From Armatimonadota bacterium (GTDB lineage: Bacteria; Sysuimicrobiota; Sysuimicrobiia; Sysuimicrobiales; Sysuimicrobiaceae): a stretch of 45,911 nucleotides of DNA. Location: contig JANXBY010000071.1 of the NCBI GenBank assembly GCA_025060455.1, positions 1 through 45,911 of the forward strand, in the 5' to 3' direction. How positions within the stretch are numbered: the stretch's first letter is position 1; each line of letters starts with the position of its first letter. The notes beneath the pieces are model-generated. The model saw only the letters and a program-made list of their open reading frames with translations. It searched no databases and was not told where the DNA came from. The position numbers and the translations under genes are program-made. Shown here piece by piece: positions 1 through 45,911 of the stretch.

Positions 1-220
1 CCACCCGACTTCCCCGCCGCTCAGACGGCGGGGCCCTCTCGGAACGGGACCTACGGTCCGATTCCGCCGGCTGTGCTGCAACGGGAGCCGGAGCCCCGTC
101 GGCGCCTACTGGGCTGCGTTCCGCCGTTCGGGCCGCCCCTCGCAGGGGAACTCAGCCGCCCGCCCGGACGCCGCGTTTGCACCCGCCGCAGCTCTCTGCG
201 GTCCGGCTGGACGGCCTACA
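1..220 (-). mobile_element. possible right-end remnant of an IS200/IS605-type (tnpB) element
   Basis: Read on the minus strand, this stretch ends in a GC-rich hairpin (arms 12-19 and 26-33, 8 bp, loop 20-25), followed by a short tail running off the window edge. That layout, a structured GC-rich leader and then a terminal CCCCGCC/GGCGGGG hairpin, resembles the 3' end of tnpB elements, where the guide-RNA scaffold overlaps the end of the gene. No tnpB body is present: the DNA where it should lie codes for a LysR regulator. No uninterrupted TnpB C-terminus is readable either, as the three minus frames contain stops. If correct, this is a decayed relic. It could instead be an ordinary terminator-like hairpin, but there is no T-tract on either side. 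Confidence 0.4.
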
Positions 221-273
221 CGTCCCTGGTCTTCGGGTTTGTCTCCGATGCTAGAAACGGCTGCCCGCGGATG

Positions 274-1215
274 TCAACGGGCGGTCGATGCAGCCCGTTG
301 ATCAACCACTGTTTGACCGCCGCTCAGGGTGGCCCGCAGGGTCTGGACGAACCGCTTCGCCCACTCGTTGAGCCCGCGTCCCCGCAGGTACACCAGGTCC
401 ACGAACCGCTGCGGCATCTCCGCGCCCACGAGCCGCACCGGGACCAGGGTTCCCTCGGTTACCTCCCGTCGCACCGCGATCTTCGGCAACAGGGAGATCC
501 CCACGCCGCGCTCTACCATCTTCTTGGTGGCTTCGATGGTGTCCAGCTCCAGCACCACGTTGGGGATCAGGCCCTGCCGGCGGAAGGTGGCGTTGAGCAG
601 GGTCCAGTCGCTGGAACCCCGGTCGTAGAAGATGAGCGGCTGACTGGCTACTTCTTCCAAGCTCACCCGCCCCGCCTTGGCGAAGGGGTGGCGCGGAGGG
701 ACGACGAGCACGAACGGGTCCCGGGCCAGGTGGATGGTCTCCACCTGCGGGTGGCTGAGGGACCGGGCCAACCCGATCTCCGCCTCCTCGTTCAGCACCA
801 TCTGCAGCACATCCCGCGAGTGGCCCGTGCGGATCAACACCTTGCAGTCCTCGCACTCCTGTCGGAACCGCTTGAGCGCTTCCGGCAGCAGGTAGGTGCA
901 CAGGGAAGGAACCGCGGCCAGGGTCAGGGGGCCTGCGGAGGGACCCGTGGTCCGCTGCACCGCGTGCTGGCCCTCCACCACCGCCTGGATGGCCCGCTCC
1001 GCGTAAGGCAACAGCGCTTCCCCCGCCTCCGTGAGCCGCACGCTGCGCCCGTCCCGTTCGAACAGCCGCTTGCCCAGGGCCCGCTCCAGGGACTGGATCC
1101 GGGCGCTCACCGCAGGTTGCGAGAGGAACAGGGCCTCCGCGGCGCGGTGGAAACTCCGGAAGGTGGCCACCGCCACGAAGGCTTCCAGCTGGTGCAGCTC
1201 CACCGTCCCGCTCAC
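274..1215 (-). CDS. LysR-family transcriptional regulator
   Basis: The 313-residue protein has the standard LysR plan. An N-terminal winged helix-turn-helix (about residues 5-65) contains the typical run AVATFRSFHRAAEALFLSQP followed by a second helix around SARIQSLE. The rest is a two-lobed periplasmic-binding-like effector domain (about 90-300). It lies 34 bases downstream of a class II fumarase on the same strand and probably shares its transcript, so it may respond to a C4-dicarboxylate or related acid. That link is inference from position only. LysR genes are more often divergent from their targets, so control of a distant gene is equally possible. Confidence 0.9.
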   Translation of the reverse strand: MSGTVELHQLEAFVAVATFRSFHRAAEALFLSQPAVSARIQSLERALGKRLFERDGRSVRLTEAGEALLPYAERAIQAVVEGQHAVQRTTGPSAGPLTLAAVPSLCTYLLPEALKRFRQECEDCKVLIRTGHSRDVLQMVLNEEAEIGLARSLSHPQVETIHLARDPFVLVVPPRHPFAKAGRVSLEEVASQPLIFYDRGSSDWTLLNATFRRQGLIPNVVLELDTIEATKKMVERGVGISLLPKIAVRREVTEGTLVPVRLVGAEMPQRFVDLVYLRGRGLNEWAKRFVQTLRATLSGGQTVVDQRAASTAR

Positions 1216-1249
1216 CGCCTCACCTCACGGCCGGTGCGGTACCCCACCC

Positions 1250-2680
1250 TCAACCCCCTGCGCCTCCGCCGGTGAACCCGGGCTCCGTCATCCGGGAGGG
1301 GTCGAGGATCCTCCGCAGCTCCTCCTCCGACAGCCCCGTGCGCTGCCGCGCCACTTCCCGGATGGTGCGTCCGGTTCGGGCAGCTTCCTTGGCCACCTCC
1401 GCGGCGGCGTCGTAGCCGATCACGGGGGCCAGGGCGGTGGCCAGCATCAGCCCCCGCTCCACGGTCTCCGGCCCGCGGGAGGTAGCCCGCAGCCCGTCCA
1501 CGCACTGCCGCGCGAAGTTCCGGGAGGCGTTGGCCAAAAGCTGGATGGACTGCAGCAGGTTGTAGCCCATCACCGGCATCATGGTGTTCAGCTCGAAGTT
1601 GCCCCACTGGTTGCCCAGGGCCACCACCAGGTCGTTGCCCTGCACCTGAGCGCACACCTGGATCACCGACTCCGGGATCACGGGGTTGACCTTCCCCGGC
1701 ATGATGGACGACCCGGGCTGGACCGCGGGCAGCTCCAGCTCCGCCAGCCCGGCGTGCGGACCGGAGCCCATCCACCGGATGTCGTTGGCCACCTTCATCA
1801 GCGCGGTGGCGTACGCCCGGAGCACCCCGCTGGCGAACACCACCGCGTCCAGGCAGGCCTGCGCCCGGAAGTGGTTGCTGGTTTCGCGCACGGGAAAGCC
1901 CAGGGCGGCCGTGAGCTTCGCGCAGACCCGCTGCGCGAACTCCGGGTGGCGGCCGGTTCCGGTCCCCACCGCGGTGCCCCCCAGGGGCAGCTCCCGGAGC
2001 CGGTCCTCTGCCACCGCGAGGTTCTCCAGGGCGGCTTCCACGTGGCCCGCGTAGCCCGTAAACTCCTGCCCCAGCCGGATGGGGGTGGCGTCCATGAGAT
2101 GCGTGCGGCCGGTTTTGACCACCGGCATGAACTCCTCCGCCTTGCGCCGCAGGCTGTCGCGCAGCTCCTGCAGAGCCGGGCGCAGCTGCTCGCGGATGTC
2201 CAGCAGCGCCGCCAGCTGGATGGCGGAGGGGATCACGTCGTTGCTGCTCTGACCCAGGTTCACGTGGTCGTTCGGGTGAACCCGCCTGGAACCCCGTGCC
2301 TCGCCCAGCAGCTCCGCGGCCCGGTTCGCGATCACCTCGTTGGCGTTCATGTTGGTGGAGGTGCCGGACCCGGTCTGAAAGACGTCCACCACGAACTCGC
2401 GGTCCCAAACCCCGTCGGCCACTTCCTGAGCTGCCCGTACGATGGCCTCCGCGAGGGTGCGGTCCAGCAGCCCCAGCTCCGCGTTCACCTCCGCCGCGTA
2501 CCGCTTGATCAGGCCCAACGCCCGGATGAACACCCGCGGGAACCGCAGGTCACTGATGGGAAAGTTCAGCACCGCCCGCTGTGTGCTGGCCCCGTACAGG
2601 GCGTCGGCGGGAACCTCCATGGGCCCCAGGGTGTCCCGCTCCACACGCACGCTCCGCGCCGCAGGGCTGGGCTCCGCCAC
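1250..2680 (-). CDS. fumC: class II fumarate hydratase (fumarase)
   Basis: This enzyme interconverts fumarate and L-malate in the TCA cycle. The 476-residue length fits class II fumarases. The N-terminus RVERDTLGPMEVPADALYG is typical, as are THLMDATPIRLGQEF, TGSGTSTNMNANEV and the superfamily signature GSSIMPGKVNP, which carries the mobile catalytic serine loop. The GTG start at 2680 is chosen because a GGAGGGAGGG ribosome site lies just upstream. Aspartate ammonia-lyase belongs to the same superfamily. The overall pattern favours fumarase, but sequence alone does not exclude aspartase. Together with citrate synthase at 22.5-23.8 kb it indicates at least part of a TCA cycle. Confidence 0.9.
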   Translation of the reverse strand: MAEPSPAARSVRVERDTLGPMEVPADALYGASTQRAVLNFPISDLRFPRVFIRALGLIKRYAAEVNAELGLLDRTLAEAIVRAAQEVADGVWDREFVVDVFQTGSGTSTNMNANEVIANRAAELLGEARGSRRVHPNDHVNLGQSSNDVIPSAIQLAALLDIREQLRPALQELRDSLRRKAEEFMPVVKTGRTHLMDATPIRLGQEFTGYAGHVEAALENLAVAEDRLRELPLGGTAVGTGTGRHPEFAQRVCAKLTAALGFPVRETSNHFRAQACLDAVVFASGVLRAYATALMKVANDIRWMGSGPHAGLAELELPAVQPGSSIMPGKVNPVIPESVIQVCAQVQGNDLVVALGNQWGNFELNTMMPVMGYNLLQSIQLLANASRNFARQCVDGLRATSRGPETVERGLMLATALAPVIGYDAAAEVAKEAARTGRTIREVARQRTGLSEEELRRILDPSRMTEPGFTGGGAGG

Positions 2681-2825
2681 GACCCTCCCTCCATGACCGG
2701 ACTCAAGACCAGTCTACCAGCCGCGAGGGGAAGTGGTGCCCTGCGTAGGGGACGCCCTCCTAGCCCCAAAAGCGCTGGCGCAACTTTCGGGGACCCCGGC
2801 CCCCCTCACGTTCCGCGACAGGCTC

Positions 2826-4949
2826 CTAGGGCGGCACGGTACGGCCGGGCGGGGGCAGGTGCACCACGGCGTCCGCCAGGCCGGCCACCGCCTCGTCCCA
2901 CGTGAACAGGAATACCTGCCGTTCCTGCGACAGTTCCCGCAGCCAGTCCAGGGCCCGCCGGCGGCGCTGGGGGTCGAAGGTGACGAAGGGGTCGTCGAGC
3001 AGGAGCGGTGGCCGGACTCCGGCAGCCAACACGTCCACCAGGGCCACCCGCGCGGCCAGGAACACCAGGTCCACCGTCCCGCGGCTCAGGTGCGGCTCTT
3101 CGGGGGGAAGCCAGCGCCCTGCGTCCTCAGACCACACCTCCACGCGGAGGGTGTCTGCGTCGGGAGGGACCCGTACCCTCGTGTACCGGCCACCCGAGAG
3201 CCGGTCCAGGAACCGCCCTGCTCGTTCCTCCACCGCCTGCCGCGCCGGCACCTCCACCGCGGCTTTCGCCTCTTCCAGGACCTGGATGGCCGCCCGCAGC
3301 GCCTTCTGCCGCCGCCGCAGCCGCTCGAGCTCCTCCTGCAAACTCTCCAGCTCCTCCTCGACCCGCGCCAGCTCCCCTGCGTCCGGCGCCGCCTCCAGCT
3401 GGCCCTCCAGACGGTGCAGGTCCCCCCGGAGCTCTTCCCTCCGCCGCAGGAGCCGTTCCACCTCGCTCTCCAGCCGCTGCACCTCTAGGGGCAGCAGCGC
3501 CTTGGTGCGCACCAGGTCGCTTTCGAGGAACTGGAGGTGTGCGTGCAGGTCCGCGGCAGCCGTGCGCATCTCCTCCTCGATGGCGGAGGCGTCTTTTCCG
3601 CCCAGCAGGTCCTGCAGCCTCTGCTGGGCGGACCTCAGCTCTCCTTCCACCTCCCGCCTCCGGGCCGCCCGCGCGTGCAGCGCCTCTGCGGAGGGCAGCC
3701 CAGCCGCCCGGAGCTCCTCTTGAGCCTGGCGGTGCAGCTCCTGGGCCTGGGTACGCAGCTGGTCCGCCAGGCGCGCCCGCTCCGCGGCCCTCGCTTCGGC
3801 CTCGGAGCGGGCCTTTCCCTCTTGGACGAACCGGTGCCACCGGTTCCACGCCAACAGCGCCAGCGCTGCCGCCATCACCGCCAGGGCGACCCTCAGGAAG
3901 GTGGCGTCCACGAGAAGGGCGGCCGCCGCCGCCGAGACAGCGGCGGCCGCCCACAGCCACCACCTGGGAGGCGGGGGGGCAGGCGGCAGGACCTGGAGGG
4001 TTTCCAACTCCTGTGCCCGCGCTTCCAGCTCGTGCGCCCTCCCCTCGGACTCCCGCACGCGGGCCAGGCGCTCCTCATCCCCCTCCGGAAGGCCCTCCAG
4101 CTCCGCCCGCGCGCGCCGTACCTGATCCTGCAGCCGGTCCACCTGCTGTAGGAGCTCTTGCCGCACGCCCACCTCCCTGCGCAAGCGGTCGGCCTGGTCG
4201 CGGACCTGCTGAATTCTGCGGTTCAGCTCCAGCAGCTCGGTCCGGTCCGCCAGGTCTGCCTCCACCTCCTCCAGTTCGCGGCGGAGGTCTGCGGCCTCCC
4301 GCGCCACGTCCCGGGCAGCCACCAACGCCCTCCTGAGCTCTTCTGCGCGGTCCTGCAGCTCCTGGACGCGCTGCTGCACCCTCACCAGCCGGCCGGGGTT
4401 CGAGGCAGGGCGGACCAGGCCCCGCTCCAGCTCCTGCAGCGCCCTGTGCAAGGCCTGCAGGGCCCTCGACGCATCCTCGTCCGCGCCGGCCACGATCCGG
4501 CCGAGGTGAACTGCGACGTCCCTCTCGTCAATCCGGTCCAGCTCTGCCTGGCGGACGTGCGCGGTGGCCAGGAACGCCTTCTCCGACTGGAAGCCCAGGG
4601 CGCGGCCCAGCGCCTGCTGCACTTCCCGCGGGCGGTCCCACGTCCTGCCCTGGCCCCGCAGCCACACCCGCCCGGCTCCGAAGTCCTTGACCAGCTCGAA
4701 CCGTCCCTGGGGGACGTCAAACACCAACTCGACCACCGGAGCGCCGTCCCCTCCCCACGGCCGCAACCCTTCAGCCAGACGGTCCGAGGTGGTGGCCGGG
4801 TTGCCGAACAGCGCTACCCGCAGGGCGTCCCGTAGGGCGGACTTTCCGGCTTCGTTGGGCCCCACCACCGCGTTGAACCCGGGGGCGAACTGGAAGCTCG
4901 CCTGGCGGTGCTGGCGGAAGTTCCGGAGCCGCAGCTCCACCAGCCTCAT
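2826..4949 (-). CDS. yhaN: YhaN-like ABC/SMC-type ATPase with membrane hairpin
   Basis: This is the ATPase partner of the nuclease encoded just upstream, the pair resembling B. subtilis YhaO/YhaN and more distantly SbcD/SbcC. The N-terminal Walker A is VVGPNEAGKS (residues 28-37). Coiled coil rich in Leu, Arg and Glu follows to about residue 320. Two closely spaced hydrophobic segments lie at about 330-347 and 350-367, then coiled coil returns. The C-terminal half of the ATPase carries LSGGRYTRV, a second signature-like LSRGTVDLV and Walker B PLLLDDPFVTFD. The hydrophobic hairpin in the middle of the coiled coil is a feature of YhaN and not of SbcC, and at 707 residues it is shorter than both. 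It overlaps the upstream gene by 4 bases, so the two are translationally coupled. Confidence 0.85.
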   Translation of the reverse strand: MRLVELRLRNFRQHRQASFQFAPGFNAVVGPNEAGKSALRDALRVALFGNPATTSDRLAEGLRPWGGDGAPVVELVFDVPQGRFELVKDFGAGRVWLRGQGRTWDRPREVQQALGRALGFQSEKAFLATAHVRQAELDRIDERDVAVHLGRIVAGADEDASRALQALHRALQELERGLVRPASNPGRLVRVQQRVQELQDRAEELRRALVAARDVAREAADLRRELEEVEADLADRTELLELNRRIQQVRDQADRLRREVGVRQELLQQVDRLQDQVRRARAELEGLPEGDEERLARVRESEGRAHELEARAQELETLQVLPPAPPPPRWWLWAAAAVSAAAAALLVDATFLRVALAVMAAALALLAWNRWHRFVQEGKARSEAEARAAERARLADQLRTQAQELHRQAQEELRAAGLPSAEALHARAARRREVEGELRSAQQRLQDLLGGKDASAIEEEMRTAAADLHAHLQFLESDLVRTKALLPLEVQRLESEVERLLRRREELRGDLHRLEGQLEAAPDAGELARVEEELESLQEELERLRRRQKALRAAIQVLEEAKAAVEVPARQAVEERAGRFLDRLSGGRYTRVRVPPDADTLRVEVWSEDAGRWLPPEEPHLSRGTVDLVFLAARVALVDVLAAGVRPPLLLDDPFVTFDPQRRRRALDWLRELSQERQVFLFTWDEAVAGLADAVVHLPPPGRTVPP

Positions 4950-6049
4950 CCGACCACCCCACGCCCCTGCAGCGCGGCCACGCCCAGCTGCAGCGCTTCC
5001 TCCAGGTGCGGCCGGTCCTCCGGAGGGCAGGTGCGCAGCCGGTCCTGCATCCGGCGCACGAACTGCCCCAGCACTGTGGTGGGCTCGAACCGCCGCAGGG
5101 CCTCTTCGTCCAGCTTGGGGTGGGTTTGGTCGCGCAGGACCAGGCGGAAGAACCGGTCGGCGTACTCCTGTACCAGGTTCTGCAGGGGAAGCACGTGGTC
5201 AGGCTCCCTCAGCCCCTGCACCACCAGTTCCAGCACCAGGTCCGGATCTGCCAGGCCTTCCAGACGGCCGCGCAGGGTCTGCTCGTCGGCCCCCTCCACG
5301 GACAGGACCTCTCGGTGGTAGCGCCGCCGCGCCACCCGCACGGGCACCACCGAAACGCGGCCGGGCGCTTCCACAGTGACCAGGAGTACGTGCCCGAAGC
5401 CAGGCTGGCCCAGGCTCAAAAACTCCGGCGCGCCCGCGTACCAGCTCAGGTACGGCGGAGGCTCCACCTGCTGGGCTGAGTGCCAGTCGCCCAGGGCCAG
5501 GTAGTCTAGCTTTAGGCTGCGGATCTGATCCGGGCGCACCGCCGCGGGATCTTCCACCTTGTCCGGCCGATAAACAGGCCCGTGGGCGACTCCCACGGTG
5601 GGGCAGGCTTCCCGTGGCGGCCAGCCCTCCAGGGGGTTGCGGCCGGGGGTAGCGGATCGCCCCACCACGCACAGAGCATCTTCGACGCGGACCGCCTCCG
5701 GGCGGTCGCCGAACACCACCACCCCCTCCAGACGGCTTCGGAAGTCCGGCCGCGTCCACACTCCGTCGGGTGCCGAGTCGTGGTTGCCCGCCACCACGAA
5801 CACCCGGAGGCCTGCCTGCACGAGCCTCCGCAGCTGGTCCGAGGCGAACCACGCCAGGTCCCGCGGCGGATTTGGGTTGTCGAACAGGTCCCCGGCCACC
5901 AGGACCACCTGGCACTTCCGCTCCACCGCCAGGTCCACGCAGCGGGCGAACGTGCGGCGCAGCTGCTCGCGTTGGTCTGCACCCCTGGAGCCCAGCCCGC
6001 TGAACCGGGCCCCCAGGTGGACGTCTGCCACGTGCAGGATCCGGATCAC
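4946..6049 (-). CDS. yhaO: YhaO/SbcD-like metallophosphoesterase, DNA exonuclease
   Basis: The 367-residue protein has the calcineurin-type phosphoesterase motifs of Mre11/SbcD nucleases: DVHLG (residues 9-13), AGDLFDN, VVAGNHDS, GVAHGP and LGDWHSAQ. These would ligate two Mn ions. The C-terminal third is the family's capping and ATPase-binding region. The stop overlaps the start of the ATPase gene by 4 bases, the usual arrangement for SbcDC- and YhaON-type pairs, so a complex that processes DNA ends is likely. It overlaps the upstream HAD gene end by 4 bases as well, giving a continuous repair operon. Confidence 0.9.
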   Translation of the reverse strand: MIRILHVADVHLGARFSGLGSRGADQREQLRRTFARCVDLAVERKCQVVLVAGDLFDNPNPPRDLAWFASDQLRRLVQAGLRVFVVAGNHDSAPDGVWTRPDFRSRLEGVVVFGDRPEAVRVEDALCVVGRSATPGRNPLEGWPPREACPTVGVAHGPVYRPDKVEDPAAVRPDQIRSLKLDYLALGDWHSAQQVEPPPYLSWYAGAPEFLSLGQPGFGHVLLVTVEAPGRVSVVPVRVARRRYHREVLSVEGADEQTLRGRLEGLADPDLVLELVVQGLREPDHVLPLQNLVQEYADRFFRLVLRDQTHPKLDEEALRRFEPTTVLGQFVRRMQDRLRTCPPEDRPHLEEALQLGVAALQGRGVVG

Positions 6050-6741
6050 CGTGTGCCGAGCTCGTCCAGCAGCGGCAGCAGCTCCCGCAGATCGTAGATG
6101 CGGTGGCAGTCGACCTCCTGGAACACGCGGTCCCGGTCAATGAGGACGGGGTACAGGCCCGCGGCGCGCGCTCCCCGCACGTCCGCCTCATAGGAGTCGC
6201 CCACGTGCACCGCCTCCTCCGGCCGCACGCCCACCGCGTCCAGGGCGACGCGGAAAATCCGAGGGTCCGGCTTCGCAGCACCGACCAGGGCGGAAGCCAC
6301 CACCGCGTCGAAGTACCCCCGCAGGCCAGCCCGGTGCAGGACTTCGGGTAGGTCCGGCTCCCAGTTGCTCACCACCGCCAGCCGGAACCCCCGCCGCCGG
6401 AGTTCCTCCAACACCGCGGGGGCCTCCGGGTACGGGACGTACTCGGGGCGGGTGCGCGCCAGAATCTGGTGCATGCGGTGGGCGACCTCGTCCTCGCGCC
6501 CGGGGATCTCGAGACTCGCCACCATTTCCCGGAGGAACTGGCGCCAAGTCTGCTCCGTGAACTGGTCCGGCGGGATGTGGCTGAGGGCGTCGCTGGCCCG
6601 CGCGTACGCCCTCTGCAGGGCCTCCCGATCCAGGGTCACGTCGAACTCGCCCAACCCCTCCGCCCACACGTCGAACCACGAGGGCCGCCCCTCCAGCAGG
6701 GTGTGGCCCGCATCCAGGAACACCGCGCGGACAGACGGCAT
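6046..6741 (-). CDS. HAD-superfamily hydrolase
   Basis: This 231-residue protein is a Rossmann-fold HAD phosphatase with a helical cap. Motif I is FLDAGHTLL, motif II VVSNWEPD, motif III GAAKPDPRIF (lysine) and motif IV HVGDSYEADVRGA. The second Asp of the usual DxD pair in motif I is replaced by Gly, as in REG-2/HDHD3-type members, so the usual acid-base residue is missing and the substrate cannot be guessed. The ATG at 6741 is chosen because a GGAGG lies 5 bases upstream; a GTG 12 bases further upstream is in frame. It sits inside the repair operon between the helicase-nuclease and YhaO. Confidence 0.85.
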   Translation of the reverse strand: MPSVRAVFLDAGHTLLEGRPSWFDVWAEGLGEFDVTLDREALQRAYARASDALSHIPPDQFTEQTWRQFLREMVASLEIPGREDEVAHRMHQILARTRPEYVPYPEAPAVLEELRRRGFRLAVVSNWEPDLPEVLHRAGLRGYFDAVVASALVGAAKPDPRIFRVALDAVGVRPEEAVHVGDSYEADVRGARAAGLYPVLIDRDRVFQEVDCHRIYDLRELLPLLDELGTR

Positions 6742-6762
6742 CCACACCTCCACCGCTCCCCC

Positions 6763-9759
6763 TCACTCGCCCCGTGCGGTGTACGGGCAGATGGCCGCGA
6801 ACGCGCAGTATCGACAGGCCCGGTACCAGTCGGGGGTGGCGGTGAAGTTCTGGCGCCGGATGCCCGTGGACACCCGGTCCACCACCTGCTCCACCTGCGC
6901 CACCCACTCCGGTTCCGGCCGCACCGCCCCCACCACCACTCCGTCCGGGCTCAGGAAGTGCAGCTCCATGCGATCCGGCAGCCGGCCGTGGACCTCGCGG
7001 TACGCGAGGGCGTACAGCTGAAGCTGCAGGCTCTCCCGGGCGCGGTCGTGCGCCTTCGTGGGCTCCCGGACGTCCGAGGTCTTGAAGTCCACGATGCACA
7101 CCTCGTGCTCGCGCACGTCCACCCGGTCCCACCGGCCCCGCACCCGGGTGTTCCCCCGAACGAACGAGAACGGTGCCTCCACCATGGTCGGCACCTGGCC
7201 GGAGGCCTCCTGGAACTCGAAGAACCGGCGCAGCACCTCCCGCCCCTCTTCCATCCGGCGCGCCTCATGCTCGGGGCTCAGGAACCCTTCGTTGATCCAC
7301 ACCCGTTCGAAGTGCGCCACCAGGTCGTCGAGGGTGACGGGATGGCGGCGCGCGCGCCGCCGGTGGTATTCCCGGAGCGCCTCGTGGATGGCGGTACCGT
7401 ACGCGACCCGGTGGTCCCGGGTGACTGGCACCCGCAGCACGTGCGCGTACTTGTACTTGAGAGGGCAGGTCTCGTAGTCGTCCAGCTGCCGGAACGACAG
7501 GGTGACCAACCCGTCGGGAGGCAGGATCCCCTCCAGCACCTCCGCAGCGGGCGCAGGCGCGTGGCGGTGGATCTGCTCCAGGGCGGAGGCACGGAAGGCG
7601 CCCTCCCGCACGGCCGGCCGGTCCAGGGCCTCCAGGACAAACCGGCTCACCTTGCGGGGCCGCGAGCCCCCGTAGTCGCGGGCGCTGGTGAAGTACAGCT
7701 CCCGCTTGGCCCGGGTCATGGCGACGTAGAACAGCCGTCGCTCTTCCTGAAGGTGGTGGTCGCCCGCAGGCAACACGTCCCGGATGAGGGCCTCCGGCAG
7801 CTCGACGGGGTCCGGACGGTGGCGCACCGGGAAGCGCTCGTTCACACACGACCCGATGAACACCACGGGGAACTCCAGGCCCTTCGCCTTGTGGACCGTC
7901 ATCACCTGTACCGCGTCCGCTTCGGGATCCAGCTCCTCCACGGGCGGGTCGTCCCCCGCGGCGATGAGCTGGTCGATGTACCGGACGAACTCCACCGCCC
8001 GGTCGTACTGCAGCAGGGGCGCGGCGCGCGCCACCAGGTCGAAGAACCGCGCCAGGTTTCGGACCCGCGCCTCGTCGGACGGATCTCCGGAGGTCGCCAG
8101 GCGCTGCACGTAGCCGGTGCGCTCCACCAGGTAGACGTACAGCACCCGGCCCGTGGGCTGCTCGGTGGCCAACTGCCGCATGGCGTCCAGGTCGTCCACC
8201 AACTTGGACAGGGCGGCCAGACTCTCCGGGTGCACCTCCGCCCGCAGGTCCTCGAACTCTCCCGCGTCCCCGCCGACCAGGCGGCGCACCACGGAGTCCA
8301 GGGAGCGGTTCTTGGCCTGAGCCGCCGCCAGGCAGCGGGACGCGTCCGTGGGGTTGACCCCGTACACGGGCGAGGTGGCGAGGAAGTACAGGCTGAGGCT
8401 GTCCCGGGGGTTGGCCAGGGCCCGCAGGAAGCTTAGCACCAGCCGGATCTCCTCGCGGTCGTACAGGCCCCGGGTCCCGGTGAACTGGAAGGGCACCCCG
8501 CGGAGGTTCAGGGCCCGGAGGAAAGGTTCCGCGTCCGCGTTGGACCGCACGAGGATGGCCACGTCTCGGTACCGCCATACCCCCTTCTCCACCCGCTCCG
8601 CGATGGTGCGGGCCACCGCGTCTGCCTCGGTGCTAAGCGAGTCGAAGTGGAGGTGCTGGGGCTCCGGACCCTCTGGGCTTTCTGCCACGAGGCGCTTGTC
8701 CACCCGCTCCCGCACCTCCAGCCGGTCCGGGTCATTGTGTCGGATCAGGCGGTAGGCGGCGTCCAGGATGGCCTGGCTGCTCCGGTAGTTGCGCAGGAGG
8801 ACCACACGCTCCGCGTCCGGGTAGGTCTGGGTGAAGTTCAAGAGGTTGCTCAGGGCGGCGCCGCGCCACTTGTAGATGGCCTGGTCGTCGTCGCCCACAG
8901 CGGTCACGTTGCGGTGGGGCGCCACCAGCAGCTTCACCAGCTCGAACTGGGCGTAGTTGGTGTCCTGGAACTCGTCCACCAGCACGTAGCGGAAGCGCTC
9001 CTGGTACCGGCGCAGGACCTGCGGATGCTCGCGGAACAGCTGCAGGGTGCGGGTGATGAGGTCTCCGAAGTCCAAAAGGCCGTGCTCCAGCAGCAGGCGC
9101 TGGTACGCCGCGTACGCCTCCGCCAGCTCCAGCTGCTGCTCTGCCTCCTCTGCCCCGTCCGGGTTCGCGGCCAGAGACTCCGCGTAGCGCCGGTAGTCCT
9201 CGGGGGAGACGTCCTCGTCCTTGGCGCGGCTGAACAGCTGCACCAGGGCCTGCAGGTGGCGCGTGGGATCCGCTAGGGGCCGGTACCGCCGCAGGGGCAT
9301 CTCGAAGAGGTGCTCCCGCAGGAAGAGCACCTGTTCCGCGCGGTTGAGGACCCGGAAGTCCGGGGGCAGGCCCAAGAGCAGCGCGTGGTCCCGCAGGACG
9401 CGATCCCCGAAGGCGTGGAAGGTGGAAATCCACACCTCCGTGTACCCGTACGGGACGAGCACGTCCACCCGCTCTTCCATCTCGCCCGCGGCCTTGTCGG
9501 TGAAGGTCAGGGCCAGGATCTCTTGAGGCCTGGCCCGCTTGGTGGCGATCAGGTACGCGATGCGGCGGGTAACCACGGAGGTCTTCCCGGTCCCTGCCCC
9601 CGCGATGATGAGCAGCGGGCCCGTGTCCCACTCCACCGCACGGCGCTGCTCGGGGTTCAGCCCCTCCAGGATCCGCTCCGCAGGCGAAGGCGGGGCGGGC
9701 TCGTCCAGGGCCAGGGGCAGCTGGACGAGGGGTCCGTCGGAGGAGCGCGACGGTCTCAC
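6763..9759 (-). CDS. UvrD-type helicase fused to a Cas4/AddB-like Fe-S nuclease
   Basis: The 998-residue protein is an SF1A 3'-5' helicase with a C-terminal PD-(D/E)XK nuclease. Helicase signs are the Q motif NPEQRRAVEW, Walker A AGAGTGKT (53-60), DEFQDTNYAQ, GDDDQAIYKWRGA, LLRNYRSS and MTVHKAKGLEFPVVF. The nuclease (roughly the last 260 residues) shows YGTAIHEALREYH, GRWDRVDV, the catalytic IVDFKTSD and the Q-Y motif LQLYALAY. A cysteine in YETCPLKYKY together with CRYCAFAAIC near the C-terminus could hold a 4Fe-4S cluster, as in AddB and Cas4. A helicase with all four cysteines and the nuclease core in one chain can act as a single-subunit end-resection enzyme. The GTG start at 9759 overlaps the recX stop (GTGA). 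Confidence 0.9.
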   Translation of the reverse strand: MRPSRSSDGPLVQLPLALDEPAPPSPAERILEGLNPEQRRAVEWDTGPLLIIAGAGTGKTSVVTRRIAYLIATKRARPQEILALTFTDKAAGEMEERVDVLVPYGYTEVWISTFHAFGDRVLRDHALLLGLPPDFRVLNRAEQVLFLREHLFEMPLRRYRPLADPTRHLQALVQLFSRAKDEDVSPEDYRRYAESLAANPDGAEEAEQQLELAEAYAAYQRLLLEHGLLDFGDLITRTLQLFREHPQVLRRYQERFRYVLVDEFQDTNYAQFELVKLLVAPHRNVTAVGDDDQAIYKWRGAALSNLLNFTQTYPDAERVVLLRNYRSSQAILDAAYRLIRHNDPDRLEVRERVDKRLVAESPEGPEPQHLHFDSLSTEADAVARTIAERVEKGVWRYRDVAILVRSNADAEPFLRALNLRGVPFQFTGTRGLYDREEIRLVLSFLRALANPRDSLSLYFLATSPVYGVNPTDASRCLAAAQAKNRSLDSVVRRLVGGDAGEFEDLRAEVHPESLAALSKLVDDLDAMRQLATEQPTGRVLYVYLVERTGYVQRLATSGDPSDEARVRNLARFFDLVARAAPLLQYDRAVEFVRYIDQLIAAGDDPPVEELDPEADAVQVMTVHKAKGLEFPVVFIGSCVNERFPVRHRPDPVELPEALIRDVLPAGDHHLQEERRLFYVAMTRAKRELYFTSARDYGGSRPRKVSRFVLEALDRPAVREGAFRASALEQIHRHAPAPAAEVLEGILPPDGLVTLSFRQLDDYETCPLKYKYAHVLRVPVTRDHRVAYGTAIHEALREYHRRRARRHPVTLDDLVAHFERVWINEGFLSPEHEARRMEEGREVLRRFFEFQEASGQVPTMVEAPFSFVRGNTRVRGRWDRVDVREHEVCIVDFKTSDVREPTKAHDRARESLQLQLYALAYREVHGRLPDRMELHFLSPDGVVVGAVRPEPEWVAQVEQVVDRVSTGIRRQNFTATPDWYRACRYCAFAAICPYTARGE

Positions 9760-10403
9760 AGGGCTTCCTCCCCTTCCGGTGAGGGCACCCTGCCCAGCCC
9801 AACGGCCCGCAGGGCCTTGGCCACCACGGTGGGGCCGAACCCCCGCCGCGCCAGGTAAGCTGCCAGTCTGCGGGCCGCCACCTCCGGAGCCTGCCCCGCG
9901 TAGGCTGCCACGCGCCGCCGCGCGACCTGCACCGCCAGCGACTCCTCGTCCCGGGAGGCGCGCTCGAGGGCTCTGTGCACCAGCTCCCGTGCCACGCCTT
10001 TCTTGAGCAGCTCGTGCCGCAGGCGGGCCTCTCCCAGGCCCCGGGACTCCCTTCGGGCTTGGACCCACTCCAACGCGAACCGCGCGTCGTCCACCAAGCC
10101 GGCCTGCTGGAGTTCGGCCAGCACCTGGCCGACCATCTGATCGTCCGCGTCCCTGCGCAGCCGATTGGCCAGCTCCCGCGCGGACCGGGCCCTCAACGAG
10201 AGCAGACGCAGGGCGCGGCGGCGGAGGCGGCGCAGCTGTCCCTGGCGCTCGAGCTCCTGCAACACCTGGGGCTCGACGGGACCCGGGACGTCCACCCCGA
10301 CCCGCTCCCACGCCTCCGCGGGCACCAGCAGCGTCCGGCCGTCATCCAGCCGGACCTGGACTTCGCCGCCCCGGCGCGGGCGAAGGGCCACCACCTGCCG
10401 CAT
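9756..10403 (-). CDS. recX: regulatory protein RecX
   Basis: RecX binds RecA filaments and modulates recombinase activity. The 215-residue protein has the family's three-helix repeats: ALRLLSLRARSARELANRL, the DDARFALEWVQARRESRGLG core followed by LRHELLKKGV, and a C-terminal AAYLARRGFG repeat. The N-terminal 60 residues are an extra beta-rich region also seen in many Gram-positive RecX proteins. recA lies 16 kb away in this window, so the usual recA-recX linkage is broken. recX is instead coupled by a 4-base overlap to the helicase-nuclease. Confidence 0.88.
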   Translation of the reverse strand: MRQVVALRPRRGGEVQVRLDDGRTLLVPAEAWERVGVDVPGPVEPQVLQELERQGQLRRLRRRALRLLSLRARSARELANRLRRDADDQMVGQVLAELQQAGLVDDARFALEWVQARRESRGLGEARLRHELLKKGVARELVHRALERASRDEESLAVQVARRRVAAYAGQAPEVAARRLAAYLARRGFGPTVVAKALRAVGLGRVPSPEGEEAL

Positions 10404-10456
10404 TTGTGGCCTATGCTAGCAAACGCCCGTTCGGACCTCAACCCGCCGGTGGCCCG

Positions 10457-11437
10457 TCAGCCCTCGAACCCTGTGAGCAGCAGTACCTTGCCGGTAGTCT
10501 GTCGGCCCTCCAGGGCTCGGTGGGCGTCCGCCGCCTGAGAAAGAGGAAGGGCGCGGTCGATTCGCAGCTTGAGCTCGCCCGTGCGCACCCAACCCAGGAC
10601 GTCCCCGGCCCTCCACAGCAGCTCCTCGCGGGTGGTGGTGTAGTGCCACAGGACCGGGCGCGTGAGGAACAGGGAACCCTTCTGGGCCAGCACCTGAGGG
10701 TCGAGGGGAGGCACAGGCCCGCTGGACTGCCCGTACAGCACCAGCATTCCCCGCAGCGCCAAGCAGTTCAGGCTCTTGTCGAAGGTGTCCTTGCCCACCG
10801 AGTCGTACACCACCTGCAGCTTGCGTCCCTCCGTGATCCGCAGCACCTCCGCCTCGAAGTCCTGCTGGGTGTACAGGATCACGTGGTCCGCGCCGGCTTC
10901 CCGGGCCAGCTGGGCTTTCTCCTCCGTGGACACGGTACCGATCACCGTCGCCCCTCGGCGCTTGGCCATCTGGATCAACAGCAGTCCCACACCTCCCGCC
11001 GCCGCGTGCACCAGGCAGGTGTCGCCGGGTTTGAGGGGGTAGGTGGTGGTCACCAGGTAGTGGGCCGTCATGCCCTGCAGCATGGCCGCGGCCGCCTGCT
11101 GGTAGGTGACGCCTTCAGGGATCGGCACCAGCCGGTGGGCGGGGACCACCACGTACTCCGCATATGACCCGAGGACGTTGGAGTAGGCCACCCGGTCTCC
11201 GGGCTTGACCTCCGTCACGCCTGGGCCTACTGCCTCCACCACGCCCGCACCCTCCTGCCCCAGGGCGCTGGGAAGCTCGATCCTGTACAGCCCCTTGCGC
11301 TGGTAGATGTCGATGAAATTCACCCCGCACGCCACCAGCCGCACCAGGGCCTGGCCCTCGCCCGGCGTCGGGGTGGGCACCTCCTCGTAGCGAAGCACCT
11401 CGGGACCGCCGTGCTCGTGGATCCGGACCGCGTACAT
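10457..11437 (-). CDS. qor: zinc-independent NADPH:quinone oxidoreductase
   Basis: The 326-residue protein belongs to the medium-chain dehydrogenase family, QOR branch. It has an N-terminal GroES-like domain (YAVRIHEHGGPEVLRYEEV, then GVNFIDIYQRKGLY) and a Rossmann domain with AAAGGVGLLLIQMAK for NADPH. The zinc ligands of alcohol dehydrogenases are absent. It reduces quinones or other enone-type compounds in the cytoplasm. A GGAGGAGG ribosome site lies 3 bases before the ATG. It is the first gene of the leftward run and diverges from the PPOX gene. A TACAAT hexamer on the minus strand (11469-11474) is a good -10 candidate. Confidence 0.92.
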   Translation of the reverse strand: MYAVRIHEHGGPEVLRYEEVPTPTPGEGQALVRLVACGVNFIDIYQRKGLYRIELPSALGQEGAGVVEAVGPGVTEVKPGDRVAYSNVLGSYAEYVVVPAHRLVPIPEGVTYQQAAAAMLQGMTAHYLVTTTYPLKPGDTCLVHAAAGGVGLLLIQMAKRRGATVIGTVSTEEKAQLAREAGADHVILYTQQDFEAEVLRITEGRKLQVVYDSVGKDTFDKSLNCLALRGMLVLYGQSSGPVPPLDPQVLAQKGSLFLTRPVLWHYTTTREELLWRAGDVLGWVRTGELKLRIDRALPLSQAADAHRALEGRQTTGKVLLLTGFEG

Positions 11438-11468
11438 GTCCTCCTCCCGCCGTGGAAATCACGCCGCT

Positions 11469-11474
11469 ATTGTA
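11469..11474 (-). promoter_or_regulatory. candidate -10 element for the quinone oxidoreductase gene
   Basis: The minus strand reads TACAAT 31 bases before the ATG at 11437, within a local AT-rich patch in otherwise GC-rich DNA. No convincing TTGACA lies 16-18 bases upstream, so only the -10 is supported. The plus strand of the same patch contains TACACT (11473-11478), which could serve the divergent PPOX gene. Confidence 0.4.
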
Positions 11475-11508
11475 CACTCCGAGCTTGGACGGACCTGGGA
11501 GGCGCCCC

Positions 11509-11904
11509 GTGACCTTGGACAGCCGGTTGGTGGCGTTCCTGCAGGAGCCCCACGTGGCAGTGCCGGCCACGCGGTTTCCCTCTGGGCGGCTGCAGGCGAC
11601 TCCCGTGTGGTACCTGTACGAGGACGGGCGGTTCCTGGTGAACACGCGACGCGACCGGGTCAAACTCCGGAACATGCAGCGGGATCCCCGGGTGGCCCTG
11701 GTCGTCCTGGACGACGACCCCTACCGCTACGTCCACGTGCAAGGGCAGGTGGTGGAGTTCGACCCGGCCGGCGGGGCGCATGACATTGACCGGCTGTCCC
11801 TGCGCTACCTGGGCCGGCCGTGGACGTACCCGCCCGGGGACGCTCCTGAGCTCCGGGTGAGCGTGTTCATCGCCCCGGACCGGGTGAGTTGCTTCGGGTT
11901 CTGA
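11509..11904 (+). CDS. PPOX-class (pyridoxamine phosphate oxidase-like) flavin/F420 protein
   Basis: This is a small split-barrel protein of about 131 residues. It shows the typical strand pattern: AFLQEPHVAVPATRFPSG, TPVWYLYEDGRFLVNT, RDRVKLRNMQRDPRVALVV and YVHVQGQVVE. Proteins of this type bind FMN or deazaflavin F420 and reduce or oxidise unidentified substrates; several belong to F420-dependent families. The GTG at 11509 is chosen because GGGAGG lies 7 bases upstream. An in-frame ATG at 11452 would put the start inside the divergent promoter. The substrate cannot be predicted. Confidence 0.8.
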   Translation: MTLDSRLVAFLQEPHVAVPATRFPSGRLQATPVWYLYEDGRFLVNTRRDRVKLRNMQRDPRVALVVLDDDPYRYVHVQGQVVEFDPAGGAHDIDRLSLRYLGRPWTYPPGDAPELRVSVFIAPDRVSCFGF

Positions 11905-11911
11905 GCGGACG

Positions 11912-12541
11912 CTACATTAGGGCCCGGATCGCCCGCCCGGCCACGGCCAGCCCGCTTGCCACCAGCAGCCAACCCGAGGCCCGCGCCAGCTTCCGCTGGC
12001 CGGAGCTACCCAGCCGCCGGCTGCCGACCGCCACGGCCCACGCGAGGGCCGCCTTGCAACCCACCAGCAGCCCGAAGAACGGCAGGAGAAAGGCCAGCAC
12101 GGCGACGGGAGACCGTTCCCAGGCCTGCCGCACGATGGGGCTTCCCACGGTGGACCAGAAAACGTAAGGGCTCGGGTTTAGAAGGTTGGCGACCACCGCG
12201 CGCTGGAGGTAACCGAGGCGGCCCGGGGAGCGCGCCTCAGCTAGGTGGGTGGCGCCCCGGAGGGCCCGCAACCCCAGGGTCACCAGGTAGGCACCGCCCC
12301 CCGCAGCCAAAACGGCCACTGCTTCGGGCGGCACCGACCGCAACGCCCACAGCGCCAGTACCAGAATGGGCCCGTCCGTCACCAGGGGTGCGCACGCGGC
12401 CTGCACGCCGGCCTTCAGACCACGTTCCGCCGCCAGGGCCAACACCAACGCCGTCATAGGCCCTGGCGTGAGCCCGGCGCCCAGCCCCAGGCTCACACCC
12501 AGCAGCAGGTCTTCCACCACCTCTGCGCCCACAGGACCCAT
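11912..12541 (-). CDS. LysE/RhtB-family exporter
   Basis: The 209-residue membrane protein has about six hydrophobic segments and the family signature GLGAGLTPGPMTALVLALA near the N-terminus, plus NLLNPSPYVFWST in the middle. LysE-type proteins export basic amino acids, homoserine/threonine or other small metabolites across the inner membrane. The ATG at 12541 is chosen; longer frames would run into the promoter of the divergent GntR gene. Its 3' end faces the PPOX gene 7 bases away, so the two are convergent. The substrate is unknown. Confidence 0.85.
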   Translation of the reverse strand: MGPVGAEVVEDLLLGVSLGLGAGLTPGPMTALVLALAAERGLKAGVQAACAPLVTDGPILVLALWALRSVPPEAVAVLAAGGGAYLVTLGLRALRGATHLAEARSPGRLGYLQRAVVANLLNPSPYVFWSTVGSPIVRQAWERSPVAVLAFLLPFFGLLVGCKAALAWAVAVGSRRLGSSGQRKLARASGWLLVASGLAVAGRAIRALM

Positions 12542-12572
12542 GGTAGTGGGCACCGCAACGTCCACCCCCCGC

Positions 12573-12606
12573 TTGACAGACAGCCGGCGACGTGGCAGGT
12601 TAGGCA
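12573..12606 (+). promoter_or_regulatory. candidate promoter and operator region of the GntR/oxalate operon
   Basis: A perfect TTGACA (12573-12578) is followed after 17 bases by a weak -10-like CAGGTT (12596-12601); TAGGCA (12601-12606) is an alternative. Just downstream, CCGAT (12614-12618) and ATCGG (12629-12633) form an inverted repeat with a 10-base centre, immediately before the GTG of the GntR gene. This would be well placed for autoregulation. The -10 match is poor and the operator is inferred from symmetry only. Confidence 0.45.
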
Positions 12607-12641
12607 CGAAGAACCGATCATCAGACCAATCGGGGAGTCTG

Positions 12642-13373
12642 GTGCCCTCCGCCGCGCTGGAACCGATCCGCCGCACGCGGGTCTATGAGCAGGTCGCGGC
12701 CCGCATCCAGCAGCTCATCCTCGACGGAGAGCTGCGGCCCGGCGACCGGCTGCCCACGGAGCGAGAGCTGGCGGAGCGCTTCCAGGTGAGCCGCAGCTCG
12801 GTGCGGGACGCCATCCGGGTGCTGGAGCTCATGGGCCTGGTGGAACCCCGACAGGGCGAGGGCACGGTGGTGCGGGACCTGAGCCCCGACGCGGTGGTCA
12901 CTCCTCTCGCCTCCCTCCTCGTCCGGAGCCGGGACCTGCTGGCAGACCTCCTGGACGTCCGCAAGATGATCGAACCGCACCTGGCGGCCCGGGCTGCCGT
13001 CCACGCCACCGAGCAAGACGTCCAGCGCCTGGAGGCCATCCTGGAGCGTCAGCGGGTGAAGGCCGCCGCGGGCGAGCTGGCGGTGGAGGAGGACTCGGAG
13101 TTCCACTACACCATCGCCACCGCCGCCCGTAACCAGGTCATCCTGCGGATCCTGGACGTCCTCATGGACCTGTTGAAGACCAGCCGGGAGCGGTCGCTGC
13201 AGGTCCCAGGTCGTCTCCAGAGGTCCCTGGAGGGGCACGCGCGGATTCTGGAGGCGATCCGGCGGCGGGACCCGGCCTCCGCGGAGGTGGCCATGCGGCG
13301 CCACCTGGAGGAGATCGAACAAGTCCTTGGGCAGGCCGTGTCCCGGAAGCGGCCGGCAGCCCGGGGGAGGTGA
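12642..13373 (+). CDS. GntR-family (FadR/FCD-type) transcriptional regulator
   Basis: The 243-residue protein has an N-terminal winged helix-turn-helix (about residues 10-80: YEQVAARIQQLILDGELRPGD, LPTERELAERFQVSRSSVRDAIRVLE). The all-helical FCD ligand domain follows. Metal/ligand residues are recognisable in EFHYTIATAARN, EGHARILEAI and MRRHLEEI. FCD regulators typically sense small organic acids. The GTG at 12642 follows GGGGAG by 4 bases. It is directly upstream of the oxidoreductase genes on the same strand (58-base gap, no promoter seen), so it most likely controls that operon in response to its substrate. This is inference from context. Confidence 0.9.
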   Translation: MPSAALEPIRRTRVYEQVAARIQQLILDGELRPGDRLPTERELAERFQVSRSSVRDAIRVLELMGLVEPRQGEGTVVRDLSPDAVVTPLASLLVRSRDLLADLLDVRKMIEPHLAARAAVHATEQDVQRLEAILERQRVKAAAGELAVEEDSEFHYTIATAARNQVILRILDVLMDLLKTSRERSLQVPGRLQRSLEGHARILEAIRRRDPASAEVAMRRHLEEIEQVLGQAVSRKRPAARGR

Positions 13374-13431
13374 GCCGGACGAGACGGGATCCTGGGCGGT
13401 GCCAATCCTCGAGCAAAAAGGAGGACCACGG

Positions 13432-14610
13432 ATGATCAAGCGGGTCGAGATCAACTACCGGGGGATCTTCCAGAAGAACCTCGCGAAGAAGATCGGGGGC
13501 GACATCGTGATGATCGCCGCCCGCATGGGCCAGGTGGGATTCTCCAACGGCCGCTACAGCGACGCCCCCGAGCGGAACGGCATCCCCTGCAAGTACTTCG
13601 CCTTCGTGTCCCCGGACCTCTCGGAGGAAGAGCTGGAGGCGGAGTGCGGGGCGAAGCTGGACATCGACGAGGCCAACATCTCCGTGGTGCTGGACGACAC
13701 CATGGTCAAGGGCGTGGAGCCGTGGGCGTGGCACGGTGTCCGGCCCATCAACGAGAAGGTGGTGCCCTACGGGCACATGCTGATCGTGTCCCGCCGGCGG
13801 CCGGAGGAGCTGGTTCGCTTCATGGCGCGCAAGCCCTACCCCTACTACCTGGCCCTCCTGGAGGGGGACGCCAGCTTCGCCGGGCTGTGGGTGTACCGGG
13901 ACGACCTGACGCACGAGCGGGTCCTGGGTGCCATCGCAGCCCTGGACCCGCAGCTCCTGAGCATTGAGGCGGTGAAGGGCTACCTCTGGGACAAGACCCA
14001 CGAGGAGCACCGGGTGGAGGCGGCGCAGAAGGCCTTCGAGTCCGTCCGCCACAACATCCACGAGGTGACCCCCCTGCAGGGCATCGACTGGCCGTACGAG
14101 ATCCCGAAGCTGCCAAAGTGGCATGAGTTCTCGGAGGGCGTGGTGGTGAAGGCCGTGCCCCGGGAGTTCCACCTGGGGCCCAAGGGCCAGTCCCGCAACC
14201 AGCTGTTCAAGCGCGGGACCACCAAGTCCCAGCGTCCCGTGGTGCGGTTCGACCTGTGCACCAAGTGCACCCTGTGCTGGCTGGAGTGCCCGGACCAGTG
14301 CTTCGACCCGACCCCGGACGGGTACTACGACATCGACTACGAGTACTGCGTGGGCTGCGGCAAGTGCGCGGAGGTCTGCCCCGTGCAGGAGTGCATCGTG
14401 ATGGTGGACGAGCTGGCCTTCGAGGACAACCGCAGCCCCTGGGAGCACTGGAAGCGTGACCCCGAGGGCTACGTCCGGTGGGCGGAGGAGAAGAAGGGCA
14501 AGCACCGGGTGCTGCCCAACGTGGTGACCGGGACCGGCGAACGGGTGGTGGAAGTGGAGCCGGTCCCTGTGGGGGGCAAGCCCAAGCCGGCCGCCCGGGC
14601 GGGCGCCTAA
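13432..14610 (+). CDS. oxalate oxidoreductase-like gamma-delta fused subunit (two 4Fe-4S ferredoxin domain)
   Basis: This is the electron-transfer subunit of a 2-oxoacid:ferredoxin oxidoreductase. Residues about 1-210 form a divergent gamma domain (FSNGRYSDAPERNGIPCKYF, VVLDDTMVKGVE). It lacks the usual glycine-rich GRGGQG start of pyruvate oxidoreductase gamma subunits. Residues about 265-330 are a bacterial ferredoxin domain with two CxxCxxCxxxCP clusters (CTKCTLCWLECP and CVGCGKCAEVCP). A 50-residue tail follows. A gamma-delta fusion in the order delta-alpha-beta is the arrangement I recall for the Moorella oxalate oxidoreductase. AAGGAGG lies 7 bases before the ATG. It is first of three genes, 21 bases before the alpha gene. 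Confidence 0.85.
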   Translation: MIKRVEINYRGIFQKNLAKKIGGDIVMIAARMGQVGFSNGRYSDAPERNGIPCKYFAFVSPDLSEEELEAECGAKLDIDEANISVVLDDTMVKGVEPWAWHGVRPINEKVVPYGHMLIVSRRRPEELVRFMARKPYPYYLALLEGDASFAGLWVYRDDLTHERVLGAIAALDPQLLSIEAVKGYLWDKTHEEHRVEAAQKAFESVRHNIHEVTPLQGIDWPYEIPKLPKWHEFSEGVVVKAVPREFHLGPKGQSRNQLFKRGTTKSQRPVVRFDLCTKCTLCWLECPDQCFDPTPDGYYDIDYEYCVGCGKCAEVCPVQECIVMVDELAFEDNRSPWEHWKRDPEGYVRWAEEKKGKHRVLPNVVTGTGERVVEVEPVPVGGKPKPAARAGA

Positions 14611-14631
14611 CGGTCGAAAGGAGGGTCGAGG

Positions 14632-15855
14632 ATGGCTGTCGCTCAACCTGTCGGGGTGTACGAACGGGAGGACCTGCTGACCGGTTGCCAGGCGGTGGCG
14701 GAGGGGATCCGGCTGGCCAACGTGGACGTCATCTCCGCCTACCCCATCCGTCCGTACACGGAGGTCATGGACGCGATCTCCAAGATCATCGCGGACGGAA
14801 AGCTGGTCGCCGAGTACATCGTGGCGGACAGCGAGCACTCCCAGTTCGAGATCGTGAAGCACGCGGCGTCTGTCGGCGCGCGGGCCTTCGCGGGGTCCAG
14901 TGGAACCGGCTGGATGTACGGGTTCGAAGCCCTGGTGGTGACCGCCACCGACCGCCTGCCGGTGCTGTTCCTGGTGGGAAACCGGGCCCTGGACGACCCC
15001 GGGGCGTTCGGCGTGGAGCACAACGACGCCCTGGCCATCCGGGACATGGGCTGGCTGCTGTGCTGGGTGGCCACCGCCCAGGAGGCCCTGGAGCACGTGC
15101 TGCTGGGATACCGGATCGCGGAGGACAAGCGGGTGATGATGCCCATGGCACTGGCCATGGACGGCGCCTTCCTCACCCACTCCCAGCACATCGTGCGCAT
15201 CCCCTCCCAGGAGGCGGTGAACCGGTTCCTGCCGCCCTTCGACCTGGCGGAGCGGCGCTTGCACCCGGACAACCCCGTGTCCATCGCCCCCCAGGTGAAC
15301 GAGGACTGGGTGATGGAGATCCGCCGGCAGAACTGGGAGGCGGCGCGGCGGGCGCGCGGGGTCATCGTCCAGGCCTACGAGGAGTTCAACCAGGTCTTCG
15401 GGGAGCGGTACAAGCCCCCATACTACTTTGAGGAGTTCATGACGGACGACGCCGAGGTGGTGTTGATCGGCATGGGGACGGTGGCCATGCCCGCCCGGAC
15501 CGCCGTGCGCCGGCTCCGGGAGCAGGGGCACCGGGTGGGATACGTCAACCTGCGGTGGTTCCGGCCCTTCCCGTCCGTGGAACTGCGGGAGTCCCTCCGG
15601 CGATTCAAGGCGGTGGGGGTCGTCGACCGGGACTTCGCCCACGGCTCCCCGGACGACGGCGGGGTGCTGCTGCACGAGATCCGGTCGTGTCTGTACCCCG
15701 CAAGGGAGCGGCCGGCGGTCGTGAACTTCATCACGGGACTCGGAGGCCGGGACGTCTCCATCCAGGACGCCATCCGGATGTTCGAGATCACCCAGGAGGC
15801 GGCCCGGAAGGAGCGCCTGGACGGGTTCGTCACCTGGGTGGGCGTGCGCGAGTGA
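14632..15855 (+). CDS. oxalate oxidoreductase-like alpha subunit
   Basis: The 407-residue protein is the alpha subunit (domains I and II) that lines the active site and helps bind thiamine pyrophosphate. Where pyruvate oxidoreductases have YPITPS, this protein has AYPIRPYT, with Arg40. Further on are Glu68, Arg118, Asp121 and Phe126 in LVGNRALDDPGAFG. From memory, Moorella oxalate oxidoreductase uses Arg31 and Arg109 to bind oxalate and Asp112/Phe117 in its switch loop, with Glu59 as the cofactor-activating Glu. Every one of these is offset by exactly nine residues here. This strongly favours oxalate, or a very similar dicarboxyl substrate, over pyruvate. AGGAGGG precedes the ATG. Confidence 0.88.
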   Translation: MAVAQPVGVYEREDLLTGCQAVAEGIRLANVDVISAYPIRPYTEVMDAISKIIADGKLVAEYIVADSEHSQFEIVKHAASVGARAFAGSSGTGWMYGFEALVVTATDRLPVLFLVGNRALDDPGAFGVEHNDALAIRDMGWLLCWVATAQEALEHVLLGYRIAEDKRVMMPMALAMDGAFLTHSQHIVRIPSQEAVNRFLPPFDLAERRLHPDNPVSIAPQVNEDWVMEIRRQNWEAARRARGVIVQAYEEFNQVFGERYKPPYYFEEFMTDDAEVVLIGMGTVAMPARTAVRRLREQGHRVGYVNLRWFRPFPSVELRESLRRFKAVGVVDRDFAHGSPDDGGVLLHEIRSCLYPARERPAVVNFITGLGGRDVSIQDAIRMFEITQEAARKERLDGFVTWVGVRE

Positions 15856-15869
15856 AGGAGGAGGGGAAC

Positions 15870-16868
15870 ATGGCGACTGCGGACAAGGTGCTCGTGTACG
15901 ACCGCATCAAGGGGGTCAAACAGATCCCCCTGGAAGAGTTTTACACCTCCGGCCACCGCACGTGCCAGGGCTGCGAGTCGGCCACCGTGATGCGGCAGTT
16001 CATCAAGGCCGCGGGGCCCCGGACGGTGGTGGCCGGGTCCACAGGCTGCATGTACGTGGCCAACACCAGCTACATGACGACCCCCTGGATTGTCCCCTGG
16101 ATGCACACCCAGCTGGGTGCCGGGGGCTCGTCCGCGGTGGGGATGGCCGCGGGGCTTCGGGCCCTCATGCGGAAGAACCGGATCCCGCAGGAGAAGATCA
16201 ACGTGATCTCCTTCTGCGGAGACCTGGGCGGCGGGGACATGGGACTGTCGGGGATCTCCGGAGCTCTGCAAACGGACTACGACCTGCTCATCATTATGTA
16301 CGATAATGAGTCCGCGGCCAACACCGACATCCAGGCCACCGGGCTGACCACCTGGGGGGCCCAGACGACCTTCAGCCCCGTGGGGAAGGTGGAACGGATC
16401 ATGCACCGGCGGTGGAAGAAGAACGTAGCGGCCATGCTGGCGGTGGGGCACCCTAACTGCCGGTACGTGGCCACCGCCTGCGCCACCTACCCGCCCGTGG
16501 ACTTCCTGAACAAGGTCCGCAAAGCCTTGAGCATCGGGGGGCCGACCTTCATCCACACCTACGACCCCTGCCCGAAGGGGTGGGACTTCCACCCCCGCTA
16601 CTCGCACGAGCTGGGTGAGCTGGGCGTGCGGTCGGGCCTGCTGCCCCTGTACGAGATCATCGACGGACAGGTGGTGTACACGTACGACGCCCGGAAGACG
16701 GGCAAGGGCCGGATCCCCGTCCGCGAGTATCTGACGAAGCAGGGCCGGTTCGCCCACCTGACGGAGGAGGATATCGCCTACATCCAGCGCATGGTGGACG
16801 AGATGTGGGACGAGTGGGAGGTCCCGGGAGTGGCGCCCTTCCGCGGCACGCTCAAGGTTTCCGCGTGA
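15870..16868 (+). CDS. oxalate oxidoreductase-like beta subunit (TPP-binding)
   Basis: The 332-residue protein is the thiamine pyrophosphate-binding beta subunit. The TPP motif starts at GDLGGGDMGLSG and ends at YDNESAANTDIQATG. Cysteines for the proximal 4Fe-4S cluster lie in RTCQGCESATV, GSTGCMY and YDPCPKGW. With the alpha and gamma-delta subunits it would form an enzyme splitting oxalate to two CO2 and passing two electrons to ferredoxin; coenzyme A is not needed in the known oxalate enzyme. AGGAGGGG lies 3 bases before the ATG and the gene begins 14 bases after alpha ends, so all three are one operon. Confidence 0.88.
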   Translation: MATADKVLVYDRIKGVKQIPLEEFYTSGHRTCQGCESATVMRQFIKAAGPRTVVAGSTGCMYVANTSYMTTPWIVPWMHTQLGAGGSSAVGMAAGLRALMRKNRIPQEKINVISFCGDLGGGDMGLSGISGALQTDYDLLIIMYDNESAANTDIQATGLTTWGAQTTFSPVGKVERIMHRRWKKNVAAMLAVGHPNCRYVATACATYPPVDFLNKVRKALSIGGPTFIHTYDPCPKGWDFHPRYSHELGELGVRSGLLPLYEIIDGQVVYTYDARKTGKGRIPVREYLTKQGRFAHLTEEDIAYIQRMVDEMWDEWEVPGVAPFRGTLKVSA

Positions 16869-16901
16869 CGGGAGGCCGGGAGGAGTTCGGGCGAAGGGGG
16901 C

Positions 16902-16952
16902 GTACATAGAAGAATAGAAAATTGGAGGAAAAATCTGAGCGCTAGGCTCAGA
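16902..16952 (+). promoter_or_regulatory. AT-rich spacer with hairpin between oxidoreductase and transporter genes
   Basis: Between the beta subunit and TctC lies a strikingly A-rich stretch (about 16902-16934) followed by a 7-bp hairpin TCTGAGC/GCTCAGA (16934-16940 and 16946-16952, loop 5). There is no T-tract, so this is not a classical terminator. It could reduce or process the transcript between the two modules, or be a promoter region for the transporter. Confidence 0.4.
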
Positions 16953-16975
16953 AATACCGGAAGGGGGAATGGGGA

Positions 16976-17983
16976 ATGGGGCTCGTGCGCAAGGCCTCGC
17001 TGACCCTGTGGATCGTGTGTGTCGTAGGGCTGCTGGGCTCTGGGGTCTGGGGCGCCCCGGCCTGGCAGCCCAACCGTCCCGTGGAGTGGACGGTCCCCGC
17101 GGGGACGGGCGGTGGTGCAGACCAGCAGGCCCGCCTGATGGCGCCGCTCATCGAGAAATACCGGCTCTCCCCTCAGCCCTTCATCCCGATCAACCGGCCC
17201 GCGGGTGCGGGTGCTCAGGCGTTCCTCTGGATGATCGACAAGACGGGGGACCCGCACACCATCCTGATCACCCTCGACAGTCTGTTCGCCACACCCGCGG
17301 CGCAGGTGATCCGGAAGCGGGACGGCTCGCGGTTCACCTGGCGGGACCTGTCGCCCATCGCGCGGCTGCTCCTCGACCACTTTGTCCTCTGGGTCCACGC
17401 CGAGTCGCCCTACCGGACCCTGGACGACTTCGTCCGTGCGGCGAAGGCAGGCCCGCCGGGAAGGCTGAAGATGGCGGGGACGGGCTCCAAGCAGGAGGAC
17501 GAGATCATCATGGTCATGCTGGAGCAGGCGTGGGGTGCCAAGTTCACCTACGTCCCCTTCCCCGGCGGTGGGGCGGTGGCTGCGGCCCTGGTGGGCAAGC
17601 AGGTGGACTTCACGGTGAACAACCCCATCGAGGCCGTAGGACACTGGGAGGCAGGTCGGGTCCGTCCGCTCGCCATCTTCGCCTCTGAACGAGTCCGGGT
17701 GGGCAAGTGGGGAGAGATTCCCACCATGAAAGAGTTGGGCTATCCCCTCGAGTATCAGATGCTGCGGGGGATCTTCGGCCCGCCCCAGATGCCCCCGGAA
17801 GCGGTCGCGTTCTACCAGGAGGTGTTCCGGCGCGTGCTGGACACCCCGGAGATGGAGGACTTTATCGAGCGCGGTGCGTACACGAAGGCGTACCTGACGG
17901 GACGTGAGTTCCTTCAGTGGCTTGAGCGGAAGGACGCCCAGGTGCGCACCCTGATGGACAAAGCGGGCTGGCTGGCTAAGTAG
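16976..17983 (+). CDS. tctC: tripartite tricarboxylate transporter substrate-binding protein (TctC/Bug)
   Basis: The 335-residue secreted protein has a signal peptide (hydrophobic core LTLWIVCVVGLLGSGV, cleavage near VWGAP). The TctC fold follows: RPVEWTVPAGTGGGADQQAR, the acid-binding loop region AGTGSKQEDE, YVPFPGGGAVAAALVGKQVDF and GIFGPPQMP. Such proteins capture carboxylates outside the inner membrane and hand them to TctAB. There is no lipobox cysteine, so it is predicted to be soluble in a periplasm. It is encoded right after the oxalate-type oxidoreductase, which suggests that its ligand is the enzyme's substrate. This is inference. Confidence 0.9.
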   Translation: MGLVRKASLTLWIVCVVGLLGSGVWGAPAWQPNRPVEWTVPAGTGGGADQQARLMAPLIEKYRLSPQPFIPINRPAGAGAQAFLWMIDKTGDPHTILITLDSLFATPAAQVIRKRDGSRFTWRDLSPIARLLLDHFVLWVHAESPYRTLDDFVRAAKAGPPGRLKMAGTGSKQEDEIIMVMLEQAWGAKFTYVPFPGGGAVAAALVGKQVDFTVNNPIEAVGHWEAGRVRPLAIFASERVRVGKWGEIPTMKELGYPLEYQMLRGIFGPPQMPPEAVAFYQEVFRRVLDTPEMEDFIERGAYTKAYLTGREFLQWLERKDAQVRTLMDKAGWLAK

Positions 17984-18014
17984 CGGGCCTCGGGGAGGAA
18001 AAAGGGGGCCGGGG

Positions 18015-18488
18015 GTGCGGAAGGCTGGGCTGACGTTCGCGGTGGCGATGGTGCTAGCCGGGGTAGTGCTCCTACGGGAAGCCACCCGGCTTCCCACCGG
18101 GTGGACAGCCTCTGGCCCTGGTCCCGGCTTCTTCCCCTTCTGGTTGGCAGCGGGCTTCACCGTCAGCGCCTTCGCGGTCCTCCTGCGTGAGTGGACTGCG
18201 AACCAGGGCAAGGGGGAGCGATTCCTGCCGGAGGGGGCTGGGAAGCGCATCGCGGTGGTGTTCCTGCCCATGGCGGCCGTGGTGGGCTTGCTCCACTACC
18301 TGGGTGTGTATATGGGCGGGCTGCTGTACCTGCTCGGCTACAGCCGCCTCGTGGGACGCCACTCGTGGCCGACGGTCCTAGCGGTGAGCGTTGGGGTCCC
18401 CCTGACGCTGTTCTTTGTGTTCGAACGTTGGTTCCTCATGCCGATGCCCAAGGGGATTGTTCTGGAGTGGCTCCTGTACGGAAGGTAG
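18015..18488 (+). CDS. tctB: tripartite tricarboxylate transporter small membrane subunit TctB
   Basis: The 157-residue protein has four hydrophobic segments (LTFAVAMVLAGVVLL, GFFPFWLAAGFTVSAFAVLL, RIAVVFLPMAAVVGLL and a split C-terminal pair ending TVLAVSVGVPLTLFFVF). It also has the family's GPGPGFFPFWLA near residue 35. It is the small integral subunit needed for TctA function. The GTG start at 18015 follows GGAGGAAAAAGGGGG. It lies 31 bases after tctC and 3 bases before tctA. Confidence 0.85.
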   Translation: MRKAGLTFAVAMVLAGVVLLREATRLPTGWTASGPGPGFFPFWLAAGFTVSAFAVLLREWTANQGKGERFLPEGAGKRIAVVFLPMAAVVGLLHYLGVYMGGLLYLLGYSRLVGRHSWPTVLAVSVGVPLTLFFVFERWFLMPMPKGIVLEWLLYGR

Positions 18489-18491
18489 CGT

Positions 18492-20033
18492 ATGGATTTC
18501 ATTCGGACGTTCCAGGATCTGCTGTACGGGCTCGCGGTGGCCGCATCTCCGCAGAACCTCCTCGTGGCCGTGATCGGCCTCCTGTTGGGGACCGCCATCG
18601 GTGTACTACCGGGGTTGGGCGGGACGAACGGAGTCGCCCTGCTCCTCCCCCTCACCTTCCACCTGAGCCCGACCGCGGCCATCATCTTGCTGAGCTGCGT
18701 ATACTGGGGGGCCATCTTCGGTGGGGCCATCACCTCCATCCTGTTCCGAATTCCTGGAGAACCGTGGTCGGTGGCCACCATGTTCGACGGCTACCCCCTG
18801 GCCCGACGAGGGAAGCCTGGGGTGGCATTGACGGCTGCCTTCGTGGCGTCCTTCATCGGAGCGCTTATCTCCATTGTGCTGTTCACCTTCTTCGCACCGC
18901 CCCTGGCCGAGATGGCCCTGAAATTCGGACCGCCCGAGAACTTCGCTGTCCTGCTCCTTGCCTTCGCCAGCATCGCGGGGCTCGAGGGGGGAGATCCCGT
19001 CAAGGCGTTGACCATGACGTTTCTCGGCCTCCTGTTGGCGACCGTGGGGTTTGACATCGTCAGCGGGACGCCTCGGATGACGTTCGGGTTGGTCGCCCTG
19101 CAGAGTGGAGTCAGCTTCGTCGTCATCGCCATCGGACTGTTCGGGATCGGCGAGATCCTCTTGACCGTAGAGGAGAAACTCCGGCTCGACGGCCTGAAAG
19201 CCCGCCTCAGCTTCCGCGAGGTGTGGGAGACCTGCCGGATGTTCCGGAACTACATTGGGACCCTGATCCGCAGCGCCCTCCTGGGATTCTGGATCGGGAT
19301 CCTCCCGGGGACAGGCGCTACGCCCGCCTCCTTCATGGGCTACGGGATGGCCCGGCAGTTCAGCCCTCGCGGTTCTCGGTTCGGGACCGGAGAGGTTGAG
19401 GGGATCGTGGCGCCCAACACGGCCGCCCATGCAGCGGGAATCGGTTCCCTGCTACCCATGATCACCCTGGGCATCCCCGGTTCCCCGACTGCCGCGGTGA
19501 TGCTGGCAGGCCTGTTCATCTGGGGTCTGAACCCAGGTCCCCTCCTCTTCCAGGAGAACCGGGAGTTCGTCTGGGGTTTGGTCGGTTCGATGTACCTGGC
19601 CAACGTCCTTGGGGTCCTGATGGTGCTGACCATGGTGCCGCTCTTTGCTGCCATCGTGCGGATTCCGTTCGCCATCTTGGCACCCCTGATCGTCATCCTG
19701 TGCAGCGTGGGTGCTTACGCGGTCAACAACCAGGTGTTGGATCTGTGGATCATGCTGGGCTCGGGGCTGGCGGGGTACCTGTTCAAGAAGCTCGGTTATC
19801 CCCTAGCGCCGTTGGTGGTCGCCCTGGTGCTGGGCGACATGACGGAGCAGGCGTTCCGTCAGAGCCTCATCATGGGCCAGGGCTCGCCGGCCATCTTCTT
19901 CACGCGGCCCATCGCGGCGTTCTTCGTCGTGACGGCTCTCGCGATCTTCCTCTTCCCCTTCGCCCGCAGCGCCCTGCGGCGCGCCCGGGGCGGCGCGGTC
20001 GCCGCAGAGGCACCAGGGACCGCGGGATCCTGA
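18492..20033 (+). CDS. tctA: tripartite tricarboxylate transporter large membrane subunit TctA
   Basis: The 513-residue polytopic protein is the permease of the secondary, ion-coupled TctCBA system. The two halves are related. Each carries the conserved loop: GVLPGLGGTNGVALLLPLTF in the first half, and GILPGTGATPASFMGYGMAR in the second. About 10-12 hydrophobic segments are visible. With tctC and tctB it forms a complete uptake system for a small carboxylate. Codon third positions look a little less G/C-biased than in the adjacent oxidoreductase genes, which would fit separate acquisition, though I have not measured it. Confidence 0.92.
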   Translation: MDFIRTFQDLLYGLAVAASPQNLLVAVIGLLLGTAIGVLPGLGGTNGVALLLPLTFHLSPTAAIILLSCVYWGAIFGGAITSILFRIPGEPWSVATMFDGYPLARRGKPGVALTAAFVASFIGALISIVLFTFFAPPLAEMALKFGPPENFAVLLLAFASIAGLEGGDPVKALTMTFLGLLLATVGFDIVSGTPRMTFGLVALQSGVSFVVIAIGLFGIGEILLTVEEKLRLDGLKARLSFREVWETCRMFRNYIGTLIRSALLGFWIGILPGTGATPASFMGYGMARQFSPRGSRFGTGEVEGIVAPNTAAHAAGIGSLLPMITLGIPGSPTAAVMLAGLFIWGLNPGPLLFQENREFVWGLVGSMYLANVLGVLMVLTMVPLFAAIVRIPFAILAPLIVILCSVGAYAVNNQVLDLWIMLGSGLAGYLFKKLGYPLAPLVVALVLGDMTEQAFRQSLIMGQGSPAIFFTRPIAAFFVVTALAIFLFPFARSALRRARGGAVAAEAPGTAGS

Positions 20034-20045
20034 CGGGAGCCCGGC

Positions 20046-20858
20046 TTGGGGATCGTCGCCTTCACCCGTGAACTGGGCAGCCTCGGCACCTTCATCGCGG
20101 AGGAGCTGGCCCGCAGGCGTGGGTATCGGTTTGTCCGCCGGGAGATCCTCGAGGCGGCTGCCCGCACGAGTCCTCTGACCGAAGACGAGCTCACGCGGCT
20201 GGTGGAAAGTCCACCTGGACTCTGGGAGCGGCTCAGCCTGCCGGCCCGCCGCCACTTCTACCACGTGGCAGCCCGGGTGCTGGAGTACGCGCAGGCGGAT
20301 GACGTGGTGATTTTGGGGCGCTGGTCCACCATGCTCCTGCGAGGAGTGCGGCACGCGGTCCGGGTGCGGGTGTGCGCTCCGCTCCCCATCCGTGTCGAAC
20401 GGCTGGCGGAGCGCCTGGGCGTGTCCAGGTCAGAGGCCCAGGCCATCGCGGAACGGTACGATCATGGCGTGCGGGCGCGGATCCGCCAGTTCTTCGACGT
20501 GGAGTGGGAGGACAGCGACCTGTACGACCTCGTGATCAACACGGAGCGGATCGGCGTGGAGCGTGGGTGCGAGCTGGTGGAGCACCTCGTGGACAGCCCG
20601 GAGTTCCAGCCCGATGAGGCCTCCCGCCAGGAGGTCCGGGACCGATCACTGGCCGCGCGCGTCCAAGAGATGCTGAAGTCCGATGACCGTTTGGGACACG
20701 TGGACCTGCACGTGACCGCCCGACAAGGCACAGTGACTCTGGAGGGCGTGGTGTTCGGGCCGGAGGAGCGACGGGTGGTGCTGGAGGTGGTGAGATCCGT
20801 CCCCGGTGTGGCCGCGGTGGACGACCGGCTCACTGTGGCCCGCATGCCTATCCGGTGA
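20046..20858 (+). CDS. cytidylate-kinase-like protein fused to a BON domain
   Basis: Residues about 1-190 resemble the cytidylate kinase-like family (PF13189 type): TRELGSLGTFIAEELARRRGYRFV takes the place of a P-loop, followed by ADDVVILGRWSTMLL and VERLAERLGVSRSEAQAI. The P-loop is degenerate, with no GKS/T. Residues about 205-268 form a BON domain (AARVQEMLKSDDRLGHVDLHV, ARQGTVTLEGVVFG, VRSVPGVAAVDDRL), usually a lipid- or ligand-binding module. The TTG start at 20046 is the earliest supported start, 12 bases after tctA. Kinase-like proteins of this family often accompany carboxylate transporters, where they may act as sensors. The function is unknown. Confidence 0.7.
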   Translation: MGIVAFTRELGSLGTFIAEELARRRGYRFVRREILEAAARTSPLTEDELTRLVESPPGLWERLSLPARRHFYHVAARVLEYAQADDVVILGRWSTMLLRGVRHAVRVRVCAPLPIRVERLAERLGVSRSEAQAIAERYDHGVRARIRQFFDVEWEDSDLYDLVINTERIGVERGCELVEHLVDSPEFQPDEASRQEVRDRSLAARVQEMLKSDDRLGHVDLHVTARQGTVTLEGVVFGPEERRVVLEVVRSVPGVAAVDDRLTVARMPIR

Positions 20859-21137
20859 AGCATGTTCTCCCTTACGGGCCGACCCGTCCCGCGTCTGGTA
20901 CCATCCCCTCGGGGCGCGTCCGCAGAGGCGCCGCTGCCTTCGGTGGGAGGCAAGAGCCACCGGTAACTCCCGCTGAGCGACGTGCAAACCAGCAGGACCG
21001 CCGCCGGCGCCATCGGGGGAGCGTCCCCCCTTCGGGCCTTGCCCAGCGGGGGTCTCGGTGGTAGCAGAAGTGAGGGAGGCACTCGGACCCCGGCCAGGGA
21101 TCCTCCACGTGGTGGAATGGCACACCGGTGAGGACGG
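20859..21137 (+). other. structured untranslated leader upstream of fdhD
   Basis: No convincing gene is seen in this 279-base stretch; the 69-residue plus-strand frame and the 83-residue minus-strand frame look like GC-rich shadows. Several inverted repeats stand out: CGGTGG/CCACCG near 20940-20962, GGGGGA/TCCCCC near 21015-21029, and CCACGTGG near 21108. Together they suggest a folded leader RNA or processed spacer before fdhD. I compared it by eye with the Moco, cobalamin, FMN, TPP and glycine riboswitch cores and found no match. Confidence 0.35.
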
Positions 21138-21995
21138 TTGACGACCGTGGGGCGTCCGGCTTCCAAAGTCCGCGCGGCGGTGCGCGTTGTCCGCGGTGAC
21201 CGGCTGGAGGTTCGTACGGACTTTCTGGCCACGGAGGAGCCCCTGGAGGTGCGGCTTGCCGCAGGTCCCCACCGCAGGACGGTGGCGGTCACCATGCGGA
21301 CGCCTGGGCACGACTTCGAGCTCGCCGCGGGGTTCCTCTTCAGCGAGGGGGTGGTTCGCGGGCGGGAAGACATTGCCCGCATCGCGTACTGCCTGGACTC
21401 GGACCTTGCTGGAGAGCAGACGTACAACGTGGTCACCGTGGAACTCCGCCGGGACGACCTGCCGGAGCTGGGTTTCCTGGAGCGCCACTTCTTCACCACC
21501 AGCGCCTGCGGGGTGTGTGGGAAGGCCAGCCTGGACGTCCTTTGGGCCCGTGGGTGTGCGCCTGTGAACGGCGGGGTGCAGATCGATCCTCGGCTTCTAG
21601 CCGAGCTGCCCGACCGCCTGCAGCAGGCTCAGAGCCTGTTCGCGCACACGGGAGGCCTGCACGCGGCGGCCCTGTTCGACGGCGAAGGGCAGCTCGTGGC
21701 CCTTCGGGAGGACGTCGGCCGGCACAACGCCATGGACAAGCTGGTGGGGTGGGCTCTGTTGGAGGGCAAGCTCCCGTGGCGTGACTACGTGGTGATGGTG
21801 AGCGGACGTGCCAGCTTCGAGCTCGTGCAGAAAGCCGTGGTGGCGGGTGCACCGGTGTTCTGCGCGGTTTCCGCGCCCACAAGCCTCGCGGTGGAGGTGG
21901 CCAAGGCTTTCCGGGTGACCCTGGTCGGCTTTTTGCGCGGCGACCGGTTCAACGTCTACGCTGAACCGTCCCGGATTACAGGGATGTCGTCCTAG
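21138..21995 (+). CDS. fdhD: formate dehydrogenase accessory sulfurtransferase FdhD
   Basis: FdhD moves sulfur from a cysteine desulfurase to the molybdenum/tungsten bis-guanine dinucleotide cofactor of formate dehydrogenases. The 285-residue protein has the family marks MRTPGHDFELAAGFLFSEG, the CxxC in TTSACGVCGKAS (Cys124 and Cys127), GGLHAAALF and REDVGRHNAMDKLVG. The annotated TTG start at 21138 gives a normal length. A formate dehydrogenase must be encoded elsewhere in the genome. Placement beside an oxalate-type oxidoreductase is sensible, because oxalate metabolism in acetogen-like organisms feeds CO2/formate chemistry. The gene ends at a strong terminator. Confidence 0.93.
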   Translation: MTTVGRPASKVRAAVRVVRGDRLEVRTDFLATEEPLEVRLAAGPHRRTVAVTMRTPGHDFELAAGFLFSEGVVRGREDIARIAYCLDSDLAGEQTYNVVTVELRRDDLPELGFLERHFFTTSACGVCGKASLDVLWARGCAPVNGGVQIDPRLLAELPDRLQQAQSLFAHTGGLHAAALFDGEGQLVALREDVGRHNAMDKLVGWALLEGKLPWRDYVVMVSGRASFELVQKAVVAGAPVFCAVSAPTSLAVEVAKAFRVTLVGFLRGDRFNVYAEPSRITGMSS

Positions 21996-21999
21996 AGCC

Positions 22000-22034
22000 C
22001 CCCAAAGGTCGCGCCGGCGATCTTTGGGGTTTTC
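22000..22034 (+). terminator. fdhD: Rho-independent terminator after fdhD
   Basis: CCCCAAAG (22000-22007) pairs with CTTTGGGG (22022-22029), extended inward by about four more pairs around a 6-base loop. TTTT follows at 22030-22033. It begins 4 bases after the fdhD stop codon and closes the rightward transcript. Confidence 0.9.
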
Positions 22035-22130
22035 TGTCCCCGCAGCGCGTTCCGTGTTTGGTGGCTGGGATCATCCTCAGTCCCCGGCAGGCTGGGCCTT
22101 TGCTGCGTCCCTCAAGCAGGCTGGTGTCCG

Positions 22131-22200
22131 TGGCGGAGGGCCGGTGGGAATCGAACCCATCCCGCCCGGGCTGACCAACAGGTCCCGGAGCTCTGCGGGC
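22131..22200 (-). pseudogene. tRNA 3'-end-like fragment (possibly serine/selenocysteine type)
   Basis: On the minus strand the sequence ends in TGGGTTCGATTCCCA, a canonical T-arm with TTCGATT loop, then a CGGCCCTCC acceptor-like strand, G and CCA. A long variable-arm-like stem (CCGGG/CCCGG) lies upstream. No matching 5' acceptor strand (GGAGGGCCG) is found within a plausible length. The nearest partial match, GGAGGTTC at 22256-22249, would give a 126-base molecule. The spacer between T-stem and CCA is also two bases too long for an ordinary tRNA and one too long for bacterial tRNA-Sec. I read it as a broken tRNA or the tRNA-end half of an old integration site. Confidence 0.4.
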
Positions 22201-22503
22201 TTGTTGGCATCTCGCAGCACCTGCGCCGCCAAGTCCGCCGGGCCCGCTGAACCTCCCCGCGACTGGGGTCTTCGAGCCCCGCACGCGCCACCCACACCCG
22301 TAGCTCCTCGACCGCCCGCAGCCGCTCGTCCGTCCGCCGGGGCCGGTGGCTAGGAAGCCACGGGTGGAAGGAGCGATCTGCGGGTAGCCGCGCGGGCCCG
22401 TCCGTCTGCCGCTGAGCCCCCCGGCCACCAGCGGCCACTTGTCTACCCGCCCTGGTCCCGCCCCGCGGCTTCGGTGGAAGTCGGCTCCGTCGCTGTGCGC
22501 CGG
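22201..22503. other. convergent intergenic region without a clear gene
   Basis: This stretch lies between the tRNA-like fragment and the end of citrate synthase. A minus-strand frame gives a protein-like piece around RTDERLRAVEELRVWVARAG (about 22345-22285). It continues in another frame as DLAAQVLRDANKPAELRDLL (about 22235-22175), as if one gene had suffered a frameshift. No start, ribosome site or family is recognised, so I do not call a gene. Confidence 0.3.
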
Positions 22504-23829
22504 TCACACGGGGGCGGCCGCCTCCCGCTGCTCGATGGGGACGTACTCCCGCACGTCCGGGCCGTCGTAGATCTGGCGCGGTCGGCTGATCTTCTGCTCG
22601 GGGTCCTGCAGCATCTCCTCCCAGTGGGCGAGCCAGCCGGACGTGCGGGGGATGGCGAACAGCACCGGGAACATCTCCACCGGGAAGCCCATGGCCTGGT
22701 AGATGAGGCCCGAGTAGAAGTCCACGTTGGGGTACAGGCGGCGGCTCACGAAGTACTCGTCTTCCAGGGCGATGCGTTCCAGCTCCAGGGCGATCTCCAG
22801 CAACGGGTTGACCCCGGTGACCTCGAACACCTCGTACGCCACCTGCTTGATGATCCGCGCTCGCGGATCGTAGTTCTTGTAGACCCGGTGCCCAAACCCC
22901 ATGAGCAACACCTCGCCGGACTTGACCCGCCGGATGTAGGCGCCGACCCGGTCCTTGCTGCCGATCTCCTGCAGCATCCGCAGGACCTGTTCGTTGGCTC
23001 CCCCGTGGAGGGGGCCGTACAGGGCCGCCGCAGCCCCCGCCACCGCGGAGTAGGGGTCTACGTGGCTGCTCCCGATGCTGCGCATGACGTTCGTGCTGCA
23101 GTTCTGCTCGTGGTCCGCATGGAGAATGAACAGAACGTCCAAAGCCCGCTCCAGCACAGGGTCCGGCCGGTACTTCAGCTCGGTGGTCTTAAACAGCATG
23201 TTCAGGAAGTTCCCCGTGTACGAGAGCTCGTTGTCCGGGTACACGTACGGCAGGCCGCGGCTGTGGCGGTATGCAAAGGCGGCAATGGTGGGCATCTTGG
23301 CGATCAGGCGGATGATCTGGCGGCGCCGCACCGCCCGGTCGTGGATGTCCTTCGCCTCCGGATAGAAGGTCGACAGCGCGCCCACGGTCCCGATGAGCAT
23401 GCCCATGGGGTGCGCGTCGTAGTGGAATCCGTCCAAAAACTTCTTGATGGACTCGTGGAGGAAGGTGTGGTGCATGATCTCGTGCGTCCAGCTGTCCAGC
23501 TGGGACCGGGTGGGCAGCTCCCCGTGCAACAGGAGGTAGGCGACTTCCACGTAGGTGGACCGTTCCGCCAGGACCTCGATGGGGTATCCCCGATATCGCA
23601 GGATGCCCTGTTCCCCGTCGATGAAGGTGATGCGGCTCCGGGTGGAGGCGGTGTTGAGGAAGGCGGGGTCGTAACTCATCAGTCCGAAGTCGTCCTCGTC
23701 CACCTTGATCTGGCGGAGGTCCATGGCGCGAATGGCTGCTCCGTACTTCGGGTAGGTGCCGTAGAAGATGGGGATCTCGTAGGTCTTCCCGGTCCGGTTG
23801 TCGATGATGGTGAGGCTGTCCTTGCCCAT
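22504..23829 (-). CDS. gltA: citrate synthase
   Basis: Citrate synthase condenses oxaloacetate and acetyl-CoA, the entry step of the TCA cycle. The 441-residue protein has the catalytic histidines in LHADHEQNCST and YGPLHGGANE, and the catalytic aspartate in YPNVDFYSGL. MGFGHRVYKNYDPRA and IPRTSGWLAHW are typical substrate and CoA motifs. The N-terminal extension IIDNRTGKTYEIPIFYGTYP matches the type II-like long citrate synthases. It is monocistronic on the minus strand, with its ATG preceded by a GAGGAGTGGGAGGA-like purine-rich site. Confidence 0.95.
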   Translation of the reverse strand: MGKDSLTIIDNRTGKTYEIPIFYGTYPKYGAAIRAMDLRQIKVDEDDFGLMSYDPAFLNTASTRSRITFIDGEQGILRYRGYPIEVLAERSTYVEVAYLLLHGELPTRSQLDSWTHEIMHHTFLHESIKKFLDGFHYDAHPMGMLIGTVGALSTFYPEAKDIHDRAVRRRQIIRLIAKMPTIAAFAYRHSRGLPYVYPDNELSYTGNFLNMLFKTTELKYRPDPVLERALDVLFILHADHEQNCSTNVMRSIGSSHVDPYSAVAGAAAALYGPLHGGANEQVLRMLQEIGSKDRVGAYIRRVKSGEVLLMGFGHRVYKNYDPRARIIKQVAYEVFEVTGVNPLLEIALELERIALEDEYFVSRRLYPNVDFYSGLIYQAMGFPVEMFPVLFAIPRTSGWLAHWEEMLQDPEQKISRPRQIYDGPDVREYVPIEQREAAAPV

Positions 23830-23953
23830 GTCCTCCCACTCCTCGCGCCCTGTGGAGTCGGCCTCGTGAGGGGGGCCGCACCTTCAGTTTACGGGGCCCG
23901 GGCCCCCCGTGCACCCGCCTGAGGTGCCTTTTTGACCGCGACGTTCGGGCCGC

Positions 23954-25021
23954 TCAGCCGACCAGCCGGTGCAGCCGCCGTAGGGCTTCCAGTCGGTCCG
24001 TCTGCCCGACGCGGGCTCTGCAGACCGCGTCCTCGAGCACCGCCACCGTGCGGTCGTAGGTGTCCCGGTCTACGGGGTACGGGTGGCCGTCCTTGCCTCC
24101 GTGGGCAAAACTAAACCGCGCGGGGTCCCGCCAGCTGGGAGGGGCGCCGGCGAGGAGCTCCGACAGAAGGGCCAGGGCCCGCAGGGTTCTTGCCCCTACC
24201 CCGCGTAAGGCCAAGAGCGCCTCGAAGTGCGCGGCCTGGGCCTCGTACGTCCGTAGGAGGATCCGCCCGACCTTCTTGGGGTTCAGGTCGGACACCAGCA
24301 GCTGGTGCCGTGAGGGCAGCCGCAGGGCCTTGTGCAGTTCGGGCACCAGGCGCTCCGGGCGCTGGCGCGACAGTTCGGTTATGGTCTTGCGGGCTGCCTC
24401 GCTCTCGCGGGCGACGAGGTTGAGGGTCGGCCCGATCCGCTCGGCGCACACCGCCGCGTGCGGCTCGCACACGAAGTCCCGAACGGCCTCCCCTAGCCAG
24501 TGGTACCGGCGGGCCGTGCGGTCCGCCTCCCGCATGCCCTGCTGGACCACGGCCCAGGCCCCTGACCGCGTCACGAAGAAGGTGTGGTGGTACAGCTGGT
24601 AGCCGTCCTGCACCGCATTGTTGTCCACCTTGGCGGTCAGGCGGCTGGCGTAGATCAGGTGGCCGGCGTCGAAGCCGAACCGGTCCCCATAGGCGCGCAG
24701 CTCGTCGGGCGTCCTCCGGGACGCCGCGCCCTTCCCACCGGCCACCGCGAGCCCCACCTCACGCTCGAGCCCCCGCAAGCCCTGCTTGAGCGCCTCGCAG
24801 ACGGTGGTGGTGAGCCCGCTGCTGTGCCAGTCGAAGCCCAGCACGCACCCGAAGGCCTGGAACCAGAAGGGGTTGCTGAGCCTGCGCAGGACCTCGTCGG
24901 GGCCACTATCCTCCACCAGCGCCAGGACCACGGCCCGCGCCAGCCGGGTCATGCGCTCGAACAGCCATCGGGGGGCCACGCCCCCGTGGAGCGGTAGGGT
25001 CGCGGTACCGGTCCGCCGCAC
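23954..25021 (-). CDS. DUF763 family protein
   Basis: The 355-residue protein has the features of the DUF763 family, found mostly in archaea and thermophilic bacteria: MRRTGTATLPLHGGVAPRWL at the N-terminus, FGCVLGFDWHSSGLTTTVCEALK, GFDAGHLIYASRLTAKVDN, LYHHTFFVT and a C-terminal LRGVGARTLRALALLSEL helix-hairpin-helix-like segment. Then comes FSFAHGGKDGHPYPVDRDTYD. The biochemical function of the family is not established. The helix-hairpin-helix-like part hints at nucleic acid binding. It starts 2 bases after the ECF transporter gene ends, so the two are co-transcribed. Confidence 0.85.
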   Translation of the reverse strand: MRRTGTATLPLHGGVAPRWLFERMTRLARAVVLALVEDSGPDEVLRRLSNPFWFQAFGCVLGFDWHSSGLTTTVCEALKQGLRGLEREVGLAVAGGKGAASRRTPDELRAYGDRFGFDAGHLIYASRLTAKVDNNAVQDGYQLYHHTFFVTRSGAWAVVQQGMREADRTARRYHWLGEAVRDFVCEPHAAVCAERIGPTLNLVARESEAARKTITELSRQRPERLVPELHKALRLPSRHQLLVSDLNPKKVGRILLRTYEAQAAHFEALLALRGVGARTLRALALLSELLAGAPPSWRDPARFSFAHGGKDGHPYPVDRDTYDRTVAVLEDAVCRARVGQTDRLEALRRLHRLVG

Positions 25022-25023
25022 CG

Positions 25024-25581
25024 CTACCGCCGGGCCGCCTCCGGGATCAACCCTGGGGCGACCTGCCGGAGGACCGGGGCCAGGACGAACAGCGCCAGCG
25101 AGGCGTTGGCCGCCGCCTTCACCGCGTTGAACGGTACAATGACGGGCAGCAGCATCCCGGCCACCCGCGCCGGGGGCATCCCGAACTGCAGGTACAGAAT
25201 GACGAAGTTGGCCGGGATCATGACCAGCACCCGCGCGGCGGTACCGACCAGCGCCGCGCGCACAAGCCGCAGCCCGAACGGCCCTCCGACCCGGTGGAAG
25301 GCCCAGGCCGTGGCCGCGGCGAAGGTGGCAGCAGCCACAAAGTCCGCGAGGGGCCCGAAGGGCCCCCTGGCGCGGAACAACAGGTACAGCAGGTCCTTGA
25401 CGAACACCACCCCCACCGCGGCGCCAGGACCGTACATCACGCCCGCCAGAAGGGCCACCGCGTCGCTCGGGTCGTACCGCAGGTAGGGGGCTTGCGGCAG
25501 GACCGGCACCTGCACCGTGGCCATCAGCACGAACGCTGCCGCCGACAGCAGCCCTAGCACCGCCAGCTTCTGGGCTCCCAC
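25024..25581 (-). CDS. ECF transporter S component (RibU-like)
   Basis: The 185-residue protein has about six hydrophobic segments and the S-component pattern LAVLGLLSAAAFVLMATVQVPV, YLRYDPSDAVALLAGVMYG and GVVFVKDLLYLLFRARGP. The YDPSD loop and overall layout are most like riboflavin-type RibU, so vitamin uptake with a shared EcfAAT module is likely. The substrate is not certain and no FMN riboswitch is visible upstream. The GTG start at 25581 follows GGGGAGGGGAGTAG. The energising ATPases and EcfT are not in this window, as expected for a group II system. Confidence 0.8.
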   Translation of the reverse strand: MGAQKLAVLGLLSAAAFVLMATVQVPVLPQAPYLRYDPSDAVALLAGVMYGPGAAVGVVFVKDLLYLLFRARGPFGPLADFVAAATFAAATAWAFHRVGGPFGLRLVRAALVGTAARVLVMIPANFVILYLQFGMPPARVAGMLLPVIVPFNAVKAAANASLALFVLAPVLRQVAPGLIPEAARR

Positions 25582-25708
25582 CTACTCCCCTCCCCTACCT
25601 CGCCACGTTGTGCTGTTCGAATGCCATCCTGAAATCCGGGGCCACCGGCAGTCTCCACAGCCCTCCCCTCGAGCCGCTGTTTGCCTAGGCCTACCGCGAT
25701 CCCACGTT
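25582..25708. other. non-coding stretch upstream of the ECF S component
   Basis: No gene, clear promoter hexamers or riboswitch are seen between the ECF S-component start and the possible small gene that follows. If that small gene is not real, the empty stretch extends to 26054 (about 470 bases). Confidence 0.4.
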
Positions 25709-26023
25709 CTATCCCGGCGCCTGACTAGGACGCCGACTCCGGGCCGCAGGAAAGGCCCAGCTTTCGCAGCACGCGTTGGGGGTCCCGCAGTGGACCGCAA
25801 ACAAGGCCCGCGCCGCGCCATGCCCGTCGGCCCGACTCAAGCCTTGGACGCCCCACCAGCTCCGGAGCGTCCACACGAGAGCCTCGATCACCTCCAGGCG
25901 TTCCCCGTGAAGCAAGAACCGCCTCGCCTTCGTCGAAAGGCACCAGAGAACGGACTTCATCTCTCCGTAGCGCGCGCCGAACAGCTTCACCAGGTCCAGG
26001 ACTTCCGACGGCGACACCTTCAC
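25709..26023 (-). CDS. possible small hypothetical protein
   Basis: A 104-residue frame starts at GTG 26023. The first 60 residues (MKVSPSEVLDLVKLFGARYG, then MKSVLWCLSTKARRFLLHGE and EVIEALVWTL) are amphipathic and use G/C-ending codons, as real genes here do. The last 40 residues look random, so a C-terminal frameshift or truncation is possible. It lies 31 bases downstream of the DUF3276 gene on the same strand. The ribosome site is weak (GGGGG 9-13 bases upstream). No family is recognised. Confidence 0.35.
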   Translation of the reverse strand: MKVSPSEVLDLVKLFGARYGEMKSVLWCLSTKARRFLLHGERLEVIEALVWTLRSWWGVQGLSRADGHGAARALFAVHCGTPNACCESWAFPAARSRRPSQAPG

Positions 26024-26054
26024 CCTAACACCCCCTGGCCGTACTGACTCCGAC

Positions 26055-26333
26055 TCAGCCCATCTTCGTTGCCCGCGAGCGCCCGTCCTCCTGCAACGCC
26101 CGGGCCGCCCTGTGCAGCGCCTCCTCGAACTCGCCCACCTGGTCTGGAAATACGACCACGCGGCTGCGCTCGTGTCCCGACTCCGTTTTCCGGGACTCGC
26201 TGATCACCAGGTACCGGCCGCCCGCCTTGGCCTCCCGCACGTCGAAGAAGTACGTGCGGCCGGCCCCCTTCACCTGGGCACTGAACAGTCCCTGCTGCCT
26301 GCCGTGGTTCGCCTGCCGTTTTACCTCGACCAT
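26055..26333 (-). CDS. DUF3276 / PUR-domain nucleic-acid-binding protein
   Basis: The 92-residue protein is a single PUR-alpha-like repeat. The strand pattern is GLFSAQVKGAGRTYFFDVRE, GGRYLVISESRKTE, then RSRVVVFPDQVGEFEEALHR and a C-terminal helix. Bacterial PUR proteins bind single-stranded DNA or RNA. The ATG at 26333 is chosen because GGAGGTGG lies 5 bases upstream. It is downstream of recA on the same strand, 300 bases away. A role with recA is not supported beyond position. Confidence 0.8.
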   Translation of the reverse strand: MVEVKRQANHGRQQGLFSAQVKGAGRTYFFDVREAKAGGRYLVISESRKTESGHERSRVVVFPDQVGEFEEALHRAARALQEDGRSRATKMG

Positions 26334-26633
26334 GACCCACCTCCTCGTTGGGATTCCAATGAGTGAACGGTCGACGGGGCGGTTTTCGACGCTCCGTTTC
26401 AGAGAGACCGGGAGGTACAGGCCAGTCCCATCAAACGACCCGAAAACTCCGGCTTCCCAGGCGGTGTCCCTGGCCCACCCCACCGTCACGTTGCTGTGGC
26501 CCCCGCACGAGCCAATTCATCAAGGCAATCCCGCCGCGTTCCGGCCACCTGAGCCCCAGACCGGTGGCCTTGGGTAGCCTGCGCCCGCGCCACGCCCGCG
26601 GCCGCGGCGATGTGGCCGTACGCCGCCGTGGCC
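26334..26633. other. intergenic region between recA and the DUF3276 gene
   Basis: No gene is supported here; the frames that cross it on both strands lack ribosome sites and recognisable motifs. A GCGGCG/CGCCGC hairpin (26604-26609 and 26621-26626) lies just after the recA stop, but it has no T-tract. The promoter of the DUF3276 gene should be in the part nearest 26334; I see no strong hexamers. Confidence 0.4.
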
Positions 26634-27704
26634 TTAGCGCCTCGCGGGAGCCTCCTTACTGTTCTTGGCCGGCGGCTCCGCCACCAGCGGGGTTTCCGGC
26701 AGGTTCGCCCGCATGCGCCCCAGGCCCAGCTTGTCCCGCAGCTTCGCCTCGATCTCCGCCGCCAGCTCGGGGTTGCTCTCCAGGAACTCCCGGGCGTTGT
26801 CCCGTCCCTGACCGATGCGCATCTCCCCGTAGCTGAACCACGTACCCACCTTCTGGATGAGCCCCGTGCTGATCCCCACGTCCAGCAGGCTGGCAGCCTT
26901 GGAAATCCCGCGCCCGTAGTAGATCTCCACCTCCGCCTCGCGGAAGGGCGGGGCCAGTTTGTTCTTGACCACCTTCACCCGCGCTCGCATTCCCTTGATC
27001 TCCTCACCGCTCTTGATGTGCTCGGTGCGGCGGATCTCCATCCGGACCGAGGCATAGAACTTCAGTGCCCGGCCACCCGTGGTGACCTCTGGGTTGCCGA
27101 ACATTACCCCGACCTTCTCGCGGATCTGGTTGATGAACACCACCACACAACGGGAGCGGTTGATGGCGCCCACCAGCTTCCGCAGCGCCTGGGACATCAG
27201 CCGAGCCTGCAGCCCTACGTGGGCGTCCCCCATGTCCCCCTCCAGCTCAGCTCGGGGGACCAGGGCTGCCACCGAGTCCACCACGATGACGTCTACAGCT
27301 CCGGAGCGGACGAGAGTCTCCGCGATCTCCAAGGCCTGTTCACCGCTGTCGGGCTGGGAGATGAGCAGCTCGTCCAGGTTTACCCCCAAGGCCCGCGCGT
27401 AGTTCGGGTCCAGGGCGTGCTCCGCGTCGATGAACGCCGCCACCCCGCCTTCCCGCTGAGCCTCTGCGATGATGTGGTAGCCCAAGGTGGTCTTGCCGGA
27501 GGACTCAGGGCCATAGATCTCCACCACCCGCCCTCTTGGGATCCCACCTACCCCAAGGGCCACGTCCAGGCTGAGGGCGCCGGTGGGGATGACGTCCACA
27601 GCCAGGCGCTGGGAGGCCTCCCCCAGCTTCATGATGGACCCCTTGCCGAACTGCCGCTCGATCTGAGCAAGGGCTAGCTCCAGGGCCTTCTGCCGCTCCG
27701 TCAT
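26634..27704 (-). CDS. recA: recombinase RecA
   Basis: RecA forms filaments on single-stranded DNA, drives strand exchange and triggers LexA self-cleavage. The 356-residue protein has Walker [10 protein letters not shown] (65-73), [40 protein letters not shown], the L1/L2 DNA-binding loops (second around [18 protein letters not shown]), and [15 protein letters not shown]. The ATG at 27704 follows GGGGGGAAC. It has its own promoter with a LexA-like box, although ThpR, CinA and RodZ lie just upstream in the same direction. Confidence 0.97.
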
Positions 27705-27728
27705 GGTTCCCCCCTGTACGTTGTTGTA

Positions 27729-27757
27729 ACCATACCAAACGCACGTTTGCGTGTCAA
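27729..27757 (-). promoter_or_regulatory. recA: recA promoter with LexA-like SOS box
   Basis: On the minus strand, TTGACA (27757-27752) and TATGGT (27734-27729) are separated by exactly 17 bases, and the ATG follows 24 bases later. The spacer contains the perfect palindrome CAAACGTGCGTTTG in minus-strand orientation (27736-27749). This fits the Gram-positive LexA box pattern CGAACNNNNGTTCG with one change per half. A repressor bound here would sit between the -35 and -10. Confidence 0.85.
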
Positions 27758-27759
27758 CC

Positions 27760-28335
27760 CTACCTCTGGGCGCCCAGGCGGTACGACCGCAACACGGTGT
27801 AAACCGGGCCCTGGGGCCGTAGGGTGCTCTCCATGAGCCCCACTGAGTGAACGTGCTGGCGGCCAACTTCGACACGCGACTTGCGATCCAGCGCGACCTC
27901 CAACTCCGCGTCGTAGGCAGGGGTGCGCAGCCGGCCGATGGTCAGGTGCGGTGAGAACGGCCGGCCCTCGCCGACAAACCCCAGAGGTTCCAGGGCCTTC
28001 TCAACCACGCGCGCCAGGTCCCCAAGCTCCCGGGCTCCCTCCTCCACCCCCACCCACAGCACCCGCGCGCCGCGCGGGCGCGGAAAGGCCCCAAGCCCCA
28101 CCAGCCGAACCATGAACGGGCACAAGGCCTCCACCGCCGTTAGCGCCTCCAGGACGGCGGGGACGCGTGAAGCGTGTACCGGGCCCAGAAACTTGAGCGT
28201 GAGGTGTAGGTTGCTGGGCTCCACCCACTTGACCAGCTGCTCGGCCCGGGACCACTCCTGGAGCAGCTGACGGCGGAGGTCTTCTACAGAAGGCCGCAGC
28301 TCCGCGTCCAGGAGCACCGCCACGAACAGCCGCAC
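27760..28335 (-). CDS. thpR: RNA 2',3'-cyclic phosphodiesterase ThpR (2'-5' RNA ligase family)
   Basis: The 191-residue protein belongs to the 2H phosphoesterase family. The N-terminus [13 protein letters not shown] and the two catalytic HxTx motifs, HLTL (His44) and HLTI (in [10 protein letters not shown]), are intact. [15 protein letters not shown] is the family signature. It opens RNA 2',3'-cyclic phosphates; the physiological substrate is unclear. It lies between cinA and recA, an arrangement seen in several Gram-positive and related genomes, and its stop is 3 bases from the recA -35 element. Confidence 0.92.
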
Positions 28336-28402
28336 CGACTCAGCCGCCGTCCGGTCCCCGGCCGGCGGCCCCTGGGATCCTCTGCGTTTCCCTGCCCCCG
28401 TG

Positions 28403-29671
28403 CTAGCCTCCGGACCGTCGGTCCAGCGCGTACCGACGCAGCAGGTTCAAAGCCGCCTGGCTTGCGAGCCGCCGGACTCCTTCGCGGCCTGGCTCTTCCC
28501 CGAAGTCGGACCGCACGGTACGGCAGCCCTGCTCGTCTGCCAGCGCGAGAAAGACCCTTCCGACCGGTTTTGTCCCGGTCCCCCCGCCCGGTCCCGCGAC
28601 ACCTGTCACGGCCACCCCGACGTCTGCGCCGAAGGCCTCCCGCACCCCACGGGCCATCGCCTCTGCCACCTCTGCGGACACCGCTCCGACCTGCTCCAGC
28701 AGGGACCGGGGAACTCCCAGCAGCTGCACCTTCGCTTCGTTGCTGTACGCCACCACCCCTCCCAGAAAGTAGGCGGAACTGCCCGGGACCGCGGTCAGCC
28801 GCTCGCCCACCAGTCCGCCCGTGCACGACTCCGCCACCGCCACCCGCAACCCCGCCTGCCGCAACAAGCTGCCGACCACCTCGTCCAGGGTCTGGTTGTC
28901 CACCCCGTACACCGCGTCACCCAACCGGTCGCGTAACCTACCCTCTGCCTCGTCCAGAAGGCGTGCCACGTCCTGCGGAGCCCCTCGGGCCGTGATCCTC
29001 AGGTGGACCTCGCCCACGTGAGCCAGCGGGGCCACCGTAGGGTTGGTGGTGTGGATGAGGTCGCGGATCATTTCCTCCAGCTGGCCTTCCCCGATCCCGA
29101 CGGTGCGCAACACCCGGGACCGGATGACTTCCTCGCCGACCCATCCCCGCCGTCTGAGCTCCGGGATGACGAACTCATCCACCATGCCCCGCATCTCCCG
29201 GGGAACGCCCGGCACCATGACCACCACGTGTCCGTCCACCTCCCAGAACACCCCGGGAGCGGTCCCCCACCGGTTGGGGATGGCCACCGCGCTCCTGGGA
29301 ATCAGGGCCTGGCGGCGCTGGTTGGCCGTCATGGTGCGACCGCGACGGGCGAAGAACTGCTCCAGGTGCGCCAGGGAGTCCGCGTCCTCCACCAGCTCCG
29401 CACCCAGGGCGGCGGCCACGGCTTCCTTGGTCAGGTCGTCCTCCGTCGGACCTAGACCTCCCGTGAACACTACCAGTTCCGCACGTGACCACGCCAGGCG
29501 GAAGGCCTCCTGGACGCGCTGGAAGTTGTCTCCCACCGTCTGCCGGAAGTACACGGGTAGCCCACACTCCGCCAGCCGCTGACAGATGTAGGTGGCGTTG
29601 GTGTCCGTGATCTGGCCCAGCAACAGCTCGGTCCCGACGGAGATCACCTCGGCGCGTCGCAGGTCCGTCAA
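28403..29671 (-). CDS. cinA: CinA family protein (nicotinamide-nucleotide amidase / ADP-ribose pyrophosphatase)
   Basis: The 422-residue protein has an N-terminal MoCF/COG1058 domain (AEVISVGTELLLGQITDTNA, ELVVFTGGLGPTEDDLTKEA, VPGVPREM). The C-terminal CinA/PncC domain carries VAVAESCTGGLVGERL with the catalytic serine, and AVTGVAGPGGGTGTKPVG. Such proteins recycle pyridine nucleotides by deamidating NMN. The TTG start at 29671 is chosen because GGGAGG lies 7 bases upstream and the protein length is normal; a longer in-frame extension would run into rodZ. Confidence 0.93.
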   Translation of the reverse strand: MTDLRRAEVISVGTELLLGQITDTNATYICQRLAECGLPVYFRQTVGDNFQRVQEAFRLAWSRAELVVFTGGLGPTEDDLTKEAVAAALGAELVEDADSLAHLEQFFARRGRTMTANQRRQALIPRSAVAIPNRWGTAPGVFWEVDGHVVVMVPGVPREMRGMVDEFVIPELRRRGWVGEEVIRSRVLRTVGIGEGQLEEMIRDLIHTTNPTVAPLAHVGEVHLRITARGAPQDVARLLDEAEGRLRDRLGDAVYGVDNQTLDEVVGSLLRQAGLRVAVAESCTGGLVGERLTAVPGSSAYFLGGVVAYSNEAKVQLLGVPRSLLEQVGAVSAEVAEAMARGVREAFGADVGVAVTGVAGPGGGTGTKPVGRVFLALADEQGCRTVRSDFGEEPGREGVRRLASQAALNLLRRYALDRRSGG

Positions 29672-29702
29672 CTCCAAACCTCCCAGGGTTGTGTGGTTCC
29701 CG

Positions 29703-30497
29703 CTACCGTGGTGGCGGGGTGAAGGTGCGGCGCACCACCTCACCCGGCGCGCCCAAAAGCCCCAGGTCCCGGCCGTTCACATGAACGCGCACTCCTCCGG
29801 CGTTCCCGATCACCACCTGCAGGCTGGCGGTGGCTTCCCACTCCCTCCGCTCACCCGCGCGGATGAAGCCTTCGAACACCCGGCGCCCGTCCGCCACCAC
29901 GCGCAGCCACGATACGTCCTCTGCGGTAAGGACGACCCGCACCACCGGCTCCCCTGCCATGGCTGCAGGCGGCAGCTGGGCAGTCGGCGCGGCTTCAGGC
30001 CGGTCCACCGGAGGCGCGGGAGACATCGCGGGAGCCGGGACCGGCTCCGCGGCGTAGAACGCCCGCAGCTGGCGGTAGCCCACGTATCCCAGCCACAACA
30101 GGCCCACCACGGCTGCCACCGCTGACCAGGCCACCAGCCGGCGCAACCGTGAGGGTGGCGCTACGGGCCGGATGGGAACCTCCCCGCCGGGCGCCACCAG
30201 GTGAGGCTTGCTGCCCGGCCCCACCCGGGCGGCCACCGCCTGGACCAGCGGCTCCGCTTCGAGACCCAGGAACTGCGCGTACGACCGCACGAATCCTTTC
30301 GCGTACTGCGCGGCTTCGAAGGCGTCAAACCGGTCTTCCTCGATGGCCCGTAGCCAGCGGATGGGGATACGCAGTTGCGCGTGCACCTGTTCGGGCGTCA
30401 GGCCCAGCTGTTCCCGTCGGGCGCGCAACACCTCTCCGACGCGCAGCCCCGGACCACCCCCGGTCCCCGGCTCCTGGACGGTTCGCCTGGAAGCCAT
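29703..30497 (-). CDS. rodZ: RodZ-like cytoskeletal/cell-shape protein
   Basis: The 264-residue protein has an N-terminal Xre-like helix-turn-helix (about 18-85: LRVGEVLRARREQLGLTPEQ, RWLRAIEEDRFDAFEAAQYA, KGFVRSYAQFLGLE). One transmembrane segment (about 130-150, LVAWSAVAAVVGLLWLGYVG) and a proline-rich linker follow. The C-terminal DUF4115 domain contains VSWLRVVADGRRVFEGFIRAG and VRVHVNGRDLG. RodZ links MreB filaments to the membrane in rod-shaped cells. The position directly upstream of cinA matches ymfM-cinA-recA in Bacillota. The ATG at 30497 is preceded by GGCGGTGG. Confidence 0.9.
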   Translation of the reverse strand: MASRRTVQEPGTGGGPGLRVGEVLRARREQLGLTPEQVHAQLRIPIRWLRAIEEDRFDAFEAAQYAKGFVRSYAQFLGLEAEPLVQAVAARVGPGSKPHLVAPGGEVPIRPVAPPSRLRRLVAWSAVAAVVGLLWLGYVGYRQLRAFYAAEPVPAPAMSPAPPVDRPEAAPTAQLPPAAMAGEPVVRVVLTAEDVSWLRVVADGRRVFEGFIRAGERREWEATASLQVVIGNAGGVRVHVNGRDLGLLGAPGEVVRRTFTPPPR

Positions 30498-30546
30498 CCA
30501 CCGCCTATCGTATCGGGCAGGCCCCGGGCCGAAAAGCGCGAGAGGA

Positions 30547-31446
30547 TCACCCCGGTTGTTTTCCGGCAACGCTCCCGGGCCGCGCGCGCGCCCGATACTC
30601 TGCAGGCGTACATCCGAACCTGTGTTTGAAGTTTCTGTGGAAATGGGACAGCCCCTCGTAGCCGACCTTACGGGCCACGCTTTCAACCGGCTCCTCGGTC
30701 TCAACGAGGAGTTCGGCAGCCACCGTGAGCCTGCGGTCCAACAGCCACTGGTGGGGACTGACCCCCAGGCAGGCACGGAAGACCCGCCGCAGGTGCGAGG
30801 CGGAGCAGGCCATCGCCCGGGCCAAGTCGTTCACCCCGACCCGCGGGCCCGACTGCTCCGCCAAACGCAACGCCGAGCACACCCAGCGGAGGGCACGGGC
30901 GTCCCGCACGGTGGGCGTCGGTGCGAGGGCGTCCGGCCGTTCGTGGACCACCCGCAGGACCAGCGACGCGATCAGGGCGGTGGCTCGCTGCCGCCAGCCC
31001 CCCGGGGCGTGGTGCTGAAGCCGGACCAGCTCCCGGAACTCGTCCCTCGCCCCGAGGTCTCGGAGGGCAGGCGGGAAGCCCAACAGCGCCAGCAGGCACC
31101 GCGCGCCCGCCACGCGGGCGGTGAAGTGGACCCTCACGGCCTCAAACTCGGGGCTGCGGACCCGGAGCGTGTAGGGGGTGTTCTCCGAAGACCACACCAC
31201 GTCCCCCGGGCGGGCAGACACCGTCCGGTCTCCCACCTGACAGACGGCACCACCTCCGGTGATGAGAATCGCCGTGGAGTGTCCCGCTCCGGGCGCGGTG
31301 TGCGTCCAGCCGGCTGGCCAGGTGTCCCGGTGGGCGGACAGGAAGCGGAAGTCCGCGTAATCCCACACCCACGCCCACGCCTCCACCGCGTCACACCGAG
31401 GGTAGGGATCCAGGTGGACTTCCGAAAACCGCGAGTCGGGCCGCAC
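30547..31446 (-). CDS. AraC-family transcriptional regulator
   Basis: The 299-residue protein has an N-terminal cupin-like effector domain (about 20-130, including GHSTAILITGGGAVCQVGDRT and ARPGDVVWS). Two C-terminal helix-turn-helix units follow (GVNDLARAMACSASHLRRVF, then VESVARKVGYEGLSHFHRNF with the signature FKHRFGCTPAEYRAR). It is divergent from the manganese catalase gene, so control of catalase is the simplest guess. The ligand is unknown. The GTG start at 31446 is the first in frame. Confidence 0.9.
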   Translation of the reverse strand: MRPDSRFSEVHLDPYPRCDAVEAWAWVWDYADFRFLSAHRDTWPAGWTHTAPGAGHSTAILITGGGAVCQVGDRTVSARPGDVVWSSENTPYTLRVRSPEFEAVRVHFTARVAGARCLLALLGFPPALRDLGARDEFRELVRLQHHAPGGWRQRATALIASLVLRVVHERPDALAPTPTVRDARALRWVCSALRLAEQSGPRVGVNDLARAMACSASHLRRVFRACLGVSPHQWLLDRRLTVAAELLVETEEPVESVARKVGYEGLSHFHRNFKHRFGCTPAEYRARARPGSVAGKQPG

Positions 31447-31593
31447 GTCCGTACCTACGTAGATACCAGAAGGCGCTTCGAGGAGGAACGCGCTGGCTCG
31501 CGGAGGGCACGGTTTGGGTCGCTTTCGGCGTAGCCCTCGCGGAAACGTTCGACCACACTAGATTCCAGCCCGAAGGACGAGGAGGTGTGGAGC

Positions 31594-32481
31594 GTGTACC
31601 TGCGTGTGGACCGTTTGCAGATCGAGCTGCCCGCTCCCAAGGACCCGGACCCGAACGCCGCGGCCGCGGTCCAGGACCTCCTGGGCGGGCGTTTCGGGGA
31701 GATGTCCACCCTGATGAACTACACCTACCAGTCGTTCAACTTCAGGAACCACGTGCAGCTGCGTCCGTACCGAGACCTGATCGCCAACATCGCTACAGAG
31801 GAGCTGGGCCACATCGAGCTGGTCTCCGCGACGATCAACTTGCTCCTGGTCGGCGCCACCCAGCCCGCGCCACCGGAGGACGCACCCCTGGCCCCGGGCA
31901 AGGACGCGCGGTCCACGTACCACTTTGTGTCCACCGCGCAGACGGCCTTCGTGGGAGGTTCCATGGGAGGCTTCTGGCACGGGGACTACGTGTTCAACAG
32001 CGGGAACCTGATCCTCGACCTCCTGCACAACTTCTTCCTGGAGTGCGGGGCCCGGCTGCACAAGATCCGGGTCTATGAGATGACCCGCAACCCGGTGGCC
32101 CGGGAGATGATCGGATATCTGCTGGTTCGGGGTGGCGTGCATGCCACCGCCTACGGGAAGGCCCTGGAGACCCTCACGGGGGTCGCCGTCCACCGCCTGC
32201 TGCCGATCCCGAACATCCCCAACTCCAAGTTTCCCGAGGCGAGGAAGTACGAGCAGGCCGGCGTCCACCGCACCCTCTACCGGTTCAGCCCAGAGGACTA
32301 CCGAGAGGTGAGCCGCATCTGGCGGGGTCCGTCACCGTCGGGTGACGGAGACTTGGTGGTGGCCGACGGGCCGCCCCCAGGGGGGCCGGTGCCGGTGCTC
32401 CCGGACCTGCCGGAGGAGTTCGCCCCCGGCCTGTCGGCCGAGGAGATCACGGAGCTGGCCAAGAAGTTGGCCGGGGCCTGA
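31594..32481 (+). CDS. manganese (non-heme) catalase
   Basis: This enzyme disproportionates hydrogen peroxide at a dimanganese centre in the cytoplasm. The 295-residue protein has the four-helix ferritin-like ligands: Glu in GGRFGEMSTLMNYTYQS, Glu and His in TEELGHIELV, Glu in FFLECGARLHKIRVYEM, and His in GGVHATAYGKALE. The C-terminal 60 residues are an extended tail rich in Pro and Gly, as in Thermus and Lactobacillus enzymes. The GTG at 31594 is chosen because AGGAGG ends 8 bases upstream; a GTG at 31585 would overlap that site. Confidence 0.93.
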   Translation: MYLRVDRLQIELPAPKDPDPNAAAAVQDLLGGRFGEMSTLMNYTYQSFNFRNHVQLRPYRDLIANIATEELGHIELVSATINLLLVGATQPAPPEDAPLAPGKDARSTYHFVSTAQTAFVGGSMGGFWHGDYVFNSGNLILDLLHNFFLECGARLHKIRVYEMTRNPVAREMIGYLLVRGGVHATAYGKALETLTGVAVHRLLPIPNIPNSKFPEARKYEQAGVHRTLYRFSPEDYREVSRIWRGPSPSGDGDLVVADGPPPGGPVPVLPDLPEEFAPGLSAEEITELAKKLAGA

Positions 32482-32553
32482 CGGCTGGGGCGGGCCGCGC
32501 CAGCGGCCGCGACGGCGGATCGCTCCGGAACACCAAGGCGTGGTCTCGTAGGC

Positions 32554-32581
32554 GAGCGGGGTGCCACCTGGCACCCCGCTC
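32554..32581. terminator. perfect hairpin between convergent catalase and permease genes
   Basis: GAGCGGGGTGCC (32554-32565) pairs perfectly with GGCACCCCGCTC (32570-32581), loop of 4. It sits at the meeting point of two convergent genes and overlaps the stop codon of the permease. No T-tract follows on either strand, so termination may be incomplete or Rho-assisted; mRNA 3'-end protection is another role. Confidence 0.6.
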
Positions 32582-33581
32582 ATTCCCGCGCGTACGGACG
32601 GCCCACCGTGCTGGGAAACCGCCGGCCGCCGATGACCACCGCCACCACCGCCAGGGTCACGACGTAGGGGATCATGGAGACAAAGTAAAAGGGCACGCGC
32701 TCTTTCAGCCCCGGGGTCACCGCCACCGCGGACGCGACGCCGTCGGCGAGCCCGAACAGCAACGCGGCGCCCAGGGCCACCAGAGGCTCCAACCCTGCGA
32801 ACACCACACACGCGAGTGCGATGAAGCCCCTGCCGGCCGAGATCTCCTTCACCAGGGCCCCGAACCAGCCTAGGGGTAGAAACGCCCCACCCAGCCCTGC
32901 CAGGGTGCCACCCAGGGTGGCGGTGAGCAGCCGCAGACGGTCCACCCGCAGGCCCGCCACGTCCACCGCCTCCGGCCGTTCGCCCACCGCGCGGATGCGG
33001 AAGCCCAGGACGGTGCGGTGCAGAAGGAGGTGCGCCAACACCGCGGCCAGCACCGCCGCCACGGTGACCGGGCTCACCTGGCCCACGGGCGTGGGGATCC
33101 GCGGGATCATGAGCTCGTTCGGGAACACGTGGATGCCGGGGAACGCCCACAGGCTGATCAGGAGGAACGGCACGAACCCGAGGGCGAACACGTTGAGCCC
33201 CATCCCCGCGATCACCTGGTCCGCCCGGCCGTACACGCTCACCGCACCCAACCCCAGCCCCATCACCGCACCCGTGAGCGCCCCGCCGGCCAGCCCCACG
33301 TACCCGCTGCGCCCCAGCTCCGCACACCACACGCCGACGGTGGCGGCCACCATGAAGATGGCTTCCAGACCGATGTTCACCAGCCCGGCCTTCTCGTTCA
33401 GGCACTCCCCCACCGCCGCGAGGGCCAGGGGCGTCATGGCCAGAAGGCCGGTCTCGACCAGGGACACCGGCGGTAGGCCGACCCGCTCGAGGGATCGCCC
33501 GGTCGCCGCCACCGTTGCCGCCGCTGCCAGCCACCACAGCCACCGGTACCGGCCCATGGCACCAGAGGGGACCGTGCTCAC
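32580..33581 (-). CDS. BMP-type ABC transporter permease (second subunit)
   Basis: The 333-residue membrane protein belongs to the BPD/YufQ-NupQ permease type. About eight to nine hydrophobic segments are visible, with the conserved [20 protein letters not shown] and GADQ-like loop [19 protein letters not shown], plus [19 protein letters not shown]. The GTG start at 33581 overlaps the upstream permease stop (GTGA); an internal ATG at 33557 is possible. With the other permease, the double ATPase and the BMP protein it forms a nucleoside- or simple-sugar-type importer. Confidence 0.9.
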
Positions 33582-34621
33582 GGACGTAGAAACCTCCGGC
33601 GGATCAGGCTCCACAGCTCCGGGACGGCCATGGCGAACACGATGATGCCGTTGAGGGCTCTCACCAGCTCGCTGAGCACACCGACCTCGTACTCCATCAG
33701 CCGGCCGCCCTGCGCCAGGGCGCCGAACAGCACCGCGCCCAGGATGCCCCCGATGGGGTGGTTGCGCCCCACCAGGGCTACCCCAATACCGTCGAAACCC
33801 AACGTGGTCACGTTTCCCAGGGTGGCGTACAGCGACCACGCGGGCGGCCGTCCGATCACCTGGCTCGCGCCCGCTAGACCCGCCGCCAAGCCCCCGATCA
33901 CGAAGGTTAGTACCACCACCCGCTGGGGGCGCACCCCCGCGTAGCGCGCTGCGTCGGGGTTCTCCCCTGCGAGCCGCAGCTCGTACCCCGCCCGGGTCCC
34001 CCACAGGTACGCGTACACCAGCAGGGCAAACCCCACGGCCACGAAAACCACCGCGGTGAGGGTGCTGTCTTCGCTCAGCACCGGGTAGCGGGCGGTGGGC
34101 AGGGCCGGGACCGTCCGCTCGGCCCGGCCGGGCTCCGCCAGGAGGTTGATGGCGAGGTACATGGACAGGTGCAGGGCGATCCAGTTGCACATGATGGTGG
34201 AGATCACCTCGTGCGCGCCCCGCCACGCCTTCAACGCCGCGGGGATCAACGCCCACACGGCCCCCGCGGCCATGCCCGCGAGGGTCGCGGCCGCCAGGTG
34301 GACCCAGGCAGGCATAGGCACCATTCCCGCGACGAACGTGGCCCCCACCGCGCCCAGGTACATCTGGCCTTCCGCGCCGATGTTGAACAGCCCGCCCCGG
34401 ACGCCCACCGCGAAGGTGAGGGCGGTCAGCATAAGGGGCGTGGCGAAGGCCAGCGTCTCCAGCAGGTCTTCCCAGGTTCCGAACGCACCCAGCACCAGCG
34501 CTCGGTAGGCGGCGCCCGGCGGGTGGCCGAACGCCCAGATCAGCACCGCCCCCGCCACCAGCCCCAGCGCCACGGTGGCCAGGGACTCAGCGAGGGGACG
34601 GAGCGCGCGGCTGGTCCGCAT
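33578..34621 (-). CDS. BMP-type ABC transporter permease (first subunit)
   Basis: The 347-residue protein is of the YufP/NupP type. Multiple hydrophobic segments are present, with the conserved [37 protein letters not shown] and [19 protein letters not shown]. The ATG at 34621 is chosen; the frame overlaps the end of the ATPase gene by 35 bases. It is translationally linked to the second permease. Confidence 0.9.
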
Positions 34622-36176
34622 CGCCTGTGGGGACCACTCCACCCATGAGCAGCCCCACCGTTTCCCTCCGGAAGTGGTCGGAGGGGCCGACCGCGAGGAA
34701 CTGCCCGCCGTACATGACCGCAACGCGGTCGCTGAGCTCGAGGACCTCGTCCAGGTCCGCGGACACCAGCAGCACCGCCTTGCCCACGTCCCGCAGCTGG
34801 ACCAAAAGTTCCCGGATGTACACCGTGGACGCCACGTCCAGGCCTCGCGTGGGGTGCATGGCCACCACGAGCTTCGGCTGTTTGCTCACCTCCCGTCCCA
34901 CCAGCAGCCGCTGCTGGTTGCCGCCGCTCAGGTTGCGCACCGGTGTGGCGAGGTCGGGCGCCACCACGTGGAAGCGCTCCACCAGCTCTCGGGCATAGCG
35001 CACGATGGCGGGCCGGTTGAGGCGCCCCAGGCCGCGCAGGAACTGGTTTTCCCGCTGCCGGCCCAGGATGCTGTTCTCCACCAGGTCAAATCCCAACGCC
35101 AGGCCGAACCGAGCTTTGTCCTCCGGCACGTGCGCGAGCCCGCGGCGGTACAGGGCCAGGGGCTCCAGGGTCGGTACCGCCTGGCCTTCCAGGCGGACCT
35201 CCCCCGCCTCAAACCGCCGCAGGCCCGTGAGGGCCTGCACCAGCTCGCTCTGCCCGTTCCCCTCCACACCCGCAACGCCGAAGATCTCCCCCTCCCGCAC
35301 GTCAAAGGAAAGGTCCCGCACCGCCAGCCGGCCCTGGTCGTCCCGCACCCACAGACCGCGCACCGACAGCACCGGCTGCCCGGGCGCCCGCGGCGTGCGC
35401 CGGACGCGCAGCCCGGTGACCTGCCCCACCATCAGCTCTGCCAGGTTCTCCGCGGTGGCCGATCCCGTGGAAAGCTCGCCGACCACCATGCCCTGGCGCA
35501 GAACCACCACCCGGTCGGTGACCTCCAGGACCTCACGCAGCTTGTGCGTGATCAGCACCACCCCCACCCCACGGTCCCGCAGCCGGCGGAGGAACCGGAA
35601 CAGCTCGTCCGCTTCCCCAGGCGTGAGGGCCGAGGTGGGCTCGTCCAGGATCAGCACCGACGTCCCGCGGTACAGGGTCTTGCAGATTTCCACCCGCTGC
35701 TGCACGCCCACCGGCAGCGACTCCACGGGTACGTCCAGGGGGACGTCCAGGCCCAGCTCGTCCAGCAGCGCCTGCACCCGGGCCCTCGCCGACGCCTCCG
35801 GTAGCGCGCGCAACAGCCCAGCTCCCTCCTGGCCCAGCAGGACGTTCTGCAGTGCGGTGAAGGGCGGCACCAGGGTGAACACCTGGTGCACCATGCCGAT
35901 CCCACAGCGCAGGGCGTCGGAGGGGTTGCGGAAGCGCGCCGGGTGGCCTTCCACCAGCACCTCCCCCCGGGTGGGCCGCAGCAACCCTGAGAGGATCTTC
36001 ATGAGGGTGGACTTGCCCGCCCCGTTCTCCCCCAGCAGGCCGACGATCTCGCCGGGGTGGAGGCGGAAGTCCACCCCCCTCAGCGCCGCAGTCCCGTCGG
36101 GGTAGACTTTGTGGATCCCGCGCATCTGCACGCGCGGGGCCGGCGCCGACACACCCCCGTCGACCACGTCCGCCAC
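34587..36176 (-). CDS. BMP-type ABC transporter ATP-binding protein (two NBDs)
   Basis: The 529-residue protein carries two ATPase domains in one chain, as in NupO/YufO and RbsA. NBD1 has Walker A GENGAGKST, signature LPVGVQQRVEICK and Walker B LILDEPTSALTP. NBD2 has a degenerate Walker A GVEGNGQSEL, signature LSGGNQQRLLVGRE and HPTRGLD in place of the catalytic Glu, so only NBD1 is expected to hydrolyse ATP efficiently. The GTG start at 36176 lies 16 bases after the BMP gene ends. Confidence 0.93.
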   Translation of the reverse strand: MADVVDGGVSAPAPRVQMRGIHKVYPDGTAALRGVDFRLHPGEIVGLLGENGAGKSTLMKILSGLLRPTRGEVLVEGHPARFRNPSDALRCGIGMVHQVFTLVPPFTALQNVLLGQEGAGLLRALPEASARARVQALLDELGLDVPLDVPVESLPVGVQQRVEICKTLYRGTSVLILDEPTSALTPGEADELFRFLRRLRDRGVGVVLITHKLREVLEVTDRVVVLRQGMVVGELSTGSATAENLAELMVGQVTGLRVRRTPRAPGQPVLSVRGLWVRDDQGRLAVRDLSFDVREGEIFGVAGVEGNGQSELVQALTGLRRFEAGEVRLEGQAVPTLEPLALYRRGLAHVPEDKARFGLALGFDLVENSILGRQRENQFLRGLGRLNRPAIVRYARELVERFHVVAPDLATPVRNLSGGNQQRLLVGREVSKQPKLVVAMHPTRGLDVASTVYIRELLVQLRDVGKAVLLVSADLDEVLELSDRVAVMYGGQFLAVGPSDHFRRETVGLLMGGVVPTGDADQPRAPSPR

Positions 36177-36192
36177 ACAGGTGGCTGGCCGC

Positions 36193-37518
36193 TCAGCGGG
36201 CGGGCGCCCGGTAGGCGGCCGCCGGCAGCGGGACGGGCCCGTAGCCGAGCTCCCCGCGCCACCGCTGGATGTCGGGCCTGGTGACTGCCAGGGGCACCGT
36301 CACCTGCCCCTCGCGGATCTTCCTCTCCAGCTCTGCGACGGCGTCCCACACCCACTTGGGCTGGGCCTCCCGCATGGTCTTGACCTTGGACTTGATCTCC
36401 GTGGGGGTCGCGGGCAGCACCTTCTTGCCGGTGAGCCGCTCCGCCTGCACGCCCATCCGGATGAACTCATCCAGGTCGTCCAGGGTACTCACGGAGATGC
36501 CCTCCGCCACCTGGCCCGCGATGCGCGTGCCGACGCCAAGGGTGACCACGCCCTGGGTCCGGCGGACCAAGTCCCGGAACTGCCCGTCCCGGACCCACCG
36601 CGTGGCGTAGTACACGCCCCGGTCCACCCGCTTCATCATGCTGGCGATCACGAAGCCCGGGTTGATCCAGTCCTGGTTCGCGTCCACCCCGATCCAGAAG
36701 GGCGGCCCCATGCGCAGCTTCTGGCTCCGGGCGATCTCCTGCACCGCCTGGTTGATGCCCAGGCCGAGGGGGCCGGCGATGTTGTACACCGCCACCGCGT
36801 TCTTCGCGTACATGGCCTTGGCCGCCGCGTACCCCTTCGGGATGTCGCTGAAGGTCCCCGTGTACGTCCACAGCACGAAGTCCTTGCGGTACGTGAACGC
36901 CTTGTCGGGCCGGTTCTTGGCCAGCCACTCCGTGGCCCAACGGGCACCCCACTTGTACCCCACCTCGAACTTCCACAGCACCGGGATCTCGATTCCGAAC
37001 ACGCCACCGATGTGGGGCTTGGCGTAATGCGCCGCGAGGAGCGCGCCCAGAGCGCCCACCAGGGCGCTGCCCTTATGCTCCTCGTACACGATGTCCATCA
37101 GGTTCGGCAGCGGGTACTGGGAGGCGAACTTTTCCTTCACGAGGGACTGGGCGAAGGTGTCGATGCCCACGAAGTTCTTGTTGGGGAACCGGCGGGCCAC
37201 CTGCGCCAGGGCGTCGCTCAGCAGGAACCCGACGCCTACGATGAGCTGCACGTCGGGGTCGCGGGCCGCGCGGGTGAGGTTGGGCACGTAGTCCGCCTCC
37301 ACCTTGCTCACCAGCTCCACCATGCGGACGCCGAAGTCGCGCTCCGCGTCTTCCCCACCCTTGAACGCCATGTCGTTGAAGCTCAGGTCGCCACGGCCTC
37401 CCACGTCGGAGACCACAGCGATCTTGAACGCCCGGGGCGCTGCCGTGGTGGGTGCCGCCAAACCCGCCAGCGCCACCGCCACGACCAGGGCGACCGCCAA
37501 CCCCATCCTGGATCGCAT
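36193..37518 (-). CDS. BMP-family substrate-binding protein (nucleoside/simple sugar type)
   Basis: The 441-residue secreted protein has a signal peptide (GLAVALVVAVALAGLAAPTTAAP) and the PnrA/BMP fold: FKIAVVSDVGGRGDLSFNDM, VQLIVGVGFLLSDAL, NFVGIDTFAQ, EHKGSALVGALGALLA, VYNIAGPLGLGINQAVQE and IGVDANQDWINPG. Most Gram-positive homologues are lipoproteins, but here no lipobox cysteine exists. Known ligands of this family are purine nucleosides and related compounds. Divergence from pseudouridine-degradation genes suggests a nucleoside such as pseudouridine. The ligand is inference. Confidence 0.9.
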   Translation of the reverse strand: MRSRMGLAVALVVAVALAGLAAPTTAAPRAFKIAVVSDVGGRGDLSFNDMAFKGGEDAERDFGVRMVELVSKVEADYVPNLTRAARDPDVQLIVGVGFLLSDALAQVARRFPNKNFVGIDTFAQSLVKEKFASQYPLPNLMDIVYEEHKGSALVGALGALLAAHYAKPHIGGVFGIEIPVLWKFEVGYKWGARWATEWLAKNRPDKAFTYRKDFVLWTYTGTFSDIPKGYAAAKAMYAKNAVAVYNIAGPLGLGINQAVQEIARSQKLRMGPPFWIGVDANQDWINPGFVIASMMKRVDRGVYYATRWVRDGQFRDLVRRTQGVVTLGVGTRIAGQVAEGISVSTLDDLDEFIRMGVQAERLTGKKVLPATPTEIKSKVKTMREAQPKWVWDAVAELERKIREGQVTVPLAVTRPDIQRWRGELGYGPVPLPAAAYRAPAR

Positions 37519-37623
37519 GTTCCCCTCCGCCCGTTTGGTGCCGGCCGCGGGCCGGCCCACGGTACACTACGGCGCAGGGCCGGCCGCGTCCTGCCAGGCC
37601 CGGCGGGCCCGCGGGGGTGTGCC
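37519..37623. promoter_or_regulatory. divergent promoter region between BMP transporter and pseudouridine genes
   Basis: This 105-base stretch separates two divergent transcripts. TACACT (37562-37567) is a candidate -10 for the plus strand, about 57 bases before the psuK start, and its complement AGTGTA overlaps a minus-strand candidate. GC-rich inverted repeats (CCGGCC/GGCCGG around 37542-37556) could be regulator sites. No clear -35 is seen on either strand. Confidence 0.4.
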
Positions 37624-37915
37624 ATGGGACGGGCTCCGAGGATGCTGGTGGCGGGCGGGGCGAACCTGGACGGCGTGGCGTCTGCGAACCGGCTTCGGCC
37701 CGGCGAGAGCAGCCCCGGGGTGGTGCGGCTCGGGGTGGGTGGGGCCGCCCGCAACGTGGCGGAGAACCTGGCGCGGCCCGCGGCGGTGCGGCTGGGAGGT
37801 CGTGCGGCTGTGCGTGTGGGCGGGAGCCCTTACGGTGCAGGTGCAGGGCCCCACGGACGCGAACCTGACCCTGACGGTGCTTTGTGAGCGTGCCGGGGTG
37901 GAGTTCCGCGGTTAG
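37624..37915 (+). pseudogene. psuK: pseudouridine kinase (PfkB family), internally deleted
   Basis: The first 55 residues are a good PfkB-type kinase start: LVAGGANLDGV, LRPGESSPG and GGAARNVAENLAR, the pattern of pseudouridine kinases. Soon after (around 37785-37800) the sequence jumps to a different frame that reads AGALTVQVQGPTDANLTLTV and ends at 37915, resembling the kinase C-terminus. About 200-230 residues, including the ATP-binding and catalytic aspartate region, are missing. The two pieces are out of frame, so no active kinase can be made. The remnant lies directly before intact psuG, whose GTG start overlaps its frame-1 stop. Confidence 0.75.
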
Positions 37916-38834
37916 GCTTTCGGCCGAGGTCCGGCAGGCCCTGGCGGAGGGACTTCCCGTGGTAGCGCTGGAAAGCGCGGTGGTCTCCCACGGGCTGCCT
38001 GTCTCTCTTTCCCTGCAGGTGTTGGTCGAGCTGGAAGCCGAGGTGCGCGCCGCTGGGGCCGTACCTGCGACCGTGGCGGTGGCAGACGGGGCGGTGTTGG
38101 TGGGCGCCACGCCGGACGTGGTTGAAGGGCTGTGCCGGCCGGGCGTGTGGAAGGTGGCAGAGCGCGACCTGCCGGTCGCCGTGGCACGCGGTGCCACGGG
38201 CGGCGTCACGGTCTCCGCCACGGTGGCGGTGGCAGACCAGTTGGGGGTGGCGGTGGTGGCTACGGGTGGGATCGGCGGGGTGCACCTGGGAGGCTCGCAC
38301 ACGTGGGACGTGTCCAGCGACCTGCGAGCCCTGGCCCAGCATGCGGTGGCCGTCGTGTGCTCCGGCGCCAAGGCGGTGTGCGACCCCGAGCTCACCCTGG
38401 AATACCTGGACACCGCGGGGGTGACCGTGCTCGGGTACCGCACAGACCGGTTCCCGTACTTCTACGCGCAGGACAGCGGGTTCGCCGTCCCCCACCGCGC
38501 GGATTCCCCGGACGAGGTGGCGTCCGTGCTGCTGGCGAAGCGTGCCCTCGGGCAGCGCACGGGGCTCCTCGTGGCCAACCCGCCTCCGGGGGAAGCGGCC
38601 CTCTCTTCGGATGAAGTGGATCGGGCGGTGCGGGCGGCGGTGGCACGGGCCTCCGCCCATGGGGTGCGGGGGGCTGACCTTACGCCGTATCTGCTTTCTG
38701 CGCTGGCGGAACTCACCGGCGGGCGCTCCCTGGATGCCAACCGCGCGCTGCTGCGGTGCAACGCGCGCCTTGCCGCGGAGGTGGCGGTGGCGTGGGCCCG
38801 GCTCTCGGGCGCGGAGTCAGGTCAGCGCGCCTGA
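37884..38834 (+). CDS. psuG: pseudouridine-5'-phosphate glycosidase
   Basis: PsuG cleaves the C-C bond of pseudouridine 5'-phosphate to uracil and ribose 5-phosphate. The 316-residue protein has the family motifs VALESAVVSHGLP, RGATGGVTVSATV, ATGGIGGVHLG, the catalytic-lysine region VVCSGAKAVCDPELTLEYLDT, and PYFYAQDSGF. The GTG at 37884 overlaps the kinase remnant; a GTG at 37890 is also possible. Its last 13 bases overlap the 3' end of the convergent ftsK gene. With its partner kinase deleted, it needs phosphorylated substrate from another kinase, or works in reverse. Confidence 0.93.
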   Translation: MSVPGWSSAVRLSAEVRQALAEGLPVVALESAVVSHGLPVSLSLQVLVELEAEVRAAGAVPATVAVADGAVLVGATPDVVEGLCRPGVWKVAERDLPVAVARGATGGVTVSATVAVADQLGVAVVATGGIGGVHLGGSHTWDVSSDLRALAQHAVAVVCSGAKAVCDPELTLEYLDTAGVTVLGYRTDRFPYFYAQDSGFAVPHRADSPDEVASVLLAKRALGQRTGLLVANPPPGEAALSSDEVDRAVRAAVARASAHGVRGADLTPYLLSALAELTGGRSLDANRALLRCNARLAAEVAVAWARLSGAESGQRA

Positions 38835-41152
38835 GGCGTGCCCAGCAACCGGTCCAGCTCCTCCAGGGTCACCAGCACCTCCCGCGGGTTGCTCCCCTGC
38901 GGCGGGCCCACGATGCCCTTTGCCTCCAGCTGGTCCACCAGGCGCGCCGCCCGCACGTAGCCGATCTTCATCTTGCGCTGCAGGAGGGAGACAGACCCGT
39001 ATCCCGCCTGGACCACGATGCGCGCCGCCTGCCCGAGCAGCTCGTCCTCGTCGGTTTCCCCGTCCTCGGGGGCCTGCGCCTGCAGCAGGGACGGGTCGTA
39101 GGCGGGCCGGCCCTGGTCCTTCCAGAAGTCCACGATGCGGCTGATCTCCGCGTCCGACACGTACGCACCCTGCACCCGGGTGGGCCGGCTGGCTCCGATG
39201 GGCAGGTACAGCATGTCGCCGCGTCCCAGCAGCTTCTCCGCACCCGGAGCGTCCAGGATGGTGCGGGAATCCACCATGCTGGACGTGGCGAAGGCGATGC
39301 GGGAGGGGATGTTCGCCTTGATCAGGCCTGTGATCACGTCCACCGAGGGCCGCTGGGTTGCCAGGACCAGGTGGATCCCCGTTGCCCGCGCCATCTGCGC
39401 CAACCGCACGATGCTGTCCTCGAACTCCGCGGGGGCCACCATCATCAGGTCCGCCAGCTCGTCCACCACCACCACCACGTACGGCAGCGAGCCATCGGGG
39501 TTTTCGCCCAGCTTGTCACCCTCCACGGCCTGCACGGCCCGGCGCCGTTCCTCCTTGGGAAGGGCGTTGAAGGCCTGCACGTGCCGCACCGTGGCGTGGG
39601 CGAACACCTCGTAGCGGCGCTCCATGCCCTGGATCACCTTGCGCAGCTTCGCCGCGGCGTCCTTGGGGGTCTTCACCACCGGCGCCAGCAGGTGGGGTAC
39701 GTCCTCATAGTGGCTCAGCTCCACCCGCTTGGGGTCGATCATGAGGAAGCGCACCGCCTCCGGGGTGGCCCGCATGAGCACGCTGCACACCAGGGTGTTC
39801 AGCGCCACACTCTTGCCGGAGCCCGTGGCCCCTGCGATGAGCAAGTGGGGCATCTCCACCAGGTTCGCCACCACGGGGTAGCCCGCGATGTCCTTGCCCA
39901 GGGCCACCAGCAGGGGGTCCGGCCGCTGAAACGCGGGGCTTTCCAGGATCTCCCGGAGCGTGACCAGGGCCGCCTTCTCGTTGGGCAGCTCGATGCCCAC
40001 CGCGGACTTCCCCGGGATGGGAGCCTCGATGCGCACCGACGCAGCGGCCAGAGCCAGGGCGATGTCGTTGGCCAGGCTGGTGATCCGCTGTACCTTGACC
40101 CCGGGCGCGGGCTGGAGCTCGAACCGCGTGACCACGGGCCCCTGCTCCCACCCCACGCACCGCGCCTCCACCCCGAAGGACTTGAGGGTGTGCTCCAGGT
40201 TACGGGCCACCTCCTGCGGGTCCAGCCGCGTCCGGCCCCGACCCGGCGGCGGCGGGTCCAGCAAGGTCAACGGGGGCAGCTTCCAGGGACCCGCAGGCGG
40301 CGCGGGCGGCAGGTCGAGGGGCAGTGGTTCCTGGTGGAACTTCGCCTGCCGACGCCGGGGCCGCTCGGCCGCAGCCACGGGAGGCTGCGGCTCAGATGCA
40401 GGTCCAGACGTGGGGCGTTGGGTCTCTGCGGTCGCCGTGTGCGCCACAAAGGGCGGCGGCTGCACGTCTTCTTCCGTGGGGGTCCGCCGTTGGTGCCTGT
40501 CCTTCAGCCTTTCCCGGAGCGCTACCCCGGCCGCGAGGAGCCCCACCCACGCGTGGGAGCAGGCCCGCGCCGCCGTGCTGCCAGCCCGCGAGGCAGCCCG
40601 GGCGGCGGCAACTCCGGTTCCGACGAGGCCGCGCGCCAGTCCCTCCAGCAGCTGGAGGGGGCTCACGCGCGTCACCAGGAACAGCCCCACGAGCGCCGTC
40701 GCCGCAGCGCCCGCAAACGGACCCCAACTGCCCAGCAGGCGCTTCCACGCCCACGCCTGCGCGGCGCCCACGGCTCCTCCGCCCTGTCCCGCCAGCCCCT
40801 GTGCCCAATCCGCTCCCAGCCGCGCGTGCTCCGCAGCCACCAATGCACCTGCGAGCACCAGCAACCCCACCAGCCGCCTTGTGAGGCGCGGGCGGTCTAC
40901 GGCTAGAAGCACCAGGGAGGCCAGGACCAGCAGGGCTGGCGCCAGCCAGCCGTGGTTGCCGAATAGGAAGCGCTCCCACGCCCCCACGTGACGGGGCACG
41001 AGGCCTGCGGCACCCGGGACCAAGCTGACCAGGCCCAACACCGCAGCCACAAGACACGCCGCGCCTGCCACCCGCAGCGCGCGGCCTCCGCCCCTGCGAC
41101 GCCGCGGGCGCGTCTTGGGTACAGCTTTCCGTGCCAAGGCCCTCCTGCTCAC
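38822..41152 (-). CDS. ftsK: DNA translocase FtsK/SpoIIIE
   Basis: FtsK pumps chromosomal DNA through the division septum. The 776-residue protein starts at GTG 41152 (overlapping the uppP stop as GTGA). About four transmembrane segments lie within residues 20-170, then a Pro/Arg-rich linker of about 110 residues. The motor domain has VRIEAPIPGKSAVGIELPN, Walker A AGATGSGKSVALN and Walker B VVVVDELADLMM. RMRP-like contacts are in LATQRPSVDVITGLIKANIPSRI. A gamma winged helix (YGSVSLLQRKMKIGYVRAARLVDQLE) follows. The position after dapA and RNase J matches spoIIIE in Bacillota. Confidence 0.95.
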   Translation of the reverse strand: MSRRALARKAVPKTRPRRRRGGGRALRVAGAACLVAAVLGLVSLVPGAAGLVPRHVGAWERFLFGNHGWLAPALLVLASLVLLAVDRPRLTRRLVGLLVLAGALVAAEHARLGADWAQGLAGQGGGAVGAAQAWAWKRLLGSWGPFAGAAATALVGLFLVTRVSPLQLLEGLARGLVGTGVAAARAASRAGSTAARACSHAWVGLLAAGVALRERLKDRHQRRTPTEEDVQPPPFVAHTATAETQRPTSGPASEPQPPVAAAERPRRRQAKFHQEPLPLDLPPAPPAGPWKLPPLTLLDPPPPGRGRTRLDPQEVARNLEHTLKSFGVEARCVGWEQGPVVTRFELQPAPGVKVQRITSLANDIALALAAASVRIEAPIPGKSAVGIELPNEKAALVTLREILESPAFQRPDPLLVALGKDIAGYPVVANLVEMPHLLIAGATGSGKSVALNTLVCSVLMRATPEAVRFLMIDPKRVELSHYEDVPHLLAPVVKTPKDAAAKLRKVIQGMERRYEVFAHATVRHVQAFNALPKEERRRAVQAVEGDKLGENPDGSLPYVVVVVDELADLMMVAPAEFEDSIVRLAQMARATGIHLVLATQRPSVDVITGLIKANIPSRIAFATSSMVDSRTILDAPGAEKLLGRGDMLYLPIGASRPTRVQGAYVSDAEISRIVDFWKDQGRPAYDPSLLQAQAPEDGETDEDELLGQAARIVVQAGYGSVSLLQRKMKIGYVRAARLVDQLEAKGIVGPPQGSNPREVLVTLEELDRLLGTPQAR

Positions 41153-41958
41153 GGCGTGCCCACCACCCAGCTCAAAACGAACACCGCCGCGCCCACCGTC
41201 CAGCAGTAGTACGAGAAGGCCCGCAGCCGGCCCCGGCGCACCACGCCCACCAGCCACAGGATGGCCGCCACCCCGGAGGCCAGCGCGGCGACAAACGCGG
41301 CCGCCACCAGCGGCAGCGTGTACCCGGAAGACGCCGCGGCCTGCCATTCGTTGGCCACCGAGTACGCTCCCGCACCCAGGATGGCCGGCACAGAGGCAAA
41401 GAAGGAGTAGCGAGCCGCCTCCTCCCGCCCCAGCCCCCGCCACAGCCCTGCCGCAATGGTGATCCCGGAACGGGAGATCCCCGGGACGATGGCCACCGCC
41501 TGCGCCAGCCCGATCCACCCTGCGTCCTGCCAGGTCATCTCGCCCGCGGCCCGGGTGGACCGCTCCTTGGCCACCCACAGGATCACACCCGTTGCCACCA
41601 GCTGCACCGCCGTCCACCGAACGGACGCGAAGCTAGCCTCCAGAGGCTCCCGGAAGACATACCCCCCGACACCCGTGACCGCGGTGGTCACTGCCAGAAG
41701 CCACACGAGCCGGCCGGAGCCGGCAGTGTCCCACGGCCTGCGGGACCACGCGCCCAGCACGCGCCACAGATCCCGCCCGTACACCAGCAGGACCGCGACC
41801 ACGGTGCCCAGGTGGACCACCGCCTCCAGGAGCACCCCTGGGCGCTGGAGCCCCAACACCGCCTCCGCGAACACGAGGTGCGCCGAGCTGCTGACGGGGA
41901 GGAACTCCGTAAGGCCCTGGACGATCCCCAGGATCACAAGCTGCCAGGTCTGCGGCAT
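41149..41958 (-). CDS. uppP: undecaprenyl-diphosphatase UppP (BacA)
   Basis: This enzyme dephosphorylates undecaprenyl diphosphate to recycle the peptidoglycan lipid carrier. The 269-residue membrane protein has the family start ILGIVQGLTEFLPVSSSAHLV (EFLPVSSS active-site motif) and the second motif VPGISRSGITIAAGL, plus eight or so hydrophobic segments. The ATG at 41958 is chosen; longer frames reach into the RNase J spacer without family similarity. It is coupled to ftsK by a 4-base overlap. Confidence 0.95.
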   Translation of the reverse strand: MPQTWQLVILGIVQGLTEFLPVSSSAHLVFAEAVLGLQRPGVLLEAVVHLGTVVAVLLVYGRDLWRVLGAWSRRPWDTAGSGRLVWLLAVTTAVTGVGGYVFREPLEASFASVRWTAVQLVATGVILWVAKERSTRAAGEMTWQDAGWIGLAQAVAIVPGISRSGITIAAGLWRGLGREEAARYSFFASVPAILGAGAYSVANEWQAAASSGYTLPLVAAAFVAALASGVAAILWLVGVVRRGRLRAFSYYCWTVGAAVFVLSWVVGTP

Positions 41959-42041
41959 CGGCTGCTCCGTCGTCTGCTGCGTTGCTTCCGAAAGGAGGTT
42001 CGTCAGGGCGCCGCCCGGCTCCTGCGGGAGGGCACGCGGGG

Positions 42042-43702
42042 TCAGACCTCCACCAAAAGGGGCAGGACCATGGGCTGGCGGCCGGTGCGCTCGTACACGA
42101 GCCGCAGGACCTGGTCGCGGATCTCCGACCGCACCGCACCGAACTCCGTCTGGCCCTGCCTGCGGCACCGCTCCACGGCCTTCCGGACCTCCTCGCGGAC
42201 CGCCTCGATCAGCTCCTCCGCTCCCTTCTGGTAGACGAACCCGCGGGAGATCACGTCCGGGCCCTGCACCAGCTTCCCCGTCTGGCGGTCTAGGGCCACC
42301 AGGGCGATGAGGAACCCGTCCCGCGCCAGGTGCTGCCGGTCCCGCAGCACCACCGCCCCCACGTCGCCCACGCCGAGGCCGTCGACCAGCACGTTGCCCA
42401 CCGCCTCCCGGCCGGCCACCTTGCCGTGCCCGGCCTGGAACTCGAACACCGTCCCGTTCTCGCCCAGCAGGACACGGTCCGGAGGCACCCCCACCCTCTG
42501 GGCCAGCTGGGCGTTGAGGACGAGGTGCCGGTACTCGCCGTGTACCGGCACCACGTACCGGGCCGGAGCAGGTGGATCATGAGCCTCAGCTCTTCCCGGG
42601 AGGCGTGGCCGGACACGTGGGCGCCGGAGGTGGGGCCGTACACCATCTCCGCGCCCTGCCGGAACAGTTGGTTGATGGTGCGCGCCACCGTGGCCTCGTT
42701 GCCGGGAATGGGGCTGGCGCAGAACACCACGGTGTCACCCCTCTCCAGCCGCACCTGCCGGTGAGACCGCGTGGCGATGCGGCTCAGCGCGCTAAGGGGC
42801 TCGCCCTTGGACCCCGTGACCAGAAGGAGCACCTTGCGGTCCGGGAACCGGTTCGCCTCTTCCGCGGAAACGTAGGCGTCCCTGCCGAACTTCAGGTAGC
42901 CCAGCTCGGACGCGGCGCGGATGACGTCCACCATGCTGCGTCCCACGGCGGCCACCTTGCGGCCGGACGCGGCGGCCGCGTCGAAGGCTTGCTGCAACCG
43001 CTGCACGTTGCTGGCAAACGTGGTGACCAGCACGCGACCCGGGGCCTTTTTGAACAGCTGGTGGAACCGTTCGCCGACCACGCGCTCCGAGGGGGTCATC
43101 CCCGGCCGCTCCACCTTGGTGCTGTCCAGCAACAGGGCCAGCACACCCTCCTCCCCCAGCTCCGCCAGCCGCGCCACGTCCGTGGGCCTGCCGTCGATGG
43201 GGGTCTGGTCGAACTTGAAGTCCCCGCTCACCACCACCGTGCCCGCGGGTGTGCGCACGACCACGCTACAGCTGTCGGGGACGCTGTGGGCCACCCGCAC
43301 CCACTCCGCCTCAAAGGGCCCGAGGCGGACCCGCTGCCGCGGCTGGACCGGGTGGAGCGCTCCGTCCCGCACCTTGTTGCGCACCAGTCCGAGGGTCAGG
43401 GGAGTTCCGTAGACCGGCACGCGGAATTCCCGCAGGAGGAAGGAGAAGCCACCCACGTGATCCTCGTGGCCGTGCGTCAGCAGCACGCCCAGCAGCCGGC
43501 GTCCTCCACGGCGGAGGAACCCGAAGTCGGGGATGACGAGGTCCACTCCGTACAGCTCCTCCTCGGGGAACATGACACCCGCGTCCACCAGCACCACGTC
43601 TTCCCCGTGCTGCAAAGCGGTACAGTTCTTCCCGATTTCCCCCAGACCACCCAGGGGAACCACCTGGACCGGAGGGCCGGAGCGGGGGCGCCCGCGCGGC
43701 AT
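42042..43702 (-). pseudogene. rnj: ribonuclease J with a single-base frameshift
   Basis: RNase J is the 5'-3' exo/endoribonuclease that replaces RNase E in many Gram-positive lineages. The N-terminal part (43702 to about 42562) has GGLGEIGKNCTAL, the metal motif HGHEDH (77-82), SCSVVVRTPAGTVVVSGDFKFD, LLLDSTKVERPG and HVSGHASREELRLMIHLL. The frame then breaks. The rest continues in another frame as VPVHGEYRHLVLNAQLAQ through the C-terminal domain to PLLVEV, ending at 42042. Restoring one G in the GGG run at 42560-42562 gives RPRYVVPVHGEY and a normal 553-residue enzyme. It may be a sequencing or assembly error, since the gene is expected to matter. Confidence 0.9.
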
Positions 43703-43758
43703 CGGGTTCAGCGGGGAGGGGGCGCGGCGCGCGTCACGGGCGGGTGGATGCGAGGTCC

Positions 43759-44646
43759 CTAGCCCACGGGAACCCCCATGGCCTCGCGCATGGCCGCGGC
43801 GATCTGCTCCCGCTCCTTCTCCGTGGCCTCCACCAGGGGAAGGCGCGGCTTGCCCACGGGGAACCCGGCCATTTCCAACGCCGCCTTCAGAGGCACGGGG
43901 TTGGGCGCGACGAACAGCGCCCGGAACAAGGGGAACAGGCGCAGGTGGATCCGGCGGGCCTCCTCCACCCGGCCGGCGTGGAAGTGAGCGATCATCTCCG
44001 CGATCTCCCGGCCGACCAGGTGGGACGCCACGCTCACGATTCCCGCCGCTCCCACGCTCAGGTACGGCAGGGTCAGGCTGTCGTCCCCGCTGTAGATGAG
44101 GAAGTTTTCCGGGGTCCGCCGGCGGATCTCCGACACCTGGTCCAGGCTGCCCGAAGCTTCCTTGATCCCTGCGATGTTCCGCACCTCGCTGAGCCGGGCC
44201 ACGGTCTCCGGCAGCATGTTGGTCCCCGTGCGGGTGGGGATGTTGTACATCAGCACCGGCAGGTCTGTGCTCTCTGCTACAGCCTTAAAGTGGCGGTACA
44301 GTCCCTCCTGGGTCGGCCGGTTGTAGTACGGAACCACCACCAGCAGCCCGTCCGCCCCGAGCCGTTGCGCCTCGCGGCTCAGGTGCACGGAGTGGGCGGT
44401 GTCGTACGTGCCCGTGCCGGCCAGCACCGCGGCGCGTCCGGCCACCGCTTCCTTCACCACCCGCAGCAGCTGCAGCTTCTCCTCATCCGACAGGGTGGGC
44501 GACTCACCGGTGGTCCCGGCGACCACGACGCCCGTGGAGCCGTTGTCCACCAACCTGCGGGCCAGCTCCGCAGCGCGCTCGTAGTCCACGGCGCCGTCCT
44601 CGCGGAACGGCGTGGCCATGGCGGTGATCACGGGTCCCCAGCTCAT
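43759..44646 (-). CDS. dapA: 4-hydroxy-tetrahydrodipicolinate synthase
   Basis: DapA condenses pyruvate with aspartate semialdehyde in lysine and diaminopimelate synthesis. The 295-residue TIM barrel shows VAGTTGESPTLSDEEK, YNIPTRTGTNM with Tyr134, and GIKEASGS with the Schiff-base Lys162, then YSGDDSLTLP. The ATG at 44646 is chosen because GGGGAGGGAG lies 5 bases upstream. It leads the minus-strand run dapA, rnj, uppP, ftsK, as in Bacillota. Confidence 0.95.
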   Translation of the reverse strand: MSWGPVITAMATPFREDGAVDYERAAELARRLVDNGSTGVVVAGTTGESPTLSDEEKLQLLRVVKEAVAGRAAVLAGTGTYDTAHSVHLSREAQRLGADGLLVVVPYYNRPTQEGLYRHFKAVAESTDLPVLMYNIPTRTGTNMLPETVARLSEVRNIAGIKEASGSLDQVSEIRRRTPENFLIYSGDDSLTLPYLSVGAAGIVSVASHLVGREIAEMIAHFHAGRVEEARRIHLRLFPLFRALFVAPNPVPLKAALEMAGFPVGKPRLPLVEATEKEREQIAAAMREAMGVPVG

Positions 44647-45308
44647 AGCGCTCCCTCCCCGAAAGCTGCTGCGGGCCCATTTCGACACCCCCGCCCCCTC
44701 CCTCCTGCACACGGGTTACCCCGCGCACATCGTGCCCGGAGGCCGGCCCCCACCCCGTGTGATCCGTCAGAGTGTGACCCGGCAGACCAGCGGTGCAGGC
44801 GTGGCGGTTGCTCTCGGGCTCCAGGGTCCCTCCAGGGGCCCTCGTCGTGCGTCCTCCGAGGCCCACCCACGGGGTGCCGACCACGTGTAACGGGTGTTGA
44901 GACCCGCCCAGAGACCAGGAGCGGCTCCTGGGTCCAGTGGCGGCGCCCGGCCCGGTTTTGCCAACCCGCGGGGGGCCTTGGAACCCGTTCCCCCTAGCAA
45001 CCTTGAATAGCCGACGTCCGGTAAACGCGAACACCCGGTCCCCCCCGTGTGCGGACCCCTCTGGGAGCAACGGGAACCCAACCTGCACCTCGAGGTGGTC
45101 GGAAGAGTTGGCCCACCTGGCTGCGTCCCACAGGGGACACCGGGCGCGCCGTCACCGAGAACGGCCGCATTCTGAAGTTCAAGAGCCACCGGTTCCAGTA
45201 GGAAGAAGCATTCGTCTTCCGCAGGTCCGGCCCCTGTACGCCCGTGGAGCAGGGTGCTAAACAGGTATGGAGAGGCTCGAACCTCGAGGGTCAAGGCGGA
45301 GGTGCCGC
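44647..45308. other. gene-poor structured region
   Basis: No intact gene is seen in 662 bases. The most protein-like piece is a plus-strand tail reading PTGDTGRAVTENGRILKFK and ending SHRFQ at the TAG at 45199-45201. Its upstream part lacks a start or family, so it may be the end of a decayed gene. Hairpins are frequent: CCAGGAG/CTCCTGG (44915-44931), CGGGT/ACCCG (44891-44906), the palindrome CACCTCGAGGTG (45086-45097) and GGAAGA/TCTTCC (45201-45220). The dapA promoter must lie at the left end and the promoter of the last gene at the right end. I do not recognise either. Confidence 0.4.
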
Positions 45309-45908
45309 ATGTGGAGAGCGCTCGCAGCAGGGGCCATGGTCGTGGGACTTGTCACGGCGAGTGCCGGGGCACCAAGCTTGAGGATCAACGGAGACACGCA
45401 GGCGTGGCGGGAGATCATCCAGGCCCTGGCACGTCTCACGACGGTGCGGAGCTATCGCGTCCACTCCGTCTCGCCTCAAGGGGACCGTATGATCATCGAG
45501 TTCGTAAATCCGGACCGAATGCGGATGGTGATGGGAGCCGGACAGATGGAAATGGTCCAGGTCGGGCGAGAGCACCGGCTCCGGATGGCGGGCGGACCCT
45601 GGCAGTGCCCGCGAGGGGGAAGCACGGCTGCGCCGCAAGTGCCATCCGCAACGCCCCCTGAGGGGGTGACGGAGGTGACGGTCGAGCGTGGGCCGACTGC
45701 TCGGGTGGGAGCTGAGGAGGCCCGGACGTACCGCTACTGGTTCGGCCCACGGCGGGAAGCAGTCTTCCACCTGTATGTGTCCGCCCGCACAGGACTCCCG
45801 CGGCGGATGCGGGTCCTGAATGAGCAGGGCCGGGTGCAGACCACGATGGACTACGGGGACTTCAACGCTCCCCTCCGGATCGAGCTGCCGCCCTGTCAGC
45901 TCCGGTAG
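45309..45908 (+). CDS. secreted LolA/RseB-fold (outer-membrane lipoprotein carrier-like) protein
   Basis: The 199-residue protein has a signal peptide (MWRALAAGAMVVGLVTASAG, cleavage near SAGAPS). A beta-rich domain follows with the LolA/LppX/RseB-type pattern: VRSYRVHSVSPQGDRMIIEF, NPDRMRMVM, RYWFGPRREAVFHLYVSART, GLPRRMRVLNEQGRV and the closing MDYGDFNAPLRIELPP. Such proteins bind lipids or lipoproteins outside the inner membrane. The ATG at 45309 follows GGAGG by 6 bases; an ATG at 45267 would place a basic stretch before the signal peptide. The gene is complete, ending just before the window edge. The exact role is not known. Confidence 0.7.
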   Translation: MWRALAAGAMVVGLVTASAGAPSLRINGDTQAWREIIQALARLTTVRSYRVHSVSPQGDRMIIEFVNPDRMRMVMGAGQMEMVQVGREHRLRMAGGPWQCPRGGSTAAPQVPSATPPEGVTEVTVERGPTARVGAEEARTYRYWFGPRREAVFHLYVSARTGLPRRMRVLNEQGRVQTTMDYGDFNAPLRIELPPCQLR

Positions 45909-45911
45909 TCG

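Follow-up and report, generated by a model that had tools for sequence, protein, structure and literature searches.

The question raised by this locus is whether a 2-oxoacid:ferredoxin oxidoreductase encoded in DNA of an Armatimonadota bacterium is an oxalate oxidoreductase (OOR), and what the operon around it is for. The stretch analysed (the window) is 45,911 nucleotides long. On its plus strand, genes for a GntR regulator and for the gamma-delta, alpha and beta subunits of the enzyme lie in that order at 12642-16868 and are followed by TctC, TctB and TctA. The regulator of the GntR/FCD family (12642-13373; Pfam GntR 80 bits, FCD 108 bits) has a GTG start with GGGGAG upstream. The fused gamma-delta subunit (13432-14610), the alpha subunit (14632-15855) and the beta subunit with its TPP domain (15870-16868) follow with intergenic gaps of 58, 21 and 14 bases, counted from GntR to beta. 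The original prediction of a GntR-regulated delta-alpha-beta order with a fused gamma-delta subunit is thus real, and this order is the one we take to be that of the Moorella OOR genes. The unit had been placed as starting at 12573, where a conserved promoter-like hexamer, TTGACA, lies; GntR more likely starts at the GTG at 12642. The unit also runs past beta, since 107 bases on it continues with a tripartite carboxylate transporter at 16976-20033, made up of a TctC-type periplasmic solute-binding protein (16976-17983; Pfam TctC 94.8 bits), which is a conserved neighbour of the enzyme in relatives, the small membrane subunit TctB (18015-18488; Pfam TctB 67.9 bits) and the large membrane subunit TctA (18492-20033; Pfam TctA 498 bits). 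After TctA, the gene at 20046-20858 encodes a fusion of a cytidylate kinase-like domain with a BON domain, and FdhD is next at 21138-21995. FdhD was considered as a link to formate and dropped, as related loci did not show it as a conserved neighbour.

The reading preferred here, with a probability of about 0.8, is that the operon serves to import and oxidise oxalate, controlled by a dedicated GntR switch, and that its enzyme is a CoA-independent oxalate:ferredoxin oxidoreductase, of a sister subfamily of OOR, which feeds respiration and not acetogenesis. The conserved region with inferred promoter and operator function (12573-12631) contains TTGACA at 12573-12578 and the putative GntR operator GATCATCAGACCAATC at 12616-12631. 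At these latter positions, between the hexamer and the GntR start, four genomes of the genus share a conserved GATCATCRGACCAATC, each with exactly one perfect copy; it is a good candidate operator for GntR. A search for a FadR-type TNGTNNNACNA operator found nothing.

Assignment of the enzyme was based on the OOR of Moorella thermoacetica (MtOOR; PDB 5c4i, 5exd and 5exe) and on NCBIfam models NF045790-NF045792. The best PDB match of the alpha subunit was the 5c4i alpha chain at 340 bits, against 211 bits for the Methanosarcina pyruvate:ferredoxin oxidoreductase 9bt4, and that of the beta subunit was the 5c4i beta chain at 273 bits, against 186 bits for the Methanosarcina pyruvate enzyme; for gamma-delta the margin was small (63 bits for Moorella OOR, 57 bits for the Methanosarcina enzyme). 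The two best fold matches of the predicted alpha model were OOR chains with TM scores of 0.92-0.93 on the target (5c4i_A at the top, 0.93), and the eight best PDB folds for the gamma-delta AlphaFold model (pLDDT 84) were all OOR chains, with TM scores of 0.72-0.80 on the target. Cysteines 276, 279, 282, 286, 306, 309, 312 and 316 of gamma-delta, eight residues for two [4Fe-4S] clusters, were invariant in 46 sequences, and beta Cys32, 35, 60 and 234, for one further cluster, align to MtOOR Cys24, 27, 52 and 225 and were invariant in all sequences compared; between them these residues would provide for three [4Fe-4S] clusters, as MtOOR has. For each of the three subunits an NCBIfam OOR model was the best-scoring family, at a score well below its equivalog cut-off (alpha 384 of 500 bits, beta 328 of 590, delta 87 of 230). 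The window alpha has about 40% identity to that of Moorella OOR, and the window gamma-delta subunit is longer, at 392 aa against 315 aa.

Phylogenetic trees of the alpha subunit were built from 111, 46 and 26 sequences. Alpha subunits of the window type formed one clade (100/99), and OOR, represented by MtOOR and a copy from a relative of the same order (G030), formed another; the two together stood apart from the pyruvate, phenylglyoxylate and other types, on a joint branch that the careful trees supported at 100/100, and they stayed sisters when the tree was rooted with fused pyruvate enzymes. The same groups were recovered with beta, so that neither subunit grouped inside the pyruvate or aromatic oxoacid clades. 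In the relative G030, an OOR above the NCBIfam cut-off is encoded at L060:668-3042 (G030:C126) and a window-type copy lies on another contig. The predicted OOR-type identity has good support from the best PDB match for all subunits, the 100/100 sister clade, the diagnostic residues and the oxalate-specific neighbours in relatives described below. Since the window enzyme lies outside the OOR clade, misses all three NCBIfam OOR cut-offs and differs at plug-loop residue Asp116, it is, judged by sequence, a sister subfamily of OOR and not Moorella OOR in another setting. The copy of the window genus did not group with copies from other families of the same phylum but was joined by those of Chloroflexota, Acidobacteriota, Myxococcota and Binatota, which suggests horizontal transfer.

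We infer oxalate as the substrate from genes that neighbour the enzyme in related loci. Species genomes were scanned with two peptide patterns, which gave 282 encoding stretches, and neighbours were counted in 93 loci drawn from the best 80 of the 282 plus the loci of the host phylum. Formyl-CoA:oxalate CoA-transferase (Frc) and/or an oxalate/formate antiporter was encoded beside the enzyme genes in 14 of the 93 loci, from several lineages, and neither in the other 79, where many contigs are short. Frc was above the cut-off in L091, L093, L115, L138, L146 and L151 (610-712 bits, cut-off 504), with contig-end fragments in L100 and L150; the antiporter was above its cut-off in L058, L066, L087, L091, L093, L136 and L149 (455-599 bits, cut-off 335), and an incomplete copy in L090 (321 of 335 bits) was counted as well. 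When the loci with oxalate genes were mapped on the alpha tree, 11 changes, by gain or by loss, were required, with at least 6 of them forced by well-supported branches, and the nearest relatives of the window by path include L087, L090, L091 and L093, all of them loci with oxalate genes. Within the host phylum (43 genomes), five antiporter genes above the cut-off, plus fragments in G041 and G042, make seven, of which five lie within about 5 kb of a window-type enzyme; no Frc above the cut-off was found in this phylum, and no oxalate-specific gene in the window itself.

TctA and TctC adjoin the enzyme in 17 of the 93 loci and GntR in 51. In L146 the genes stand in a row: TctC, TctB, TctA and GntR, then a TPP enzyme and the gamma-delta, alpha and beta subunits, then a reductase-like gene, then Frc. 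In the part of the literature open to our search, no paper on the transport of oxalate by Tct systems stood out. The TPP enzyme found beside Frc in L100, L115, L146 and L151 was considered as an oxalyl-CoA decarboxylase (Oxc); it reached at most about 245 bits where the Oxc models require 557 and 739, and was left out of the oxalate evidence because of scores so far under the cut-offs, although it is possibly a divergent oxalyl-CoA decarboxylase. Its closest models (L100:5067-6785, L115:2710-4428, L146:4954-6672, L151:584-2338) were PRK05858 and those of 2-hydroxyacyl-CoA lyase, with scores under every cut-off. CaiB-family genes that are not Frc (L117, L126, L158) and MFS genes under the antiporter cut-off (L112, L124, L140) were likewise left out.

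The alpha subunit has the predicted motif AYPIRPYT, whose YPIRP core has been described as unique to MtOOR (PMC5020499). Arg40, Glu68, Arg118, Asp121 and Phe126 align, as had been proposed, to MtOOR Arg31, Glu59, Arg109, Asp112 and Phe117, and the numbering is shifted by nine throughout. As marks of OOR, Arg31, Asp112 and Phe117 proved diagnostic, but Glu59 and Arg109 were common to all 30 alpha subunits of pyruvate or other type that were sampled. Ten diagnostic positions (MtOOR numbering: Arg31, Tyr33, Gln62, Gly79, Gly82, Asp112, Gly115, Phe117, Gly118 and Glu120) were common to the window clade and OOR and absent or rare in alphas of pyruvate or other type. The window differs from Moorella OOR by Ala for Thr110, Asp for Pro113 (window Asp122) and Ala for Asp116 (window Ala125), of which the last two had been overlooked in the original prediction. 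Ala replaced Asp116 in 51 of 51 members of the window clade, against Asp in 30 of 30 OORs. The plug loop reads (D/N)RTLDPPGDF in 30 of 30 OORs, and in the window clade NRALDDPGAF in 139 of 140 alphas and NRALDDPGSF in one, with some genes counted at more than one locus. In MtOOR, Arg31 and Asp116 have been tied to oxalate handling and are reported to drive a bait-and-switch movement of this loop (PMC5020499). In the window clade an acidic residue of the loop stands at MtOOR position 113 in place of 116, and Asp122 might take over the role of Asp116. Residues 121-126 had pLDDT below 50 in the alpha model, which was predicted without partner subunits, a value that would fit a mobile loop.

The Ala at MtOOR position 116 and the Asp at 113, both in the active-site loop, speak for a different substrate, namely a small acid other than oxalate (glyoxylate or mesoxalate, for example) that would be bound by the same two arginines, oxalate not being the main one. 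Tct transporters are moreover generic carboxylate carriers, and in several SAR202-type loci the nearby gene is an FMN alpha-hydroxyacid oxidase-like one and not an oxalate gene. Repeated linkage to Frc and the oxalate/formate antiporter, in the window's own subclade as elsewhere, makes this explanation unlikely. The FMN oxidase-like gene lies downstream of the enzyme in L144, L147, L148, L154, L156 and L158 (SAR202-type and other Chloroflexi), and most of these loci also have a sulfoacetaldehyde acetyltransferase-like TPP gene upstream.

It is very improbable that the enzyme is an ordinary pyruvate or aromatic 2-oxoacid:ferredoxin oxidoreductase with a chance arginine in its YPITP motif. The general family and fold agree with such an enzyme, and a Methanosarcina pyruvate enzyme ranks second among the structures; the four-subunit enzyme of Methanosarcina acetivorans (9bt4) has homologous subunits, the same fold, the TPP domain and the cluster ligands. 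Unlike the window enzyme, 9bt4 has YPITP, separate gamma and delta subunits and no equivalents of Asp112 and Phe117, and belongs to a separate clade. The arginine (Arg31) was present in 51 of 51 tree members of the window clade and in 30 of 30 OORs and in none of the 30 others, all of which have Thr, and the window alpha lies outside the sampled pyruvate-type and phenylglyoxylate-type clades at 100/100. PadG of NADH-dependent phenylglyoxylate dehydrogenase is of the same superfamily but lies in the non-OOR group of the alpha tree, with the window alpha outside its branch; against the PadG model NF045764 the window alpha scored 234 of 700 bits, under the cut-off. Three further POR_N proteins are encoded in the window genome (G000:C17, C9 and C76), of which the C17 one lies in the non-OOR group. 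Least probable of all is a main role apart from a growth pathway, for example in low-potential ferredoxin balance or in detoxifying internally made oxalate, for which it speaks that many relatives have no recognised oxalate transporter nearby; against it, the window genus has a regulator before and an uptake system after the enzyme, an arrangement kept across several genera.

The preferred reading, oxalate oxidation that feeds respiration, is consistent with the distribution of the clade. The 282 relatives found by the scan carry the labels of at least a dozen phyla, and mislabelled or contaminated MAGs are possible among them; the labels include Acidobacteria, Chloroflexi with SAR202, Delta-, Gamma- and Alphaproteobacteria, Binatia, Methylomirabilota, Thaumarchaeota, Thermoplasmata, Nitrospinota, Gemmatimonadetes and others. 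The clade was present in 18 of 400 sampled genomes of the phylum labelled Chloroflexota. Haem-copper oxidases were encoded in 34 of 40 carrier genomes; in the window genome, which is 95% complete, four proteins were above the haem-copper oxidase cut-off and a CdhC-type acetyl-CoA synthase (CdhC/ACS) was not found. HRbin32 and an Armatimonadota-labelled MAG belong to the window genus and are presumably hot-spring organisms of Candidatus Sysuimicrobiota. The clade thus occurs mostly in oxygen-respiring microbes of soil, sea and hot springs, and differs from Moorella OOR in its Tct or antiporter and GntR neighbours and in its mostly oxidase-bearing genomes. In the original prediction, a regulated copy in a new genomic setting was expected to widen the range of an enzyme studied essentially only in acetogenic Moorella. 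The relatives described here belong to the sister subfamily, and OOR itself is also wider than Moorella: among 399 genomes sampled from one Bacillota-type phylum, 28 (L159-L186) had an OOR alpha subunit above the cut-off.

In the proposed pathway, TctCBA most likely takes up oxalate, which Arg40 and Arg118 (MtOOR Arg31 and Arg109) would hold beside thiamine pyrophosphate; the alpha-beta-gamma-delta enzyme would then free two CO2 without CoA, and two electrons would pass through the three [4Fe-4S] clusters to ferredoxin. In a non-acetogenic, oxidase-bearing host the electrons probably go to NADPH or to the respiratory chain. In Proteobacteria, a ferredoxin-NADP reductase-like gene adjoins the enzyme in 8 loci (L131, L136, L139, L143, L146, L149, L150 and L151; assigned by reading the sequence, with no NCBIfam match for one and a weak match for another) and a ferredoxin gene in 4, and the adjoining reductase-like genes suggest that electrons there reach NADPH. 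CoA-dependent oxalate degradation (Frc, Oxc and OxlT), which has the same presumed substrate and whose Frc/OxlT-type genes adjoin the enzyme in some relatives, yields formate and CO2, whereas the window enzyme would yield CO2 and reduced ferredoxin.

A 2023 survey of oxalotrophy covered oxdC, oxc, frc and oxlT only, and its main text contains no oxidoreductase and no Moorella (PMC10192776); a 2025 survey presents OOR as belonging to certain anaerobes (PMC12654022). From a literature search that took in few subscription papers or preprints, so that an earlier description is possible, the window clade, sister to the Moorella enzyme, may so far be uncharacterised. The chances are about even that it is a second oxalate:ferredoxin oxidoreductase branch, found in aerobic soils, seas and hot springs across at least a dozen phyla of Bacteria and Archaea, forming a large, unrecognised and respiration-powering oxalate sink in which the acid of the switch has moved by three residues along the plug loop. 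Oxalate oxidation by this clade would mean that an entire class of oxalate consumers has gone unnoticed, since its genes score under the OOR models and probably bear the names of pyruvate or 2-oxoacid enzymes. Oxidase-bearing cells would then be using a type of enzyme that is known from strict anaerobes, and the two natural versions of the switch loop, when compared, would make the bait-and-switch mechanism directly testable.

Follow-up and report, generated by a model that had tools for sequence, protein, structure and literature searches.

The window, a 45,911-nucleotide stretch of DNA from an Armatimonadota bacterium, carries a seven-gene operon that probably imports oxalate through a TctCBA transporter of the TTT family and oxidizes it to CO2 with a sister enzyme of oxalate oxidoreductase (OOR), as judged from gene content and conserved residues. 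In the proposed pathway, TctC would capture oxalate outside the membrane, TctA and TctB would carry it inward on an ion gradient, and the TPP- and Fe-S-containing delta-alpha-beta enzyme would cleave it to two CO2. Two low-potential electrons would reach ferredoxin by way of a [4Fe-4S] cluster in beta and a further two in delta, and the GntR/FCD protein would sense the substrate or a product. We infer oxalate as ligand and substrate, the direction, ferredoxin as the acceptor, ion coupling, and regulation.

Gene organization of the locus

A sequence-only reading of this DNA had described a GntR regulator, three oxidoreductase genes, and a full TctCBA set in tight order on one strand. All seven genes were confirmed on the plus strand at positions 12642 to 20033, each with at least one Pfam family above its gathering cut-off. 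The first gene (12642 to 13373), which begins with GTG, encodes a GntR-family (FCD) transcriptional regulator predicted to act locally on the operon (GntR, 5.5e-23; FCD, 2.9e-31). It is followed by genes for the delta subunit (13432 to 14610; Fer4 dicluster), which has an N-terminal domain and a C-terminal 2[4Fe-4S] ferredoxin domain, the alpha subunit (14632 to 15855; POR_N and PFOR_II), and the TPP-binding beta subunit (15870 to 16868; TPP_enzyme_C), which has four conserved Cys residues for the proximal [4Fe-4S] cluster. The solute-binding protein TctC (16976 to 17983; Pfam TctC, 8.6e-27), the small membrane subunit TctB (18015 to 18488; Pfam TctB, 1.4e-18), and the large membrane subunit TctA (18492 to 20033; Pfam TctA, 2.2e-149) complete the set. 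Calculated from the coordinates, the successive gaps from GntR through TctA are 58, 21, 14, 107, 31, and 3 nt.

The GntR-delta-alpha-beta arrangement was kept in relatives from the window's taxonomic order wherever the contig was long enough, with the GntR/FCD orthologue immediately 5′ of delta. Window-type Tct genes lay 3′ of beta in 14 of 43 genomes of the order, and in one further genome a more distant TctC and TctB followed beta before the contig ended. Since GntR-delta-alpha-beta recurs and Tct genes follow beta in 14 of the 43 genomes, this gene order is not due to chance.

A gene for a cytidylate-kinase-like protein with a BON domain (20046 to 20858, plus strand; Pfam Cytidylate_kin2 and BON) starts 12 nt 3′ of TctA and is possibly the last gene of the operon; a gene of this kind was also found 3′ of TctA in G001, G002, G003, and G020. 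FdhD (21138 to 21995) was rejected as part of the module: none was seen near the operon in locus L032, and in L033 it lay about 9 kb further on.

The oxidoreductase is related to but distinct from Moorella OOR

The best solved relative of the window enzyme in a PDB search was Moorella OOR, the only OOR known so far. Alpha matched OOR (5c4i_A) at 2.7e-100, compared with 2.3e-61 for PFOR (9bt4_B), and beta (5c4i_C, 6.6e-82) was likewise closer to OOR than to PFOR. The best match of delta was OOR delta (5c4i_B, 1.8e-16), mostly within the ferredoxin part. The NCBIfam OOR models (NF045790-92) were the best-scoring models for all three subunits, despite scores below the cut-offs (384 against 500 bits for alpha, 333 against 590 for beta, and 87 against 230 for delta).

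According to PMC5020499, Arg31 contacts oxalate and forms a YPIRP motif unique to OOR. The equivalent arginine was present in 98 of 98 family members, the window included, while Thr occupied the position in all four PFOR-like paralogues compared. In window alpha, Arg40, Arg118, and Asp121 correspond to Moorella Arg31, Arg109, and Asp112, respectively, and Ala125 stands at the position of Asp116. This aspartate, part of the bait-and-switch plug loop, was missing from all 98 members (Ala in 97, Ser in 1), and Pro113 was replaced by Asp in all 98. Ligands for three [4Fe-4S] clusters were found together with the TPP domain: beta Cys 32, 35, and 60 were present in 101 of 101 aligned rows and Cys 234 in 100 of 101, and the eight cluster Cys of delta were present in 91 to 92 of 93 rows, the remainder being gaps. 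Because Arg31 is kept but Asp116 is missing and the NCBIfam OOR cut-offs are not reached, the window enzyme belongs to a sister family of Moorella OOR, related but distinct.

The enzyme does belong to the PFOR superfamily, and TctA is common in the order, with eight copies in the window genome; both facts would suit an ordinary pyruvate/2-oxoacid:ferredoxin oxidoreductase lying beside a citrate-type TctCBA by chance or loose association. We regard that explanation as very unlikely. Plain PFOR identity was rejected on the Arg31 motif, since the YPITP motif of PFOR has Thr where the window and every other family member have Arg, and the placement of TctA (see below) argues against a loose association.

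One genome, G028, encodes both a window-type enzyme and a canonical OOR (L061), and the two may therefore differ in substrate. This coexistence and the uniform changes at Asp116 and Pro113 are points in favor of an operon for another small two-carboxylate acid near oxalate (mesoxalate, tartronate-derived acids, oxaloacetate, or malonate), imported by TctCBA. We consider such an operon unlikely; by Pfam, the window operon has no further catabolic enzyme, and the neighbors of related loci, described below, also point to oxalate.

TctCBA is linked to the enzyme family

TctC, TctB, and TctA are contiguous and all above their Pfam cut-offs. In a tree, the TctA proteins linked to the enzyme, 18 of 18 and drawn from several phyla, fell in one clade with 100% support apart from 41 others; linked TctA were chosen for this tree by similarity to window TctA, those upstream of L068, L073, and L083 (44-45%) and at L087 (35%) did not count as linked, one uncounted locus-adjacent TctA (L166) was placed among the 41, and the 41 are a subset of the TctA of their genomes, from 40 chosen stretches. 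Four loci, L068, L073, L083, and L087, have nearby Tct sets from outside the clade. Seventeen enzyme-linked TctC proteins likewise formed a clade with a support of 100; 2 of the 19 rows labeled as linked in that tree (L068 and L073) are upstream genes and not true linked TctC. Residues of the TctC clade include Ala42, Ala48, Leu100, Glu174, and Asn215. An AF2 model of TctC (pLDDT 88.4), which holds no ligand information, had 4x9t as its best Foldseek match, followed by TphC, TBP, Bug27, and MatC.

Within the order, 14 of 14 TctA of the clade sit directly after beta. In G064, G066, and G068 the copy at the enzyme locus is the only TctA of the genome. Window-type Tct genes were present at 11 of 77 named loci, several of which duplicate one another almost exactly or are mis-binned (alpha is identical in L070 and L072 and in L098 and L099). 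By chance, about 1 to 2 of the 77 would be expected to have a TctA in a 16-kb flank, an estimate made by hand from a density near one TctA per Mb across 19 genomes, which had been selected because of their loci and so are not a random sample. The genomes of the order are not independent, because Tct linkage there is inherited. The earlier reading had named a lack of conserved linkage in related genomes as refuting; that check was run, and the linkage of enzyme and TctCBA proved to be conserved.

According to a TTT review (PMC5812351), most of the ligands known for these transporters are two-carboxylate acids, which would also fit import of another such acid, and a word search of the review text returned no instance of oxalate. 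Literature searches, with most subscription papers outside their scope, found neither an oxalate TTT system nor oxalate use in other lineages or a window-type enzyme.

Alpha of the window's genus falls in clade A, and a single clade with its kin in the order was rejected (AU p 1e-143), while GntR and Tct of the genus group with those kin. These trees indicate that enzyme genes of a distant type were swapped in within the window's genus and the GntR/TctCBA frame was retained.

OxlT and Frc occur at related loci

A sister family in the same order (f7) has no TctCBA at its locus; instead, OxlT lies 3′ of GntR-delta-alpha-beta in 5 of the 11 loci whose downstream DNA could be read, although two of these OxlT genes are present just as a fragment or a broken frame. 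OxlT of L053 scored 599 bits against a cut-off of 335 and, by hand count on the alignment, retains Gln34, Tyr35, Tyr124, Asn268, Arg272, Trp324, Tyr328, and Lys355. TctCBA and OxlT were together at no locus, and OxlT above the cut-off was found in none of the 15 genomes of the order and none of the 9 outside it with Tct at the enzyme locus. An OxlT-like gene of the Thermoplasmata locus L111 was rejected (204 bits; TIGR04259 cut-off, 335); this gene, its like at L112 and L128, and that of L097 are below the 40% identity limit and outside the OxlT count.

Formyl-CoA:oxalate CoA-transferase (Frc) adjoins 7 of 100 loci. The three Frc proteins scored against TIGR03253 (cut-off, 504) all exceeded it, at 679, 675, and 652 bits, and at L134 TctCBA, the enzyme, and Frc share one locus. 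Among the 43 genomes of the window's order, no Frc was above the cut-off. A TPP enzyme beside L100 was rejected as a canonical Oxc (222 bits; cut-off, 739); its best model was acetolactate synthase, also below cut-off.

OxlT and Frc above their cut-offs were found beside both enzyme clades. Both families are curated for oxalate, which argues against another acid as the substrate, and together with the OOR active-site motif these neighbors strengthen the oxalate reading. The enzyme-linked TctA clade and the exchange of enzyme genes inside the retained GntR/TctCBA frame also speak for oxalate. The earlier proposal that the locus takes up oxalate by a TTT system and oxidizes it is therefore largely supported, given also the conserved linkage; it needs correction in that the enzyme falls outside the curated OOR families and lacks Asp116, and the ion-coupled carrier and the energy module that it named are still predictions.

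Loci without either transporter

Window-type Tct and OxlT were both absent from 69 of 100 loci, and from 37 of the 59 with at least 2.5 kb on each side. No shared transporter was found near these 37 loci; a Pfam tally of 96 of 147 nearby genes, the 147 chosen by a simple rule, was mixed (MFS, 10; ABC permeases, 5; and others). Five Chloroflexota loci have FMN 2-hydroxyacid oxidase genes nearby; the FMN oxidases and acyl-CoA synthetases that neighbor some of the loci were assigned to no pathway.

The enzyme might detoxify or recycle oxalate of intracellular origin, with TctCBA importing a precursor or handling an unrelated acid. The missing transporters at most loci would agree with this, and the Chloroflexota oxidases would fit oxalate made from glycolate or glyoxylate. 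We give the idea very little weight, since one kind of transporter lies beside the enzyme in the order and at nine outside loci, and elsewhere OxlT takes that role.

Significance and comparison with known systems

Soils and plants are rich in oxalate. Related gene sets recur among numerous uncultured bacteria and in some archaea, so oxalate transport of a new type may be widespread. If uptake and oxidation of oxalate are the function of the window operon, the TTT family is added to oxalate uptake, oxalate oxidoreductase extends from one acetogen to many environmental lineages, and a sharp test arises of which plug-loop residues OOR truly needs. To our knowledge, few TTT proteins have a known ligand, and a clade for which one is predicted can therefore be tested directly.

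A broader proposal seems to us evenly balanced: that a second, unrecognized OOR family (PGAFG type, lacking Asp116) extends across numerous uncultured bacteria and a few archaeal groups, among them lineages generally regarded as aerobic. In those lineages an adjacent FprA-type ferredoxin:NADP reductase would turn oxalate electrons into NADPH; OxlT or the first oxalate-specific TTT branch would feed the enzyme, and the two enzyme clades would interchange within a retained frame of regulator and transporter.

Compared with the Frc/Oxc pathway, whose Frc adjoins a minority of the enzyme loci, the window operon has no CoA transferase. OxlT (PDB 8hpj), a single MFS oxalate/formate antiporter unrelated to TctCBA, occupies the same slot 3′ of beta in the sister family; an enzyme yielding only CO2 would presumably give it no formate to exchange. 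Known TTT systems (for citrate, terephthalate, malate, and oxoadipate) share with the window a full TctC/TctB/TctA set and the TctC fold matched above, but TctCBA of the window stands in a clade of its own that is linked to an oxidoreductase of the oxalate type. The OOR of Moorella thermoacetica (PDB 5c4i, 5exd, and 5exe) has in common with the window enzyme the delta-alpha-beta makeup, the ferredoxin domain fused in delta, Arg31 of YPIRP, Arg109, Asp112, Phe117, and the beta Cys. The window enzyme differs in lacking Asp116, in having Asp for Pro113, in scoring below the NCBIfam cut-offs, and in its longer delta (392 compared with 315 amino acids), whose N terminus is weakly related. Unlike Moorella OOR, it lies at a locus with its own GntR regulator and its own transporter.

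Operon layout and distribution of the enzyme family

The sequence-only reading had placed a GntR regulator, three oxidoreductase genes and a full tripartite tricarboxylate transporter (TTT; TctCBA) on one strand, and this layout was confirmed as seven plus-strand genes at 12642-20033. A GntR/FCD regulator (12642-13373) is followed by delta (13432-14610), alpha (14632-15855) and beta (15870-16868) of the enzyme and by TctC (16976-17983), TctB (18015-18488) and TctA (18492-20033). A 5-base inverted repeat with a 10-base spacer, seen by eye directly before the GntR start (12622-12642), could be an operator or chance. A cytidylate-kinase-like and BON-domain gene (20046-20858) starts 12 nt after TctA; such a gene also lies close behind TctA in three congeners and in G020, a genome of another family. 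FdhD, a formate dehydrogenase accessory protein, is encoded downstream (21138-21995), and none was seen near the operon in enzyme locus L032. The remaining window genes look ordinary (citrate synthase, RecA, CinA, Mn catalase, FtsK, RNase J, DapA-like and others).

An enzyme orthologue was found in 30 of 61 searched genomes, 43 of them from the window's order, with identities to the window of 95-96% in the three congeners and 56-61% in the order's other families. Scanning named genomes gave 304 relatives; titles of the best 80, which were retained, span many bacterial phyla and the archaea Nitrososphaerota and Thermoplasmatota, nearly all being metagenome assemblies, some with doubtful labels. 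Alpha was identical between loci L070 and L072 and between L098 and L099. The word "oxalate" is absent from the text of PMC11604079, which treats Sysuimicrobiales, possibly the window's order.

Transporters at the enzyme locus

All 18 TctA beside enzyme genes, picked by similarity to the window TctA, formed one clade (support 100) in a tree with 41 TctA from other places in many of the same genomes. Their sources were the order, Nitrospinota, Bipolaricaulota, Myxococcota and Pseudomonadota. The 17 true linked TctC also formed one clade (support 100), with Ala42, Ala48, Leu100, Glu174, Ala202 and Asn215 fixed; these occur in at most 9% of other TctC. In a predicted structure model they map to strand ends and loops, the ligand-holding region in TctC-fold proteins, and probably lie where the ligand is held. 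TctA in the order fell into two groups, one with 69% identity or more to the window's and the other with 50% or less. The first group numbered 14, in 14 order genomes: 12 are directly visible after beta (in congener G002 the locus is split and TctA is on its second contig), and two (G019, G040) lie on contigs opening with the tail of beta. Within the order, the Tct-enzyme linkage is inherited. In three genomes (G064, G066, G068), the TctA at the enzyme locus is the only one.

Loci of family f7 have the same GntR-delta-alpha-beta block without Tct, and these genomes are nearly without Tct (12 genomes, none with more than one TctA). Downstream of beta, the oxalate/formate antiporter OxlT lies in G012, G024 and G036; in G041 its reading frame is broken, and in G042 a contig end leaves only a fragment. 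Of the remaining f7 loci, six have different genes there and one is cut. OxlT exceeded the TIGR04259 cut-off in 5 of 43 order genomes, adjoining the enzyme in three and lying elsewhere in two (G030, G031); none exceeded it in genomes with Tct at the locus (0/15 from the order, 0/9 outside). OxlT 8hpj was the first match of the genes at loci L053 (3e-67) and L056 (1e-63), which keep Arg272 and Lys355, termed essential in PMC10070484, and have Phe for Tyr150 and Tyr for Trp352. Tct and OxlT states require at least four changes on the alpha tree (30 labelled rows of 103; 20 Tct, 10 OxlT).

In a census of 100 loci (23 from the order, 77 named; same-contig repeats removed), window-kind Tct adjoined 20, OxlT 11 and neither 69, and Tct and OxlT never occurred together (0/100). 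Among the 59 loci flanked on each side by 2.5 kb or more, the counts were 13, 9 and 37. Formyl-CoA:oxalate CoA-transferase (Frc; at least 50% identity to the L100 gene) adjoined 7/100 loci, and three that were scanned scored 679, 675 and 652 bits, above the TIGR03253 cut-off of 504. An FprA/adrenodoxin-reductase-type ferredoxin:NADP reductase adjoined 8/100, all labelled proteobacteria; the gene at L131 matches 1lqt (1.2e-117). In one proteobacterial assembly (L134:711-12996), the genes for TctC-TctB-TctA, a TPP enzyme, delta-alpha-beta, the FprA-type reductase and Frc all share a strand. FMN-dependent 2-hydroxyacid oxidase genes lie near the enzyme in Chloroflexota (L136:7625-9931, L132, L135, L142, L144) and could make intracellular oxalate from glycolate or glyoxylate.

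Exchange of the enzyme within a retained frame

In the alpha tree, the window and its congeners belong to clade A, together with sequences from Chloroflexota, Acidobacteriota and Myxococcota/Binatota; alphas of the order's other families are a clade inside B. A single clade joining the two was rejected (AU p 1e-143; 44 of 103 rows). The window GntR is nested within family f2. Both TctA and TctC of the window branch beside G020 of family f5. Identities between the window and locus L041 were 47/58/66% for delta/alpha/beta and 83% for both GntR and TctC. With alpha in A yet GntR, TctA and TctC among the order's kin, these sequences show that delta-alpha-beta was exchanged in place inside a retained GntR/TctCBA frame. 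In Myxococcota/Binatota, one GntR clade (99) accompanies both A and B enzymes, and a second in-place exchange is suggested. OxlT and Frc neighbours occur with either clade. Since A and B are exchanged in a kept frame, they seem to do the same job.

Proposed mechanism and comparison with oxalate oxidoreductase

Most likely, oxalate would be bound by TctC and imported by TctAB, and the enzyme would convert it to 2 CO2, reducing ferredoxin; the FCD regulator most likely senses oxalate or a product. At the proteobacterial loci, the FprA-type reductase would pass electrons to NADP. Import without formate exchange would fit an enzyme producing no formate. Searches of openly accessible papers turned up no TTT system for oxalate.

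For each subunit the nearest solved structure came from Moorella oxalate oxidoreductase (OOR; alpha 2.7e-100, beta 6.6e-82, delta 1.8e-16), ranking above pyruvate:ferredoxin oxidoreductase (PFOR) 9bt4. OOR models were the top NCBIfam match for each subunit, all under the curated cut-off (384/500 bits for alpha, 333/590 for beta, 87/230 for delta). Ligands for three [4Fe-4S] clusters are conserved. The alpha alignment held 103 rows: 98 family members, four PFOR-like paralogues and one canonical OOR (L061). Equivalents of Arg31, Arg109, Asp112 and Phe117 (Moorella numbering) are present in 98/98 family alphas; position 31 is Thr in the four paralogues and Arg in L061. The Asp116 position is Ala in 97/98 and Ser in 1/98, and the Pro113 position is Asp in 98/98. 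Inspection by eye places an Lrp-type regulator and a large permease next to L061 (PGDFG) in G028, a genome encoding both canonical OOR and the window-type enzyme. According to PMC5020499, only OOR has the YPIRP motif made by Arg31, a residue that binds oxalate and cooperates with Asp116 in the bait-and-switch of the plug loop. Compared with Moorella OOR, the family shares Arg31, Arg109, Asp112 and Phe117 but differs at Asp116 and Pro113, so its substrate side resembles that of OOR and its gate does not.
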